From contig JAGMUV010000020.1 of NCBI GenBank assembly GCA_020744425.1, positions 248,001 through 312,000 of the forward strand: DNA of 64,000 nucleotides, written 5' to 3'. Below are positions 1 to 64,000 of this stretch, one piece after another. Positions within the stretch are counted from its first letter, which is position 1, and each line of letters begins with the position of its first letter. This stretch comes from Dactylonectria macrodidyma. Its lineage: Eukaryota; Ascomycota; Sordariomycetes; Hypocreales; Nectriaceae. Below the pieces are notes generated by a model that saw only the letters and a list, made by a program, of their open reading frames with translations, was not told the origin of the DNA and did no database searches. Position numbers and translations under genes: made by a program.

Positions 1-86
1 AGATCAGACCGACCCCTAGGAACATATAGCTAGCTTTCTCTCAACTAGATAGAAAGACAGGAGATTATATCGTCCTCAAAGCTGTA

Positions 87-330
87 TCACCCAATCCATC
101 TTGTCTGATAGTCCAGAGACCACGCCAAGGGCAGCATATAGTTGAACCAATACGGGGATGCTTCGTTCAACTCGCTGTACTCCCAATCCCCGCCAAGCCA
201 GGTGGAGCGGGCAACATAGCAGTAGAACTCAAAGAGGTGCCCGCCTAAGGCTTCAGCGGACAGTTGCAGTTGGTCCTTGAGCCAACCAGTTGGATGGACA
301 GCGCCTGGAGGCAAAGTGTCCAACTTGAAT
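87..330 (-). pseudogene. DUF1680 / GH127-like glycosidase fragment, cut by window edge
   Basis: The minus-strand reading frame gives PPGAVHPTGWLKDQL near its start, then GGHLFEFYCYV, WLGGDWEYSELNE and PYWFNYMLPLAW. This is the pattern of the N-terminal part of DUF1680 (six-hairpin, beta-L-arabinofuranosidase-like, GH127) proteins. A plausible acceptor (CTTCAG) lies at about 330, so an upstream exon carrying a signal peptide would be expected, but I cannot find a convincing one. The frame stops at 87 and the rest would lie towards or beyond base 1, possibly after an intron. It may be the 5' part of a real gene that continues outside the window, or a relic. Family assignment is from motif memory only. 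Confidence 0.45.
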
Positions 331-1313
331 TTCTGAAGTTCTGTACATTTGTTTTTAGTCAAGTGCCTAGTTAAGAGGAGATATCGGCCGATGCATACCT
401 TGCGTGTTTGGTACGCTGTCTTAAGTTCCAATGACAGCTGACACGTATAGTGCAGTGCAGTGTTGCAGTGTGCAAAAAGGACGGCAAGTATGGAGTGTTC
501 CATGTTGTCAGCTTTACAGGTAAAGCGTACGATAGGCAGGAAGACCTCACTGAGGTTGCATCGAATAATCTAACGACAACTAAAGCCACCAAGGCCGTGA
601 ATAAGTATTTTCAAAGCAGCATCGTGACGTGCTAGGCCATATACAGACCACCTAAGATATGGAGACGGATCGAAGTGAGGATAGTTGAAGGATGATTCAG
701 CTTTTGCGTTCTTGGTCCCTATGGTTAGCCATTTGCCGAGTACATGTCGCGTATGATTGGTAGATGCATCTCCGAGCCGGTCGTCTCTGACCATGTCCGA
801 CGACCTGTCGACGAAAAAGGGAGAGGCCATTCATCGTGAAACTATTACTTTTATCCCATGGATCAGAGGTCGACTTAAGCGATAGTAAGGATGGCCGGAC
901 GCCATGGAGTCCACCTCCTCTGCATCTTGACAATTAGTCAAAAGATTAGAAAAGTGCAACAGTAATAGACCAACTCGGTCCGTAAATGTCATTGCATAAT
1001 TATGCAGGCATCCCAGGCAAGTCAATCCGACTCCTGCTCCACGCCTATAGGGTTGACCAAGCACCGATGGACTCTGATCCGCTAAACCACGTATCCCATT
1101 CGGTTTATAGTTAGGAACATGCTAGTAGCGATTTTCGTTACCAAAGGAGTGCGCATAAACAGTCTAGTTCAGTTCTAGTCCTCGTCAGTCGTTCTCATCT
1201 TCATTTATTCGTGATCCAATACCCCTCGCTCGACTCGCTCAAAACATTCCTCCCTTGCTCCCTGCCGGTTTGTGAGCCAAGCTTGCTCATCAGCAGCTCA
1301 TCGGCCAAAATCG
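331..1313. other. intergenic, no supported gene
   Basis: Only short overlapping frames on both strands, none with recognisable motifs. It holds the upstream side of the DUF1680-like fragment and the 3' flank of the kinase gene. Confidence 0.5.
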
Positions 1314-2822
1314 TCAACTCCTGATCAGTGATTGCACCATAGTCTCTACCCGATCGATTGCAAGCCTCTTAGACGGATCGACATCCAGCATACCCGCAAT
1401 CAGCTCGAAGACCGGCCCTTGGGCATCCCCTCGACGGTAGACTTTCTTGAAAATGGCCGTGAAACGAGGGTGCTCTTCTGCGACCTGGCAAGAGCTAGTG
1501 CTGCTATCAATAACTCCCCAAAGTTGTCTAAAAGCTGAACAACCTCCATGGGCCACCGCAAGAAGAAGGGCAAAGCAACATCCGAGTTGCCAGACATCTG
1601 CCTTGAGCGTGCTCTCTTCGTGTCGGACCTGCTCTGGGGCGAGGAACTGGTATGTACTCTTGGTGAAGTTGGTCGGAGCCCCGTGGAAAGAAAGCTTGCT
1701 GATACCCACATCCGTGATCAAAGGAGTAATGCCCGCGTAGGTAGGTTCAAAAAGAAGAATGTTTTCGGGCTTCAGGTCTTTGTGCTTGATTGATCGCCCG
1801 TGTAGGTGCACTATAGCGAGAACGATGTCATGCATTATACGGAATATGATCTGAGTCGACTGCGGAGATGCCGGATCGAACCAGGGACATGACCTCTTTC
1901 GCTCAGCGTCTGTGTTGGCCAAGAACTTCCAGAGGGTATACGGTGCCCAAGGCTCAATGATGATGGCCATCTTGGCAGTACCTTCAAGGCTCACAGCTTC
2001 GACAAAGCGGACTATGTTGGGATGGTGGCAGTGTTTGAGAATGACAATCTCCTGGAGGATAGACTTCTTTGCCGACACCGAGAGGATTTCTTCAAATGAC
2101 TTCATGGCCAGGGGCCTGCCAGTTTGTCTGTGGGTGACCTTTTGGACGGTGCCAAAGGCGCCACGCCCAATCTCAGATGTGTGGTCTACCTCGTATGGCA
2201 GGCACTCCATGGACTTGTATGAGTGGACATGTTGCGGTTGCAGCACACTGATGGTCTCCGCGATAAAGCTGTCCAGCGTTTCCCTTGACCTATCGTGAGC
2301 GCGGTTATAAGAAGAAGGGAACATGAATTACCCGAACAAAACAAGATACTCCATCATGTCACCGTGCGACAGTTGCGGAGGCGGGCCAGGGTGTACAGGT
2401 GGGATGGACCCGGGAGGGCCAAGACGCTGGTAAAGACGCAATTGGGCCTGGGATAAATCCAGAAGTGGCGGATTGGTGGTCATTTCTTGTGACATATCGA
2501 TGCTTCGGCTGATTTCCATACTTTGAACTCGAGACGGGGCAGCAGACTTACACAAAGCCAGCAGGGCGTTTGCTTTGATGCGCCGGGCCTCGATGGCGGC
2601 GATTTGGCCTTCGCCTTCGCCGGCGACGAGATGAACATCAATGTTGGTACGCTGGGTACGCTGGGCTCTGATGAGGGATTTAATGCCATTTGCTTGATAC
2701 TCAACGGATTCGAAGAGAAGAAGTGCGAGGGAAGTGTTGGTCAATTGATGTTGTTGATCAGATTCACTTGGCGTGGTGCTGACCCACGCCAGTGATATGG
2801 CGGGGCTGCGTTCAGCCTCCAT
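1314..2822 (-). CDS. Serine/threonine protein kinase with fungal N-terminal extension
   Basis: Two exons, complement(1314..2289, 2332..2822), separated by a 42-bp intron (GTAATT...GATAG). Removing it keeps frame (LVLFG to SRETLD), which shows the upstream frame belongs to the kinase. The product is about 488 aa from the ATG at 2822. The frame is open upstream to 2966 without a clear ATG, so the 5' end is uncertain. Kinase motifs: Gly-rich loop GRGAFG (about residue 206), catalytic Lys in AMKSF, KHKDLKPENIL (HKD where HRD is usual), TDVGIS (DVG instead of DFG) and LAPEQ for APE. The catalytic Lys and both Asp are present, so it is probably active. The N-terminal ~160 residues are not recognised; they are Pro-rich near the end. 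Likely role is cytosolic signalling; the substrate is unknown. Confidence 0.8.
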
Positions 2823-3604
2823 AACCGCTGTGGTCACCTCTGTTTGTACGATGGTTGGTACAGCCCCAAGTCTGCCTTGCCACAATCGCCTCTGAGGGCC
2901 GAGTATTAATCCGAAGATTGAGCCAATGATGTGGTTCCATTTCAGAAGTGGATGGAAGTACTCCAATCAAATGGGCCTACGTGGGGCTGTACTTGCACAT
3001 TCGAAATTGATGGATTCACTAGCTACGCCAAAAGTTTAAGGGTGCCCGCTTATTGCTATAACTTAGCTAGGATTAATCCGATACATAATCCAACAGAAAT
3101 CTAAAATGTGCGATCCTTTTAAACGTTGTTTCCCACAGATTATGGCGGTCCTCATTGCCGCCCTGACAATGCAGGTGTATTTATGTCGCCCCTTCTTACA
3201 TCATATAGCTGACATAATTAAAGGCACAATATATGCTGCTCTCTGGGCCTTTCCCCTTAATAATTAAAAATACACGACTATTAACTCTTTTGGATGTTAT
3301 TTAGTTGATTTCAACACTCGTCATATTTGCAATACAGTCACCGGCTTTTTTACTTTATTAAGCTGAGCTCTTGTAAATTGCAATGGTTGAGATGATGGTA
3401 ATTTTGGAGAAGGTGGGAGACAGCTCATTCAGCTAGCATAGCAATACCACTCGTAAAAAAAAAGGAAGGAAAACATCTAATACCTTAAGAGAGAAAGAGT
3501 CAAAAGTCCGTTAGCCAAAGGTTTAAGGGAGGTAGAGTTTTTTTTCTTTTCTTAAAGCTTTAATACACTTTCCTAAGTAATAAAATGATTTTTGCCTTAC
3601 TTCT
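2823..3604. other. AT-rich intergenic block
   Basis: From about 2990 the sequence becomes AT-rich with many TA steps and short A/T runs (for example A10 at 3456 and T-runs near 3540). I see no gene. This composition could be a RIP-altered repeat relic or simply intergenic DNA. Confidence 0.45.
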
Positions 3605-4321
3605 TTACTTCCGCATTTTCTTGTCCTCCATCTGCCCTTCCGTCTCAGATTTACTCTCTCTAGGCCATGGCCATAGTCCGTCAAGAGCCATGTCGTCGTA
3701 TATCATATTGAAATTAGTCTCTGGCGCAAAGGTATTCCAGTAGTACACGACGTTCTCATTTTGGTCGAACGCCATGGCTTCGACAACATGGTCCACCAAA
3801 AGATGGGCGATTCTGAATTCGGAGAGAGGCTTGACATTCCACCCAGCCACGCGCAGTTGACCAGTCCATGTCGAATCGATGAGTGGGTAAATTCGAGAAT
3901 AGAGTAGTTTATTATCGCCAGGTCGAGGGGTGCGTTTCAGATAGTTGTTGCGCTGTTGAACATGATCTTGCGACAAGTAAAGGCCTTGTTTCATGAGGCC
4001 TGGCAGATCCCTTGTACGAAGTGATAAGATACCAAACCAATCTCTATTATCGAACATTGTTTGTGAGGAGGCGGGCGGGTTTTCGGGTTCGGAGCAACAG
4101 TGGAAGATTAATCGCCACTCTTGAGTCGAGGACGCATATGGAGGAGGAGGAAGGACGAGGTTTGCGTACGACGCTGGAGGAAGGATCGTGTTCGCGTACG
4201 ATACTGTGGAAAGTTGGACTGGGATCACGGGGGGGTGGGCCGAGGCCCCGGATGTAGTAGTCTCTTGAGTTGAAGGTCCGTAAAGAGCCGTCGCGAGTCG
4301 ACGGAGGAGATTCTGAAACAT
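3605..4321 (-). CDS. Hypothetical protein, 238 aa, unrecognised
   Basis: Single-exon frame with ATG at 4321 and an upstream TATATA-containing stretch (about 4360). I do not recognise the family. An N-terminal low-complexity stretch (roughly residues 37-66) repeats a Ser-Tyr-Ala-Asn unit followed by Leu-Pro-Pro, three degenerate copies ending in PPPPYASS. The rest looks globular: RTRDLPGLMKQGLYLSQ, then RVAGWNVKPLSEFRIAHLL, VVYYWNTFAPETNF, and a charged Lys/Glu tail. There is no signal peptide or membrane segment. It is flanked by AT-rich DNA on both sides and may be an orphan or rapidly evolving gene. The clean frame and ATG support it being real. Confidence 0.55.
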   Translation of the reverse strand: MFQNLLRRLATALYGPSTQETTTSGASAHPPVIPVQLSTVSYANTILPPASYANLVLPPPPYASSTQEWRLIFHCCSEPENPPASSQTMFDNRDWFGILSLRTRDLPGLMKQGLYLSQDHVQQRNNYLKRTPRPGDNKLLYSRIYPLIDSTWTGQLRVAGWNVKPLSEFRIAHLLVDHVVEAMAFDQNENVVYYWNTFAPETNFNMIYDDMALDGLWPWPRESKSETEGQMEDKKMRK

Positions 4322-4935
4322 AGTGTCGATGGGTGATCCTTTTTCGAGGTGACTTGGTTTATATATAGTCTACCGATACGGCTCCAAGTTGAGTGAGTGA
4401 AGGTTACAACAAAAAGAATGGGGGAGTCGAGGGCTTAAGTACCTGGGTAGGTAGGTTTCTGGAAGGGTTAGAGCAAAGTTTGTCAACTTGTCGTCTCCAT
4501 GGATAAGGTTGGGTCCTACAGGAAACAACTGACTCTTGGTACATTGTATCAGTTTAGTAAGTTTACCATATGGTAATAATTTAGAGCTCTAATTGTTCAC
4601 ATTATGATTTTCTAGGGCATATTTTATTGTCTAATTCAGTAATAATATTACTCTTATAATGTCATCATTTAGCAACAGTCGTGATGGTGTGTGAAAGGTT
4701 TTTACTTTCCCAGGAGCAGAACAGTCAAAGGTTGAGGGAGCGCAACGGTAATTATCAATCATTGTGTTCCTAGCAGCTCTGGGGAGACCACGCCCACCAC
4801 CCCCAGCAGTCATACAACTCCTCTTGGGCTTCATAGTTGGCCATCTACGTCATGAGTAGTCGGCATGGTCACAGCAATCGGCAAAACGAGGTGGGTGATG
4901 ATGTGGTAATTATATTGATACCACTAAAGAGAAGC
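4322..4935. other. intergenic, partly AT-rich
   Basis: Contains the probable promoter of the 238-aa gene (TATATATAG at about 4360) and an AT-rich segment around 4555-4670. No supported gene. Confidence 0.45.
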
Positions 4936-5345
4936 CCAAATCATCAACAGCGCCGCCACCACCAACCCCCACACCACCGGCACCCACACCAAACCGACCG
5001 ACAGAGCCACCTCCCAGCCCTCGACCTCCGGCGCCGCCGCGCCGACCCCAGGGCGGAGTGGCTCCCCCTCCACCCCAGCGGCCTCCCTGGGACCTCCTCC
5101 CGTTGGGCGACTGGACCATGTCAGTCGAAGAAACGCAGCCTACCTGGCGATTGGGAACTAAGGAACGGGGGGAAATGAACATACTGAACGTCCAGGAGGT
5201 CCCAGGTTGGCCACTGGAAGTAGGAGAGCCACCCCTGGGGCTCGGCGATCGGCGGCGGCGCTGGGGGAACCGGGGCCGGTAGCTCTGCCGGTGGCGGCAG
5301 TGGTGGCGGCAGTGGTGGTGGAGGTGGTGGCGGCCGGCGCCGGGT
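4936..5345. repeat. GC-rich low-complexity block (CCACC / GGTGGCGGC)
   Basis: Two simple-sequence tracts: CCACC/CCACCACC-rich DNA at about 4947-5090, and GGTGGCGGCAGT copies at 5289-5336. On the minus strand the second tract would encode a run of prolines followed by a more ordinary segment (WLSYFQWPTWDLL), with frame open from 5579 to 5121. Overlapping frames on both strands are open only because of the composition. A Pro-rich protein is possible but I cannot fix a gene model. Confidence 0.5.
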
Positions 5346-5420
5346 CTGTGTGACCCTAATCTTGAAAACCAGACTGTCCCCAAACAGATGAATTAGCATA
5401 CGAACCCCAGAGTCAAATTT

Positions 5421-5680
5421 GAGACGTGGGACGTGGGACTTGGGAGGTAGAACGGTGGGATGTTGGACGTCCAACGTGGGATGTGAGATCTGGGAAGTGG
5501 GAAGTGGGATGGTCGGACGGCAGACGGGAGACATCGTAGGACGAGAGGCATCGGACATGGGACAAGGGGTGAGGGACATTGGACATCGGATGTCGGATGG
5601 TAACGGTTGGATGGTAACGGTCGGATGGAAGACGTTGCGGGATAGAAGACGGCAAACGGGAGACGGGGGACGTTGGAAGT
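5421..5680. repeat. Degenerate 7-bp minisatellite, unit about GGGACGT
   Basis: About 260 bp can be cut into 7-mers related to GGGACGT (GGGACGT, GGGACTT, GGGAGGT, GGGATGT, TGGACGT, GGGAAGT, GAGACGG, GGGACAT). Occasional larger units occur, such as GGATGGTAACGGTT, which repeats once. The overlapping minus-strand frame, with repeated Pro-Thr-Ser-His units, is a by-product of the repeat. Confidence 0.75.
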
Positions 5681-6522
5681 TTGTCGCGGGACGTAGGCTT
5701 TGGACTTACAACTTCATCATGAAATTGGGCTGAGAAGGAGAAGAAGAAGAAGAGAAGAAAGGGACGGGAGCGAGAACAACGAGATGAACCAAGGAGAAGC
5801 ATTGCGTAGTCAAGGAAGGTGCCATGGCTTCTGTTCATGGCCCATCATAGCAGGTGCATCTGCATCCGCACCTGGATGGAATGACTTCATGAGCATGAAT
5901 GAGGAAGTCGACGTCAACAGGTCGGTACCGACCTAGTGGTAACTACGGAAAAAAAGCTCCTTCTTTGCCTGCGACTGGGTCATTGCGGATTCGTCGAGCA
6001 CCGTAATGTAGGTGCCTTACCTATGCTCTCGCTTGTTTCCACCACTGACTAAGAAAGCCTCTGAATCAGCCTTGGGGGATCGCCGGAATGCCTGCAGCCC
6101 AGATACTCTTGCGACAGTAGAGCTTCACCATGTCCTCGATGGCAGCACTCTCATGGGCTACTGACACCAGCCCATGAATACAAGTAATGATACCCTTGCG
6201 CTCCCAAAACCTTTGAATATTCGGTTCTTGTTATATCACTGCCCCGAATGAATGCCTGCTGGGCTCAACTGGCTGTTGGAACGGACATTAAGTACGAGCT
6301 TGGTCCTGACATGTTCTGGAGAGTATGGACTAGGCACGGAGGGTTGAAAAATCGACCATCCACACGGGCAACTAGGATAGTGATGAATGCTTTTATTATC
6401 CTCTTCTGATGTTGATGTTGCGGTGTAATGAGTTACTAATGACCTCTTCTCTGATGCAATGCTTGTTGCTAAACCTGAAGGCCATCAAATAAGTATCGGG
6501 TCACTACGAAGAAGATCGCCAA
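5681..6522. other. intergenic, 3' flank of the GH95 gene
   Basis: Short frames only. A GA-rich stretch at 5730-5775 (GAGAAGGAGAAGAAGAAGAA) is the only notable composition. No gene supported. Confidence 0.45.
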
Positions 6523-9092
6523 TCATAGAGTGATAGTATAAGTCTGTCCGGCCCGGGTCTCAACCTCGTCTACCTCCTTCCCGTCAATCTTAAACCGCGA
6601 GCCATCCGCGACCCTCGGCTTCAAATTACTGCCTAGCCTTGACTTGACTTTGGCCTCCTCAAGCTGCCCGTCTTTCCAGGTGATCGATACGACAAAACCC
6701 CCGCGGGCGATAAGACCCGAAACAGAGCCAGACTTCACCTTGCTACTCAAGGCAGGCAAAATGTGAACGACACCCGTATGGCTCTGGACTAGAGTCTCGG
6801 CCACAGCAGCAACCAGCCCGTAGTTGCTGTCAATCTGGAATGCCTGACCCGGTTCAATGTTGTGGAAAAGATTTGTCGCAGGATGGTGTTTGAGTAGATC
6901 TTGAATGTTCTCAAAGGCCTCGTCGCCGTCGAATAATCGAGCGTAGAGTGATGCTGTCCACACACGCGACCATCCAGTGGCTGCGCCACCGGCAGCGAGT
7001 CGAAGTTCAATGCTCTTTTTGGCTGCATCTGCCAATGTTTGATTGAGGAGAGGTGACATGGCTCTCGCAGGGAAAAGATCGATGAGGTGTGAGAAATGCC
7101 GGTGTCCTGGTTCGGCCTCTGCATAGTCTCGTCGCCATTCCTGAATTTGGCCGCGAGAGCCAATCTCGGTCGGTCGCAAGCCCTCTCGGTAGGCCTCCAC
7201 CTTGGAAAGGACCGGGTCGTTGTTGAGATTCACGCCTAGAATGTCTGCGGCCTCGATGACGTTGGAGAAAAACTCGCGCAGCAGAGAGTTGTCCATGGTG
7301 ATGGAGATGTCGAAGGACTCTTTGCCACCAGCCGTTGATCCATCCTCGGGAATCACGAAGACGTTCTCGGGCGAGGTAGATGGCCCAGACATCCATTTGC
7401 CATCAAACTTGAACAGGTAACAGTCGAAAAAAGCGGCGATGTCTTTAAACAATGGCCACGCCTTTTCTTCCAGAAACGTCTTGTCCCCGGTAAATCGATA
7501 GTGCTCCATCAGATGCTGAGAAAGCCACAGGTTGCTTGATGGCCAGATACTGTAAGCTGTCCCGCTGTCGTGAGGAGCCGAGTCGCCCCAGAGGTCTAGG
7601 TTATGATGTGACACATAGCCTGGACAATTGTACATCTTTTCGGCGACCTGCGATCCTTTGTCCCGGCTGCGATACATGAGGTCCCAGAGCGGCCGAAGGG
7701 TCTCGGGGAGGTCGGTTAACTCAGCGAGCCAGTAGTTCATTTCCGTGTTGATGTTGACAGTGTACTTGCTCCCCCTATTTCAGCGGTTAATGAGATATCT
7801 CTAGGATTCTTTTCAAGGATACTTTACCAGGGAGGATTGTACATGTTGTTCCAAATGCCCTGTAGATTTGCTGGGACTCCCAACCCAGAACCACCAGCGT
7901 CTCTTGAGGCAGAGATGAGTAAATGACGGCCAAACTGGAACCCCAATGTGACGAATTCAGGGTCATCGTCTGGATTGCTCTGGTATCCGTCGATTCGCTC
8001 ATTCGTCGGTTGGGATGCGACGTCACCGCCAGATCCGAGGTCGAGCTGGACGCGCTTCATCAGGCTGCTATGGTCTGCAGCGGCTTCAGCTTTGAGGGAC
8101 TCGAACCCGCGCTTAGCTGCATCGTCTAGTTTGCTAGCCAAACCGGCTTTCCACTTCGACTCGGAATCCCACTGGAAGCTGGTTTCGACATCTAAGAAAA
8201 GATCAACGGTGGAGGCGCCTGTGATGTTCAAAGCGGACCCGTTTGCGTCAATGGTTCCTGATTTGAGTATCATGGTTAGCTGTGTTCTTAACAACAGTAT
8301 GGGCTTCGTTGCTCGGGATTCCACTTGCCCTCCTTTGAGACTACACGGACACCAGCCGTGAAAGGAATCGCGTCTGCCCCGGAGCCTCCAACGTCCATGA
8401 TGATGCTCTTTGTTCCCTCAGAGGCAGAGTTGTCGATGATACCCCGGTCACGGGTAAGGCTCACGCCAATGTCCAATGCACCGTCCTTGCTTGCCGTGAA
8501 ACGGGCTGCAATGACACCAACGGCAAAGTTGGCAATGATTTCGCGACTGTGTTCTAGTCAGTAAGGGAGCTCGGTTCGGTAACGGGCTACATTGAGTCTA
8601 GGATACTCACGTATAAGTAACGCCATCGATTTCATAGCTAACACCGGTGTTGCCCTCCAAAGTGTCTAGCCATCTCTCGTAGTTTGAGATATCATCTGCC
8701 TTGTGGCCAAAATCCAGTAGCAGGTCTCCTGTCACGCTGTACCACCTGTTCGTGGGCGGGTTGGCATACATGTCACTTGCAGCGATTTCGGCAGCTTCCG
8801 TGAATTTGTTTTCAGTCAGCAACTTGCGAGCCTTGGGGAACCCTTCAGAGGACTTGGGGTTTACACGATCCTGGAAGGGACCACTCCAGACCGAGTTCTC
8901 ATTGATGATGATTCTCTCCGAGACAGAGCCTTGGACTAGTGCCCCGAGTCTGCCGTTTCCGATTGGTAAAGCTGATTTGAAGTCGCTTCCAGGACTCTTA
9001 TACCAAAGGTGCCGTGAGCCTAGGTATGGACCTCCCTTGGCCTCTGCTGTGGCAGCAAGGGCAACGAGGACGGGCAAGAAAAACGCATGCAT
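6523..9092 (-). CDS. Secreted alpha-L-fucosidase, GH95 family
   Basis: Four exons, complement(6523..7774, 7828..8257, 8329..8546, 8611..9092), summing to 2382 nt (793 aa), the usual GH95 length. Residues 1-18 form a signal peptide (MHAFFLPVLVALAATAEA, then KG), so it acts outside the cell. Family landmarks are LWYKSPGSDFKSALPIGNG with LGALVQGSV near the start, and YTVNINTEMNYW across the third splice site. The two Asn there (about 384 and 386) match the substrate/base-assisting Asn pair known in GH95 enzymes. QEWRRDYAEAEPGHRHFSH and QIDSNYG lie in the catalytic barrel. The family hydrolyses terminal alpha-1,2-L-fucose (some members act on L-galactose) by inversion. The intron at 7775..7827 and the one at 8547..8610 are GT-AG; the intron at 8258..8328 is GC-AG. 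No breaks. Confidence 0.92.
8258..8328 (-). other. GC-AG intron in the GH95 gene
   Basis: A donor GCAAGT at 8328 and acceptor CAG at 8258, with CTAAC branch site 16 nt upstream, are the only pair I found that joins VVSKEG to TIDANGSALN in frame. The nearest GT donor (GTGGAA, 4 nt downstream) puts a stop directly after the junction. 71 bp. Confidence 0.7.
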
Positions 9093-9598
9093 TATGGATT
9101 GTTGACATGTAATGGAAATTGATGTTGGTTATTGTCTCGTCTCAGTGGGAGAGGCAACAATTATATAGGATTTAGAGTTGCTATGTTTGCGGGGGACCTC
9201 AAGTACGATGATTCCCCATATTCCCCAGATTATCTTTGACGGAACGCGGGGAGCCATCGACGATCTTTCCCCTTTCAGCGGCCATGAAGCTACTATGTAG
9301 TAACAGTGCCTTGATCAACAGGAAATCATGTGCAATTCGATGAGGGTTCGTGATCAAGACAAAGCAGGCACTTCGGTACGGTAACCGGAGGGGGTAACTC
9401 CGAGTTTGAAAAGAACCGTCGGGTCTTTATTTGAGCGTTCTATAAAGAATCTCGAGGCCAAAGCGCCGAATTATCCGTTGTTGGCTAAAAAGAACCTTAA
9501 TGCCGAGCAACAGCTTGTGATATTTCTCTCGACTCTTGACCTTAATCTTGCGCACGAATAGGATAATTTTGCCGATCGGTCATATTGCGGAGCAACTG
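9093..9598. other. intergenic, promoter side of GH95 gene
   Basis: TATATAGG lies about 65 bp upstream of the GH95 start (9160). No gene seen in the rest. Confidence 0.4.
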
Positions 9599-9957
9599 CT
9601 AACTCTCGTATGATGTGCTAGGCACATGAACGACATCTAGTGGGATAAGTACAGGGGGTCGTGCACTATGACCCTGAAAGAAGATATGATTGTGTCGATC
9701 TTTGGGCGAGTGCACGGTTGCAAATACCCGAGGCTTTTGGGAGTATAGGCGCTGAAATCGCTTCAGTGCCAAAAACAACGAGTTAGGAAGGTCGGGTAGG
9801 CCTTGGTTTGTATGGATAATTTGCGCCATTAGTCGTTGCCCCGGCATTTCCAGAAGGAGCTGGTTATAAAAGTCGTGTTCTATGTGTAAAAGCCTACCGG
9901 CACTGGAGTCAAAGTTGGGTACTAAGCGATTGAGGGATCCATTTATTATCCGTTCTC
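9599..9957 (-). pseudogene. Unrecognised coding-like relic
   Basis: The minus frame is open for about 119 codons and reads like protein (RLLHIEHDFYNQLLLEM, then NSLFLALKRFQRLYSQ), ending at 9599. The first in-frame ATG is only at 9847, well inside the conserved-looking stretch, and no upstream exon is obvious. I do not recognise the family. It is most likely the C-terminal remains of a gene, or chance. Confidence 0.25.
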
Positions 9958-10164
9958 CCGAGGGGGATACCTTTCATATTATTGCTATGGGTCATTCTAT
10001 TGGCAGTGGTTTGTCTTATACTGTTAGTGCTCTCATTAACAAGAATGAAACGGAAAAGTAAAAACGTCATTACATCAGTGGCAGGACCGGAACCTGTATT
10101 ATTGGACAACTTGGATTTGTGAGAGAAAAGTCAGAACTTGCATCTTATAGCGCACTATGTGTCC

Positions 10165-11296
10165 TTATTCTGCATGCTTCATCCCCGATCGCATTGCGTC
10201 GACGACATCAACCACTGTTTTGCCTCTGTTCCTCTCCCCAGGCTGCTCCAGCCCAAGTTCCGTGTCCTCGGCGACAACGCGATACACTTCGGCAACCTCA
10301 TCAAACCTGGAAGAGAGATTAGTTGACTCTGCAATGTCTAAATGTTTATTTTTTACGCCATCAAGATGCCTTACATTCCCTTGCTGAATCCACCATTTTC
10401 GTGCATTGTGGCTGCAATCTGCTGCATCTCGTACACCCATCGGTACGCCTTGGGAGGCATGCCTGTGACACCTTTTTCAGCGATAGCTAGGCCTTGGGAG
10501 TTATGTATTTCCATCTCGCGACGTAGTTCAGGTAGAACACCAAGTGAATCCGCCGTCACGAAGGACTCGATGGCGAGAGCAATGAATCCCTTGGTCATGC
10601 TTGCAAAGCACATTTTTAGACCGGAAGCGGCACCGATTTTCGGGGAAACATGTTTCATGTTGAGTGTCAGTGTCAGATCTGGGTAAGGGAGCTTGTTCGG
10701 TCCAGAGAGGACCAATGATGGACACTTCCATTCTGTAGTCGCGTCAGCATTTGGAGATGGTGGTCCGCCAATGATGCCACCATCGATGAGAACAGCATTC
10801 TCATTGTCTCGAAACAAAGCTTTCACTTGGGTAGATAGGCCTGGAGATATAGCGTTCAGCTCTAAAAAGTATAGAGGTTGTTCTCGTCCTTGTGGTATGG
10901 CGTCAAGCACACGCTGTGCGGTAGCCAATGCATCTTTTGGCGGGACAATGGACAATACGCAGTCAGACTCGCTGGAGAAATCGCCGAGAGACGAGAGGAG
11001 CTCAACACCGTTAAATCGAGCTCTGTCGCGAGTCCTCTCACTGAATCTCAGATAGTCATTAGCGCTGTTCTAGCATCATTGCTTTGGTGAGATGTGGCAT
11101 CAGAATGATATGAAAGATGACCTCTTTCACGGTCGCCCCACCGAGAAACGTCTTCACTATGCGTTTAGGTAACTTGCCTTCTATCTTCTGCAAAAGTAAC
11201 GACTCTGTATCCCTCGCTGATCAGGAGCTTGGCGATGCCAAGTCCCATGTCACCGATGGATAAGACACCGATGACAGGCTGATTTTCTTGGCCCAT
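10165..11296 (-). CDS. 6-phosphogluconate dehydrogenase-like NAD(P)-dependent oxidoreductase (DUF1932 type)
   Basis: Three exons, complement(10165..10306, 10375..11040, 11178..11296), 927 nt, 308 aa. The N-terminus has the Rossmann nucleotide-binding pattern GVLSIGDMGLGIA (residues 10-22). VLSIVPP is the usual end of the third beta-alpha unit. Substrate-side landmarks are LNAISPG, DGGIIGGPP and the catalytic-Lys region GLKMCFASMTKG, followed by a C-terminal all-helical domain of DUF1932 kind. The family reduces or oxidises beta-hydroxy acids with NAD(P); the substrate here is unknown. Intron 1 (11041..11177, 137 bp) must be GC-AG; intron 2 (10307..10374) is GT-AG with a CTAAT branch. The gene appears intact, in the cytosol, without a targeting peptide. 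Confidence 0.88.
11041..11177 (-). other. GC-AG intron in the oxidoreductase gene
   Basis: The donor AAG/GCAAGT is a perfect GC-AG consensus. It joins TFAEDR to SERTRDRARFNG in frame, restoring the family pattern of an acidic/Arg-Ser turn followed by a helix. A GTTACC donor 4 nt downstream would put TGA at the junction. Confidence 0.7.
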
Positions 11297-11975
11297 GTTT
11301 ACTTTTGTACTGGTAATTGAACTATTCATAGCGCGTTAGCATTTTACGGTCATTCCAATTCCAGAAAATGCCGCAACCTACCAGTCGCGCTCATGCAACG
11401 GTTAGGGGCGAAACGCAACGGATTAAGAGAGATGGGATATGAAGAATCGCCGAGTGAGTATTTGAGCCTTGGTGAGGAATTGATTCTGAATCACGGAGGA
11501 GATGGAGTCACAGGTGATTGTCGACGTGAATACATGTTGCACAATTGACTATCCTCGGCCTGAGCATTTATTATTAGCCTGTTACTGTGGATTTGTAAGC
11601 CGGATCAAGCATGACGTATTCCGGCCGATAAGACGCTGTTCTCCTCCCAACGACGTGCCTCATTTTCGACAATTAATTAGTTGTCGTACCAAACGTAGCG
11701 AACCGATTGTCTTCATTTCCGCAACATAAGGAACGAGTGGATATTAGAGACAAGGGACTCTCACTGCATGTCTAGAGTCTAGAGCCTGTAGCATATTCAA
11801 CACGCCTCTCAACCCCCACTAAAATTGCTAGGTAAAACTACTAACATATTCATAAATGGGTGTCTTATCTTGTGTTGATTTTTTACTTCGTGCCAGTAGC
11901 AACCCGCCCTTATGGAGCGGACATCACATAGAGTAGTTGGTGCCCTACAGTTGCTATACTCTCATCCTCACTGTC
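11297..11975. other. intergenic between oxidoreductase and RBR relic
   Basis: No gene. Contains one copy of a dispersed 52-bp repeat (11871-11923). Confidence 0.4.
11871..11923 (+). repeat. Dispersed 52-bp repeat, copy A
   Basis: TTTTTTACTTCGTG then CAGTAGCAACCCGC and TGGAGCGGACA closely match 63383-63434 (CAGCAGCAACTCGC, TGGAACGCACA), same orientation. Several differences are C/T or G/A changes. It lies about 50 bp beyond the stop of the RBR fragment. Confidence 0.55.
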
Positions 11976-12384
11976 TTACAGGCCAATCCTAATGTGTTTC
12001 TTGTTCATATGGCTGCATACGAGCCCTCCCTGGGAGAAGGTCTTCATACAAACCCAGCAGATGTGCGCCTTACAGACACAGCACGCCATATGGTTGCAAC
12101 CAACTGACTTCTCAATCATGGTTCCGCACTTGGGACAATTCTTTATCCCGAGATTCTGCTTTGTGTTTTGTAGTAAATCGTAACCACCGGTGCCATGGTC
12201 ATGATACTCGGGGTAGGTCAGTCCTTTCGTGGGAAACATGGCAAGCTGTGCATACGGCTACCAGACAAGCTGGACTTGTGAAGAGAGCTGGACTGTCTCC
12301 AGGCTCCAGTACCTTTTCTAGGCGGTAAACCTGCTCGCAGTCGGCCGTAGGGTAGTGTCGTACCTCGCTTGGATTACCGGCCAC
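11976..12384 (-). pseudogene. RBR E3 ubiquitin ligase C-terminal fragment (IBR + RING2), frameshifted
   Basis: Two overlapping minus frames together give the end of a fungal CCCH-RRM-RBR protein: YPTADCEQVYR and FTSPACLVAVCTACH (IBR zinc site, with one Cys replaced by Ser), then YHDHGTGGYDLLQNTKQ, NCPKCGTMIEKSVGCNHM, CKAHICWVCMKTF and CSHMNKKH. RING2 and its presumed catalytic Cys (GCNHM) are present. Frames switch at the three-base run 12225-12227, where one extra base separates CHVSHE from GLTYPEY. RING1 and everything N-terminal are missing; upstream DNA turns AT-rich at 12420. Not functional as it stands. The matching CCCH start lies at 21242-21754 on the same strand. Confidence 0.75.
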
Positions 12385-12833
12385 TTAATTAGGATGCGAA
12401 TGCGACTTCGACAATATCATCGACTTATCTTAAATAAAGTAAGTATTTACTATTAAAAGTACCATTTAAAATTTTATTTTTATATTATTATATACCTTTG
12501 CCGAGCCACTCGTACGAGGACGAATGGAACTAGTGACAAGAAAAAGTCGACCCGCTGGTCGGTTGGCCGTCAGCCACATTGACAACTCATGCAAGGTCTG
12601 AGACGAGGCAGACTTCTTAATCCCAGCCAATGGACAACCAGATGGGACCCGCCTCTGCCTTAGTTAGGCGCCCGCATCGTGCTGTGCCGCTCAAGTCCAT
12701 GAGATATTCTTAAGGCTGTAGTTGGTCATTCAATCCGTGTCGCAATTTTTGCCTCATCCTTCCTCTGCCGCGCTAGATTTATTTTGTCTACGCACCAGCT
12801 GCTTTCGCCATCGAGACCATTCGCTCAGTTATC
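12385..12833. other. AT-rich strip and promoter of the NACHT-ABC gene
   Basis: 12420-12500 is almost pure A/T (TAAATAAAGTAAG..., TTTTATTTTTATATTATTATATA). 12500-12833 has normal composition and must contain the promoter of the gene starting at 12834. No ORF of note. Confidence 0.45.
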
Positions 12834-15800
12834 ATGGCCTCGGTAAACCCATTAGAGAAGCTACGATTCAAATTCAGGACGAAAAGGGACGGCACGCATG
12901 ACGCAGTAGCGGCCTCAGTTCCTCAGCCAACAACCACTGGTTCGACAGCCGGTCGTCTCAGTCCACATCCAGCCGTTTTAAAGGCGTCTCCCGCCTTACA
13001 AGAGACTTCCGACTCGTTGTATTCCACCCAGAGCCTCCCAGAACGGCTCTGGAACCGAGCCTACGATGCACTCAAAGAGGAGGATCCTCAGTTAGTGGAT
13101 ACCTATGAGCGACTTTTATCTCATCAACTCGAGGGCGACCCCACCTCCACGGACCTGTCATCTCAAAAGAACAGTATTGAGCAAGGCAGCTCGGAGAAAA
13201 GGCGGTACCAAATGACTCAGCTCGTCGTTGCCGGCCTGGAGAAGACGGGGAGAGAAGCCAATATCAAGCGAGATGTGGAGAAGGGAATGCAGGTTGTATC
13301 ATCTGCCAAGGCGCTGATGGACACGGCAGTGAAAGCATATCCGGAAGCGAGCCTTGCGTGGGCGGGCGTTTGCATTATTATAGAGGTACACTTTGAGCCT
13401 TTAAACAAAGTCGCACCGCGCTAACTAGTGAAAGATGCTCGCAAACCCGGTAAAGCAGACAAGCGCCAACCGTGAAGGAATCGCATATGTCATCTCTAGA
13501 ATGGAATGGTATTGGCGGTTGTCGAGCCTACTCCTGGATGAAAATAAAGCCAAAGGGAACCATGGGGGACTGCGAGATGAACTAGAGAAGCACGTCATCG
13601 CTCTCTACAAAACCTTACTCGCATACCAGATGAAGAGTGTCTATTCATACTACCGGAGCCGGCACGTTGTCTTCTGGAGGGATGTGATCACACTTGACGA
13701 TTGGTCTGGTACTCTGGAGACCGTATATCATGCCGAGAAAACAGTTCAAGAGGACTCTGCTGCCTACAACACGGAGAGCATCAAAGGCCATCTCGAGAAC
13801 CTTGCTGAAGCTGCCAAGTCCCAGCAGGAGACGCTTCTCCCCGGCATCCATCAGGCCTTCCGCGACCATACAGCAGCGCAGAGGGAAATGCTACAGGAAA
13901 AAGAAACGATGGAATGTCTGAAACATTTACGTGCCACCGACCCCCGTGACGATAAGAAGCGCATCGAGCGCATCAAAGGCGGTTTTCTCACTGATGCATC
14001 AAACTGGATCCTTCACCATCCCGATTTCCGGCATTGGCGAGACGACGCCCAAAGCCAGCTGCTTTGGATAAAGGGCGACCCAGGAAAGGGGAAGACGATG
14101 CTGCTAATAGGTATCATCAAAGAACTGGAGCTCACGTCAGCACTTGCAGATAATCTTACCGCTAAACCCGCTGTGCTCTCCTACTTCTTCTGCCAACGCT
14201 CTGACTCACGGCTTAACAACGCCACGGCTGTTCTGAGGGGCCTCATATACCTCCTCGTTGTGCAGCAGCCTTTGCTTATGTCGCATCTATGGAAGAAGTA
14301 CGATCACGCTGGCGAAGGCCTCTTCAAGGATGTCAACGCGTTTGTCGCTCTGTCGGAGGTATTTGCGACCATGTTGCGCGACCCAAGCATTACGAAGGCG
14401 TACATAATCGTTGACGCTCTCGACGAGTGCGAGACGGACCAGAAGCAACTTCTCGATCTCATCGCAGAGAATGCCTCTGCATCACCTCGGGTCAAGTGGA
14501 TCGTTTCTAGTCGCAACAGGCGAGATATAGAGCGGCAACTGAAGCTCGAAGACTCAGGCATGAAGATCTGTCTCGAAATGACGCACAACGCAGCGGCATT
14601 TTATCGCCCTGGGAAGCCACATTTCAAGTCGTGGTTCGAGTACAGCAGGGGGTACTTTATACTCTCTTCCTATCTGTGGCCAGAGGGAGAGCCATGGCTC
14701 CAGCTCCTCGTGCTTCTGTCCTTCCTTCTCATCGTGGGCCAGCGGATTGTGAACATCCTTATGCCAATTCAGATTGGCATTATTGCAAATACTCTTCTCT
14801 TGAGTGACAGGATGCCGTGGGAGATGTTGGCTTGGTTAATGACCTTCAAGTTCTTGCATGGAGGCGCAGGGCTCTTAGCATCTACGCGATCCTTACTCTG
14901 GATCCCTGTGGCACAGTACTCCTATCGATCGTTGGCCACAGCAGCATTCGAGCATGCTCATTCCCTAGGTCTCGAATTCTACTTGAGTAAGAGAACTGGC
15001 GAAGTCCTGTCGACCCTCAACAAAGCTTCCTCGGTGAATCAATATCTGGAGCAGATCACCTTCCAGGTGCTCCCCATGATTTTTGACATCATCATTGCCA
15101 TTATCTACTTCTGCAGCTACTATAACGCCATTTACGGTGCAATTATCGCCATTTTTGCCTGGTCTTACCTCTACTTCCAAATTTACCTATCCCGCACCAG
15201 GGACGACGAGCGCCATGATATGAACGAGGCTGACCAAGAGGAAGAAGCAGTGAAGAATGACTCTATCACATCTTATGAGACAGTCAAGTATTTCAACGCT
15301 GAACAATACGAATTCCGGCGCTACAAAAACTCCCTACAAAATTTCCAGGATATTCAACTCAAGTGTTTTCACGGAGCCAGCACCATAAGTATCTGCCGGA
15401 CACTGGCAATGATTTCCGGGTTTCTGATCGTTACGACACTAGGAGCATACGAGGTATCGTACGGTCTGAGAGATGTCGGTTCTTTTGTTACTCTGGTCGC
15501 CTACTTCCAGCAGTTGCAATCTCCCCTTGACATCTTTGGAACCCTTTGCCGCCCCATAGGGCTTGCCATGATGTTTGCAGAGAGATTCCTGGAGCTCTTC
15601 AAGGTACAGCCAGCTGTGGTTGACAGCCCTAACGCGAAGAAACTGGACAGGTGCGAAGGCCGAATCCGATGGTCTGGCGTCAAGTTCTCCTATGATTGGC
15701 GCAAGCCCACACTGCAAGACCTAAGCTTCGAGTGTGTACCCGGAACGACCACAGCTTTTGTTGGTGAGTCAGGAGGTGGCAAGTCAACCGTGTTCCGTCT

Positions 15801-16504
15801 GCTGTACCGCTACTTCAACTTCAACGGAAGCGTTGAAATTGACGGTCACGATGTGAGGGAACTGACAATCGACTCTGTGCGGCGTCATATGGGAGTCGTG
15901 CCGCAGCACACAATCTTGTTCAACGAGACGCTCATGTACAATCTGCGCTACGCCAATCAGAATGCTACAGACGAGGAGATATTTGCCGCATGCCGCTTGG
16001 CAAACATTCATGACAGAATCATGACGTTCCCTGAAGGCTACCGAACTGAAGTTGGAGAACGTGGCCTTCGGTTGAGTGGTGGGGAGAGACAACGGGTAGC
16101 AATTGCGAGAATGCTTCTAAAGAACCCTAAGATTATGATGCTTGACGAGGCGATGTCGTCTCTGGATTCTTCGACCGAACAGGAAATCCAAAAGGGACTA
16201 AGAAGTGTGGGAAAGGGAAGAACGATGCTGATTATTGCGTGAGTGTAACGCCTTTCCGAATACGCGTCGACTTACGGAGTTGGCTGATAAGGAAAAACAC
16301 TGACCTCGGTTAAACAGCCACCGCCTCTCTACTGTAACGCATGCCGACCAAATCCTCGTTCTCCATGGAGGAAGGATCGTAGAGAAAGGTACGCATGCTG
16401 AACTGCTTGCCTTAAATGGAAGATACGCCTTGATGTGGGAAAAGCAGTGCACTGCGAATGAGGTAGTTGAGGAAAGGTTGCCCACGCCCACGTCCGCTGG
16501 TTGA
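12834..16504 (+). CDS. NACHT_N-NACHT NTPase fused in frame to an HMT1/ABCB6-type ABC half-transporter
   Basis: Exons 12834..13385, 13435..16238 and 16318..16504 sum to 3543 nt, 1180 aa, with no stop. Residues ~55-390 are the NACHT_N domain of fungal STAND proteins ([32 protein letters not shown]). The NACHT NTPase follows: Walker A GDPGKGKT (398-405) and Walker [11 protein letters not shown] (507-516). At about residue 566 the NACHT stops ([12 protein letters not shown]) and within ten residues an ABC half-transporter begins ([22 protein letters not shown]). It has six-helix TMD landmarks ([34 protein letters not shown]), A-loop FSYDW, Walker [10 protein letters not shown] (961-969), Q-loop VVPQ, signature LSGGERQR (about 1064), Walker B MMLDEA and H-loop AHRLST (1120). 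The junction lies inside one long exon. Missing are the NLR C-terminal sensor and the TMD0 usual in HMT1. Location and cargo unknown; HMT1 relatives are vacuolar. Confidence 0.9.
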
Positions 16505-16905
16505 ATGTCGAATGGGCTGGATCTTTTTCTATTGAAAGAGTAATGAATGGCTTTAATCTTAACTGCGAGAAGTGTCTGTGATTTAATGGAATGTAATAAA
16601 ATTGGTTTATATATAAATTTACGTCTTAACCACGAGGCCGGCGGTAGTGTGCGTAAACTACTATAATGACTTAATGTACTTCGTTTATAATAAAGAGAAA
16701 AAAAGTAAGAGACTTAAGGTCTTAGCGTTCATGGACCCTCGTTGGTCCGTTCCTGTAAGTTTAGCTTCAGAGAAGAGTTATTCCATCTCAGCGGACATCT
16801 AAGAAGTCTTCCGGAAAAGGAAATGCGATGGCCCATCGGTGATGCCCCACAGAACGAATTATAGATTCATAGCTATCGATAGTGTCTAACTGCTACTTTT
16901 ATACC
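16505..16905. other. intergenic, 3' flank, AT-rich
   Basis: Starts with the 3' untranslated flank of the NACHT-ABC gene, then AT-rich DNA at 16560-16710. No gene. Confidence 0.4.
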
Positions 16906-17497
16906 CTATCCGACACGTACACAGCTCCTTCGATAGAATAGAAGAAGGCTTGGTTGTTGCTCTGTCCGGAAGCTCACCGAAAAAAATTCCCGCTCGCCCT
17001 CTAGCGCGCGACGATTCAGTAGAGATATTGGGCTGTCTACCTTCGCGACCATCGTATTGCTAGCCACGACCAAGATATCAATCTCTGTCCCTCTTGTCGA
17101 CCTAGGCAGCGGGCTCACTTGTTTCAGCACCCGGTGTAGTTTGCAAATTGTTTTGCAGTGACTGTGAATTGCAGAGGGATCATGAAGAAGGTCTGAAGCG
17201 TTTGTTATCAACCTTCCTTCATCGTCTGGGAAAATACCACCGTAGGCGTGATGTACCTAGGCTAAGGCGTATTCCAACGCAGCGATGCTGGTGTTTGAGG
17301 CAGGTGTAGACGTGTTGCTTGGCACTAGGATTGCCTTGATGATGTCTGAGTACCCGGTTGCATTCAACAGCATAGACTGCAGTTTTGATATTAGCCTCGT
17401 ATCTATGATTGGGAGATTGCGTTTGTTGTAGGCCGTCGTCATGAATTGTTTGTAGGTAGTCATCAATGTCTTCCATTTCATAGGCGCCTGCTGCCAC
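16906..17497 (-). pseudogene. Unrecognised decayed gene with in-frame TAG
   Basis: One minus frame runs from 17481 to 16906 with a single TAG at 17257-17259: IIDTRLISKLQSMLL, SNTSIAALEYALA, stop, VHHAYGGIFPDDEGR, ASDLLHDPSAIHS. An overlapping frame 17497-17219 supplies a likely earlier segment (MEDIDDYLQTIHDDG), implying a frameshift near 17420. I cannot name the family. It reads like protein on both sides of the stop, and CAG to TAG would be a single C-to-T change. Confidence 0.35.
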
Positions 17498-18751
17498 GTC
17501 GTATTTGTGTCATAGCTTCCTTTGTCGAATACCTCCTTGGGACAGCTTGTCCAACCTGAATTGCTTGAGTCAACAACGGGACCTCAGGGTTTGGCAGAGA
17601 GACTGCGACATGAAATATCGGCCCCTAACCGAAACAAACGTACCAACTGCCATACTCTGATCTACTTGTCGAGTCCAGATCTTTATACCGTCATTGTTAA
17701 ACTGGCCGCCCAAATCCCAATATTATACCACATCGAAGACAAATTCAGAGTCGAGTTGTTCAAATGTCGTGATGATTCCCGCGAGGTTGAGAAACGGCAA
17801 TCCTAGCATTGTAGTCAAATTAGCCAACGATAAAGACGGGTCGGGTTGGGACGCTTTCCCACCTCAATAGGCACATGAAGTTATGGCAGGTTTAGCCGTC
17901 GGCGTCTACTGAAAGGAAGGGCCTATGCCAAACCACGTCAGAGCTAATGTGCCTTAGCAAGTAACGGTGTTATAGTCTGGGTCAGCTAGCCCTCGACCTA
18001 CATCATAGACCTGCTTTTCCAAAATGGAAGAAAATGCTGAAGCCTGGGTCAACTAGCCTGCAACATACATTATGAACTTAATTCCTTGTTAGGCATTTAT
18101 AAAAAATATAATAACCAAAGTGAACCTTTTTTCTATATAGAGCTTTAGCAGTAGCATCACCCCGTTCTTACTTACATTACCTATATAGTTCCGTTATGTG
18201 TCAATCCCCCATTTTCTTACTGGGACAACCCCCTTTCATTATAGCGTGGTTTTCTTTTATAGAATTTCTCAATAGGCGTACTAGATCTGGTCTGGAACTT
18301 AAGGACAGGGAGGAGGGGTAATATACCGGACTTATGTGCGCTAGGGATGAGAAATTGTTCCACAGCTTAGGGGCACTTGGGAACTTCATTCTTTCTTCTT
18401 CATATTCAATTTACATATCATCCTAGATTGGTAGCTGTAACCCAGTTACTACAGGCCGTTCATTCCCTATAACTATTATAAAGAGCTATAAACCGAGCGG
18501 TTGTCTAATTTAATATAGTTAGAGTAACTAAGTCCTTTATAACATTTACCATTCACTACCTGATAAGAAAAAGTATGTTTATATGCTCCATGTAAGTTGC
18601 TATCTTAGGATTACCACCATAAATATAAGCAATTTATCTATATCTACAAAAATATAGCTGACCTGCGTTAAAAAGTAGAGTCATAGTTAGAATCCACCTC
18701 AACTACAAATTAGATATATCTCTGTCACTGTCTGAAACAAACTCTCAGTAA
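17498..18751. other. intergenic, becoming AT-rich
   Basis: 17500-17960 has short frames without motifs. 18060-18750 is AT-rich with many TATA, TTAT and TAAT words. No gene; possibly a RIP-altered repeat. Confidence 0.4.
17977..18073 (+). repeat. Short direct repeat pair
   Basis: CTGGGTCAGCTAGCC...ACCTACATCAT (17977-18003) is repeated as CTGGGTCAACTAGCC...ACATACATTAT (18044-18070), differing mostly by G/A and C/T changes. Confidence 0.5.
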
Positions 18752-20260
18752 CTACATAGTTGCAGAAACTCGACGCATTTCCTCTCGTAACAAACCACGC
18801 TGTAACGATGACAGCTGCTCAGAGCTTGACCTTGGAGAACTAGCATCCCCAGCTGGCCAAGGACGAAGAGGTTGATTCAAGTCGAAAGATTCCGTATATC
18901 GTTTATTTTCAAGGAGCGTTTCTTTAATTGAATCTTTTCGTGTCAGTAGCTCCAAGCATAGAAAAGACCAGAGCAACTCACCCCACCATAGATCAGCCGT
19001 GCTGATGACTGGAGCTACTAGCAACACTAGAGCAACAATCTGACCGAACCCTAACTCATTCTCTCTAGGTCTATCTTCCTCGGTCATACAGTTATTGCCT
19101 ATTCGTCGGCACTCGAATGCCGAAACCATACCCCACAAAAAGAAACCAAGATTGCCTAGATTGCAACTAAACGGTTCCAGGAATATCCAGTATAGGAACA
19201 AGAGAATGACGTGCACGAAACGCCAAAACATTCGCATCAGAGTGGCGATGAACTTATTGTTTCTAAGTCGCTTGTTCTTTGCTGATGAGTGTGCCTGAGC
19301 GACTACTGTCGCAAAATAGAAATCGGCAAGGAGAGCGTGTGAAGGCCATAAGAACATTGTATCAACGATGGCACCGACAATACTCCAGATGAAAAAGAAA
19401 ACTGATGCTCCAACTGTAGCACTCTCAAAGCTCCATCGAAAGTAGGGAGGCAAGGGACCATTCTCATGAACCTTCTCTGCGTACCCAAGAGAAGCATCAA
19501 ACTCGCGCGCTCTGTGGATGAGCAGTCCAAGGTGCACCCACATGACCATAAGGCGTACCAGCCGCTTCGCGTTGTTGCTACTGTCCAAAATATTGGGTCT
19601 TGTCGTTAAAAGACCAACACAAGCGCTGATATAGCCAAGCCAACCCAGCTCATCAGCGAGATTAAAGTGTGAAAGCACGATGTCCTTCTTGCTCATGGCC
19701 GCGGTGATGGCAATACCCGTGACAAATTGCGTATCGGCGAGACTGAAGATGGTGGCACTCAACGCGCTGGTCCGATGCGGTCTTTGGTATACCTGCTCTA
19801 AATATCTCCTCACATCTGCGAGACTAGGTCGGCTTGTCGGCTGACCGTCACGGTCTATCAAGGGAAGATGGCTTATCCAACCCGTAGGCTGGTACAAGTG
19901 CTTCCATTGGAATTCGCGTTGTCCGCTGCGCCATAACTCGATGAAAGCCAAGAAAATGACCAGAAGGCCAATACTGATGAAGGAAGTGAGCACACCAATC
20001 CCCGCAATGTCAGGATCCGGCTGGATTGTGCAAAGGGTGCGGTCGCGGGGACCGCAATAGTAGGGATAAGAAGAGTCTAGAGTTGTGGCACAGTCCATTT
20101 CGTACCACGTAGATATGGTAAGCAAACAATAATAACATTGAAGCCAGAGTGAGAATCTACTGTGTGATTTATCACTGAACGCGTTGCCTATCCTAACAGC
20201 CTTATCACCAAGCACGAGAGACATATCCCTCACATTATGACATAAGCATCCTCTCGTCAT
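18752..20260 (-). CDS. Fungal multi-pass membrane protein, unknown function
   Basis: A 502-codon frame from ATG 20260; an ATG at 20098 (MDCATTL) is an attractive alternative start because the first ~54 residues look unlike the rest. Hydrophobic segments include GVLTSFISIGLLVIFLAFIE, LADTQFVTGIAITAAM, LGYISACVGLL, VGASVFFFIWSIVGAI, FVHVILLFLYWIFLEP and IVALVLLVAPVISTA, giving about eight membrane helices. A Ser-rich cytosolic-looking tail ends the protein. The layout (luminal Cys-containing N-terminus, SLADTQFVTGIAI) is common among uncharacterised Pezizomycotina membrane proteins, for which I know no function. Intact; it lies between the two halves of the broken CCCH-RBR gene. Confidence 0.75.
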   Translation of the reverse strand: MTRGCLCHNVRDMSLVLGDKAVRIGNAFSDKSHSRFSLWLQCYYCLLTISTWYEMDCATTLDSSYPYYCGPRDRTLCTIQPDPDIAGIGVLTSFISIGLLVIFLAFIELWRSGQREFQWKHLYQPTGWISHLPLIDRDGQPTSRPSLADVRRYLEQVYQRPHRTSALSATIFSLADTQFVTGIAITAAMSKKDIVLSHFNLADELGWLGYISACVGLLTTRPNILDSSNNAKRLVRLMVMWVHLGLLIHRAREFDASLGYAEKVHENGPLPPYFRWSFESATVGASVFFFIWSIVGAIVDTMFLWPSHALLADFYFATVVAQAHSSAKNKRLRNNKFIATLMRMFWRFVHVILLFLYWIFLEPFSCNLGNLGFFLWGMVSAFECRRIGNNCMTEEDRPRENELGFGQIVALVLLVAPVISTADLWWGELLWSFLCLELLTRKDSIKETLLENKRYTESFDLNQPLRPWPAGDASSPRSSSEQLSSLQRGLLREEMRRVSATM

Positions 20261-21241
20261 TCAGCTGCAGGGGTATCTCCACGACGCCAACGACAATGCC
20301 AAAAACCATCAGGCTGCAGCAACGGAATGACGCCCCCTCCCAAACTTAATGTTACATCAGGATGCATGTCTTGAGCAATATAATGAGGGTCATTATGCTA
20401 CTGACAGGCATTCGGGCCTCCTTCAAGTGTACTGTGCAGCTCGACAAGGGTGATTTGCAGTTCGGCTGGCAAAGCGCTGTCTATTTGGGCGTGGCTGCAG
20501 GTTTTAGTGTTAGGCAGCGGTCGGTCAATACACTTTCGACAATGTCAGTTAAAAAATACCGCATCTTGCCGGGTTTATTACCCACCTTAGCTGCCGCTAT
20601 AGATAAGCAACTTGTGAGTTTTTGTATTATGTAAGGCAAGACAGGAAGCTCAATTCTCATGGGTAAGCGACACGCTTTTAGCTACCCACCGCTGCAGCGT
20701 TCCTTGTGACCTCAGCTGAGGCAAGATACTACGTACGCCTACAGCCAATGATTCCCCATCCAGTCCTCTCGTTACCCTGCCGTAATTCCCTCCTCTCACT
20801 GCTGAACAGGCGATTTCTTAGCTTCCAGGTTGCTCGCCTGCATTTGTCAGTCTGTCACAGGTATGAGCGCCCGCGATGTAGGTCGCAGGCTGGTTGGCCT
20901 AGGCTATGATAATCTAGGTCCCTCACAGAGGTCTGTGATCCTAAAAGTAGCTCCCTCTGGGCACCTCAGCCTAAAGCTCAGCCCAGCTCAGCCTGAGCTC
21001 TAGGGTCCTCAGCCCATGCCAAGAGAGACAGGGGGGATGGCTTCTGGTTCTGCCCCGGGATGAAGGGGGCCTAGCTACAGCTCAGCTTAGAGCGGCAGAG
21101 GCTCAGCTATAGAAACGGAAATGGCTTTTGGTGCGCTTGAGTTTCGTCTTCGAGTACGGTGGTAGTCACCATGATTCCTCATGGAGTGGCAAAGAATTTT
21201 GGCGAACTGGGCGTCCTTCAGCCCTGACGCCGACACAGCAG
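20261..21241. other. intergenic with CTCAGC-rich stretch
   Basis: No gene. 20930-21110 is rich in CTCAGC/AGCTCAGC words (for example AGCTCAGCCCAGCTCAGC), a small simple repeat. Confidence 0.45.
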
Positions 21242-21754
21242 TCAACGCAACCACGAAGGCTTGGCTGTTTCTTGGGGTAGATGTTTGATGCGAACAGCCG
21301 AGAAGTCAAAAGGGAGGATGGTCTTTCTCACGACAGTCCTATATCCAAAGTTAACCAAGGCACCTCCGATTTCTCGGTGGAAATGCTCTGGCCGCTCGTC
21401 CTTGTCCGTCGTGGCAACTTGGACTTTAGATGTCGCTTGAGCTTCGAATGACGAGACTTGGTTACCTCCAGAGTGCGCAAACGGGCAAGCGTCGCCCTTG
21501 CGACATGTCCCTTTCAAGAAGAATTGGCATTCAACTTGTGAGCGCGAATATTTGTATGGCAGGGAGCTGCTCGATGGATTTGCGCTCGGCGATGCCGCTG
21601 GCTCGACTCGAACACCCCTTTGGCTTGTCGTGGCGTGAGAGTAGACAATTCTGACCGCTTCGACATTGCCCTTCGGCAAAAAACGGCATGTCACTCTGGA
21701 TTGGCCATCGTGTCTCACCTGGCGTGTCTGAGAAGAATGAGATCTGTCGCCCAT
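21242..21754 (-). pseudogene. CCCH zinc-finger N-terminal fragment of a CCCH-RRM-RBR protein
   Basis: The ATG at 21754 opens a 170-codon frame. One complete CCCH finger is visible (CQFFLKGTCRKGDACPFAH). An earlier finger-like stretch, CRFLPKGNVEAVRIVYSH, has kept its first Cys and final His but lost the two middle Cys. The tail (REIGGALVNFGYRTVV, FDFSAVRIKHLPQE) matches the linker that precedes the RRM in fungal CCCH-RRM-RBR ligases. It stops just as the RRM should begin, and no continuation is visible downstream. It is therefore probably the front piece of the gene whose RBR end is at 11976-12384. A short functional CCCH protein cannot be excluded. Confidence 0.6.
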
Positions 21755-22079
21755 GGTTCCTTGCCCAAAGACTGCGGCTTGATGCCCGAACCTGAATGAG
21801 TTTACTCGGTTGAGTGCGGGGTCAAGAGCTGTGTTGCTGTTGAAGGCCGACCAGGCATCGATATTTACGCTTTGTTGTCACAAAATATCAACGAATGGGA
21901 ATGTTATGATTCATGCGAGGGTGTGGCGGCTGTTGAAGGATTATACTTAGTCCGATTCCCCTGCCGCCCAAAGTTGGCTCTCTCGAATGCCAACATATTA
22001 AGTACCTCCTATATTTGACATCCACTTGATGCCATTATATCCGTTTCACAATGCAAGCTTTAGTCAATCAGTTTCCAAT
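21755..22079. other. intergenic
   Basis: Upstream side of the CCCH fragment and 3' side of the next pseudogene; nothing recognisable. Confidence 0.4.
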
Positions 22080-23690
22080 TCAAAGACGGTCCACCTCTGG
22101 GTCAGGCCAGTTCTTACCATCAAGACTTGGAGTCTCGATCGGCTTCCTTAGCTGCAGATACCCCTTCACCACCGTATACGGGTCATCTTCGAATATAGAA
22201 TTTTCGTCTACTTGATATATCGGCAGAGGCGCAAACGCCCGTCCGTCCAGCTCTTCCTTGGGGACCTCGCCCTTTCCCCCCAAGTTAGGGTACGGTTGCA
22301 TCCAAGCCCAGTCTCCGCTCTGCAGTGGCGGTATCCCCACCGACGCCGTCTTGACAAACGGAGCGGGGTCGTGAAAGTCGTCGTAAGTTTCCGCGGAGAG
22401 GTGCTTCTTGACTTCAAAGTCCGGCACATCCTTCATCATAATCAGCGGTCCGAGGCGGAAAACGCAGTCATCTTTTGCATGGCTTGCTGCCAGGTCCATG
22501 GTGGAAGCGTCAATGAAGCGGTGGGCAAGATGGAGCTGAACAAGTGGATGGGAAGCAATGGATCGATGAGAGTGCCAAAGGCTGAGAGCTTGTTGTTGTG
22601 TTGGAAAGTGTGATGACGGATGTCTTGCGTATTCCAAGGGGCAATATCCGACTCTTGCTCCGTTGGTAATCCAGTAACAGGCGCAATCCAGAACGGTTTC
22701 AAAGCGGGATAAGAAGCAGGGCCGATGTTCTCTCGATACGTCGTCTTCTTCTTTTTCGTTTCGGTGGCTTTGGCGTCAGGCTCCGCGCCCGCCTTTTTGT
22801 TCGAGAAGTCCTCCTTGGAAAAGGTGTAGAACGTGTCGAGATTCAACTGGCTTGCGGTAGTTGGTGTAGCTTCCGGATGAAAAAATGCCACGAGACCGTC
22901 GAAACTACGCTCCGCATCTCCAATCTTGACAGGAACCTCGTATTGCTTTTCTTGTGTCCCTCCTTTGGTGAGCGTGGGAGATGGGTTTGTCGGGGTAGCG
23001 CCAAAATGGAACTCTGAACCCAAGGCATCTGCGGCCAGCTCGAGAGAGAATCCCATATTGACCAGTGCTGGCGGCTTGCCCATGGCTGCGTCCAAGAACT
23101 CGGCGTACGCCGGAGATGCGGTTGGGCTGTTTTGCATTGCGTCGGTGATCATGTCGACAAACTCTTGCAGATATTCTCTATTGTCCATCTTTCCAATCAA
23201 GATGTCAAGCTGTCTCGTCTTTGCTGCCTTCACATGGTCATTTGGATCATCTCCCGGCCGCTGATGTGGAAGCCATGTGGGAGAGTTCCGCGTTCCTTTG
23301 GGGCCGCCGAAACGCACTTCGCGGTAAAAAGTGCCGTCTTGGAGAAAGAACTGCAACCCGAGGTTGGCGTAGTTGATGAGGACCCAGCCCCAGACCGGAT
23401 TCTCCCATTCACTGACTGGCCTCCAGGGAGCCTTCTCTGTAGAATTGGCGCCATTGTCATCATACTGCACGAAGTAGGCGTTGATTCGGGCCCGCTGATT
23501 GATCTGCGGAGGAAGTTAAATATATGGGTCCATGTCCTTCGGCTGCGTGACGGGAGCAATATTTGTGTGTTGGATACCGTCGCTGCGTAATTTTTTGCTC
23601 AAGGTGAAGGCATCCCGCTTTCCTGATGGCTCGGGCTTGGGCGGTGTGTCTCCCAAGATGCTGCGGGGTGGGGATGATGTTGGATATACT
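22080..23690 (-). pseudogene. Unrecognised conserved protein, broken by one nonsense codon and one frameshift
   Basis: The minus strand reads from about 23690 (PKPEPSGKRDAFTLSKKLRS) to DMDPYI, stops at TAA 23516-23518, then continues in the same frame (LPPQINQRARINAYFVQYDD, ENPVWGWVLINYANLGLQFF, REVRFGG). Near the C-terminus the frame changes at the four-base run 22459-22462. One added base would turn the AF-S-A-S-D-R end into AFFRLGPLI, which continues as KDVPDFEVKKHL to the stop at 22080. All other residues read like an intact ~530-aa protein. I cannot name the family. It is divergently oriented to the intact gene at 24487, with about 0.8 kb between, so the two probably formed a co-regulated pair. 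CAA to TAA would be one C-to-T change. Confidence 0.65.
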
Positions 23691-24486
23691 CGCTAAATCT
23701 TGGCGGTTTCGATTGATATCAGAATGTTATGGCCGACAAGGTTGCTTGGGAAAATGAAAATGCAAGCGCAAGAAAACGTTGTGGGGAGAATGGTCGTATG
23801 AGAGGTTGAACCCGTCTCTCACAGCGCATCTCTAGTGGGAACTAGCGGCCCATCTCGGGTTCGGTTCACTTGATGGCCATCTATCATGCATCTTAACGAA
23901 TAGATTTAATATCCTCGGCGGCTTTCCCTCGTTACTCTCGCCTCTCATTCCACTAAACTAAGTTAGTCTACAGAGGAGACGCCTATCAGTCGTGCCGCAT
24001 GGAGTTACGGAAGTTGTTCGATTGAAGTGCAACACTGTAGCTGAACATTCCATTAATTCGATAGTCTCTACGCTGCGAGCCTTGCCATGCAAACCTTCCA
24101 CCTACGGATCCCCATTCGTTATTTTTACGATGTCGTATCTCAACAGTCGTTCTGCATGTCAGTTGCCACGTCACGCGTGTTCGTACAGGTTTCAATAGTC
24201 TGTTGTTAGCGCTCTGGGCACTGCAGTTCAGCTAGCCACATTCACTGGAACGTGAATCGATAGTGCGTATCTGTCACTACCCATTCAACCCCACCAGTTT
24301 TGTGGGGTTTGTCTTGATCATTCAGCATTTTAAGACCTCAGCGGCAACAAGAGACTCCCCTTTGGAAACGGCGCAGGGCCGGGCCTCGCATTTGCTCTTG
24401 CTGGTCATTGACTGTGATTCCTCTTTGTGCGACTCAAGATATTGGAACAATCTCCGGGCCAGACCGTGGAGAAAACAGCCAAAGCC
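23691..24486. other. divergent promoter region
   Basis: Separates the broken minus gene from the plus gene at 24487. No coding evidence; the true first exon of the minus gene may lie at its left edge. Confidence 0.4.
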
Positions 24487-27006
24487 ATGGACTTCGACAT
24501 CCCGAATATGTTCCCTGACATGTCTCCCGATGCCCTTCAACGATCACCTCGCCACCTAGTACTGGAAAAGGCCGAGAGAGAAATATTGCGAGGGACCAAA
24601 GCTGCCGAAACTTCAACATCAGACAAGCCAGGATTTAAGACACGTGAACCTGACCACATTAAGATTTCTTCGCATTTCAAGCCTCAACTTCAAGGCGGTG
24701 ATTACACCATCATGACAACGCAAGACATGGAGACCGAGGGTGAAGCACAAAACCTCGCCACGCAAATAACGCCTCAGTTTCAGCTACCGCAGAATGCCAT
24801 TCTCTCCGTTCATCCTGCCAAAGGTCAAGAAGCGCCTGTGGAGACGCTCCCTCATGTCGCCTTCAAAGACCCTTATCTACCATGGGCGAGAGAAGTTGTT
24901 AAGGGCCAGGACAGCGACCGCAACAAGGTGCCGTGGCTAGCCCTCCTTCTCTTTACGGCCGACGAAGTAAGCCTCACACCCCAGGAACTGAACGGAACAG
25001 ATAGCTTGTTTCAAGGGTGCAAAAGACTGGACATGGGCAAGTTGAAGCCGGGCGCCACGCAGAGCATTCAACTGTACGAGTCCGACATTCAGAACGTGGC
25101 TAAGGTGATCAGTGCTTGCAAGAAGAATGGCGGTACGGACGTTGAGGAAGCGGCATATAACACTGTCTTTGTCAAGACGAGCCTCTTCAAGGAGCTCGTC
25201 CGAACATACAAGGATGGCAAGCCGGTGGCGGACGAGGACATGGCAAAGCCAGATGTCTCGCGATACCAGTTCTTGAGCCACATGAGAAACACAAACACTG
25301 ACGGCACGTCTGAAACTGGTGAAGGCATGAGCATTGGCGTCTCTTCCGTCACCTTTTCACATCGCACAGGACCCGTGGGCAAGATGGAGCCTACACCCGT
25401 CGTTGCTCATCTGGTCTCGCTTGAAGGCATTCCTGATATGCAATGGCCAATCCCAGACATATCCAAATACGTGATCCTTCCGACACTGCATAGCTGGGTT
25501 TATACGAGTCTCCCCTCTAATTCGGTGACTATGGCCGACAAGATGAAGCGGATTAGGGATCAGATTGATCTTCTACGATCACCAAAGTCACTGCCCGAAC
25601 CTCGTTCGGGATCGGAGCTTGCTGGGGCGTACGAGCGCACGTTCGCTCGTTCGAAGGATGGCTACACCATCACACGGTATCGAACCCAGACGGGCGAGGA
25701 GACAGTTGCACGGTTCAGGGGGGTACTTGTCCCGACGACGAACAACATAACGCCAGACAGAACAACCCAACTCTCTAATTCCGGCACTGATCTGCAGGTC
25801 CTTGACCAAGCTACGGGACTTATGGACCTCTCTTACTCTTCCGCATGGCAGCTGGGCAGAACGCTAGCCTTAAAAAATGCAGCGTTTTGCGCCGCTCTCG
25901 GCCGACTGCGTACTATGATACAGCGGTTATGTGTGAACAAAGGCAGGAATGATAAAGTACCTGCGCTTGACTTCAGGGAGATTGGGCAGTCAGTTTCACA
26001 GGCGATTGAAAACATGAGGAAGCTAAGCAAGCTGGAGTCAAGCGAGGCCATGCAAGACCTAGCTGCCCCAGCTAACGACGACAAGATCTATGAAGAGCTG
26101 GACAAGCCAAACTCGACAGACTGGAATACCGTCCTGGGATGGGTCTTGGACAGAAAGTTCCTAGCCGGCATCCCAGCGCATTATCTCATCCCAGATCCAT
26201 CCTTCCTCCCCACCGAGTCACTGCGATTCCTCCACATCGACCAAACTTGGTTGGACGTCATGATAGATGGAGCTTTAAGCATCGGCAATCATCTCGAAAC
26301 AAAAGGCGACTCGATTCGAGCCGCCATCAAACGTGCCATCAACCGGTATTGCACGACGCCTATCCCGCATCTAAACCGACCTCCTCAGGTCCCCTCGGTT
26401 GGCTTCTTGTTACGTAGCGACCTTGTGACGCAGTTCCCAGATATGGGGGTTGATGCCGTCTTCGATCCGCCACTCGATCCGACCTGTGCCCCGATACTAC
26501 GTCGCGAAAATATTTCCGAAGGTGTCATGCTTTGTTTGTTCGATAGCTTGCCCGGAAGAGGTCGGCTAGGAGGGCTACAGTCGCTCCGCTTCACTCAATC
26601 GCCGCATCAGCAGTCCTTTTCTATCGGTTCAAAACTTAATGAGGTAGAACTGCATCCGACATATCGGCGCATATATCGCGAGTACAACCGGCCATCAGAC
26701 GAAGCTAATGATCAAGACGAAGCGCCCTCGACAATCTGGTATAACCCATCGGACCCGAACCACCCACCGTCTCCTGACGACAAGCCCATATTCGCGTGGG
26801 GAAAGGAGAACGAGATCCGCACCTTGATCTTCCCATCCTATCCCGACCACGTCTTATCACGATTACAGAACAAAATTTCGCCAGAGGATACAAAGTCAAC
26901 CCTTCCAGACGATGGAACCACAGCTGCCATGGTCGGCATTGCTCTCAACAATTCTGGCTACGAGCTGGTCATCTCTCTTAGTCAGGACAAACCAATCAAG
27001 CCGTAA
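24487..27006 (+). CDS. Large hypothetical protein, 839 aa, unrecognised
   Basis: A single uninterrupted exon. The ATG at 24487 sits in a good context (AGCCATGG); the frame is open about 60 nt further upstream but without an ATG. The protein has no signal peptide or membrane segment. Readable landmarks are DPYLPWAREVVKGQ and PWLALLLFTADEVSLT (about residues 125-165), ISIGVSSVTF-like and PVVAHLVSLEGIPDMQWP (about 310-340), YTITRYRTQTGEETVARFRG (about 405-425) and DFREIGQSVSQAIENM (about 505), with an acidic/Pro-rich C-terminus. The intronless 2.5-kb frame is unusual beside intron-rich neighbours; acquisition from bacteria is possible but only an inference. Probably functionally paired with the divergent broken gene. 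Confidence 0.75.
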   Translation: MDFDIPNMFPDMSPDALQRSPRHLVLEKAEREILRGTKAAETSTSDKPGFKTREPDHIKISSHFKPQLQGGDYTIMTTQDMETEGEAQNLATQITPQFQLPQNAILSVHPAKGQEAPVETLPHVAFKDPYLPWAREVVKGQDSDRNKVPWLALLLFTADEVSLTPQELNGTDSLFQGCKRLDMGKLKPGATQSIQLYESDIQNVAKVISACKKNGGTDVEEAAYNTVFVKTSLFKELVRTYKDGKPVADEDMAKPDVSRYQFLSHMRNTNTDGTSETGEGMSIGVSSVTFSHRTGPVGKMEPTPVVAHLVSLEGIPDMQWPIPDISKYVILPTLHSWVYTSLPSNSVTMADKMKRIRDQIDLLRSPKSLPEPRSGSELAGAYERTFARSKDGYTITRYRTQTGEETVARFRGVLVPTTNNITPDRTTQLSNSGTDLQVLDQATGLMDLSYSSAWQLGRTLALKNAAFCAALGRLRTMIQRLCVNKGRNDKVPALDFREIGQSVSQAIENMRKLSKLESSEAMQDLAAPANDDKIYEELDKPNSTDWNTVLGWVLDRKFLAGIPAHYLIPDPSFLPTESLRFLHIDQTWLDVMIDGALSIGNHLETKGDSIRAAIKRAINRYCTTPIPHLNRPPQVPSVGFLLRSDLVTQFPDMGVDAVFDPPLDPTCAPILRRENISEGVMLCLFDSLPGRGRLGGLQSLRFTQSPHQQSFSIGSKLNEVELHPTYRRIYREYNRPSDEANDQDEAPSTIWYNPSDPNHPPSPDDKPIFAWGKENEIRTLIFPSYPDHVLSRLQNKISPEDTKSTLPDDGTTAAMVGIALNNSGYELVISLSQDKPIKP

Positions 27007-27416
27007 CGGCATATTTGAATAATTGGTTTGAACCTCTTGTACTCCTCCCAGTCTAGAAATAGTCTCACATGTGTGACTGGGTCAGGCATTTCTGGAGTAT
27101 ATGTTAGCATCGCTTTCGGGAGGAGACTTTTTCGTCTTGGCACTTACTCCGCCAAAGCCTGCAACGCAGCCGATACAGGTAGCTCGTACTAGGAGAATAC
27201 AGTTACCTAAGCTAGCCTCAGTATACAGAACCAAGTTCCTTGAAAATTTAGTAAAGGATTGATTGACAATAAGTAAAATTGATAATGCGCTACCAAATGA
27301 CTAAATACAAGCAAGCCGATAAACAAACCATCGAACACAGCACCGTCCTAAATCGAGAAGAGCCAACGAGCAACCCGACACTGCAATCCACCCGCTACTA
27401 TGCATGATTCCTTGTC
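27007..27416. other. intergenic
   Basis: 3' flank of the 839-aa gene; no gene seen. Confidence 0.4.
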
Positions 27417-27827
27417 CTAGGTTGCCTGGGACTTGATATGCTGCAAGTATCGGGTGACGGTTTGTGGCTGGCGATCGATGCGAAGCATCCCATCGTGGAG
27501 ACAAACGAGCCGAAACCCATTATCACCCAACTGTACCTGATAAAACTGAACATTTTTTCCAATGCAGAGTGCTCCCCAAAGATTTTCCTCATCCCTATCC
27601 GGCAAGGAATTTAAATAACCGAGTAGCTGTCCTTCAGCTGCAGCTAGGGAGTTTGCTGAGTTCGAATGCGATGACCGCTTGAGTTCTAGCACAAGAAAGC
27701 TGCAGCTCCTGTGGCGAGCTCCGGGATTCCCATCCTCGGTAGTCGCTTCCCAGACTTTATGCGTATACCCAAGAACTTTATCTCGGACCCTTTCGATGTT
27801 CCTAGTCTCGAAAAAGCTATCAAACAC
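27417..27827 (-). pseudogene. Unidentified C-terminal fragment, possibly PD-(D/E)XK-like
   Basis: The minus frame reads CSFLVLELKRS, AAAEGQLLGYLNSLPDRDE, LWGALCIGKNVQFYQ, FRLVCLHDGMLRID. The spacing of an ELK motif followed by a Gln helix and a GxxxIGKxVQFY strand resembles restriction-type nuclease folds seen in some fungal proteins. There is no start ATG, and an upstream in-frame TAG closes the frame. Its first ~115 bases lie antisense to the start of the F-box gene, so one of the two readings is accidental there. Most likely a relic. Confidence 0.35.
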
Positions 27828-29551
27828 TCTGCCCGCCTACAGGACGACATATTCCGGTCTCGACTCAGCGCCGATAGACTGAGTCTAGAAGGAGACAAGT
27901 TTTCCAATTTATCACCGGAAATTCTTCAACTCACTTCTATCCTCCTGCCAACCAACGATATCCGCTCACTACGTCTTGCGTCACCGGCCTTCGCCCTAGT
28001 ACCCCTGCCGGAGAAATTTTGGGCATCTCGATTTCAACAAGGCAGCGAGTACGATCACATACCCGAGGTTTTACAAGATCCGCCAGAGTCCCGGAGGGAC
28101 TTGTATCTTTCTCTTGAAATCTGGGCTCGCGATAATTAACCCAAGTATGGCTAATCGGAGACGCGTCTGGGGGCTCACGAAGCGCCTCCAAACCACACTC
28201 TACCAATTGGAGAATGTTGCCTGTAATGGGTTCGCGTTGGAGACCTGGTACAAACCTTCTGCAGCAGGTGAACTTCATGAACAAGAAGAAAAAGTCCTTT
28301 GGTGCACAGCCGCACGTGGTATCCAGGGTCTAAGGCACTTCGACTACGGCTGCAGAGTTCTACGCGCTCGGGCTCTTCGCTTCTCGCAGCCTCTTGAGCT
28401 AGACTACATGTGTGTATCTCTCGTCCAAACCGGAAACGGCTTATTTGTATCTGGTCTACTTTTCGTCTACAAAAGTGGGCAAAATAATGCTCTTGGGTAC
28501 CTTCATGATCAAAGCATACCAATTCGACTTTCCTCTCTTCAACATATTCAAGGCTGGGAGCTAGCGTTCGACACGTCAGGGGTTAAAGCAATAGTAGTTG
28601 TTACTGAAGATGGTACAACGTCTCCTTGGGCAGGGAACCAAGAGACTTCCCAAGATGGCGCTTGACTGAGGCCGAAGGCATTTCGGCAATCAAAGCAGAG
28701 TTTGACGTGCGTTTTTTTTCTTCGACATTTCTCTATCACATCGAATCGAGAATATGTTTTAACTTTCCTTAGGCACTGAAACTCATTTCATTAAGTCGAA
28801 ACAGGTCAGACGGTTCTCCAAGACAAGATCAGTGGTGGAATAACTGTCTTTGGTACCCAGCGTGCCGCTGGAGCGAATGCTATACAACGGTATTGCGGGC
28901 GACCTCCCACCAACCCGATTCAACGCTCCTATCAGCACTCTCTTTTTTGGCGGATCAAATGGCCAGTATTTGCCGAGTCTAGTCGAAATCGTCGTTTGGG
29001 TTTTTGACAAAGCCTATATTGCCGGCATAGAATTCGTCTGCACCGACGTTTCGCAGAATCGACACCTAGGGCATATAGGACCATTCGACGACTATCCAGG
29101 GCAAAGGACTTTTAGCGACTCTGAGGACCATCGAATTTCCATGTCGATTGATGGCTCCACAGGCGAGGAGCTGAATTGTATCGAGGCACAGATGAAAGGC
29201 CCAGTCGTCGTCGGGTTGAAGGTTCGTAATAGATTCTAGACACCTTGCCATGATTTTGTTAATGATTGCTCATGCCATTATATAGATGCGCACGAGCTTT
29301 GTCCGGGAAGCCAGGACTCCTCAACATCCATTTGCAATCAAAAAGGATTGGATCACTGTCCACCCAACAGGCTCAAAGGTCGTTGGTCTATTTTGTACCC
29401 ATGTAAGTTCACGATTTCTAAGCTTCGAGTCATATCTTACTCCTGGAGGATATGATTAAAATTAGAAGAGAAATATTAATTGCCGTTTTAGATGTCCGTT
29501 GTTTGGAATCTGGGTCTAATATCAACGAATCCGGATATTAATCGGGAATAG
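27711..29551 (+). pseudogene. F-box / DUF7600-type protein gene, frameshifted
   Basis: Exons 27711..28102, 28146..28706, 28773..29221, 29286..29402 and 29492..29551 follow clear splice signals (for example TTTAAC branch and CCTTAG at 28772; GTAAGT at 29403). The N-terminal part is an F-box (FSNLSPEILQLTSILLPTND, LRLASPAF, FWASRF). Later exons match the fungal F-box-linked domain: MANRRRVWGLTKRLQ, DTSGVKAIVVV, LTEAEGISAIKAEFD, APISTLFFGGSNGQYLPSL, GLKMRTSF. Two single-base frame losses are visible inside exons: near 28640 (before RWRLTEAEG) and near 28853 (LWYP to SVPLERM). The 43-bp intron at 28103 could instead be a third frameshift. The start is unclear (no ATG before 27759). Such F-box proteins feed SCF ubiquitin ligases. 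Confidence 0.65.
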
Positions 29552-30279
29552 CCATTTTAGAATATTTTTAGCTGTACAACTAGCAGACTTTGCTTAGAAT
29601 ATCGCTTCAACATGAAATGATTTGATGACTGACAGCCTAGTAGCACAATTCCTCTCACAACCTTTCCTTGACAGCCACCCCAGCGGGAAATCTCTCTTTG
29701 GCTGTTCTGGTCAACTGAGTTTACTTGACTCACCGACTCACTAGGGGTGAGGGGATACGGGCAGGGAATTACCTAAAAGAAAAGGCCTTGTGATTCTTCA
29801 TGCAATAGCGAAAACTCAGATGCCCCACAACGTGTGTCAAACATGCGGATGTATCGGCGGAATCCCATAAGCTGGTGATTGATGTTTTCCCCAACAATGA
29901 TGGCCTGGCCGTCCCCTTTTACAAACGACGTTGTAGAGATAGTGAAGTTGCTGCTGGCCTCGCTAGCCAGAGCTATCAACACAGCTTGATGCAGCCCAAT
30001 GCGCCTATCCCAGGGACCGCGCTCCTATTCCGCGTGACACGGAGGGTTGCTCGAGAGGCCACGCTGAGTGTCTGAAGCATCTACTCGCCAGGATTGAGTT
30101 GGATGTGAATATGCATAAGAAGCGAATTTAACTGGGCCTATTTATGTACAACTCATTCCAAATTTCCGAGGGGACGGCAAGAAAACAAGTAGATAGATGT
30201 CATATTGTGCGTGCAAACCTTATAAGAGTGGTCTCTTTTCAATTGCGTTTCAGTACTCCCAACATGAACTATGATACTA
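29552..30279. other. intergenic
   Basis: Short frames only; 3' ends of two convergent loci face each other here. No gene. Confidence 0.4.
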
Positions 30280-33200
30280 CTATATACGGTAATTGTTAGT
30301 GAGTCCGCCAAATACCTTCCAAATTTGGCGTTTTATAGTTGCGATTCCCTCATCCTCACTGTCCTCATCTTCTGTCTCCCAGGCACTGTCATCACCTTCT
30401 TCATCTTCGCTTTCCCACACACTTCTCTCCTCATCTTCCCCATGAATCTCTTTATACTCGCCATGCTTCTCAGGATTGCGATCTTTATTGATAGCTGAAC
30501 ACCGTTCGTTCGGTGGCACCTCCGGTAAAATAGGATCTAAGAAGCTCCACCACCGTTGTAGCATTTCTTCACTGGGGGACTTTTGCTGGCGACTAAACTG
30601 AGCGAAAAGTTTCACTATGAAACCAAGCAATGACTTGAGTTTTCTCTCATTCCATCTGATTGATAGACGAAATTCTCGCGTCGGAATTAGCCGAGGTCCA
30701 CGGAGCTTTTTGCCGCCGTGACAGCAGGTGTGCGTCATGCCCAGGCGATCAAAAAGCTCGAGCCGCACCCCCTCAGACTCGTAAAGTTCGATCTGATCTT
30801 GAGTTGCATTGTTCAAACTTAGAAAGGTCGAAATTAAACCGTCCAATTCCTGTTGACCTTTCCTTTTGCACATAAAATGGTACTCATGAAGGTTTGGCAT
30901 CTTGTCACATCTCAGAAGCCAACGAAGAGGCAGACACCCCGACGACGAGCAAGGGCAATCGCAGTTGTCAGTCTCTTCCAGCAAATTGCACCTGGCTTGC
31001 CTTATGAGCTGTGATATTTTTTTGAGTTGGATATTCGAATCGTGCCAAACATTTGAATCGCGCTGGATACGAATGTGGAATGCGAGCCAGTGTATGAGTG
31101 ATGGTCGAAGATCCGTCTGCTGAAAAATTGGGGATCCACCTCGGTCGAGAAACCATATAATCAGATCGCACAGGTATTCAACGTCTTCCTTTAATAGTGC
31201 ACTGAGTGAGCCGTTTCCAATGAACTGCAGTGGCGTCCACCCCTTGCGTACTCCAGCAGAGTCTATGTTTGTAAACCCAGCATCATATAGTTCGTCTAAA
31301 AACCCCACTTGGATTGGATCTCTGCAGACTCGCATGAAATTGAGCTTAGCAAAATAAGCATAGTAAGCAGGTATATGAGATTTCCTCGGTGAACCAAGGT
31401 ACATGTCCCTGAGTTGATGAGCGACGCATCTATGGACTTTGCTGCTAGTAACCGTGGCAGCGTGAATAAACCAATGCGGGAACATTGCGTCTCCTTCTCG
31501 GCGCAGAAGACAAGATGTCTCAAGAAGTGATGGCTTTGCTGACAGGAGAAGGTGAATCGACTTGACATCACAACGATATATGGCAAGCTCTATGGCGTAT
31601 GTAGGATTGTGACCAGCTTGTAGAAGTGATCTCAATCCATCAGTCCATCCCAAAGCGCATTCGAGAGGGCTCAACGCATAGCACTCATTGCTGTATTCAA
31701 ATTCAACTATTTCTTCCCTTGAAATTTGTTGAAGAATGTAGTTGACTTTCTTGACGTCTCGCTGCAGCGTAGCCCATAGTAAACCTCTGAAGGCGTTCAC
31801 TAATAGCTGTAAGCGAGTAACAGACTTGCGATATATGCCATCGATTCAAAAATCGGTGGGTAAACATACCTGGGATCAGTTCGTCATGGCGTTGGAAAAG
31901 TGTCAACAACTCATGTCGTTCCCTCCCACTGGCAGCTCTTATGTCGAAGGCATATTCGTGATCAAAACCCAAAGTCAGGATACTCTGTGTTATTGGAGAG
32001 TCCACAAAGCTGCGTGCAGCCAGTGTAGTAGTATAGTATATCATATCCAAGGAATTAGGAGCCTCACTGAAAGGGGTTCAGCAACTATCTTTAGCTTGAC
32101 AACCTGCAGGTATTACTTACACCGGGCCTATAGCACCAAACCCCATAGAGTGTATTCTGTTCAAATGTTTTGGTGCACTGAGAGGGTCAATGAAGCCGAG
32201 AGCGGCGAGCTCAAAAAGTGGTCTCATATTCAGAGTAAATGTCTTACGCCTGTCTGTGAGAATCTGAAGTAGGACAAGCAATTCCTAAGGCCAGTTAGTC
32301 TTGACTGCATGCAAGTTGTGGTGGGAAAGAGGCATAAAGAATGGAGGTGCAGGCGTTTACGGGACGTTTTCGTGTTTAGTCCCAACATTTTTGTCTTTAG
32401 TATCGGGGGGTTACTTACATAGGCCAGTGTACTGCCATTTTCATCTCGAATCCACCAAGGCTGAGTGCCCTCTGCGGCTTGGGAAAGCAGACGCTGACGA
32501 ATCCACTCCAATCCTCCTTCAACTATTGATACATCATATCTGTACCACCTCCAACAGCGACGTTCACCAAAGGGAATATTTAGTAATACGTAGGCCTGTG
32601 CAGCCTTTCGAAATGCCCCCTGTCTCTTATTTACAAAAGGGCAAAGCCATTTGTCGACAAACTCGTCGAAAAGACGGAACATGGGTGACTCGGATCTTTT
32701 GACAGTAGTCCATGTTGTCAGGGGCGGCGCGATGGAGAAGCCTCCGCCTTGGTACGTAGCACCAAAGGCGAACTCAACAGTTCTTCGAAGGAATGGAATG
32801 AGTTGAAGGGAGAATGCATAACGCCATGAGCGATCGCCATAGAGTGGGCAACTTCGTTGGTGCGGCTCCTGGGACTCGTATCGAAGTCCAATTATGCCAA
32901 ACTGTTGGGTCCATCCTGTCCTCTCGTTGGCAAAACACTGGCAGAGGTCCATCTGATCTGGCAGCGAACGCAGTCGCTGATGGGCGTTTAAGTGGAATCC
33001 AACAGAATCACATGAATCCCGCAAGGCTTTGGGGTATTGGAGAAGATCTTCACGAACGCGTTTATTTAGTTGGATGTTCTCTTCATGTGTCAATCCAGAC
33101 GGTTGCTGCTGGATAGTCTGGATGCCATCATGATCGATGCATTGACTCGGTATCATGGTCAAAACATGGAGACGGAGAGCCTCTAGATTGGTAGCCAATT

Positions 33201-33921
33201 CGTCGACTTTTGTGTCTAGACTTGACCGGCATTGTTGGAGTATACGATGCGTTTCGGACTACTGAGCACGTATCATCACTCTCATTGAATCATTTTCCGT
33301 CTGAAACTGATTGCAAGTGGAAGTGAGTCCTGTGATAGCCGCCGTGACATCAGTCGAGATAGAATTTTGCAGAACCGCGAGACTCGCTTGAGTCAACGCC
33401 GCCTCCTTACTTAGATCCTTGACTATGTTTTCGGTTTGCGTGATCTGTTCACCGTGGGCGAGGGCGACATCCAAGCCCGCTAGTTGTAGCTGTTGGAGCG
33501 TTTCTGAGTGCTGCCTTTGGATGCGACTCAGGTGGATTTCAATGTCCCTCGACATTTCAACGCCGAGAAATGATTTCCACACTTTTCTTGCCTTTGAGTC
33601 GCCCGGAAGAGACTTGACGCGACCCAGCGTGTTCTGGAAGTCTACAACCGCCTGACAACCCTCAGAAACAACATCGCGGAGAGTCTGGTGCTGATCTCTT
33701 GACAGCCTTTGCGCCAAAGGATCAGTGTCGTCCTGGAGGCGGGTCTCAAGGTCGGCCAAGCGCTTGATTGACTTATCAACATCGTGGAGCAGCACAGCGA
33801 TTTGTTTTGGTGCATCGCGGAGATTTTGCAGGGTCCTAATGGAGCCGAGAAGTGCTTTGACGCCGATGTCAGCAAACTGGATGCTGGCGGCAGCGACGCC
33901 GATTACCGAGACTGGGTCCAT
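30280..33921 (-). pseudogene. HeLo-like N-terminal (fungal STAND) protein with ankyrin-type C-terminus, one internal TAG
   Basis: Exons complement(30280..31799, 31870..32066, 32121..32284, 32419..33921) sum to 3384 nt (1128 codons) with one internal stop, TAG at 33259-33261. The first ~220 residues are the HeLo-like fungal N-terminal domain (MDPVSVIGVAAASIQFADIG, then a long helical bundle). The same frame resumes directly after the TAG with SETHRILQQCRSSLDTKVDE. The C-terminal half has ankyrin-like segments (SPLECALGWTDGLRSLLQAG, AIELAIYRCDVKSIHLLLS, GWTPLQFIGNGSLSALL) and ends in a very acidic tail (WESEDEEGDDSAWETEDE). All introns have good signals (ACTAAC branch in 32285..32418). One CAG-to-TAG change would explain the break. 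HeLo-type domains are membrane-active cell-death modules. The 220-aa truncated product might still be made. Confidence 0.75.
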
Positions 33922-34467
33922 TGCTGAGTCGTCGCGACATGGAGTGGCTGTTTTTCGGATTGTCGCAGCTCAGAATGTCTTCATGATTAGGGTCTATTCC
34001 ATGTGGTTGAACAGATCTTGAGGTGGAAAATGGAATGGCTCAGCCTGTGGCGCGGCTTCGAAGCTCTTTGGAGGCTAGGCACCCTCCCGGGCGGACCAGT
34101 ACAAAGGTAACAGTGCGCCTCGCCAGGCGACAAAGGTCACACCGCAGTCCGACTAGATGACGTGGCAGGTCAGCATAGGCTGCATATCCCATCTCTGGGC
34201 TGGGCTGTCTCAACATTCAAGGTAGCGAGGCAATCCAATCAGATCTCAGGTTTACATCGGCGAGTTGGGCTAAATCAGCCTCATCTCGCATGCTGGGGGA
34301 CACGAGAAAATATTCGAGGTCAAGATTCGATTGTCTTCTTCGGGCAGATAAGTGGTTCCTCCCTTAATGTCAACCTCGTTGCGCCAGTTGCTGTAGCCCT
34401 AAACAACATGACAGGATTTATACTATTCATTTTTGCTTCCGTCTAGTAGACTGAAGGTGTGAGTCGC
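33922..34467. other. intergenic
   Basis: Promoter side of the HeLo-like gene and 3' flank of the bZIP gene. No gene seen. Confidence 0.4.
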
Positions 34468-36051
34468 TTAGTTCACCGCCATCACATCAGGCATGGCCGC
34501 TCGCTCCACCTCATCATCCTTGTCACTCTCCACTGTCCTTCGGGTCGCAGGGACATACGGCACAACCGCCGAGCCCGAGTTGCTCACATTCAAAGGGAGA
34601 CCTAAATAGCTTGGAATATCGCCGTAGAGTTCCGGGAACCGTACGAAGAAATCCGGGGACATGGTCCATGTGTTGATATCCCGGAGACGCTCTTCGAAGA
34701 GAGGCGATATGTGGAACTGGCCGGTTTCGGAGTTGTGCATGTACGTATCTCGGAAGCCGTATGGCCAGAGGATTTTGAAGTTGGCCCGGAAAAGATCCCA
34801 GAATAGGTTTGTGCAGTATTGGTGCTGTGAAAAGACGAAGCGCTCTCGCACACCAGGCCTGTGTACCATGTTAGAATTTATCGTTTCTATGTCAGTTGTA
34901 GAGGGATTGTTCTGCGTACCAAACAAAGTAGTCAATGGCATATGAATGCGCAAGTGTTTGTGACGGTCTGGGCATTGTTAGTAGTCGGAAATACCTCCGT
35001 TCAAAGTCATGCGGACTCACCTCATAAGAAACCAACGTGGCACAGAGGCATGCCTTTCTAACGTTGGGTCGCCATGGTACGTCATCAAGAGATGCATCAT
35101 CCTTAGAATGGCAAGCCGCTCTACCGGAGAGCAAGTCTTGAAGCAGACCTCGTCAACTCCTCGCAGCTTTCGCCACGACTCCGTCATCATTCCGTCCCGC
35201 TCAACGCTGTCCCAGCCCTTGAGAATGGCACGAACGGGTGTGTCTTCGCTTGTACGATCTTCGGCATTGATCTCTGCCCGCGACAGCAGAGTAGATTTCC
35301 CCAGACACTCATTGGCTGCCCGCCACTTGTTCAGAGGCGGCTTCTGGATTCCTTGGGCTGGTTGAGACATAGTGCAGTGGCACATCATCGCCTTGGGGAC
35401 AATGACATCGTCTCCGTATGGGATCTCGCCGTCTGACACGCTCCCTGGGCCATTAGGAACAGGATTGATGCTCTCCATGTAGCTTTGGGGACTGAACTGT
35501 TGGGTAAAGTCGCATTCCCCTGGAGCGCTGCCGTGGAAGCCGCTGAGACAGCCGAGGGGATCATCCCAGACGCCAAGACTGACTGCATCGGGCGGGATGC
35601 GTAACGATGAAGCATCGTTAGCCTGAGCTTGACAGGCTTCCAAGCCGATGATGGTTCTCGATGATGATGTTGTTGAGGCCTGTGACAACGCAACGTCGTC
35701 TCTGCTGGGGTTTGTCGGTTGAGAAAAACTGGTGTCTGGCCCGTTGAGATGTCGATGAATGGTATTGTCGAGAGACCTCAAAACCTGGCGGGCCTTGTCC
35801 CTCTCCTTTGTGACCTGTGCGAGCTGGTCCATCAGAGATCGGATCTGAGCGTTGGAGTCGCTTTGGCGCAGGCGATCCACCATGGCTTCTAGTTCGGCAA
35901 TGCGGCTCTTGGTGCGCTCACGAGCTAGACGCTGGGCTTTCCGATCCAGCTCGCGCTTCTTCTGCCGACGCGAGTCGAGGACATCTTCGGGCGCCTTGGC
36001 AGCAGCAGCAGCAGCAGCCGCGGGCGGTGGTTCCGACGGCGGATATTCCAT
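34468..36051 (-). CDS. bZIP transcription factor with C-terminal DUF3425 domain
   Basis: Exons complement(34468..34858, 34920..34967, 35021..36051), 1470 nt, 489 aa. The introns have textbook signals (GTGAGT with CTACTAAC; GTACGC with CTAAC). An Ala run (codons 11-18) precedes the basic region KKRELDRKAQRLARERTKSR and a Leu-spaced zipper (IAELEAMVDRLR). The DUF3425 end has SYAIDYFVWPGVRERFVF and FWDLFRANFKILWPYGFRD, the pattern shared by this fungal class. It acts in the nucleus. An upstream in-frame ATG at 36222 would add 57 residues. The nearest metabolic genes (P450, ADH) are 4-8 kb away; control of them is only a guess. Intact. Confidence 0.88.
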
Positions 36052-36451
36052 CACAATCACCTCAAGGGGGGCCTCCTTTTGGCTTTCTTCCTGCTTGGTT
36101 CGGACGTACTGGGTATCGTGAAAGTTATGTGGATTAGTGGAGATGGACAGGGTCGGGGGCGGAGTCGGTGATGAATCCTGATGAATCCAGAAGCGAGGAT
36201 TTGGCAAGCGAGTCGCCCTCATTTCAATGCGGGGAAGCGGACACGTTAGCCCTTTGTTCTGATTGGTGATGTTTCGTTTCAACGACTCTTCATTGGCTTC
36301 ATCTGAAAGCCACAATCAGTAGTGTCTTATCAGGTGACTCCCTTCTAACTAAAACCATCGAATGGCAAAGGCATTCGCAGAAGCTAATGACGTACAAAAG
36401 GGATAGCCGTTTATCCCTCCAAACCCGCCTCCCCCTCTACTAGCCCTGCCC
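36052..36451. other. intergenic, 5' flank of the bZIP gene
   Basis: Contains the alternative upstream start and leader of the bZIP gene, then short spacer DNA. No other gene. Confidence 0.4.
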
Positions 36452-37365
36452 TTAGTACCTACGCCCGAAAATGCGCTCAAGAAAGTTGAATCGTGACCTA
36501 TTCAAGTTGCGCAGGCTTCTACCATCAACTTCGTCCATGTTGTTTTGACATGTAACCCTCAGCTGCCTCACACTGATTCGGGCCGAATCAAGGCAATAGT
36601 GCTGGTAGAATCGCCAAGCCGGAGGCGTTGTCAAAGCAACAAACCCCGAAGTGGCTGCGATGGTGGAAATATTAGCAATCGGGCCATGTGCAATACAAGC
36701 ACAAACGGCGGATAGGATGGTGCTAGATGGAAATGCGAGAATCGTTAGCGATGCCACCAATAAACAGTAAGAAGCAGCTCACAGGGTTGAGATTGATGGA
36801 GAAATATCGAGTTTCGGAGGCTCTGCAAGATTTTTGGCGTGCGCGAGGACAGTCTCCATGGAGAGGAGGTCGCGAATCAGGCTGTCGCGCGAAATTTTGA
36901 TGCGTATCTCGTGTTCATTTGCATCGAGTCGAGTCACAATGGCCATGTCTGCCCGCGCAAATTTGTCAGAAGAAAGAGGTCTGACATTGTGTTATGTGAG
37001 GAGATGGTAATACCTAAAATTGGGGTGGTAATGTCGGCTTCTTCGTGCTCATTATACTCAGCTAGATACTCTAGATACTGCTTGAGGTAGTATTCTGCTG
37101 AGTCTCGGCGAACTTCAAAGACACTGCAGATACTAGATGGATCTATGAAAGGGGCCGGTTGTTCGGGCAAGCAGGGCGAGCCTCTTGTAGGGTACCCCGG
37201 TGTTTCTTTGTCGAGGGCCGCTGCTTTGAGCCGGTCGGGGGGTCGGGGGACAGGAAGGGAGATGTCCTGATAAGCCCGCGGGTGGAAAACTGAGCCATCG
37301 TCGGAAGCCATGGACGCAAGTTCTTGTGTATTTGACGGTCTTGATATCACAGATGGAGAAGGCAT
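36452..37365 (-). CDS. Hypothetical protein, 262 aa, with C-terminal hydrophobic segments
   Basis: Three exons, complement(36452..36722, 36783..36948, 37014..37365), 789 nt. The splice pairs are GTATTA...GGGCAG and GTGAGC with CTAAC...ATCTAG. I do not recognise the family. The N-terminal half is polar and Pro-rich. The middle is helical and Tyr/Glu-rich (DSAEYYLKQYLEYLAEYNE), then VTRLDANEHEIRIKISRD and LSMETVLAHAKNL. Residues ~175-215 are hydrophobic (LSAVCACIAHGPIANIS, TSGFVALTTPP) and could form one or two membrane spans. A basic tail follows (RSRFNFLERIFGRRY). The consistent three-exon model makes it a probable real gene. Confidence 0.6.
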
Positions 37366-38243
37366 ATGATTGTGCAGATGTGAAGAGTGCAAGAGATGAA
37401 CAAAAAATGAATATCCTGGGGCCACGTATGTCAACTCGCTTCATGACGGACACAGTCTTTGTTACACAAAACTAAAACCGCACTCCGGTAACTTGATTGG
37501 ATGCCTTTCATGAATAAAAGCCTGATGCGACAAAGCTGAGCCGCTTCCCGCCTCTGGGAGAGGGGCATTCGGGCAGTCGCCACGCCACCATCGTTCCAAC
37601 ATCGCCATTGGAGGCCTTACGCGAGGGCAGCTTTGGTGCGTGAGGCGTTGTATCAAACACAACCATATTTCGGCACAGCTCATATAGCGAGTTACACACG
37701 CAGTATCTCAGCTTGGAGAATCACTGGTTGATGGCTTGGAAACCTACCTCAGCTCCACAAGACCAGTGACACAACTCAATTTCTGAAGCTTTCGTGTCCC
37801 GTTTCACAACCATCATCTCCCGTTGCAGTGGCACCTGCACTGTTGTGCTGTCCTGGTGGGTTTCCCGTTATCGAGACTCGCAACTACTAGACCGCTATTT
37901 CAAACCACCTCATTTTCTCGCTTCTGCTCACCCGCGTTTGGTTTTTTTTTTTTTTTCAATTCTCTCGCTCTGCGCCTGCAACTTGAATGTAGATGTAGCT
38001 GCCCGATGAATTACTTTGCGAGCGCGCGGGCTTTGGCCCGAGCCGTCGACACGTGTCTCTCACTGATCCGGCTCACTTGGGCAAACAAATAACCCTTACG
38101 ATATACCCAGTTGTTCGGGGCATACTACAAAAGGCCGGGTTCCTTGCTGGAGTGGGAGATTTACCAATATCTGGAGCCATACCAATCTTATCCTCTCTCA
38201 AATCTACACGGCGGCGACCGCCTTTACCGCGCTCTCGAGAGTC
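37366..38243. other. intergenic between divergent genes
   Basis: Shared upstream region of the 262-aa gene (minus) and the 492-aa gene (plus), with a T16 run near 37941. Short frames only. Confidence 0.4.
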
Positions 38244-40066
38244 ATGCCGCCAAATTTGCTCCATACCCCGGGCGACGATGGTAGCTTCCACTGTGCTCCC
38301 CCTCCAACCATACGACTACAGGTGTGGTATTATTCCGACCGTGGGATGAGTTTACAGCTCAATCAAAGCCTCGGGCAGTTTCTGCGTCAACGAGGAGTTG
38401 ACGATTGGGTTATCAAACCAGCCATTCCAAGTATCAGTCCAGAGAACTGCCGACACAATTTTGTCCCACTCGAGGTGAGCCAATAACACTTTCATTTCTC
38501 TCAGACACTCTATTGCATTATGCGACATTACCTTGGAGAGTAGAGCTCTTCTTGCCTAAGACCGTTACTCACATCATCTCGTCTAGGTTGAACTTGAGTG
38601 GGATGCCTCTGTCATTGACACTTTGCCCTTCCAAAGCCTTCGCGCGCTCTTCAAACAAAGCCTTGTGCCGTCGATGAAGGATTTCTTTCATGAATTAAAT
38701 GAGACGATGCAGTTTATGAACATCTACCCAGTTGGCGACAAGGTCACCGCAGAAGTCAGACAGGCATACACTTTTTACCACATTGAGCGTTCCATGGCAA
38801 TGGACTATCAGTGTGTTGCTCAATCCATCCCCTTGGAGCAAGGTCCTTTGGTTCAGACCATGTATGTATTTCATCTTGATGTTGGCTGCAATTGTTTACT
38901 AAACCTTTGCTAGACGCCGCGTTGGAGCAGCCGCGCCAACCGTCGCCGCACAATCGGGTGATCTTATGATGGCGTTCAATCAGTTTTCTGAGAACTTCCT
39001 CAGAGGCAAGTCATCAAACGAAGGATGGGATTGTATCAAGGAGCTGTTCTCGGTTGAATTGAAAGCCAAAGTAAGTCAGTCAGTCCACATGATCTCAGAC
39101 TTGTGCCATGATATTGACTCACGATGTCACGTCTCGAAGGGGAAAAGTGACCAGGTTGGTCGGTACGTTAACTCTGAGACTAAAGAAGCATGGGAGAAAG
39201 CATTCGCCGCCACAGCATGCTTTCAGCAACTTGTTCATGACATGGGTGCCAGCATATCCAAAATATCTACCGGGGCCAGTGAGTCATTACTTATTAAGAC
39301 ATGACTTTATCATCTGGCTAACGCCTCACTGCTATTCTAATAGCTGTCAGCAACCAAGACATCTTTGGCATTGTCTCTCGAATGGCAGTCGCCGTGCAGC
39401 TGCTATCGGTCCAGCAGACAGAGATGGCGACTCTCAGCCAACTACTCGTCGACAAATACGACGGCGACACGCCATTGAAGGAAAAGTGGTGGCAGATCGC
39501 ATCGGCAGTGCTCGTATGCTCCGTTGCGGTAGGTAGTGGAGAGTTGGCTGGGGTTCCTTTGCTGACTAGCTGTGGTATTGCTGGTGTACTTGGAGGCCTC
39601 TCCGGTATCACTGCTGGATATGGAATTGTCGAGCATTATGGACTGGAGAAGAAAAAGAAGAAAGTATCGCATCGTAAGACCCCCCCCCCCCCCCCCCCAT
39701 TCCACCCAGTCCGTGTCCGTTCTCTCGGCCGAAGAGTTGCTAAGTCACTACGTAGTCACTGAGCAGACAAAAAAGCTCCAGGACTCCTTGGCACAAGCCC
39801 AGATTGCTTTCTCGGCTATCTTTTGTGAACAAGTCCTGAAGATTCCACTGGAATTGTTGCCGAGACTTGAACAGAAAGAGACACTGGAACTGCTGGGAGT
39901 CGATATCACAAAACTGGGCAATGAGGTTTACACGAAGCAGTTCATCATGGACCGGGTGAAGAACTTTGCTTCCCGACTAAATGACGTTGAAAAGTTGCGG
40001 CAGGAGATTGGGAAGGATGCGGGGTTGAGTGACGTGGATAAAGGCACCATCAGTACTTCCAAGTAA
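38244..40066 (+). CDS. Helical protein with central hydrophobic hairpin; possible alpha-pore-forming-like protein
   Basis: Six exons, 38244..38474, 38587..38861, 38914..39070, 39140..39278, 39344..39663 and 39710..40066, 1479 nt, 492 aa. The third intron (69 bp) is a multiple of three and could be retained. The fifth (46 bp) contains a C19 run; an alternative acceptor at 39743 also keeps frame. Almost the whole protein reads as amphipathic helices. Residues ~318-362 form two hydrophobic stretches around a short Gly/Pro turn (SAVLVCSVAVGSGELAGVP, then LLTSCGIAGVLGGLSGITAG), followed by KKKKK. Long helices flanking one hairpin is the layout of ClyA/Xax-type alpha-pore-forming proteins and of other membrane-remodelling bundles. 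I see no sequence signature proving either. No signal peptide. Function unknown. Confidence 0.6.
39680..39698 (+). repeat. C19 homopolymer
   Basis: Nineteen consecutive C between GTAAGA and ATTCCACCCAG. It is interpreted as lying in an intron (39664..39709), where it may act as the pyrimidine tract. Its exact length is a likely sequencing uncertainty. Confidence 0.85.
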
Positions 40067-40246
40067 CGCAGCTCTGCCAATGATACACTTTGGCTCTCTT
40101 ACAGGACAAAAATGGCCATTCTTCTCGCTAAGCCTCCATATCAATATCGAAGCAGATAAGATAGCAAGCCTTCTTTGATGTCACCCTGAAAACGAAAAGC
40201 ACAAGGCCCTAGAAATAGGAACCAACCTATATCTCTTCTTTAATAT

Positions 40247-42398
40247 TTATTCCTTTCGCCTCTCCGTCAGTACCAGCTTCAATCCAGGAGATGCCAGCGT
40301 AAACCCGTCCTTCAAGCCGGAAAGAAAGGTATCTGGAGTGAGCCCATCGGCCAATTTGACATCGTATCGTCGCAGCACTTGGCTCGTTACGTAGCGAAGC
40401 TCCATCAGACCCAATTGCTTTCCAGCACAAGAATAACGGCCTGTGGTTGAGTCAGTACAAATTGAAATTGCCGAGACATGTGAAATTCGTACCAAACGAG
40501 AAGGGTTGGAAAATTGATCCGTCTTTTGTCATTTCAGGCTGAGTTGTCCATCTCTCGGGGACGAACTCATTGGGTTGCTCGAATACTCTCTTGTCTACGA
40601 TCTTCATTAGCTTTCAAAAATTGATCGAGGACTTTATCGCATGACACATACCTCGATACAGTGTGTGTGACGGAATTTGCAAGATGGTATTCCCGGGGAT
40701 GAACACTTCGCCTATCTGGAATCCCTCGGGAGGAGTCATCCTCTGCAGTCCAGATGGAACGGGCGGATGAAGCCGAAGAGACTCGTCAATGCAAGCCTGC
40801 AGGTACTTCAACTTGGAGAGGGAAAGATGCTCGGGTTGGCTCGAGGTCGCGTAATATTGATCGATCTCGTCTTGCAGTCGACGGCAGGCGTCTGGGTGGG
40901 TGGCTAGCTCGAAGAATAAGCATGTGAGGGATGCTGCGGTAGTGTCACTGATAAATTGTGAGTTTGAGATAATCAACAGAGACTTCCGGGCAAGCTACCT
41001 TCCGGCTACCACAATCAAGTGAGCATCACCGTGGAGATTGACGGTGTCTTGCTTAGATGGTCTCTCATTCGCATCATAGTCGGCTAGAATCCAGGAAAAG
41101 AGATCTGGCATGTCGGGTTTATTCTATGTGTCCATTAGCGTACGAAATCATTTACTCAAGTGTCAATCTCAACACTGCGCATCAGGGTGCCAAAGACAAA
41201 ATGGTAGTATCCCAACTGCAACAACGAAAAAGTGGCCTCACGTACCTTTTGCCTGTCAACAACCTGCGAAGAGAGCCACTTCTGAAACTTGATGTGCTCG
41301 TAGTTTAGACCTGGGATCTCCTTGAATAGAGGGAAAATCCAGACCAGGTGGCTAAAAGCACTGACGAGCAGCATGTTGGTGTGCACCGACTTCATAAAGT
41401 AGTGGACCACCCCATTTTTGAGCATGTCGAAACTTTTGCCAAATGCAAGATCACCCATGACGTCAAAGCTGTAAAAGTTGAACAAAGTTGATGCATCGAA
41501 TGGCAACCCTTTCGTCTCCTCCATCTTCTCTAGAAGCTGGTTGGTGTACTTTGCCACTCGAGGCTCGTAGTCGCGGAGGGCTAGGTGGGGTTCGTCAGTG
41601 GGTGTCCCAGTATTCGCGGATGCATGAAATACCGTAGTCGCGTACCTTTTGTGCTGAGTCCCTTGTCCCATGTCTTCCTACGCACAGAATGCTCCTTTTG
41701 ATCCCGAATCATGTGTAGAGACTTGACCGGGTGCAAAATGTTGTACCACGGCCCCTTGGTGCATGGCGATGAGTTGGAATGAAGGAGCTGTACAGCTTTG
41801 GGGTCTGAAATGGACAATTCGGATGGCCCTATTCATGTCAGTCGTGAATTCAACTGTACCAATGTCTCACAAGCAACTTACCAATACGGACAATGTCGCC
41901 ATATTTTTCGTGCAATTTCTGAACCTCCTCGTATAATTGAAACTTCTTAATCGACAGCAAAGTGACATAGAGGTTGGAAATTCTAGCAGCAAAAGGACCA
42001 GGAAAGCGATTGAGTCGGTGAAACGCAGCCCGGTAGACGATGATGCTAGAGTAGATGCCCGCCAAGGTCGTAAAGGTTAAGAGGCTGGCTGCTCGGAGTG
42101 CCTTCCAGCGAGTGTCAAACTCCTCAGCCTCGGGGGAGAAGAAGAGGAAGCAAGAAAGCGAGGTGTTTAGAAATATGACGAGCCCCAAAAGCCTGGTGGT
42201 GTGGAGGTCCCATTCTCCATGACGAAAGATGCCGACGTGGAGGATGACGCCAGCACAGAAGGCGGCTGCAAAGCCAGTCTCGCTCTGCACGTTTGCGAGA
42301 AGATGATCCATGTTTCCGTAGAATTTGCGTTTGGTCCATTCCTTGCTGAAGTCGTCCCCCGAGTACTTAAATATCCATCCGAGCCCGAACCGTTTCAT
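40247..42398 (-). CDS. Cytochrome P450 monooxygenase
   Basis: Seven exons, complement(40247..40440, 40493..40594, 40652..40947, 40999..41123, 41246..41580, 41646..41828, 41882..42398), 1752 nt, 583 aa; ATG 42311 would give 554 aa. The N-terminus has about three membrane segments, then the Pro hinge HRLNRFPGPFAARIS. Core motifs: AGSDTT (I-helix oxygen activation), DESLRLHPP (ExxR), FVPERW (PERF-like) and the haem site FSFGRYSCAGKQLG with Cys about 524. It is anchored in the endoplasmic reticulum and uses NADPH-P450 reductase. The substrate is unknown; three N-terminal helices are seen in several fungal secondary-metabolism P450s. It is on the same strand as the zinc ADH 0.7 kb upstream and next to it in orientation. 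All splice sites are good and the gene is intact. Confidence 0.92.
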
Positions 42399-43094
42399 TC
42401 CTCATCTCTCGTCCCCTCAAACATGGCCAATGCGATACTCAGCGGCGAAGTCATGATCTCCAAAGTCAGCTGATGCAAACGAGTCATAGTACGGTTCGGC
42501 GTGGTCATTGCAACCGATTGCAGTTGCTCCCATTGGTCGATGGACTGACAGGCGTAGGAAAGGCTTATTCGAGTCAGGTCGAGTCAGACGGCGTTGACTC
42601 TGATAATCTGGAGAAGTGGAGACGCGGGGATGCGGGGTTGATGCTTGATGCTCCTGAGCTAAACCTTCAGCATGGAGCGGCAAGAGTCCAGGGACAGATC
42701 TAGAATCGGATAACGTCGTGGAGTATCCGTCAAGGATCTTCTATCTAGCCGAGGCCATAAAAGGGTATTTACGATTGCCCATGCGTCATCCAGGGTACTG
42801 TACCATGTCAATAACACGTCTTTAAATCGGACAGTCCATACAGAATACCTTATTCTCGTGAGCTCGCACCGTGGGTAAGCCTCATTTCCGCTCGGTATCC
42901 ACATATCAACTCTCAGCCTAAGGATTTTGTAAACCCAGGTATTCCAGGGATGAATAAACAATAAATAGACGTCAGTCATGAGAATCAATGGGTACCCAGT
43001 GCACAGAGCTACGCGATTTTAACAACATCACAAGTGAATCGAATTGTCAAGGAATATTTAAAGGAAATATGTCAATTATTCGCAGACTATTGCA
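42399..43094. other. intergenic between P450 and ADH genes
   Basis: Promoter region of the P450 gene and 3' flank of the ADH gene. Short frames without motifs. Confidence 0.4.
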
Positions 43095-44521
43095 CTACCT
43101 CAAATCAATAACTACTCTGCCCTGTATTTTACCAGCTTCCATCTCCTCAAAAATCTATCGTAGCATGTTAGCGCCGCAATTCACCTATCAAGCTCAAGTA
43201 CTTACGTTTGTGAGGTCTTCCATCTTGCGAAGCTGATACTGCGGGACAACGCCTCCTTGAGTCGCAAGCTCCAAGCATTGCTTCGCGTCCAATCGGTTAC
43301 CAGTTTTCGTCGCTACCGATGTTAGCAATATCCATCATACCAATAGCTATGAGGGTGTTTACCAATGATTCTGAGCTCATCCGTCACCATTGCGACAATG
43401 TTAGGAATCAAGGCCCCTTCCTTCTCAGGAATTCCAACACAGGCCACGGTTCCTCTAAAGCCAAGCCATGAGAGGGCCTGTGAGTATGACTTTGAGCTCG
43501 ATGCGCACATCAAAGCCACTCGCGCGCCGCCACCAGTTAGTTCCTTAATCGTTGCCGAGAGATCTGCGTCATCGGAAAACTTGGTGAAATCGACAAACTC
43601 GTTCGCCCCAAGGCTGCGGCACAAGTCTTCCTTTAGCCCAGCATCGACTGCGACGACCTTTCCACCTAATGCCTTGGCATATTGAATAGCAAGGTGCCCT
43701 AGACCTCCACCAGCTCCTGATATCACAACCCAATCTCCAACTCGCATGCCTGCTGTACGAAGGGATGTGTACACGGTGATTCCTCCACACATGAGCGGCG
43801 CGGCAGCAGCAAGATCCAAACCACTAGGAATGGGTGTAACATAGTGAGCAGGGGCTAGACAGTACTGCTGGAATGTCCCTGGAGTGTAGTATCCAGAAAT
43901 CTTAGACTTTTTGCAAGAAGACTCCCCGCCTTCTATGCAATTGTCTTCAAGCGACGGTTAGGTCTGATTGGGATATACAGTAGAGGGGTCAGAGAACTCA
44001 CCGCATGTAAGACAGGCGTCGGCGGCGTACTTGATGCCTACGTTGGATCCGATAGGAGGGAATTCGACGCCTTCGCCGTGTGCGACGACTTGGCCGGCAC
44101 CTACAGAATTAATAATGATGATATCGACAATGCAGAAATAGGCATACCTTCATGACCTCCAATCTGTCCTGTGATCCCATGACTCGTTAGTTTCTTGTTC
44201 TCACAATTGGTCTCGCTATCCATTACGTACCTGGTTGTGTAGGAGCCGGGAGATTCGGGAAGTGGTTCATGCAGAATCCGATGTCGGTATGGCAGACGCC
44301 CGAGTATAACCTCCATTTTTGTAAATGTCATATCACCAGAATGGGTGGTGACAGTGGGCTTACAAGCGAACCAAAACCTCGCCTCTTCCAGGTTTGGGGA
44401 TCGGGAGCTCTACAATCTCCGTCCTCAGAGTTCCTGGCTCCGAGTAGATGATGGCCCTGTTAGAGGTGGGCATGGAGACATGTCCATTCGTTTGGGGCGC
44501 GGAAGTCTTGGTGGAATCCAT
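43095..44521 (-). CDS. Zinc-dependent alcohol dehydrogenase (MDR family)
   Basis: Seven exons, complement(43095..43154, 43206..43312, 43363..43944, 44002..44100, 44148..44168, 44231..44310, 44364..44521), 1107 nt, 368 aa. Catalytic zinc ligands: Cys of YSGVCHTD and His of IGGHEG. The structural zinc site is complete (C-LT-C-DN-C-IEGGESS-C) only when intron 43945..44001 ends at TTGAAG; the next acceptor (CATAG) would delete one Cys. The NAD fold follows: SGAGGGLGHLAIQYAKALG, with an acidic residue after VVAVD, suggesting NAD rather than NADP. GYYTPGTFQQYC and ATKTGNRLDAKQCLEL are typical of the yeast-type fungal ADH clade. The exon 44148..44168 is only 21 nt. It interconverts alcohols and aldehydes in the cytosol, and may act on the P450 product. 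Confidence 0.92.
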
Positions 44522-44979
44522 TTTGTGATGCTGAGCTGATACGGTCTTGTGCTATTTTGCTTCCTTCTTTGGTTCATTATTTATAGAAGCTCACTTCACT
44601 GAGTCAACTTGCAGCCATCCACTCTTGTGTCAAGATATTCGGCAACTAACGATATTCGTCTTCCCCGCAATCGCAACCGAACGGATACGGTCTTGATCTA
44701 GCGGCATTTGGAAGTCTGGGAGCCCATGTGCCGTGAAACCCCGCATTGACTCAGAATTCACCATGTCAGAAATTCTCCGACGACGCATCGTTACACGCGG
44801 CCAGATTAATCAAGCACTTGGCCGACATCCTACACGCAGAAATGGCGAAACGAGAAGGATCTAGATCTGGGGTAATGTAAAGTAAGTTTCTAAGGAACCC
44901 AGCCTAAAGAAATATACCCTCGGCTAAAAATGGGATGCGCTTCTCCATCTCTAGATGAGGGCAGAATCGTCGCTATGTA
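44522..44979. other. intergenic, 5' flank of ADH gene
   Basis: Probable ADH promoter and spacer; TATTTATAG near 44578 about 57 bp upstream of the start. No gene. Confidence 0.4.
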
Positions 44980-45330
44980 TCACCTCTGCCCAAGAATGCT
45001 CTTATATTCATGGTTGGTTGGGATCTTGTCGATGCCTGGCTTGATGGACGCGTGAGATGCTGGTAGACGACGGATGCGGCCGAGGGCTTTGGAGCCGTCT
45101 TCGATACGACCGGGCCCGACCAGATATTGAGGGGTCTGGGGTAGGATGATTATGTCCAAGAACAAGATGGGATACAATTCGAATTGAGCCGCGATGGAAA
45201 TGCGATAAAATGTCGAATCATCGATGCTCGAGGTGGCATGGTTGACGATGGCGGCGAGGAGACTAATTGTGACAGCCCGATGATAGGCACCAACAATAGC
45301 GCCGAGAATCCATTCTGACGCTGTTACGGA
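44980..45330 (-). pseudogene. MFS sugar transporter fragment
   Basis: A minus frame open from about 45330 to 44980 reads SEWILGAIVGAYH, LLAAIVNHATS, YRISIAAQFELYPILF and then the hallmark of fungal sugar porters at the end of helix 6: LPQTPQYLVGPGRIEDGSKA, ALGRIRRLPASH, NHEYKSILGQR. Only this middle ~115 residues remains; no N-terminal helices or C-terminal half are visible nearby, and no ATG opens the frame. A dead fragment. It sits between two intact genes. Confidence 0.65.
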
Positions 45331-46590
45331 CTAGTACAAGGGGACTCAAGCGCGTTATATCTGTGGTAGATCGGTTGTCGGTTCTCGATTCATGTTTTGC
45401 GACGATTCTTCTTCTTGAACAGCCTGGCCAATTTAAGCCTCCGTAGGACCTGATCCTCCTCGATCCTTTGCGCCCGCGCCTGGCTGTGGTCCCTGTAGTA
45501 CTAACGGTTAGTCGGATCAGAACCTTCAAAGTGATAGCTTGGGCCATCCAGGGGTCAGCCACGGGCCGTTTACTTCGGCGACACTCTAATTAGGCCCTGC
45601 TTTGCCTATGAATCATGCCAGTTTAGGAATACGCTCAAAGACAAAACGGCGAACCAGTCGGCCCTACAATCTGGGGATCACAGGGAAACCTTCCACGAGG
45701 GATCCATGCGCGCGCGCGGTGATTACTCCATCTCTTCATAGCCAAGACGGCCGACTGCATCGATCTGAACTGGGTTACTTCGTGCAAGGGCTCCCGGGCG
45801 CCATCAGAATGAATCCTTTACCTTCCGAAACATGTCATCCCATGGCACTGTCCTTGCTTACTCTCATAGCAATTTCTCTCCCGGCAGCGGCGGGTAGAAC
45901 GAAATAAGCAGGTCCCGGTCAATGATGAAGCGGTGCCTAGATATCCTCCAAGTGCGGCTCTAAACTTGAAGGCGTCTACTAAAACGCCGTACTAGCCCTC
46001 GAGGACCAATTGAGTCGGCCATCACGCGAGACGCCTCTCCGTACATTATCGAGTAGACTAGCAGCCGGTGCCGTTTCTTCTAATCTGGGGGTGGGGCCAG
46101 GTACACGAGTAGCTAAAACGAGAGCGGCTCGATTACAGGTGGCGTCGCCTTATGTAGTCTTTTCGCTTCAGCTCTCTCAGCCACAGAACGCACGCTCGGC
46201 CCGATTGCATGTTTCCAGAACGGCTCAGGAATGCGGTCAGCTGTTGAGCACGTTGTGACCCGAAGTGGCTGCTGTGGCTTTATCTAGGAAGCAATAGCGA
46301 AAACTACTTGAATCAGCTGCGGTTGCTCTAAGCCTGTGATGGGTATGCGTGCGTCACTTATGCCTCATCTCAGAGCCCCTTTTCGAGGCCGAGCAAACGC
46401 AAGAACGTTTGGATATCCAGAAAAGACTCTGCTAACCTTAAACAGCCGTAGGAAATTACTTGCCTGTCATATTAATCATCAAGGTTGGCTCAGATACAAG
46501 CGAAGCATCACGTATTTGATCGTTGAGATGGAAAATTATTAATACTATAGTACTTTGAGAATCGTAGGCGACAAAAGTAATCAGCCTAGA
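45331..46590. other. intergenic, gene-poor
   Basis: Several overlapping frames of 60-100 codons on both strands without motifs or ordered splice signals. It may include further remains of the sugar transporter that I cannot recognise. Confidence 0.4.
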
Positions 46591-47720
46591 TCAGGCGTGT
46601 TCAACTAATTCGACTGACCCCCGTTCCTTGTACCCAGTCTCTCCTCGGATGGAAGCCGTAGGCGGCAGAGTCACCACCTTCGGGTTATCGTTAGATGCAG
46701 TTTCAGCCCCATCTGTTTTCAACTGTTCCACGTGCTCTTTCGAAGCCAGAACAGCTCTTTCGCTTGAAGACGTGGTGGCTCTTGGTATTTGTTGATCCAT
46801 CGCATACCATCGATAACGGACGCCCGTGTGATTGCTCCCAAATGGCACGTTGTTGATCATGTTCATTCGATGGTGGCTGAGTTTATCCAGTGCGCTTTTG
46901 AAGTCGTCGAGGATAACAGTGTCTGTAAAACACTTGAAGACGGAAGCAAACTTCCAATAGGGGTTGATCCCGCCTATGGAAAAGACGGGGGTCACGGCTA
47001 GCACCTCCAAGATAATGAAGATAATACTGAGGCACATGCTGAAGAGCAGGACTGCGAAGCGGGGGGAGATGCGCACGATTTGGGTAAGGGTCAGGGAGTA
47101 GCGGTATCGAATGTTCCAAAATAGATTCGCAGTGGTAAAAATCCACCACGGGTCCCTATATGGCGTATTTAGCAGTGAAAATTAGATGAATCGAACAAGG
47201 ATGCGATGCATACCTGAACAACGGCTCAAATGGCCGAGTGGTGTTGAATAGCCGCCCATGTCCCCCGTTGAAGTAAGCAAAGTTTGCATACAACTCAAGA
47301 ACCCAGTATAGTTGAGCAAAAGCGACGGTGGAAATGTAGATGCGGCGACCCCTGGTTTCCAAAAATGGCCTGCTCTTCATCCAGGACACAATGTTGTGGA
47401 GAGACCAGGATGAGATGAGGAGGATGGCGGTCGAGGATAGGTACCATCCCCACACGGGAGGATTGAAGAAGATGAATACACAATTAGGCAGTACGAGGCA
47501 TAGCTATGTAGAATTGTGAATTGATGTGTTTGACTTTGGAATTGGAAATACTAACCTCCAAGAGAATCAGTCTGTGGAGGAGGACCCTCCGCATGTTGGC
47601 CAACGTCATGCCAATCATGATGACGACGGCGCCCATCATGAAGCCTTGCGACCATGACTCTAGTGTAATCACCCCTATATCAGTAGGCTTGGACTCCGTA
47701 GAGGCGTCCAAGGGAGCCAT
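46591..47720 (-). CDS. Fungal polytopic membrane protein (about 7 TM), unknown function
   Basis: Three exons, complement(46591..47155, 47214..47503, 47556..47720), 1020 nt, 339 aa from ATG 47720. The introns use GTTAGT...ACATAG and GTATGC...ATATAG. Membrane segments include FMMGAVVIMIGMTLANM, LVLPNCVFIFFNPPVWG, STAILLISSWSLHNIV, AQLYWVLELYANFAYF, WWIFTTANLFWNI and VLLFSMCLSIIFIILEVLAV. WSLHNIVSWMKSRPFL and CFTDTVILDDFKSALDKL are conserved cytoplasmic blocks of a widespread Pezizomycotina membrane family. Members are often found near metabolic gene clusters, but I know of no proven role. The Ser/Thr-rich cytosolic tail is about 90 residues. Intact. Confidence 0.8.
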
Positions 47721-49468
47721 TTTGCCCAAGTGTCCGGGGGACAGCAAAAATCCGTGCTTTGAAGGGGGGGTTGGCGACTCTTCTAGCGCTTGCAGGTCTT
47801 TGGTGTCGATGCAACTAAGTGGATGAACATGATCGACTCAGCCCGAAGAATTTGGCAGGTCGGATAGCGGTGGGGATCATTTTCAAGAGGTGCCCTGGAC
47901 TTATAACATGGTTGCATCGCCTACCCCAGGTCGCCCCAGAAGACGCAGCCCTTTCAAAGAGGCCTAGTAATGGGGGTGGATAAACGCGGGGGAGGGGCAG
48001 TTAAGACGCGCTACAGACACATTTTGAGTTCAAACATGACATATTGCAACAAGTCCCCATCTAACAGTCGTATGTCTTTACTGTCTAGTCTCTGGCCGAG
48101 GCATATAGTAAGGCCGTGGCGCATGAGAGTTCATTGCCCCTTCTCTGGCGCACCAAATAAGACGTTCTTCGGGAGCTTACTCAGGGGTAAGACGGCTTGG
48201 TGCAGCTGATGTGTCGCAGGGATTATCATCCCTCGGTGGGAGGCGAGTCGTAAAGACGAAACTCAGGATACAGCTTATTCGTCATCGATAGACTTGTAGC
48301 TAGGGAAGCGTTAGGTCTAAATGCGCTGTCGGCGGATTATAGATGGCGGCCTTTGCGCCACAGTGTGAGCACTAAGCGAGTTGGCTGCCTGTACGATGGT
48401 AAAATCCGAGTAGCCCGTTTACCCCGGACCCTACGGCTTGGTTCCGCTCCTACAAAATACTGTTCCAAGGTAAAGGGAGGGTGGGGGGGCGGAAGGGGAC
48501 TAAATCCTCCTAACTAATTCATCCCAGCCCCATGTCAGTGGTCACAACAATCAGGATTTCGGACCACCCATTGATCGCGGTTCTACCGGTCTAGCGTAGC
48601 ATGGAGATGGCCAGGCTGCTGCCAAGGAACCTAGAAAGGCTGTAGGACCGAGTACGTATCTTGGTAGCATCGCTGAAACATGCATCTTTTGCGACCTCGG
48701 ACCTCACATGAACTTAGGCATGCGAAAATGCCAGGGGCGATTAATATCGCGCATTTACGTAGCTCCTGACACAGCAAGCCTGCAACTGCTTGAGCTCATC
48801 GGAGTCGCCACTGGGGAAAAAACAACCCTCCAGGAACAGGCAAAACACTGTGCACAACTACCGAGATTTTCATCGATTCTCGCATTACTGGTCGGTATTT
48901 GAAGAGGGTGTCGAGACTCGGGCGAGTCATTGGATCTTGGACTCAACGTTTGATAGGTAGGTTGGTGGCGAACACCTTGGCTTTGCGGGCGTTCTCTGTG
49001 AATGGTGTGGGCTCTAAGAAATTCGGCCCGGCTTGCATCGACGCCAGCCAGTAATAGTCGGATGCGACCATCCTTCCTTGTGCAAATCACCCGTGAACCA
49101 TTTGATGCCCCCGCTGAGATCCCTGCAAGCTCTGTCGGCTACGAAACTTGGGATCAAATCGGGTTGGCTTCTGAGGAACTCGAGATTTCGTACTTGCGTG
49201 CAACTTGTGGGCTCAAGTTACCCTGTAGCAATGGTGTTCCCTGCGGTCGTGATCCATAAGTGCTTACACCTATGTGGCGGGAAATTCGCGCAATAAGGAT
49301 TGACAATGTGGTGATTCTGGGTTGGCTGGAACAGAGTTCATTGAATTGATTCAACGAATGGAGACACGGTGATACCAATTCCGCGAGATTGACGTAGAAC
49401 AAGTGCAAGATCTCATGGAACATAGCGAAGAGCTGAGCCAGAATTCAACAACTCCCCCAAAACATCTG

Positions 49469-49545
49469 CAAAAAAAAATTCCAAAAAAAAACAGAAAGGA
49501 AGGAAGGAAGGAAGAAAGAAAGAGGGAAAGAAAGAAAAGAAAACG
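49469..49545 (+). repeat. Polypurine tract with GGAA/GAAA microsatellite
   Basis: A-runs followed by (GGAA)n and (GAAA)n: AGGAAGGAAGGAAGAAAGAA and onward, nearly all purine on the plus strand. Confidence 0.85.
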
Positions 49546-50207
49546 AACAGTAAGAATAAAGAGTAGGATAGACTGAATATCCGAGCCCAAGGTAATGCTG
49601 ACTGAGAACATATTAAGCTTCTGCTGCATCATACATACCTTCCTGCGTCTACTAACCTCAAGAGACATGCGTATATATCTCGTCTTTATTGACTCCACGA
49701 GTTTAAATGTCCTCTTAGTGAGATGTGAGGTCTCAGTCTTCGATTTCTCCACCCAATGCTTCAGATATGGCAATGGAATTCGATGTAGGTCATTACCCAT
49801 CGAACTAGCCGACAACTTGTTGGAAAACTCGACAGTTCGTCATGGGGGACAGCGTCGCCTGGGGTCATTAAAGCCGCAAATGGCACAGAATTGATGTCTT
49901 TTTCAAGTTGATTCCGAGATAGTAGGCTAGAGGAAAGGCAGTTGAGGATGGGCTTCGTGAACACTGTGAACCTTGGCCATTCCTCTTTCTGAGAATGATT
50001 GAGAAGGTTCTAGCAAATTGGTTTCTTTCAAAAGCTTGATATAATACTGTGCTCGTGGCCGCAACTCCTGAGAGAAAGATAGGCTCCTAGTTACAAGGTT
50101 AATCGAAGGCTCTCCGAGTCTTTGGCGACAAGACTCCCTGCCCAGCTAGGGACGTGATGTATGGTGACGGCCCTGCCCTTGGCATTAATCTCCTCTGAAT
50201 GGGCTCG

Positions 50208-50263
50208 TTCTTTTTTTTTTCTTTCTTTTTTTTTTCTTTTTTCGTTTCTTTTTTTTCGCTGTC
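50208..50263 (+). repeat. T-rich polypyrimidine tract
   Basis: Runs of T separated by single C or G (TTCTTTCTTTTTTTTTTC). It creates artificial Lys-rich frames on the opposite strand. Confidence 0.85.
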
Positions 50264-52200
50264 TTTTCCATTCCTTTCCATATGACCAGGGTATCCCAGT
50301 AACCTATTCTCGCTCTTTGGCCTCTCCTAGCCGACCCGATCCCTTCGACTTTCGTAGCCTGCTGCCTCCAGCGGCAAAAGACCGCATCCTGCCTCCTGGG
50401 TCGTTTTGCATGAAGGTACCACTCCCAGCACCAAAATATAAACAGAAAGCAGAGTGTTTTGATGAAGGACTGCCGTCTGTCTGAAGACTTTGTGCCACCA
50501 ATGAAGGAAATCGAAGTAACCCAGTATAAAGGAGGAAAAAAATAATTATTGTAATAAGGGAAATGATAGAGGGACGACTGTTTGTAGAACAATCATAACC
50601 ATGAGTAGCTAGTAGTCGGTGCACGTTTGGTTTTGTCTCCTAGATGACACAGTATTATGTGCATCTTGGGTAAAGCTTCATTGACCTACAGCCCTCTTCC
50701 CCAAATCAATACCACTCTCCAATCGATTGGGAGCAATCAACCAAACTACAATTTGCCCATCGGGTTTTAGCGCATGTGTCACACATCCACCACAAAGCTG
50801 TTCTCATATATGTGGGGTAGTTTCCAGCGAATACCGAAACTCTGAGCCGTCCAGTGACTAGTTAATGAGCTCACACCATGGGTGCAAAGCATGATGATTC
50901 AAATGATAACAGAAGTGCTATCATGTAAGTTTGTGTATTACCGGTTGGATATTGTAGGGCTCTCCTCACCGGTAGAGACATAGCCACTTCTAGTCTTCAT
51001 GAACGAGCTTAGGCGGCTCTGTTGCACGGGTGCTCTAGGTATGAGCTCATCTGCGTCCACCCTCAGAGGGGTCCTGTAAAGGGTGGTCACTGCAGTCGCC
51101 TCAAAATGACACGTCTCACAGCCCAAATACTACGTGAGCGGAGGCTAGGAATGGCCTGAGACATACATGGGAAGCCTCCAGTATGGCTTCACCGTCTTTT
51201 TATGAATACCCGACTCCATGGTCCTGGCATGTCAGTCCGACACGCACCACGATGATACCGCTGTGTCAGCGCTGTCCCAAATCTCTGTCATCTATGATAA
51301 AACCGGTCTTGGGCTTTCGTGCCCGATCACTCGAGGCTTACTACTACGGCCCAGAGGGGGCCTCAATGCCAAAATTTAGTCCGAGAGCCTCATTGCCTCG
51401 TGACCTTGTTGTGAATTTGCCTCCTGGTCTTTCCCAAGCCACTGGTACAGCCTGATGAGGCTCAGTCACTTAGGAAAGCAGCACACAATGACTCGAAATG
51501 CTTTGGCTTAGACCATCTCACTCTACTCAGCGTAGCTGCCCATGCCAACTGCTTTACTCTCCCTGCAGGCCGCAGCCCGGTTTGAAATGGACACCCAACG
51601 GGGCATCTGCAGGCGGTAGGCCTCGAATCATTTCCTACACTAGGATAGCCTCTGTAAGGAGGCGAAACCGCCAATGCAGCCGTGTGTCGCACAATAAGGC
51701 GACGGTCACTCAGATCGACGAAATCTGCCCAGTGACCTGCCGAGGCAGACTGCCAACGAGGCAGACTGGGTCGCCGAGAGCCCAACAAGACACGAGGCAA
51801 CCTGGCGTAAAAAAATTCCAACACTGACCAATGATATATAAATCTCTCACACACCCTTTTGCACACGCGTCATTATCTGATGGGTAGCCGCTCGGTGGCT
51901 CATCTAGTGGCTCGTGGCAGGGTACAAACTGTCCAAAAGGGGCGGCTTCTGTCCACACCCAGCAGATCAGGCTACCAATTACATTGCAAAGAACAAAGAC
52001 CGGTCTGCGGTTTGGCAATCACGCTGTTCGTGTCGAATGATCGTCCCGGTGACGTGCATTATTAGCTCTAATCTCATCATGCAGTGAGCCGTAGCAGGGA
52101 GTGCGATTTGTGTCACGAGAACAGCCATTGTGTGACAATGAATGGATCAAAGGGTGTATTAATTGAAGATGAATGCAGATATCTACCATTCACATCCCAA

Positions 52201-52636
52201 TCACACGCTATCACAAAGCCTACAGGATGGTAGTAAAGTACATACATGCAGCCAGCTACAGCCCATCATGCAGCCGACACAGCCCACATTTGTCTGTAAT
52301 CTCCAAAAATCCTTCCCAAATATGCGCGTGCGGGCATTTGTACAGTGGCAACATGGACGCTCGCCTCCTTCTTCTTCTCGTTCGTGGGTATCTGTACATC
52401 GACATGTCGCTGCCACCGCTTAATGTCGTATGAATACGTCGCTATAGAGCCATCAGTCTTTGCGGTGCCAGACGAGACAGGGCCTTACGTGTAATGTGTT
52501 TTCTCCCCAGCTTTTCGACGCTTGAAGTCGTCCTTTGGCTAGTATTCAACTCAAAGACGACAACTCGCCCCCTGAGCGACTTTGTCGATGATGTCGTCGA
52601 GCTGGATAGTTGCGTTGCTGTTCTAGTGTCGGCCAT
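52201..52636 (-). CDS. Possible small Cys-rich protein, 121 aa
   Basis: Two frames can be joined by a 70-bp intron (52419..52488, GTAAGG...TTAAG): complement(52201..52418, 52489..52636), 366 nt, start ATG 52636. The first half is Ser/Thr-rich (QLSSSTTSSTKSLRGR) with a short conserved-looking stretch VVVFELNTSQRTTSS. The second half has four Cys clusters (CRC, CCHC, CVGC, MMGC), which could bind metal. No signal peptide. I do not recognise it, the acceptor is weak and no branch site is obvious, so it may be chance. Confidence 0.3.
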
Positions 52637-53536
52637 GATCGTCTCTTTGTTTTGTGTGAGTTCAATTGCGAATGCGACTTAGTGGGGGGAGGGATGGGAT
52701 ATTTAACACACATATGCGATAGGGAAATCTCTTAGTCACCGCACCGGCCCCTCCACTCCAAAACGCCCAGCTCGACACTGCTTTTCAGCCCACACACCTA
52801 AGACATAATAGGTCACGCTGGGGCCGAAGCTCCATTCGGGTACGTGCTCCCGTTGATCAAACACCCTGCAGCTTCCCCTGAGGCCCCCAAGGCCGTGTCC
52901 ACGGAGGCCAAATAGAAACTCCGAGTCCTTGTCTTAAGGGGCTGCTTATGTTTCCGCATCAGCAATTCAAAGAGAGAAATCCGGCAGCCACAACTGAAAG
53001 TCGCCTCCAAATGCGCTTTCAGCTGCTTGCTTGCCGCCTCGAAACGCCTCCCTTGGCAGCAGGTTGTCTCTCGGCCCCCACAAGCCCCTACACCCATTGC
53101 TCGGATCTACTGACTGCCTAGACAGCCTGATTGACGTTTTTCTCCAATGAAGACGCCCCTTTGGAAAGATGGCTGGCACTTGTGCAACTCGGTCATTTGG
53201 AATATATGGCGCATGACGACCCATTCGACGAACGACGAGGGTATTATCCAATGAATGCAAGGCATGTCCCGAGTTGAGAACAGCCTGCTTCTCCTAGGCG
53301 CAGGACTCCCAATGTCCTATTCCAATTCTCATCTCCAGCATGAAGTGGCGGCTCCGGGCTGACATTTCCGCCAGCCTGATTTTTGCTCTAGCACCGCCTG
53401 CACATGTTATATTGAGCTCGACTGACGTGCTGTGACTTTCAAACGAGGTCCTGTCATACTTAGCTTCCCATTGATCGGACCTCTTTTTCCTTCTCCACGG
53501 ATACATCTATTTTTGTTGTATTTGTTCAACCCCAAC
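52637..53536. other. intergenic
   Basis: Promoter side of both the small Cys-rich ORF and the patatin gene. Overlapping short frames without motifs. Confidence 0.4.
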
Positions 53537-55300
53537 ATGTCGGCGTCCGACAGCAGCAGGTCGACGCCCGAGCAGGTAATTCGAAGGGCAGATACCAATG
53601 CCATCCGAACTAAAGCCAAGAAAAACCCATGGGCGCCCATTGTTCTATCTTTAGGTGAGACCAGAGTTCAGCTTAACGCGTACAATATGAAGTCTAATCT
53701 GTTCAATAGATGGTGGCGGCATTAAGGGCCTCTCTGAGCTTTTTCTAATGCTCAAGATAATGGATCGAATCGAGGAGCTGATTATGGAAGGGATAAGCGA
53801 AGAAAGTAACATCAAAGATGATAAGCTATTCGCATTCACAAAAGATCCCATACTTTTACCTTGTTACTTTTTTGACTTCATGGTCGGAACAAGTACCGGA
53901 GGGTAATTCATCCCTTCACGTTGGCCCACACATCCATCCACCTCGCCGGCTAACTTAATATCAAGTCTCATTGCCGTGATGTTAGGTCGGCTTAGGATGA
54001 GCGTCCGTGATGCCATCAAGGCGTACTGGTGCCTGGGAAACGACATATTCTTATCCCACCGCGTGGCACGGCCGTACAGCTCGACGAAATTGAAGGATGC
54101 AATCATCCGCGTCATAACCGACCACTGCGGCTGCCATGAGCCTGGACAAGACTGCCATGATACGGAGCCCCTTAGGCAGTATGACTACGCTGAGGAAAAC
54201 GACATTAGTTATAACAAGACTCCGCATCGACAGAACTTCACATGCAAGGTGTGAGTAGATTACTTCTCTGCGATTACCACGAAAATGCCAGTCAACTAAT
54301 ACTAGAAACCAGAGCCCTCGTCGCACAGCGTAAGAAGAAGGGATCCCAAGTCCCGTACCTCTTTCGTAGCTACAACCACAGTCGCCGCTCCGAGGGAGAT
54401 CTTCTAGAGCACAACCCCATGACTTTAGGAGGCAAGGCTCTTCACATGTGGAAGGCTTGCCGTGCCACCTCTGCGGCCCCTTTTTACTTCAAAAGCATGG
54501 CCATTGGTCGAGACGACTTCCTCGATGGCGGCGCTGGCAATAATAACCCTAGCAATATTGCCTGGAACGAAGCCAGGTGGATGTCCAAGCCTGTCCATCC
54601 GCAGCCAAATGCGACCTCTGGCAATGGGACAGTAGCGGCAGTGATCAGCCTTGGCTGTGGGGAGAAGGAAAAGCACCACCTTTTTGGTAATCAAACGAGT
54701 ATATTCTATCTCTTCCAAGCCATGAGGTATGGAAAAAGTCGGATCAGCGATACAGAATCTGCTCACAACGAGACACATCGCCTCGCTGGAGCAAGCGATT
54801 CAGACTACTTCAGATTCTCAGTTAAGCCGACGGACGGCGACCGAGGGAATAAGGGACTCGCAGATGTTAAGCTTAGCGATTGCGTCCGAGAGTCAAAAAG
54901 ACGCCTATGGGGGTACGGGCCACTCAAAGAAGCAAGGCAGCCCGTGGGGGGGACCGAGTTACCACTCCCAGACTGGTACACGGCTTTGCAGACGGAAGCA
55001 ACGCCACAGGGAGAAAGACGGAAGAAAGGCGGTTTCAAGCCAGAAAAGTTCTGGTATACCACCTTTGATACCATCTTCCATCGAACGGAGGAGTACTGCA
55101 AACTTCACAACGACGGCGGCGAGGATGTGAGGGGAGATATTGATAGATGCGCCAAAACACTCCTGAGTTATGCTCGGGCGCGCCAGGCAGACGACCCTGA
55201 GAGGTGGAAATGCCATGTCAGTCATCCAGATCCAGCTCACGATTTCTTTTTGGAGTCGACTAGGAGGCCTAGACCCAGGCAAGAAGAGAACGGAGGGTGA
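53537..55300 (+). CDS. Patatin-like phospholipase
   Basis: Four exons, 53537..53654, 53710..53902, 53966..54250 and 54313..55300, 1584 nt, 527 aa. The oxyanion loop DGGGIKG starts at residue 40. The nucleophile is Ser101 in GTSTG. The dyad Asp is in LDGGAGNNNP (near residue 269). The central segment includes YLFRSYNH and KACRATSAAPFYF, standard for the fungal patatin group that hydrolyses acyl ester bonds of phospholipids. The third intron ends at AAACCAG (54312), giving K-V-ALVAQRKK in frame; the nearer CTAG would break the frame. No NB-ARC/NACHT or repeat domain follows, so this is a stand-alone patatin, unlike NLR-linked ones. Catalytic residues complete; probably active in the cytosol or on membranes. 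Confidence 0.9.
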
Positions 55301-55782
55301 AGCCACAAAGACATGGACCTTACTATTTAGGATGTCACCACTACCTGATAGTAGACGAGGAAAATAATTGGAATAACAAGTACATTATACTTTCAATTCA
55401 CAAATAATGTATCTAGAAGATCTAACTTCATGGGGAAACTAGTTGTGCACGGGACAGCATTAGAGTCGATTCATGTGGCCTTAGTCAAACCCCGCCTGAC
55501 TCAGTCTTTCCTTGTCAGAATTTATTCACAAAGCTTCGCAGGCAATACCTACTTCTCCGCACGACACCGCTTGGCAATGAAGTCCCGCGGGGTAGTGCTT
55601 TTTAGTATCGGCAAATTAAGCCTAGAGGAGAATGCGTCAGTAGCAATTTGGACTGCTACCTCGGTAGTTGCAATGGCTTATATACACTTTTTCCCCCGCA
55701 ATGAGAACAGGTCCGCTTTGGTGTTTGACGGTGGATTTGGAAAATTGAAGCACAAAGCCAAAGACAACACGCTCTACAAACG
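55301..55782. other. intergenic, promoter of ALDH gene
   Basis: Short spacer between two genes on the same strand; no gene seen. Confidence 0.4.
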
Positions 55783-57686
55783 ATGGCATCGTTAAATTTT
55801 GACACTTTTCTCAACGTCATTGACGGTAACCTGGTCGGCTCTGAGACAACGCGACATGGCATCAACCCCGCGACGCTCGAAGCTCTCCCACCCGTACCGG
55901 TCAGCACCCCTGGCGATGTAGACGCTGCAGTAGCTGCTGCAAGACGAGCCGCACCAGGATGGGCAGACACACCGCTCGCCGAGCGCCAGCAGGCCGTGCT
56001 CAAGTTTGCCGACGCGTTGGCAGACAACGCGGACAGCTTCATCAAGATGTTGGTCGTGGAACAGGGCAAGCCGGTAAGTGGCAAAATGGGTCTTGCAAGC
56101 AGCGTTAAAGGTATATTCTGACATGAATCAAGCTAGCCGTTGCCAAGGTCGAGGTTGACCACACCCTCGCAGTCCTCAGGGGGGTTGCGAAGCTGCCATT
56201 CCCAGAGCAAGTGGTAGATGACACTCCTGGACGCCGTATTGTCACGCGATATGTGCCCATAGGTCGGTACTGTCCTGAGAGACAAGAAGTTGTAGAAACT
56301 AAAAGCAAGCCCTCTAGGTGTTTCCGTTGGAATCGTTCCATGGAATTGTGAGTACCATCACCACAGCGTAGTAGCCATATAACTAACTTGACAAGTCCCG
56401 GTAAATCTAGGTTGGCAATCATCCCCTCATTCCACTAACGCCAGACTTACCACTGTAATCAGCAAGCTTCAAAATCGCCCCAGCCCTTGTAGCTGGAAAT
56501 CCCATCATCATCAAACCCTCGTATGTGGTATGACCCTTTCATGGACTCACGCCTAATCACTCCAATAGTCCCTTCACACCATACTGTGGCCTCAAGCTCG
56601 CCGAACTAGGTCGCGACATCTTCCCTCCGGGAGTTCTACAGGCATTAAGTGGTGACGACAATCTTGGTCCTTGGTTGACCGCCCACCCTGGTGTGGACAA
56701 GGTCAGCTTCACTGGGTCGACCGCCACCGGCATGAAAGTCATGGAGAGCTGCTCCAAGACGTTAAAGAGGGTGACACTTGAGTTGTAAGTCTCCTTGGCC
56801 AGAGATAAAAAGCTGGTCTAATCCAGAAACAGGGGAGGAAACGACCCGGCGATTGTCTGTGCAGACGTTGACATTCCAACTGTTGCTGCCAAGGTAACTC
56901 AATCCTTCTTAAATGAGAATCCATCAACCACATCTAACAATACGATAGGTAGCAGGTCTCGCTCTCTTCAACTCTGGCCAGGTGAGACCAAAAGACACCC
57001 AAACGACGTATCACACCAAGCTAATATGCCACAGGTTTGCATTGCCATTAAGCGAGTATATGTGCACTCCGATATTTACCAAGAATTCATCGCCGAGGTG
57101 GCGCGCAACGTGGAAGCTCTCAAGCTGGGCAATGGATTGGAGGAGAATGTGTCCCTCGGGCCAGTTCAAAATGCCTTGCAATTCGACCGCCTCAAGGGCC
57201 TCGTGTCATCTTTGAAGGAAGAAAAGGTCAAGGTTCTGACTGGAGATCTTGACGCCCTCTCGAACGACAAGGGTTACTTTGTGAATCCTGTTGTTATCGA
57301 GAACCCACCAGATAACTCCCGAATTGTCACAGATGAACCATTCGGTAAGTATTGGCCTCAATTTGAGTGAGCACACAGAGCTGACATCTCGTTCAGGCCC
57401 GGTATTCCCAGTTCTCAAGTGGGAGACCGAAGAGGACGTCATCCGAAGGGCCAACGATACTGACATGGGACTGGGAGCCTCCGTTTGGACGCGAGACACG
57501 GCACAGGCAGACCGACTGGCGAAGAAGCTACAAGCAGGTACGGTGTGGATCAATACGCATCTGGAGCTGCGTCCAGATGCCGCGTTTGGTGGGCACAAAT
57601 GGAGTGGAGTTGGGTCCGAACTTGGAACCGAAGGGCTCAAGTCGTATTGCAACGTGCAAACCATCTTTTACACAAAGGATATTTGA
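55783..57686 (+). CDS. Aldehyde dehydrogenase (NAD(P)-dependent)
   Basis: Ten exons: 55783..56073, 56133..56262, 56318..56347, 56396..56410, 56463..56520, 56569..56784, 56833..56893, 56949..56981, 57035..57344 and 57397..57686, 1434 nt, 477 aa. Family motifs: GIVPWNFPVNLASFKIAPAL (active-site entrance), KPSPFTPYCGLK, VSFTGSTATG (cofactor binding), catalytic Glu246 in LELGGNDP, nucleophile Cys280 in NSGQVCIA, DEPFGPVFPV and WTRDTAQADRLA. It oxidises aldehydes to acids in the cytosol; no targeting peptide. One exon (56396..56410) is only 15 nt and encodes the FPVNL junction; it is flanked by introns of 48 and 52 bp. Intact. It could finish a P450-ADH-ALDH oxidation route. Confidence 0.93.
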
Positions 57687-58045
57687 TGGCAAGGCGTTTG
57701 TGGATATATCGAGTCATCAGTCTGACTTGTATCATAATTTATCTCTCACGTAATTCTTCCCATCAACTTGTGATCAAGGTCCTCCAAGTCATTTCTCGCC
57801 ATGGTCCATATATTCTGACAAACAACAAAGGCTCGTTGAGACACTGCATAATTACGCATTGCAGCTGTCACTACCTTACTATAGACTTTGCTATCACAGA
57901 TCTATGCGGGGTGTCTGTGTGGAGACAACACGCCCTCCCTCCCCTTTGCTCTCTTTGATTTAGTAATCCTTCATGAGACGGGATTTCGTACAGTCGGTGT
58001 GTGCTGCTCATCTTTAGGACTCATTATCGATTCTTGACAGCGCCG
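57687..58045. other. intergenic
   Basis: 3' flank of the ALDH gene; no gene. Confidence 0.4.
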
Positions 58046-59003
58046 TTATGCGCTACTCGATGCAGGTCGCATCCACCATGTTTTTGAGGAACGACAAAGC
58101 GCGGAGCTTGTCAATAGGTATTTAAGGCAAATCGAGCGCCACAACCGCCACGGATGAAGCTGAATGCGGCCATTTCCACCGCGCCGCTCCTTTCCGTCAT
58201 TCAAGAGGCCAAGGCAATGGACGAAGAGAGAGCAAATGGGCACATGGGGTCAAGGCTTCACGGAATGCCCATCATTCTCAAGGCTCGGTTCCGAAAGACC
58301 ATGAGAGTGAGCAGGATGTAAGGGCGTGGAATCAACACACTTGTAAATAGGACCTCATGGTCACCGATTCCTTTAGGATAGAAACTACCTCCAATTCATT
58401 CGCCCTCAAGGGCCTTAAAGCAGCAAAGGACGCAACCACTGCGATGTTATTGAGACAGGCTGGTTGTATTATCATTGGAAAATCCAATCTGTCGACAAGT
58501 GGCAGGATCCCATCCCGTCAAGACGTCAACGCACATCTGATCATTATTTAGGAATGGGGAAACTCCAAAGGGATTGCAGTCACCAGCGGCCGGTCGGCGA
58601 TATCGAAATAGTAGGCACGCAGTCTAGCGGAGCAGCGTTTGACAGTTCTGAACCGATAGCCGAGTCGGTCGAGGACTGCGCAGATGTCATGGAGCTATTG
58701 CTGCTCGAAAAGAACTTCCGATCTCATCCCAAGGCCTTCTGGAATGGAATCAATGTCGCTTACCTCAATTATGACTTCTGGCAGTTTCCAGAGACCGTTT
58801 GTGAAAAGACGCTCGCTTTTGACCGCGAACACCTGGGTGCGCACCACGCTGGTGGGCCCAAGTTGTTAACAGTTGGTAGACATTGGCAATGGATACAGCT
58901 ATACATAGAGCCCAGAAGCTTTGGAGCTCTTGTAACTTTTGATGCACTACTGATGCCCATCCCAAACATCACGGCGACGTACAAGACTGTTGAACAGGCT
59001 TAG
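58046..59003 (+). pseudogene. Amidase-signature protein pseudogene
   Basis: Scattered frames on the plus strand follow the order of an amidase-signature (GatA-like) enzyme: ELVNRYLRQIERHNRHG then a stop, KLNAAISTAPLL, AKAMDEERANGHMGSRLHG, GMPIILK, then after a lesion TNSFALKGLKAAKDA, ATTAMLLRQAGCIIIGKSNLS, and further on AFDSSEPIAESVEDCADVME. The catalytic Ser region (Gly/Ser-rich loop) is missing or scrambled between 58510 and 58600, and frames change at least three times. Non-functional. It sits just downstream of the ALDH gene on the same strand. Confidence 0.65.
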
Positions 59004-59361
59004 ATCGCAAGTGAGTGTCCGCCCGTCCACCGTTTCTTTCATGTCTCACAGGTGTGGATAATAGAGCACCAGCTCACACCAACCATCAAACGATATCTCA
59101 TGTTATTCAACAAGCCAACCATGAGCACTTTGGCAGCCGTAGTCGAGTTCAACAGGACGCATGCCTCTGTCGAATTGCAACCAGGTGTGTCAATATAGTA
59201 CTAGCATACCCATGATTAAGGACTAAATATCTTTCAACTATATCAACCTCAACAGCAGATCCTCGAGAAATGATTGAAAGACGGCATGGCTGACGAGGAT
59301 ATGTTACAGCCCCAGGCTGTAGCTTTTGTGTAAAGCAAAACCTCTCACAACCACACAGTAT
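59004..59361. other. intergenic, possible end of amidase relic
   Basis: Short frames only; may include the decayed C-terminus of the amidase gene. Confidence 0.35.
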
Positions 59362-60639
59362 CTACAAATGTGGGATGAAGTTTGCCCATTCTACACTAAA
59401 GTACAGTCGAGCCTGCAATGCCCTCAGGCCAACAAAGCCTTCTGCCAGTATATACGCCCGGGCAATGACATAGAGGAATATTACGGGCACATGAATGGAA
59501 ATTTGAACCCATCGAGGCAGAATTGCGACCAATTCCATGATAGATTTCGTTTCCTTCTGGAATAACCAGACACCAACATGGGCCTGAATTTTATGCCCGA
59601 CACAAATGGCCACGAGATAAATAAGAAGCAGGGCAGCAAGTATTGATGTTGCGCCAACCCATAGATATCGCTCTGCTGTGGTGGGAAACTCTAGAAGAAG
59701 ACCCAAGAAGTGCAAACCGAAGTAGATGCTCTCTAGTAAAATCCCGTAGAGCGTTTCGTTCAGGGTGATGCCGTTTGGAGGTCTAGTCATGTGGTTGGCG
59801 AAGTACCTTATAGGTCGCTGTCCAGAGTCTTCGGGAGCATGGTAAATGCAGTCGACTCCAAACCAAAACGGGGCTATCAAACTCTTGTCATCTGGCGGCG
59901 GTTTGATGAAGTCTAAAGGTGTCCTCGAATACTGCTGGTTGGGATTCTCTCCGGCGTCGCGGAGAATGTTGCCTACGTGATGTTGAGTGTGCACGACAAT
60001 GGGTGAATACACGTCGAGAGGCTTAAAGAACCAGAAGAAGTACATGTTCAAGGTGCACAGGATGAAAATGATGGTGGATAGCTCAAGAGTGCAGAGCCCG
60101 AGACCCTGTGCCCAGCGACCAGCACATTGAGCAGTGAACCAAATAATCTGAATGACGGTGAGTATTCGAGCGTGGCCGTCTGCTTTGTTCTTATCGGCGA
60201 TCTCTTGTTTAGTGATGACAGGCATCGCCAAATGCCCATGCTCAACCAGATAAGCGAGTTGCTGAGAGTCAACAGGAAACGCGGGAAAGTCAGGTGCCTG
60301 CAGTAAGATGCCACCCATATCGGCAAAGAAGGCATGCGTTCGGGTCCACTGAGCTTCATGGCCAAGGTCCTTGAACTTCTGGACGCCCTGGCTGGCTGAC
60401 TCCCATTGCTCAGCAGCTATAGCGACGGTGACCTCGGGAAAGAAGATGGTGAAGAGCTGCCATCGGAGCCGAAGCATGAAGGAGCCGAAACGTGTGGTTC
60501 CAGGGCAGGGGATATTGAGGCAGACACATGACCAACTGCACAGGATAATGGTTGCAACGCAGCTGTAGATGATGTCAAGTGTGCCCCGCTGGTTGGGCGT
60601 GGATTGCCATCCCCAGACAAGGTCGGTTGTAGGATCCAT
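59362..60639 (-). CDS. Fungal multi-pass membrane protein, 425 aa, unknown function
   Basis: Single exon from ATG 60639 (frame open slightly upstream without ATG). It starts with DLVWGWQSTPNQRGTLDII then CSWSCVCLNIPCPGT, and has IIYSCVATIILCSWSC, TVIQIIWFTAQCAGR, LSTIIFILCTLNMYFFWFF, GATSILAALLLIYLVAIC and HVPVIFLYVIARAYILAE as membrane helices. TVAIAAEQWESA and HAFFADMGG are typical conserved blocks of a large uncharacterised Ascomycota family with an N-terminal W(S/T)C-NIP motif. The loop between the helix pairs (HTQHHVGNILRDAGEN, PFWFGVDCIYHAPED) is probably cytosolic. No known activity. Intact. Confidence 0.78.
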   Translation of the reverse strand: MDPTTDLVWGWQSTPNQRGTLDIIYSCVATIILCSWSCVCLNIPCPGTTRFGSFMLRLRWQLFTIFFPEVTVAIAAEQWESASQGVQKFKDLGHEAQWTRTHAFFADMGGILLQAPDFPAFPVDSQQLAYLVEHGHLAMPVITKQEIADKNKADGHARILTVIQIIWFTAQCAGRWAQGLGLCTLELSTIIFILCTLNMYFFWFFKPLDVYSPIVVHTQHHVGNILRDAGENPNQQYSRTPLDFIKPPPDDKSLIAPFWFGVDCIYHAPEDSGQRPIRYFANHMTRPPNGITLNETLYGILLESIYFGLHFLGLLLEFPTTAERYLWVGATSILAALLLIYLVAICVGHKIQAHVGVWLFQKETKSIMELVAILPRWVQISIHVPVIFLYVIARAYILAEGFVGLRALQARLYFSVEWANFIPHL

Positions 60640-61581
60640 CCTCGAGAAATTCACGAGAGCAGGGGCGATCTTGGGCCGTATTTTCGATCTGGACTTCGTG
60701 TTTTCTATCGTTGGATAGGCTTGTCGCTCGCCAGGGTCGGCGTAGAACTTGTGTGATTGTTAGTCTCAGCTCTGCCCACCGACCAACGAGAACATGGTAC
60801 TTAACAGCCTCTGCGAGAGAGAAACCCCTTTTATTATCAAGCACAGGCTGCGGGCTGCGAAGCCTCAGATCCCAAGACAGTAACCGCCAGACCTCTGCTG
60901 TGCGACCGCCCGTTCTGCCACTGAGTTCTGTGTACTCACCCCTATTGGCAAAGCCATGAAACGCATTACCTTGTACGGTGGTCTACTTGATCTACCCCCA
61001 CACCCCACTCTCTGGATGGGTTCAAAGCCCGCAACCTTCATGCAAACAAACTTACAAAGCCTTTCAACGCGGTACCATGTTCGGACCACCAACAGTAGCC
61101 AGGAGAAAACCCCGGTTAATGGTCGAATTATCTCGCGTCAAGTCCAGAGCAGAATGTTACCGTCCCGGGTTCCTCTGTAGAGCACCAACATTCAGCTGGC
61201 CCCCAATGTGGCTTATCACGGCAATACCAAATTCTGAGTGGTTTGACTAGATAACTTGCCCGTAGGCTATTGGCGTGGTTGCACAAGCGTGCTGCCTCAG
61301 CACTCAGGCACTATTACATGTCGCATTTGCACTTTGCTTCCCAACCACCTCAGCCTGCTCTCAACAATCTTCTCTGCTTCAACGCCGAGATCAATCGGCG
61401 CCTTTTACTGCGTTGTCTTTCTATCGAGGTTGAGTTTCAACGTCAAAGCAGACTACTTCTTTCCCCTCCAACTTCCGCTGGCACCTGCGCCCTCCAGACC
61501 ACCTCGCCTCTCATCGAGTCGAGCCGAACAAGCAACAGAACAAGGACTTCTCTGCTTTCACACACAGAGACTCTGACGAAG
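60640..61581. other. intergenic; in-frame leader of the FAD oxidoreductase
   Basis: No separate gene. The frame of the next gene is open from 61270, and an ATG at 61318 would add 88 residues to it; these look low-complexity and unlike the family, so it is treated as leader. Confidence 0.4.
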
Positions 61582-63081
61582 ATGGAGGCTCACAGGCAGG
61601 CTGTAGCTAAGATAGCCGCTTCGGCACGGCAGTTCTTCAGCCGGGGAGAGCCATATCGTATCTTCCACGGATCGACGAACAGCACCCGACCCCGTTCCTT
61701 CAGCCGAGAAAACACGATCGACATCAGCCTATTGTCCAATGTTCTCAAGGTAGACGTCAAGGCTCGTAAGGCTCTCGTCGAACCAAACGTCCCCATGGAT
61801 AGTCTCGTGGCAGCAACATTGAAGCATGGCCTAGTGCCTCCAGTTGTCATGGAGTTCCCCGGCATCACTGTTGGCGGCGGCTACGCGGGCACGGGCGGAG
61901 AAAGCAGCTCTTTCAAGTACGGATTCTTCGACAAGACCATCACTTCTGTAGAGATGATCCTTGCCGACGGTGAAGTAGTCCAGGCGTCAAAAGATAGAAA
62001 CGCGGATCTCTTTCATGGAGCTGCCGGGGCTCTCGGCACGTTAGGACTCCTTACTATGGTTGAAATCGACTTGATCGAGGCAAAGGCATTTGTGAAGACG
62101 ACATATCACTCGAAACCAACTGTCAGAGAAACCATAGATTTGATCCAGCGAGAGGGTCTCGATGAAACTCACGATTACGTCGACGGCATCATGTTCTCAA
62201 AAGATCATGGTGTGGTCATCACTGGAGAGATGACGGACGAGAAACCATTGAGGGCTCAAACCTTCAGTTACTCGACAGACCCATGGTTCTTTCTCCATGT
62301 TCGAGACAAGACACGTTCGTTTTCCAAACCAGTCACTGAGTTCATCCCCTTATCGGAGTATCTGTTCCGTTACGACAGAGGTGGCTTCTGGGTCGGCCAG
62401 TCGGCGTTTGACTACTTCAAATTCCCATTCAGCCCGCAGACTCGATGGTTTTTGGACGACTTCCTGCACACACGCATGCTCTTCGAGGCTCTGCTTGCCA
62501 GTCAAGAGTCGAGCCGATACGTGGTCCAAGACTTGGCCTTGCCGTACGCAACCGCTGGGGCCTTCATTGATTACACGGCAGACAAATTTGGCATATGGCC
62601 GCTCTGGCTATGTCCAGTGCTTCAAACGCCACCTCCGACATTTCACCCGCATGTGGCCCCCACCGCGTCTCAGGCCAGGGGTACAACGGCGTCCCAGTTT
62701 CTGAACATTGGGCTTTGGGGTTTTGGTCCGACAGATCGTGCTGCCTCAGAGGCTCTCAACCGGGACCTGGAGCGTCGATTATGCGAGGACTTTGGTGGGA
62801 TGAAATGGCTGTATGCTCATACGTACTACACGGAAGACGAGTTCTGGCAGGTCTACGACAACAAGGCATACGATGCTTTGAGGATAAAACATAAGGCGAC
62901 AACGCTCCCTTCAGTCTATGATAAGGTCAACGTTAACGTCAGGACACGTAAACGACAAGAAAGAGAAGAATGGGGGTCATGGGCGCTGTCTTTCTGGCCT
63001 CTGGGTGGTCTTTGGGGTGTGAGAAAGGCGATAGAAAGTGGGAAGTATCTTCCCAGATGTCCCCCATGGCGAGATGCTTGA
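61582..63081 (+). CDS. FAD-binding oxidoreductase, DHCR24 (delta-24-sterol reductase)-like
   Basis: A single exon, 499 aa from ATG 61582. The FAD (PCMH) fold is clear: LVEPNVPMDSLVAATLKHG, PVVMEFPGITVGGGYAGTGG (FAD pyrophosphate loop, about residues 87-106), FKYGFFDKTITSVEMILADG, HGAAGALGTLGLLTMVEI. The C-terminal half has DYFKFPFSPQTRWFLDDFLH, DLALPYATAGAFIDYT, and WLYAHTYYTEDEFWQVYD followed by DALRIKHKATTLPSVYDKV, the pattern of DHCR24-like proteins. Human DHCR24 reduces the delta-24 bond of sterols with NADPH and FAD. Fungal homologues are of unproven substrate since ergosterol keeps its C24 chemistry. It lacks an obvious N-terminal membrane helix in this start. Intact. Confidence 0.87.
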   Translation: MEAHRQAVAKIAASARQFFSRGEPYRIFHGSTNSTRPRSFSRENTIDISLLSNVLKVDVKARKALVEPNVPMDSLVAATLKHGLVPPVVMEFPGITVGGGYAGTGGESSSFKYGFFDKTITSVEMILADGEVVQASKDRNADLFHGAAGALGTLGLLTMVEIDLIEAKAFVKTTYHSKPTVRETIDLIQREGLDETHDYVDGIMFSKDHGVVITGEMTDEKPLRAQTFSYSTDPWFFLHVRDKTRSFSKPVTEFIPLSEYLFRYDRGGFWVGQSAFDYFKFPFSPQTRWFLDDFLHTRMLFEALLASQESSRYVVQDLALPYATAGAFIDYTADKFGIWPLWLCPVLQTPPPTFHPHVAPTASQARGTTASQFLNIGLWGFGPTDRAASEALNRDLERRLCEDFGGMKWLYAHTYYTEDEFWQVYDNKAYDALRIKHKATTLPSVYDKVNVNVRTRKRQEREEWGSWALSFWPLGGLWGVRKAIESGKYLPRCPPWRDA

Positions 63082-64000
63082 CTAGGAATTCCTGCAGAGG
63101 CGGGCCATCTTAGCAGATCATACTGTGGCTTTCTGGTCATCCAGTCACTTAAATCTAGATCTGTTAGACAGCCCGAACTGTGGATGTATTTTGCCTCAGA
63201 CAATCTGGTCGAATTGCACCGTCATGTCAATTACCCATAACATGGAGGCTAGGGTAAGGCCCTCCACCATCCATCATCTACTATTTTACCGAGGTGCCTA
63301 TCTGCAATAATAAGCAGTCACAACTGATGTGGTTAAGTGGATTTCCAACGGTAAAGTGATTGTATTGAAAGAGGGTCGCGACTGTGTTTTTTTTACTTCG
63401 TGGCAGCAGCAACTCGCGCTTGATGGAACGCACAGCCTCTTACGCTAGTCAACGACCACTAGAAAGAAGGTCACGTCGTCAAACTCGACTCACCCGGGAA
63501 CTTGTTGCGAGACAAAGTCTCGCTCTTTTCTCAGCTCGTGTCCGAAGGAAGACTTGATTTGCAAGGGGGCGTTCTCGTGACACATTTCAGAGACCTGTCT
63601 ACAATTAGGTTGCAATCCTTCCCATCAGATACGCCTGCAGGATGACTGCATGATGAGATTACAGCTAATGTGAGTTACTGGGGTGATTATTAGACGCGAG
63701 CAGTAAGATAGGCAACCCGCTGACCGGTATTTCTTCTCTAAGATATAATTGGTAGCCTGATCCGCGAGGTGTGGCCAGAAATCCCGCCACGCGCCACCAG
63801 AAAAGCCACCCAGTAGTTACCCATCAGATAATGGCGCATGTGTAATGATGTGTGTGTGAGTGAATTATCATTAGTCAGTGTTCGATTGCCCCAGTGCGCA
63901 TGGTTCCTCTTGTTGAGCTCTCAGTGAGCCCTGCCAGTTGACCTTGTAGGCTTGTTATTCGTCTGCCTTGGTAGGTCACTTAGCAGGTTTTATAGATGCG
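63082..64000. other. intergenic to window end
   Basis: Short frames only. Contains copy B of the dispersed 52-bp repeat (63383-63434). Confidence 0.4.
63383..63434 (+). repeat. Dispersed 52-bp repeat, copy B
   Basis: Matches 11871-11923 in the same orientation, with about eight differences and one short gap in the T-run. Confidence 0.55.

Follow-up and report, generated by a model that had tools for sequence, protein, structure and literature searches.

The analysed stretch of DNA (the window; 64,000 nucleotides of the forward strand of contig JAGMUV010000020.1 of Dactylonectria macrodidyma) contains at positions 12834-16504 of the plus strand a gene of three exons, comprising 1180 codons and a stop codon and specifying a protein of 1180 amino acids. 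The exons are joined by GT-AG introns, and the reading frame continues from an N-terminal NACHT half into a C-terminal ABC transporter half, in agreement with the gene model of the sequence-only reading. Exon 2 is contained in a stop-free run of 936 codons that spans both halves, with no stop codon across the junction at about 14590. The start MASVNP is common to exon 1 and a relative from Neonectria punicea. Of the 11 best NACHT matches in the genome other than the gene itself, nine start at residue 2 of exon 2. Since intron 1 is shared with NACHT paralogs and intron 2 with locus L010, the closest HMT1 of this genome, both introns look inherited, and the gene structure appears to be that of two parents, with one intron contributed from each side. 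Eight neighbouring ORFs span a range of third-codon GC content that includes the value of the gene, and the RIP indices of the gene equal those of the window. An Rfam search of the window yielded zero matches at the gathering score. The coordinates of the gene features are compiled in Table 1.

Table 1. Features of the NACHT-ABC gene, in window positions.
Feature	Position	Strand	Remarks
Exon 1	12834..13385	+	Residues 1-184; N-terminus and first part of NACHT_N
NACHT_N (PF17100)	13041..13755	+	Residues 70-291, intron 1 within; Pfam E 5.1e-78
Intron 1	13386..13434	+	49 bp, GT..AG; acceptor position as in 9/11 best non-self genome NACHT matches
Exon 2	13435..16238	+	Remaining NACHT_N, NACHT P-loop domain, junction, ABC membrane domain, most of ABC ATPase domain
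NACHT/NPHP3_N P-loop domain	14002..14514	+	Residues 374-544; Pfam, motifs and structure model
NACHT Walker A	14074-14097	+	
NACHT Walker B	14401-14430	+	
NACHT sensor 1	14491-14514	+	
Fusion junction	14587..14601	+	NACHT and HMT1 alignments; also in P0001; low-confidence linker residues 567-579
ABC_membrane	14710..15528	+	Residues 610-882; six membrane helices of HMT1/ABCB6-type half-transporter; full Pfam profile, 2.5e-31
ABC_tran	15712..16155	+	Residues 944-1091; Pfam 1e-29
ABC Walker A	15763-15789	+	
ABC Q-loop	15892-15912	+	
ABC signature	16072-16092	+	
ABC Walker B	16129-16152	+	
ABC D-loop	16156-16167	+	Just 3' of Walker B
Intron 2	16239..16317	+	79 bp, GT-AG; place and phase as in L010
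Exon 3	16318..16504	+	H-loop histidine, C-terminus, stop codon

Further elements were observed in the window. An ORF with an IBR domain (fragment or exon of an RBR-type E3 ligase; 11976-12257, minus strand) lies about 0.6 kb upstream of the fusion gene on the opposite strand, and a glycoside hydrolase family 95 gene extends over three ORFs, probably exons, at 6526-9128 of the minus strand. An ORF at 54215-55297 (plus strand) carries the end of a patatin phospholipase domain, just above the Pfam cut-off; some fungal NLRs are known to begin with a patatin domain. Two diverged inverted repeats of 115 and 78 nt (51844-52061 and 63666-63860; 75-78% complementary, about 11.6 kb apart) could be the bounds of an old mobile element.

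The NACHT half includes NACHT_N and a P-loop domain detected as NPHP3_N (residues 374-544; 1e-36) and as NACHT (residues 393-556; 6e-11), so that the predicted NACHT_N and NACHT Walker A and B were recovered by Pfam and motif inspection, together with sensor 1. In NACHT relatives, the P-loop core is followed by a helical third and then often by repeats. Here, the Pfam NACHT match stops at position 143 of the 167 profile positions and the sequence runs directly into the ABC part: the helical third (HETHS/winged helix) is absent, and the P-loop core gives way to the ABC part at residues 570-572. Pfam detected zero superstructure-forming C-terminal repeats in the protein, and the C-terminal parts of three NACHT relatives used as queries found no match in the window at E 1 except for the junction itself. 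The protein thus has the NACHT_N domain, the P-loop core and, as in most close paralogs, the first intron of fungal NACHT-type NLR/STAND proteins (NWD-like proteins and HET-E relatives), but it has neither the helical third of that class nor its WD40, ankyrin or TPR repeats and continues as an ABC core instead.

Among the matches listed, the NACHT part is at most 65% identical to proteins of Xylaria and Monosporascus, and a PDB sequence search with this part gave no match. In a quick tree of 48 rows, calculated without L002, the NACHT half and two related sequences, P0001 and P0002 (see below), formed a fully supported group with proteins of Monosporascus, Fusarium oxysporum and Xylariales as neighbours; only one of the 13 NACHT rows from the same genome (L030) fell into this wider group. 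In the large family of NACHT paralogs, L026 and L027 (G000:C1 and C76) contain six and 12 stop codons within the match and are probably dead copies. The NACHT Walker A motif reads GDPGKGKT in the window copy (residue 399) and GAPGKGKT in P0001 (residue 215), the differing position being conserved among NACHT relatives.

The ABC half comprises a six-helix membrane domain and an ATPase domain in which Walker A, Q-loop, signature, Walker B, D-loop and H-loop are all present; the claim of a half-transporter with every nucleotide-binding motif was therefore borne out. The statement that the gene carries no lesion holds for the reading frame and the ATPase motifs, but not for the substrate pocket of the transporter (see below). 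The best six hits of a PDB sequence search with this half were human ABCB6, and identity to fungal HMT1 proteins is about 60% among the matches listed. The N-terminal TMD0 is missing and, according to Pfam, NACHT_N-NACHT stands in its position; the TMD0 regions of L010 and of Zalerion HMT1 used as queries found nothing convincing in the rest of the window (best E 0.49). With HMT1/ABCB6 half-transporters, the vacuolar/lysosomal exporters of metal-thiol compounds and porphyrins, the protein thus shares the whole membrane and ATPase core and, with L010, the last intron, but it differs from them in the lack of TMD0, in a membrane domain that is far from the family consensus and, in the window copy, in altered substrate contacts. 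The TMD0 of ABCB6 was reported to carry lysosomal targeting, whereas core-ABCB6 without TMD0 retained folding, dimerisation and ATP hydrolysis (PMC4410673).

An AlphaFold2 model of the exon 2 product (mean pLDDT 71.8) was used for topology and the linker only. It shows a complete P-loop core of five strands (pLDDT 74-93 in blocks of ten within model residues 201-360), six long membrane helices (pLDDT mostly 60-95, with dips below 50) and a junction linker of low confidence, the ABC ATPase domain and most of NACHT_N being poorly modelled. The eleven best PDB matches in a Foldseek search were all human ABCB6, with strong E-values and low TM-scores (about 0.3 by query length and about 0.5 by target length).

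Alignment of the junction with two NACHT relatives (LTQNA(E/Q)Q) and three HMT1 relatives ((A/T)AFYRP) placed the breakpoint inside alanine codons at 14590-14598. The NACHT part is cut just past the P-loop core and the ABC part starts just past the position of TMD0 in HMT1; about 570 codons of NACHT_N-NACHT occupy the place of TMD0, and the ABC core that of the helical third and repeats. Two further sequences contain this combination. P0001, located on a contig of 4404 bases, probably represents genomic DNA, because its ends coincide with the two introns; it carries the exon 2 reading frame with an ungapped alignment of 935 amino acids, 867 of them identical, and with the same junction. P0002 (N. 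punicea QQX98_000060) contains NACHT_N-NACHT plus ABC sequence at 90% identity, but the gene model deposited for it omits the junction along with most of the membrane domain and departs from the ABC ATPase domain at the signature. P0002 may thus be a damaged (dead) gene or a bad gene model; the extra tail of this model, transporter-like by eye, has no convincing counterpart in the window (best E 2).

The search for the same architecture in other proteins, proposed by the sequence-only reading, was performed with three protein queries against about 8,000 candidates each (649-2065 residues), and the best 120 of 3290, 7370 and 3865 matches were retained. With profiles for each half, both halves were detected in two of the 301 listed proteins, namely P0001 and P0002, a set that fusions of lower rank or of shorter or longer length could escape. 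Since the second sequence has the same junction, the fusion was inherited and is no product of assembly, and an assembly artefact was rejected on the basis of the identical junction in P0001. We regard it as scarcely credible that the locus consists of two separate genes or reflects a fault of assembly or annotation: among the 301 listed proteins, none from this genome carries both halves, and the deposited annotation may differ, but the frame is continuous, the P0001 junction is identical and one N. punicea model has both halves. Near-identical copies of the fusion or its parts were absent from elsewhere in the genome, where the best-scoring DNA match was 70% over about 620 bases and short pieces reached at most 79%. 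Accordingly, the gene is a real chimera that joins NACHT_N-NACHT in frame to an HMT1/ABCB6-type ABC core, with two ATPase modules as originally proposed.

With respect to the origin of the ABC half, L010 is the sole close HMT1 in the genome (57% identity over 550 residues), all other matches of more than 300 residues being at most 39% identical. L010 is an ordinary HMT1 with hydrophobic segments preceding the core, as expected for TMD0. In the tree, the ABC half grouped with Zalerion HMT1, P0236 and P0241 (support 100/98), apart from L010. Holding the fusion together with L010 gave an AU p of 0.031, and placing it within the wider group of L010 a p of 0.015. L011 and L012 (badly translated rows) and several others were left out of the tree; a tree including L011 and L012 placed the fusion identically. 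The fusion stem is very long (1.0 change per site versus a median of 0.22 for end branches) and may attract, so that the placement carries a long-branch caution. The tree tests indicate that L010, or its wider group, is disfavoured as the origin of the ABC half. Recent duplication of the genome's own HMT1 was rejected, as the protein identity is 57% and the DNA matches of the ABC part to the L010 locus are 64-66%.

The comparison of the window copy with P0001 revealed an uneven distribution of amino acid differences. On the NACHT side, they amount to 0/107 in the exon 2 part of NACHT_N, 4/82 in the following linker and 13/198 in the P-loop domain, at the junction to 3/38, and on the ABC side to 32/273 in the membrane domain, 9/48 in the link and 7/189 in the ABC ATPase domain. 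The ATPase domain seems still protected, because it contains fewer differences than the membrane domain and link (41/321; Fisher p 0.0005). The ratio of membrane to ATPase differences is 3.45 for the fusion, compared with a median of 1.32 in 230 control pairs (5-95%, 0.54-2.69). All constraint comparisons were made on amino acids.

The column-entropy ratio at the ABC-half differences is 1.22 for the fusion pair versus 2.27-3.01 in 231 HMT1 control pairs of similar identity, and the share of differences in the conserved half of HMT1 columns is 0.37 versus at most 0.11 in any of these control pairs, which overlap one another and belong to the family defining the conserved columns and are thereby favoured over an outside pair. 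Departures from consensus at conserved columns number 62/313 in the window copy, 48/287 in P0001 and 20/313 in L010. This amino acid comparison shows that the ABC half, chiefly its membrane domain, has apparently little HMT1-family constraint left, which tells against a conserved HMT1 function. A permutation test for a tilt of the differences to variable columns gave p 0.08 (ABC) and p 0.11 (NACHT), values that are weak alone. Sites unique to the window copy were found at 20/257 positions of the ABC part and at 4/336 of the NACHT part, whereas P0001 has five in the ABC and six in the NACHT part and P0002 has 17 and 20; the changes of the window copy are concentrated in the ABC part (window-unique versus P0001-unique sites by half, Fisher p 0.04). 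Across the 935 aligned codons with 68 amino acid changes, 0 stops and 0 gaps were found, compared with a neutral expectation of 3.8 stops (P(0) 0.023, estimated from stops only). We read these patterns as suggesting that the ABC half has remained an ATPase but has undergone changes in its transport path, the rival reading being that of a drifting half.

The glutathione site was examined by means of human ABCB6, in which R435, R439, N498, Q501, N545, T549 and R552 contact glutathione and W546 caps the site (PMC11143254, PMC10514269). The equivalent residues of the window copy are R, R, S, R, D, T and R, with I at the cap position; four of the seven contacts (R773, R777, T887 and R890) are retained, compared with six of seven in P0001. 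Among 117 HMT1 relatives, N498 is conserved at its equivalent position in 116, Q501 in all 117 and N545 in 116. The cap residue is F in 105 of these relatives, Y in seven and I in five, while the R435 column is R in just 80. At the four sites changed in the window copy, both P0001 and P0002 have S, Q, N and F. Accordingly, the change at N498 is common to all three fusion sequences, and those at Q501, N545 and the cap occur in the window copy alone. The altered contacts argue against an HMT1-type exporter in this fungus.

The sequence-only reading proposed that a STAND switch gates or relocates a vacuolar-type exporter. A canonical STAND switch is unlikely because the regulatory helical part is missing, and with the sensing repeats gone as well it cannot work as drawn. 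The vacuolar-type exporter likewise failed to find support, since TMD0 is gone and three of the seven glutathione/metal contacts and the cap are changed in the window copy. Relocation of the NACHT part to the membrane by the ABC half is the component that is compatible with the data. In our estimate, the chances are about even that the ABC dimer now acts at the membrane as a platform or sensor for the MLKL-related NACHT_N, the protein being a membrane-anchored signalling or bait receptor and not a metal exporter. The single frame, the introns of both parents, the ATPase motifs, P0001 and P0002, the spared ATPase domain, the relaxed HMT1 constraint, the changed contacts and the presence of L010 as an ordinary HMT1 elsewhere in the genome speak for this platform, while the possibly dead P0002 copy and a weak family constraint on the ABC half that also fits decay speak against it.

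As ABC half-transporters form dimers, and core-ABCB6 does so without TMD0, with folding and ATP hydrolysis preserved, we infer that the protein would be a homodimer in the membrane. Such a dimer would hold two NACHT_N bundles (HeLo/MLKL-related) side by side at the membrane. Without the STAND lever, the assembly state would most likely be set by the ATPase dimer cycle of the ABC half together with a binder of the altered membrane domain, and the spacing of the NACHT_N bundles would follow the ABC cycle. For both the dimerisation and the role of NACHT_N as an effector, the model argues by analogy with relatives: NACHT_N is one of the Goodbye-like profiles that overlap the MLKL/HeLo bundle, and a role of Goodbye-like domains in cell death was stated as not established (PMC9815663).

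The main rival to the platform reading is a slowly decaying chimera, that is, a fusion of no or fading use that arose once in these fungi and whose ABC half is drifting, most of all in the window copy. We consider this possible but somewhat unlikely. It would account for the excess of differences in conserved HMT1 columns, for the threefold count of consensus departures relative to L010, for the concentration of window-unique changes in the ABC part and for the broken N. punicea model, but it fits poorly with the lack of stops and gaps, with the sparing of the ATPase domain relative to the membrane domain and with a third-codon GC content and RIP indices like those of the surroundings.

Two further explanations relate the protein to HMT1-type transport. 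A working HMT1-type metal/glutathione exporter that is regulated or relocated by the NACHT part appears very doubtful: although the ABC core and the ATPase motifs are complete, P0001 retains most contacts and core-ABCB6 was reported to give insect cells cadmium resistance (PMC11143254), the window copy is altered at the N498, Q501 and N545 equivalents and the cap, and both TMD0 and the STAND helical third are missing. It is slightly less probable still that the protein acts as a poison subunit, a half-transporter without TMD0 that pairs with the ordinary HMT1 and lowers or redirects its activity. Such a partner is present in the genome in the form of L010, and HMT-1 of C. elegans without its N-terminal membrane domain was reported to inactivate and mistarget full-length HMT-1 (PMC6077975), but with only 57% identity between the ABC half and L010 and their position in different HMT1 groups, pairing is doubtful.

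Domain swapping at the N-terminus and C-terminal repeats are characteristic of fungal NLRs. A NACHT-ABC protein was not reported in the titles and abstract beginnings searched, and transporter terms in the covered portions of PMC4986451, PMC9815663 and PMC12258605 revealed no such protein; the last study excluded one ABC-transporter orthogroup from the NLR candidates, which could have filtered proteins of this type. The same study described 185 non-canonical domains in NLRs of Sordariales (PMC12258605). Accordingly, fungal NLRs with extra domains are already known, and the combination of NACHT and ABC is new among the literature searched. NLRs with integrated domains, such as the fungal PKinase cases of Sordariales (PMC12258605) and the plant NLR-ID proteins, likewise result from the fusion of an unrelated host protein family to an NLR, and a single origin is plausible. 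When the fusion was considered as an integrated domain (decoy), its ABC core was found to be HMT1-derived and its frame kept open, and grouping with the genome's own HMT1 gave the AU p of 0.031 mentioned above. The PKinase cases of Sordariales keep a complete tripartite NLR (PMC12258605), whereas here the fused membrane-protein module replaces the regulatory and sensing parts.

Extending the platform reading, one may speculate, with little expectation of being right, that the protein is an NLR-like receptor in which binding of a substrate or toxin and ATP-driven closure of the ABC part unite the two NACHT_N bundles at the membrane and trigger a response; the old transport pocket would then be a sensing or bait site, and the ABC exporter dimer would replace the STAND switch. 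The retention of a fusion between an NLR module and a membrane pump in more than one sequence would mean that another ATP-driven dimer can take the place of the STAND lever, and the protein would offer a compact natural experiment on whether induced proximity at the membrane suffices for a NACHT_N effector to operate. If the chimera is instead decaying, it would represent a well-bounded case of fusion birth, in which the introns of the two parents are preserved and the breakpoint can be placed to within a few codons.
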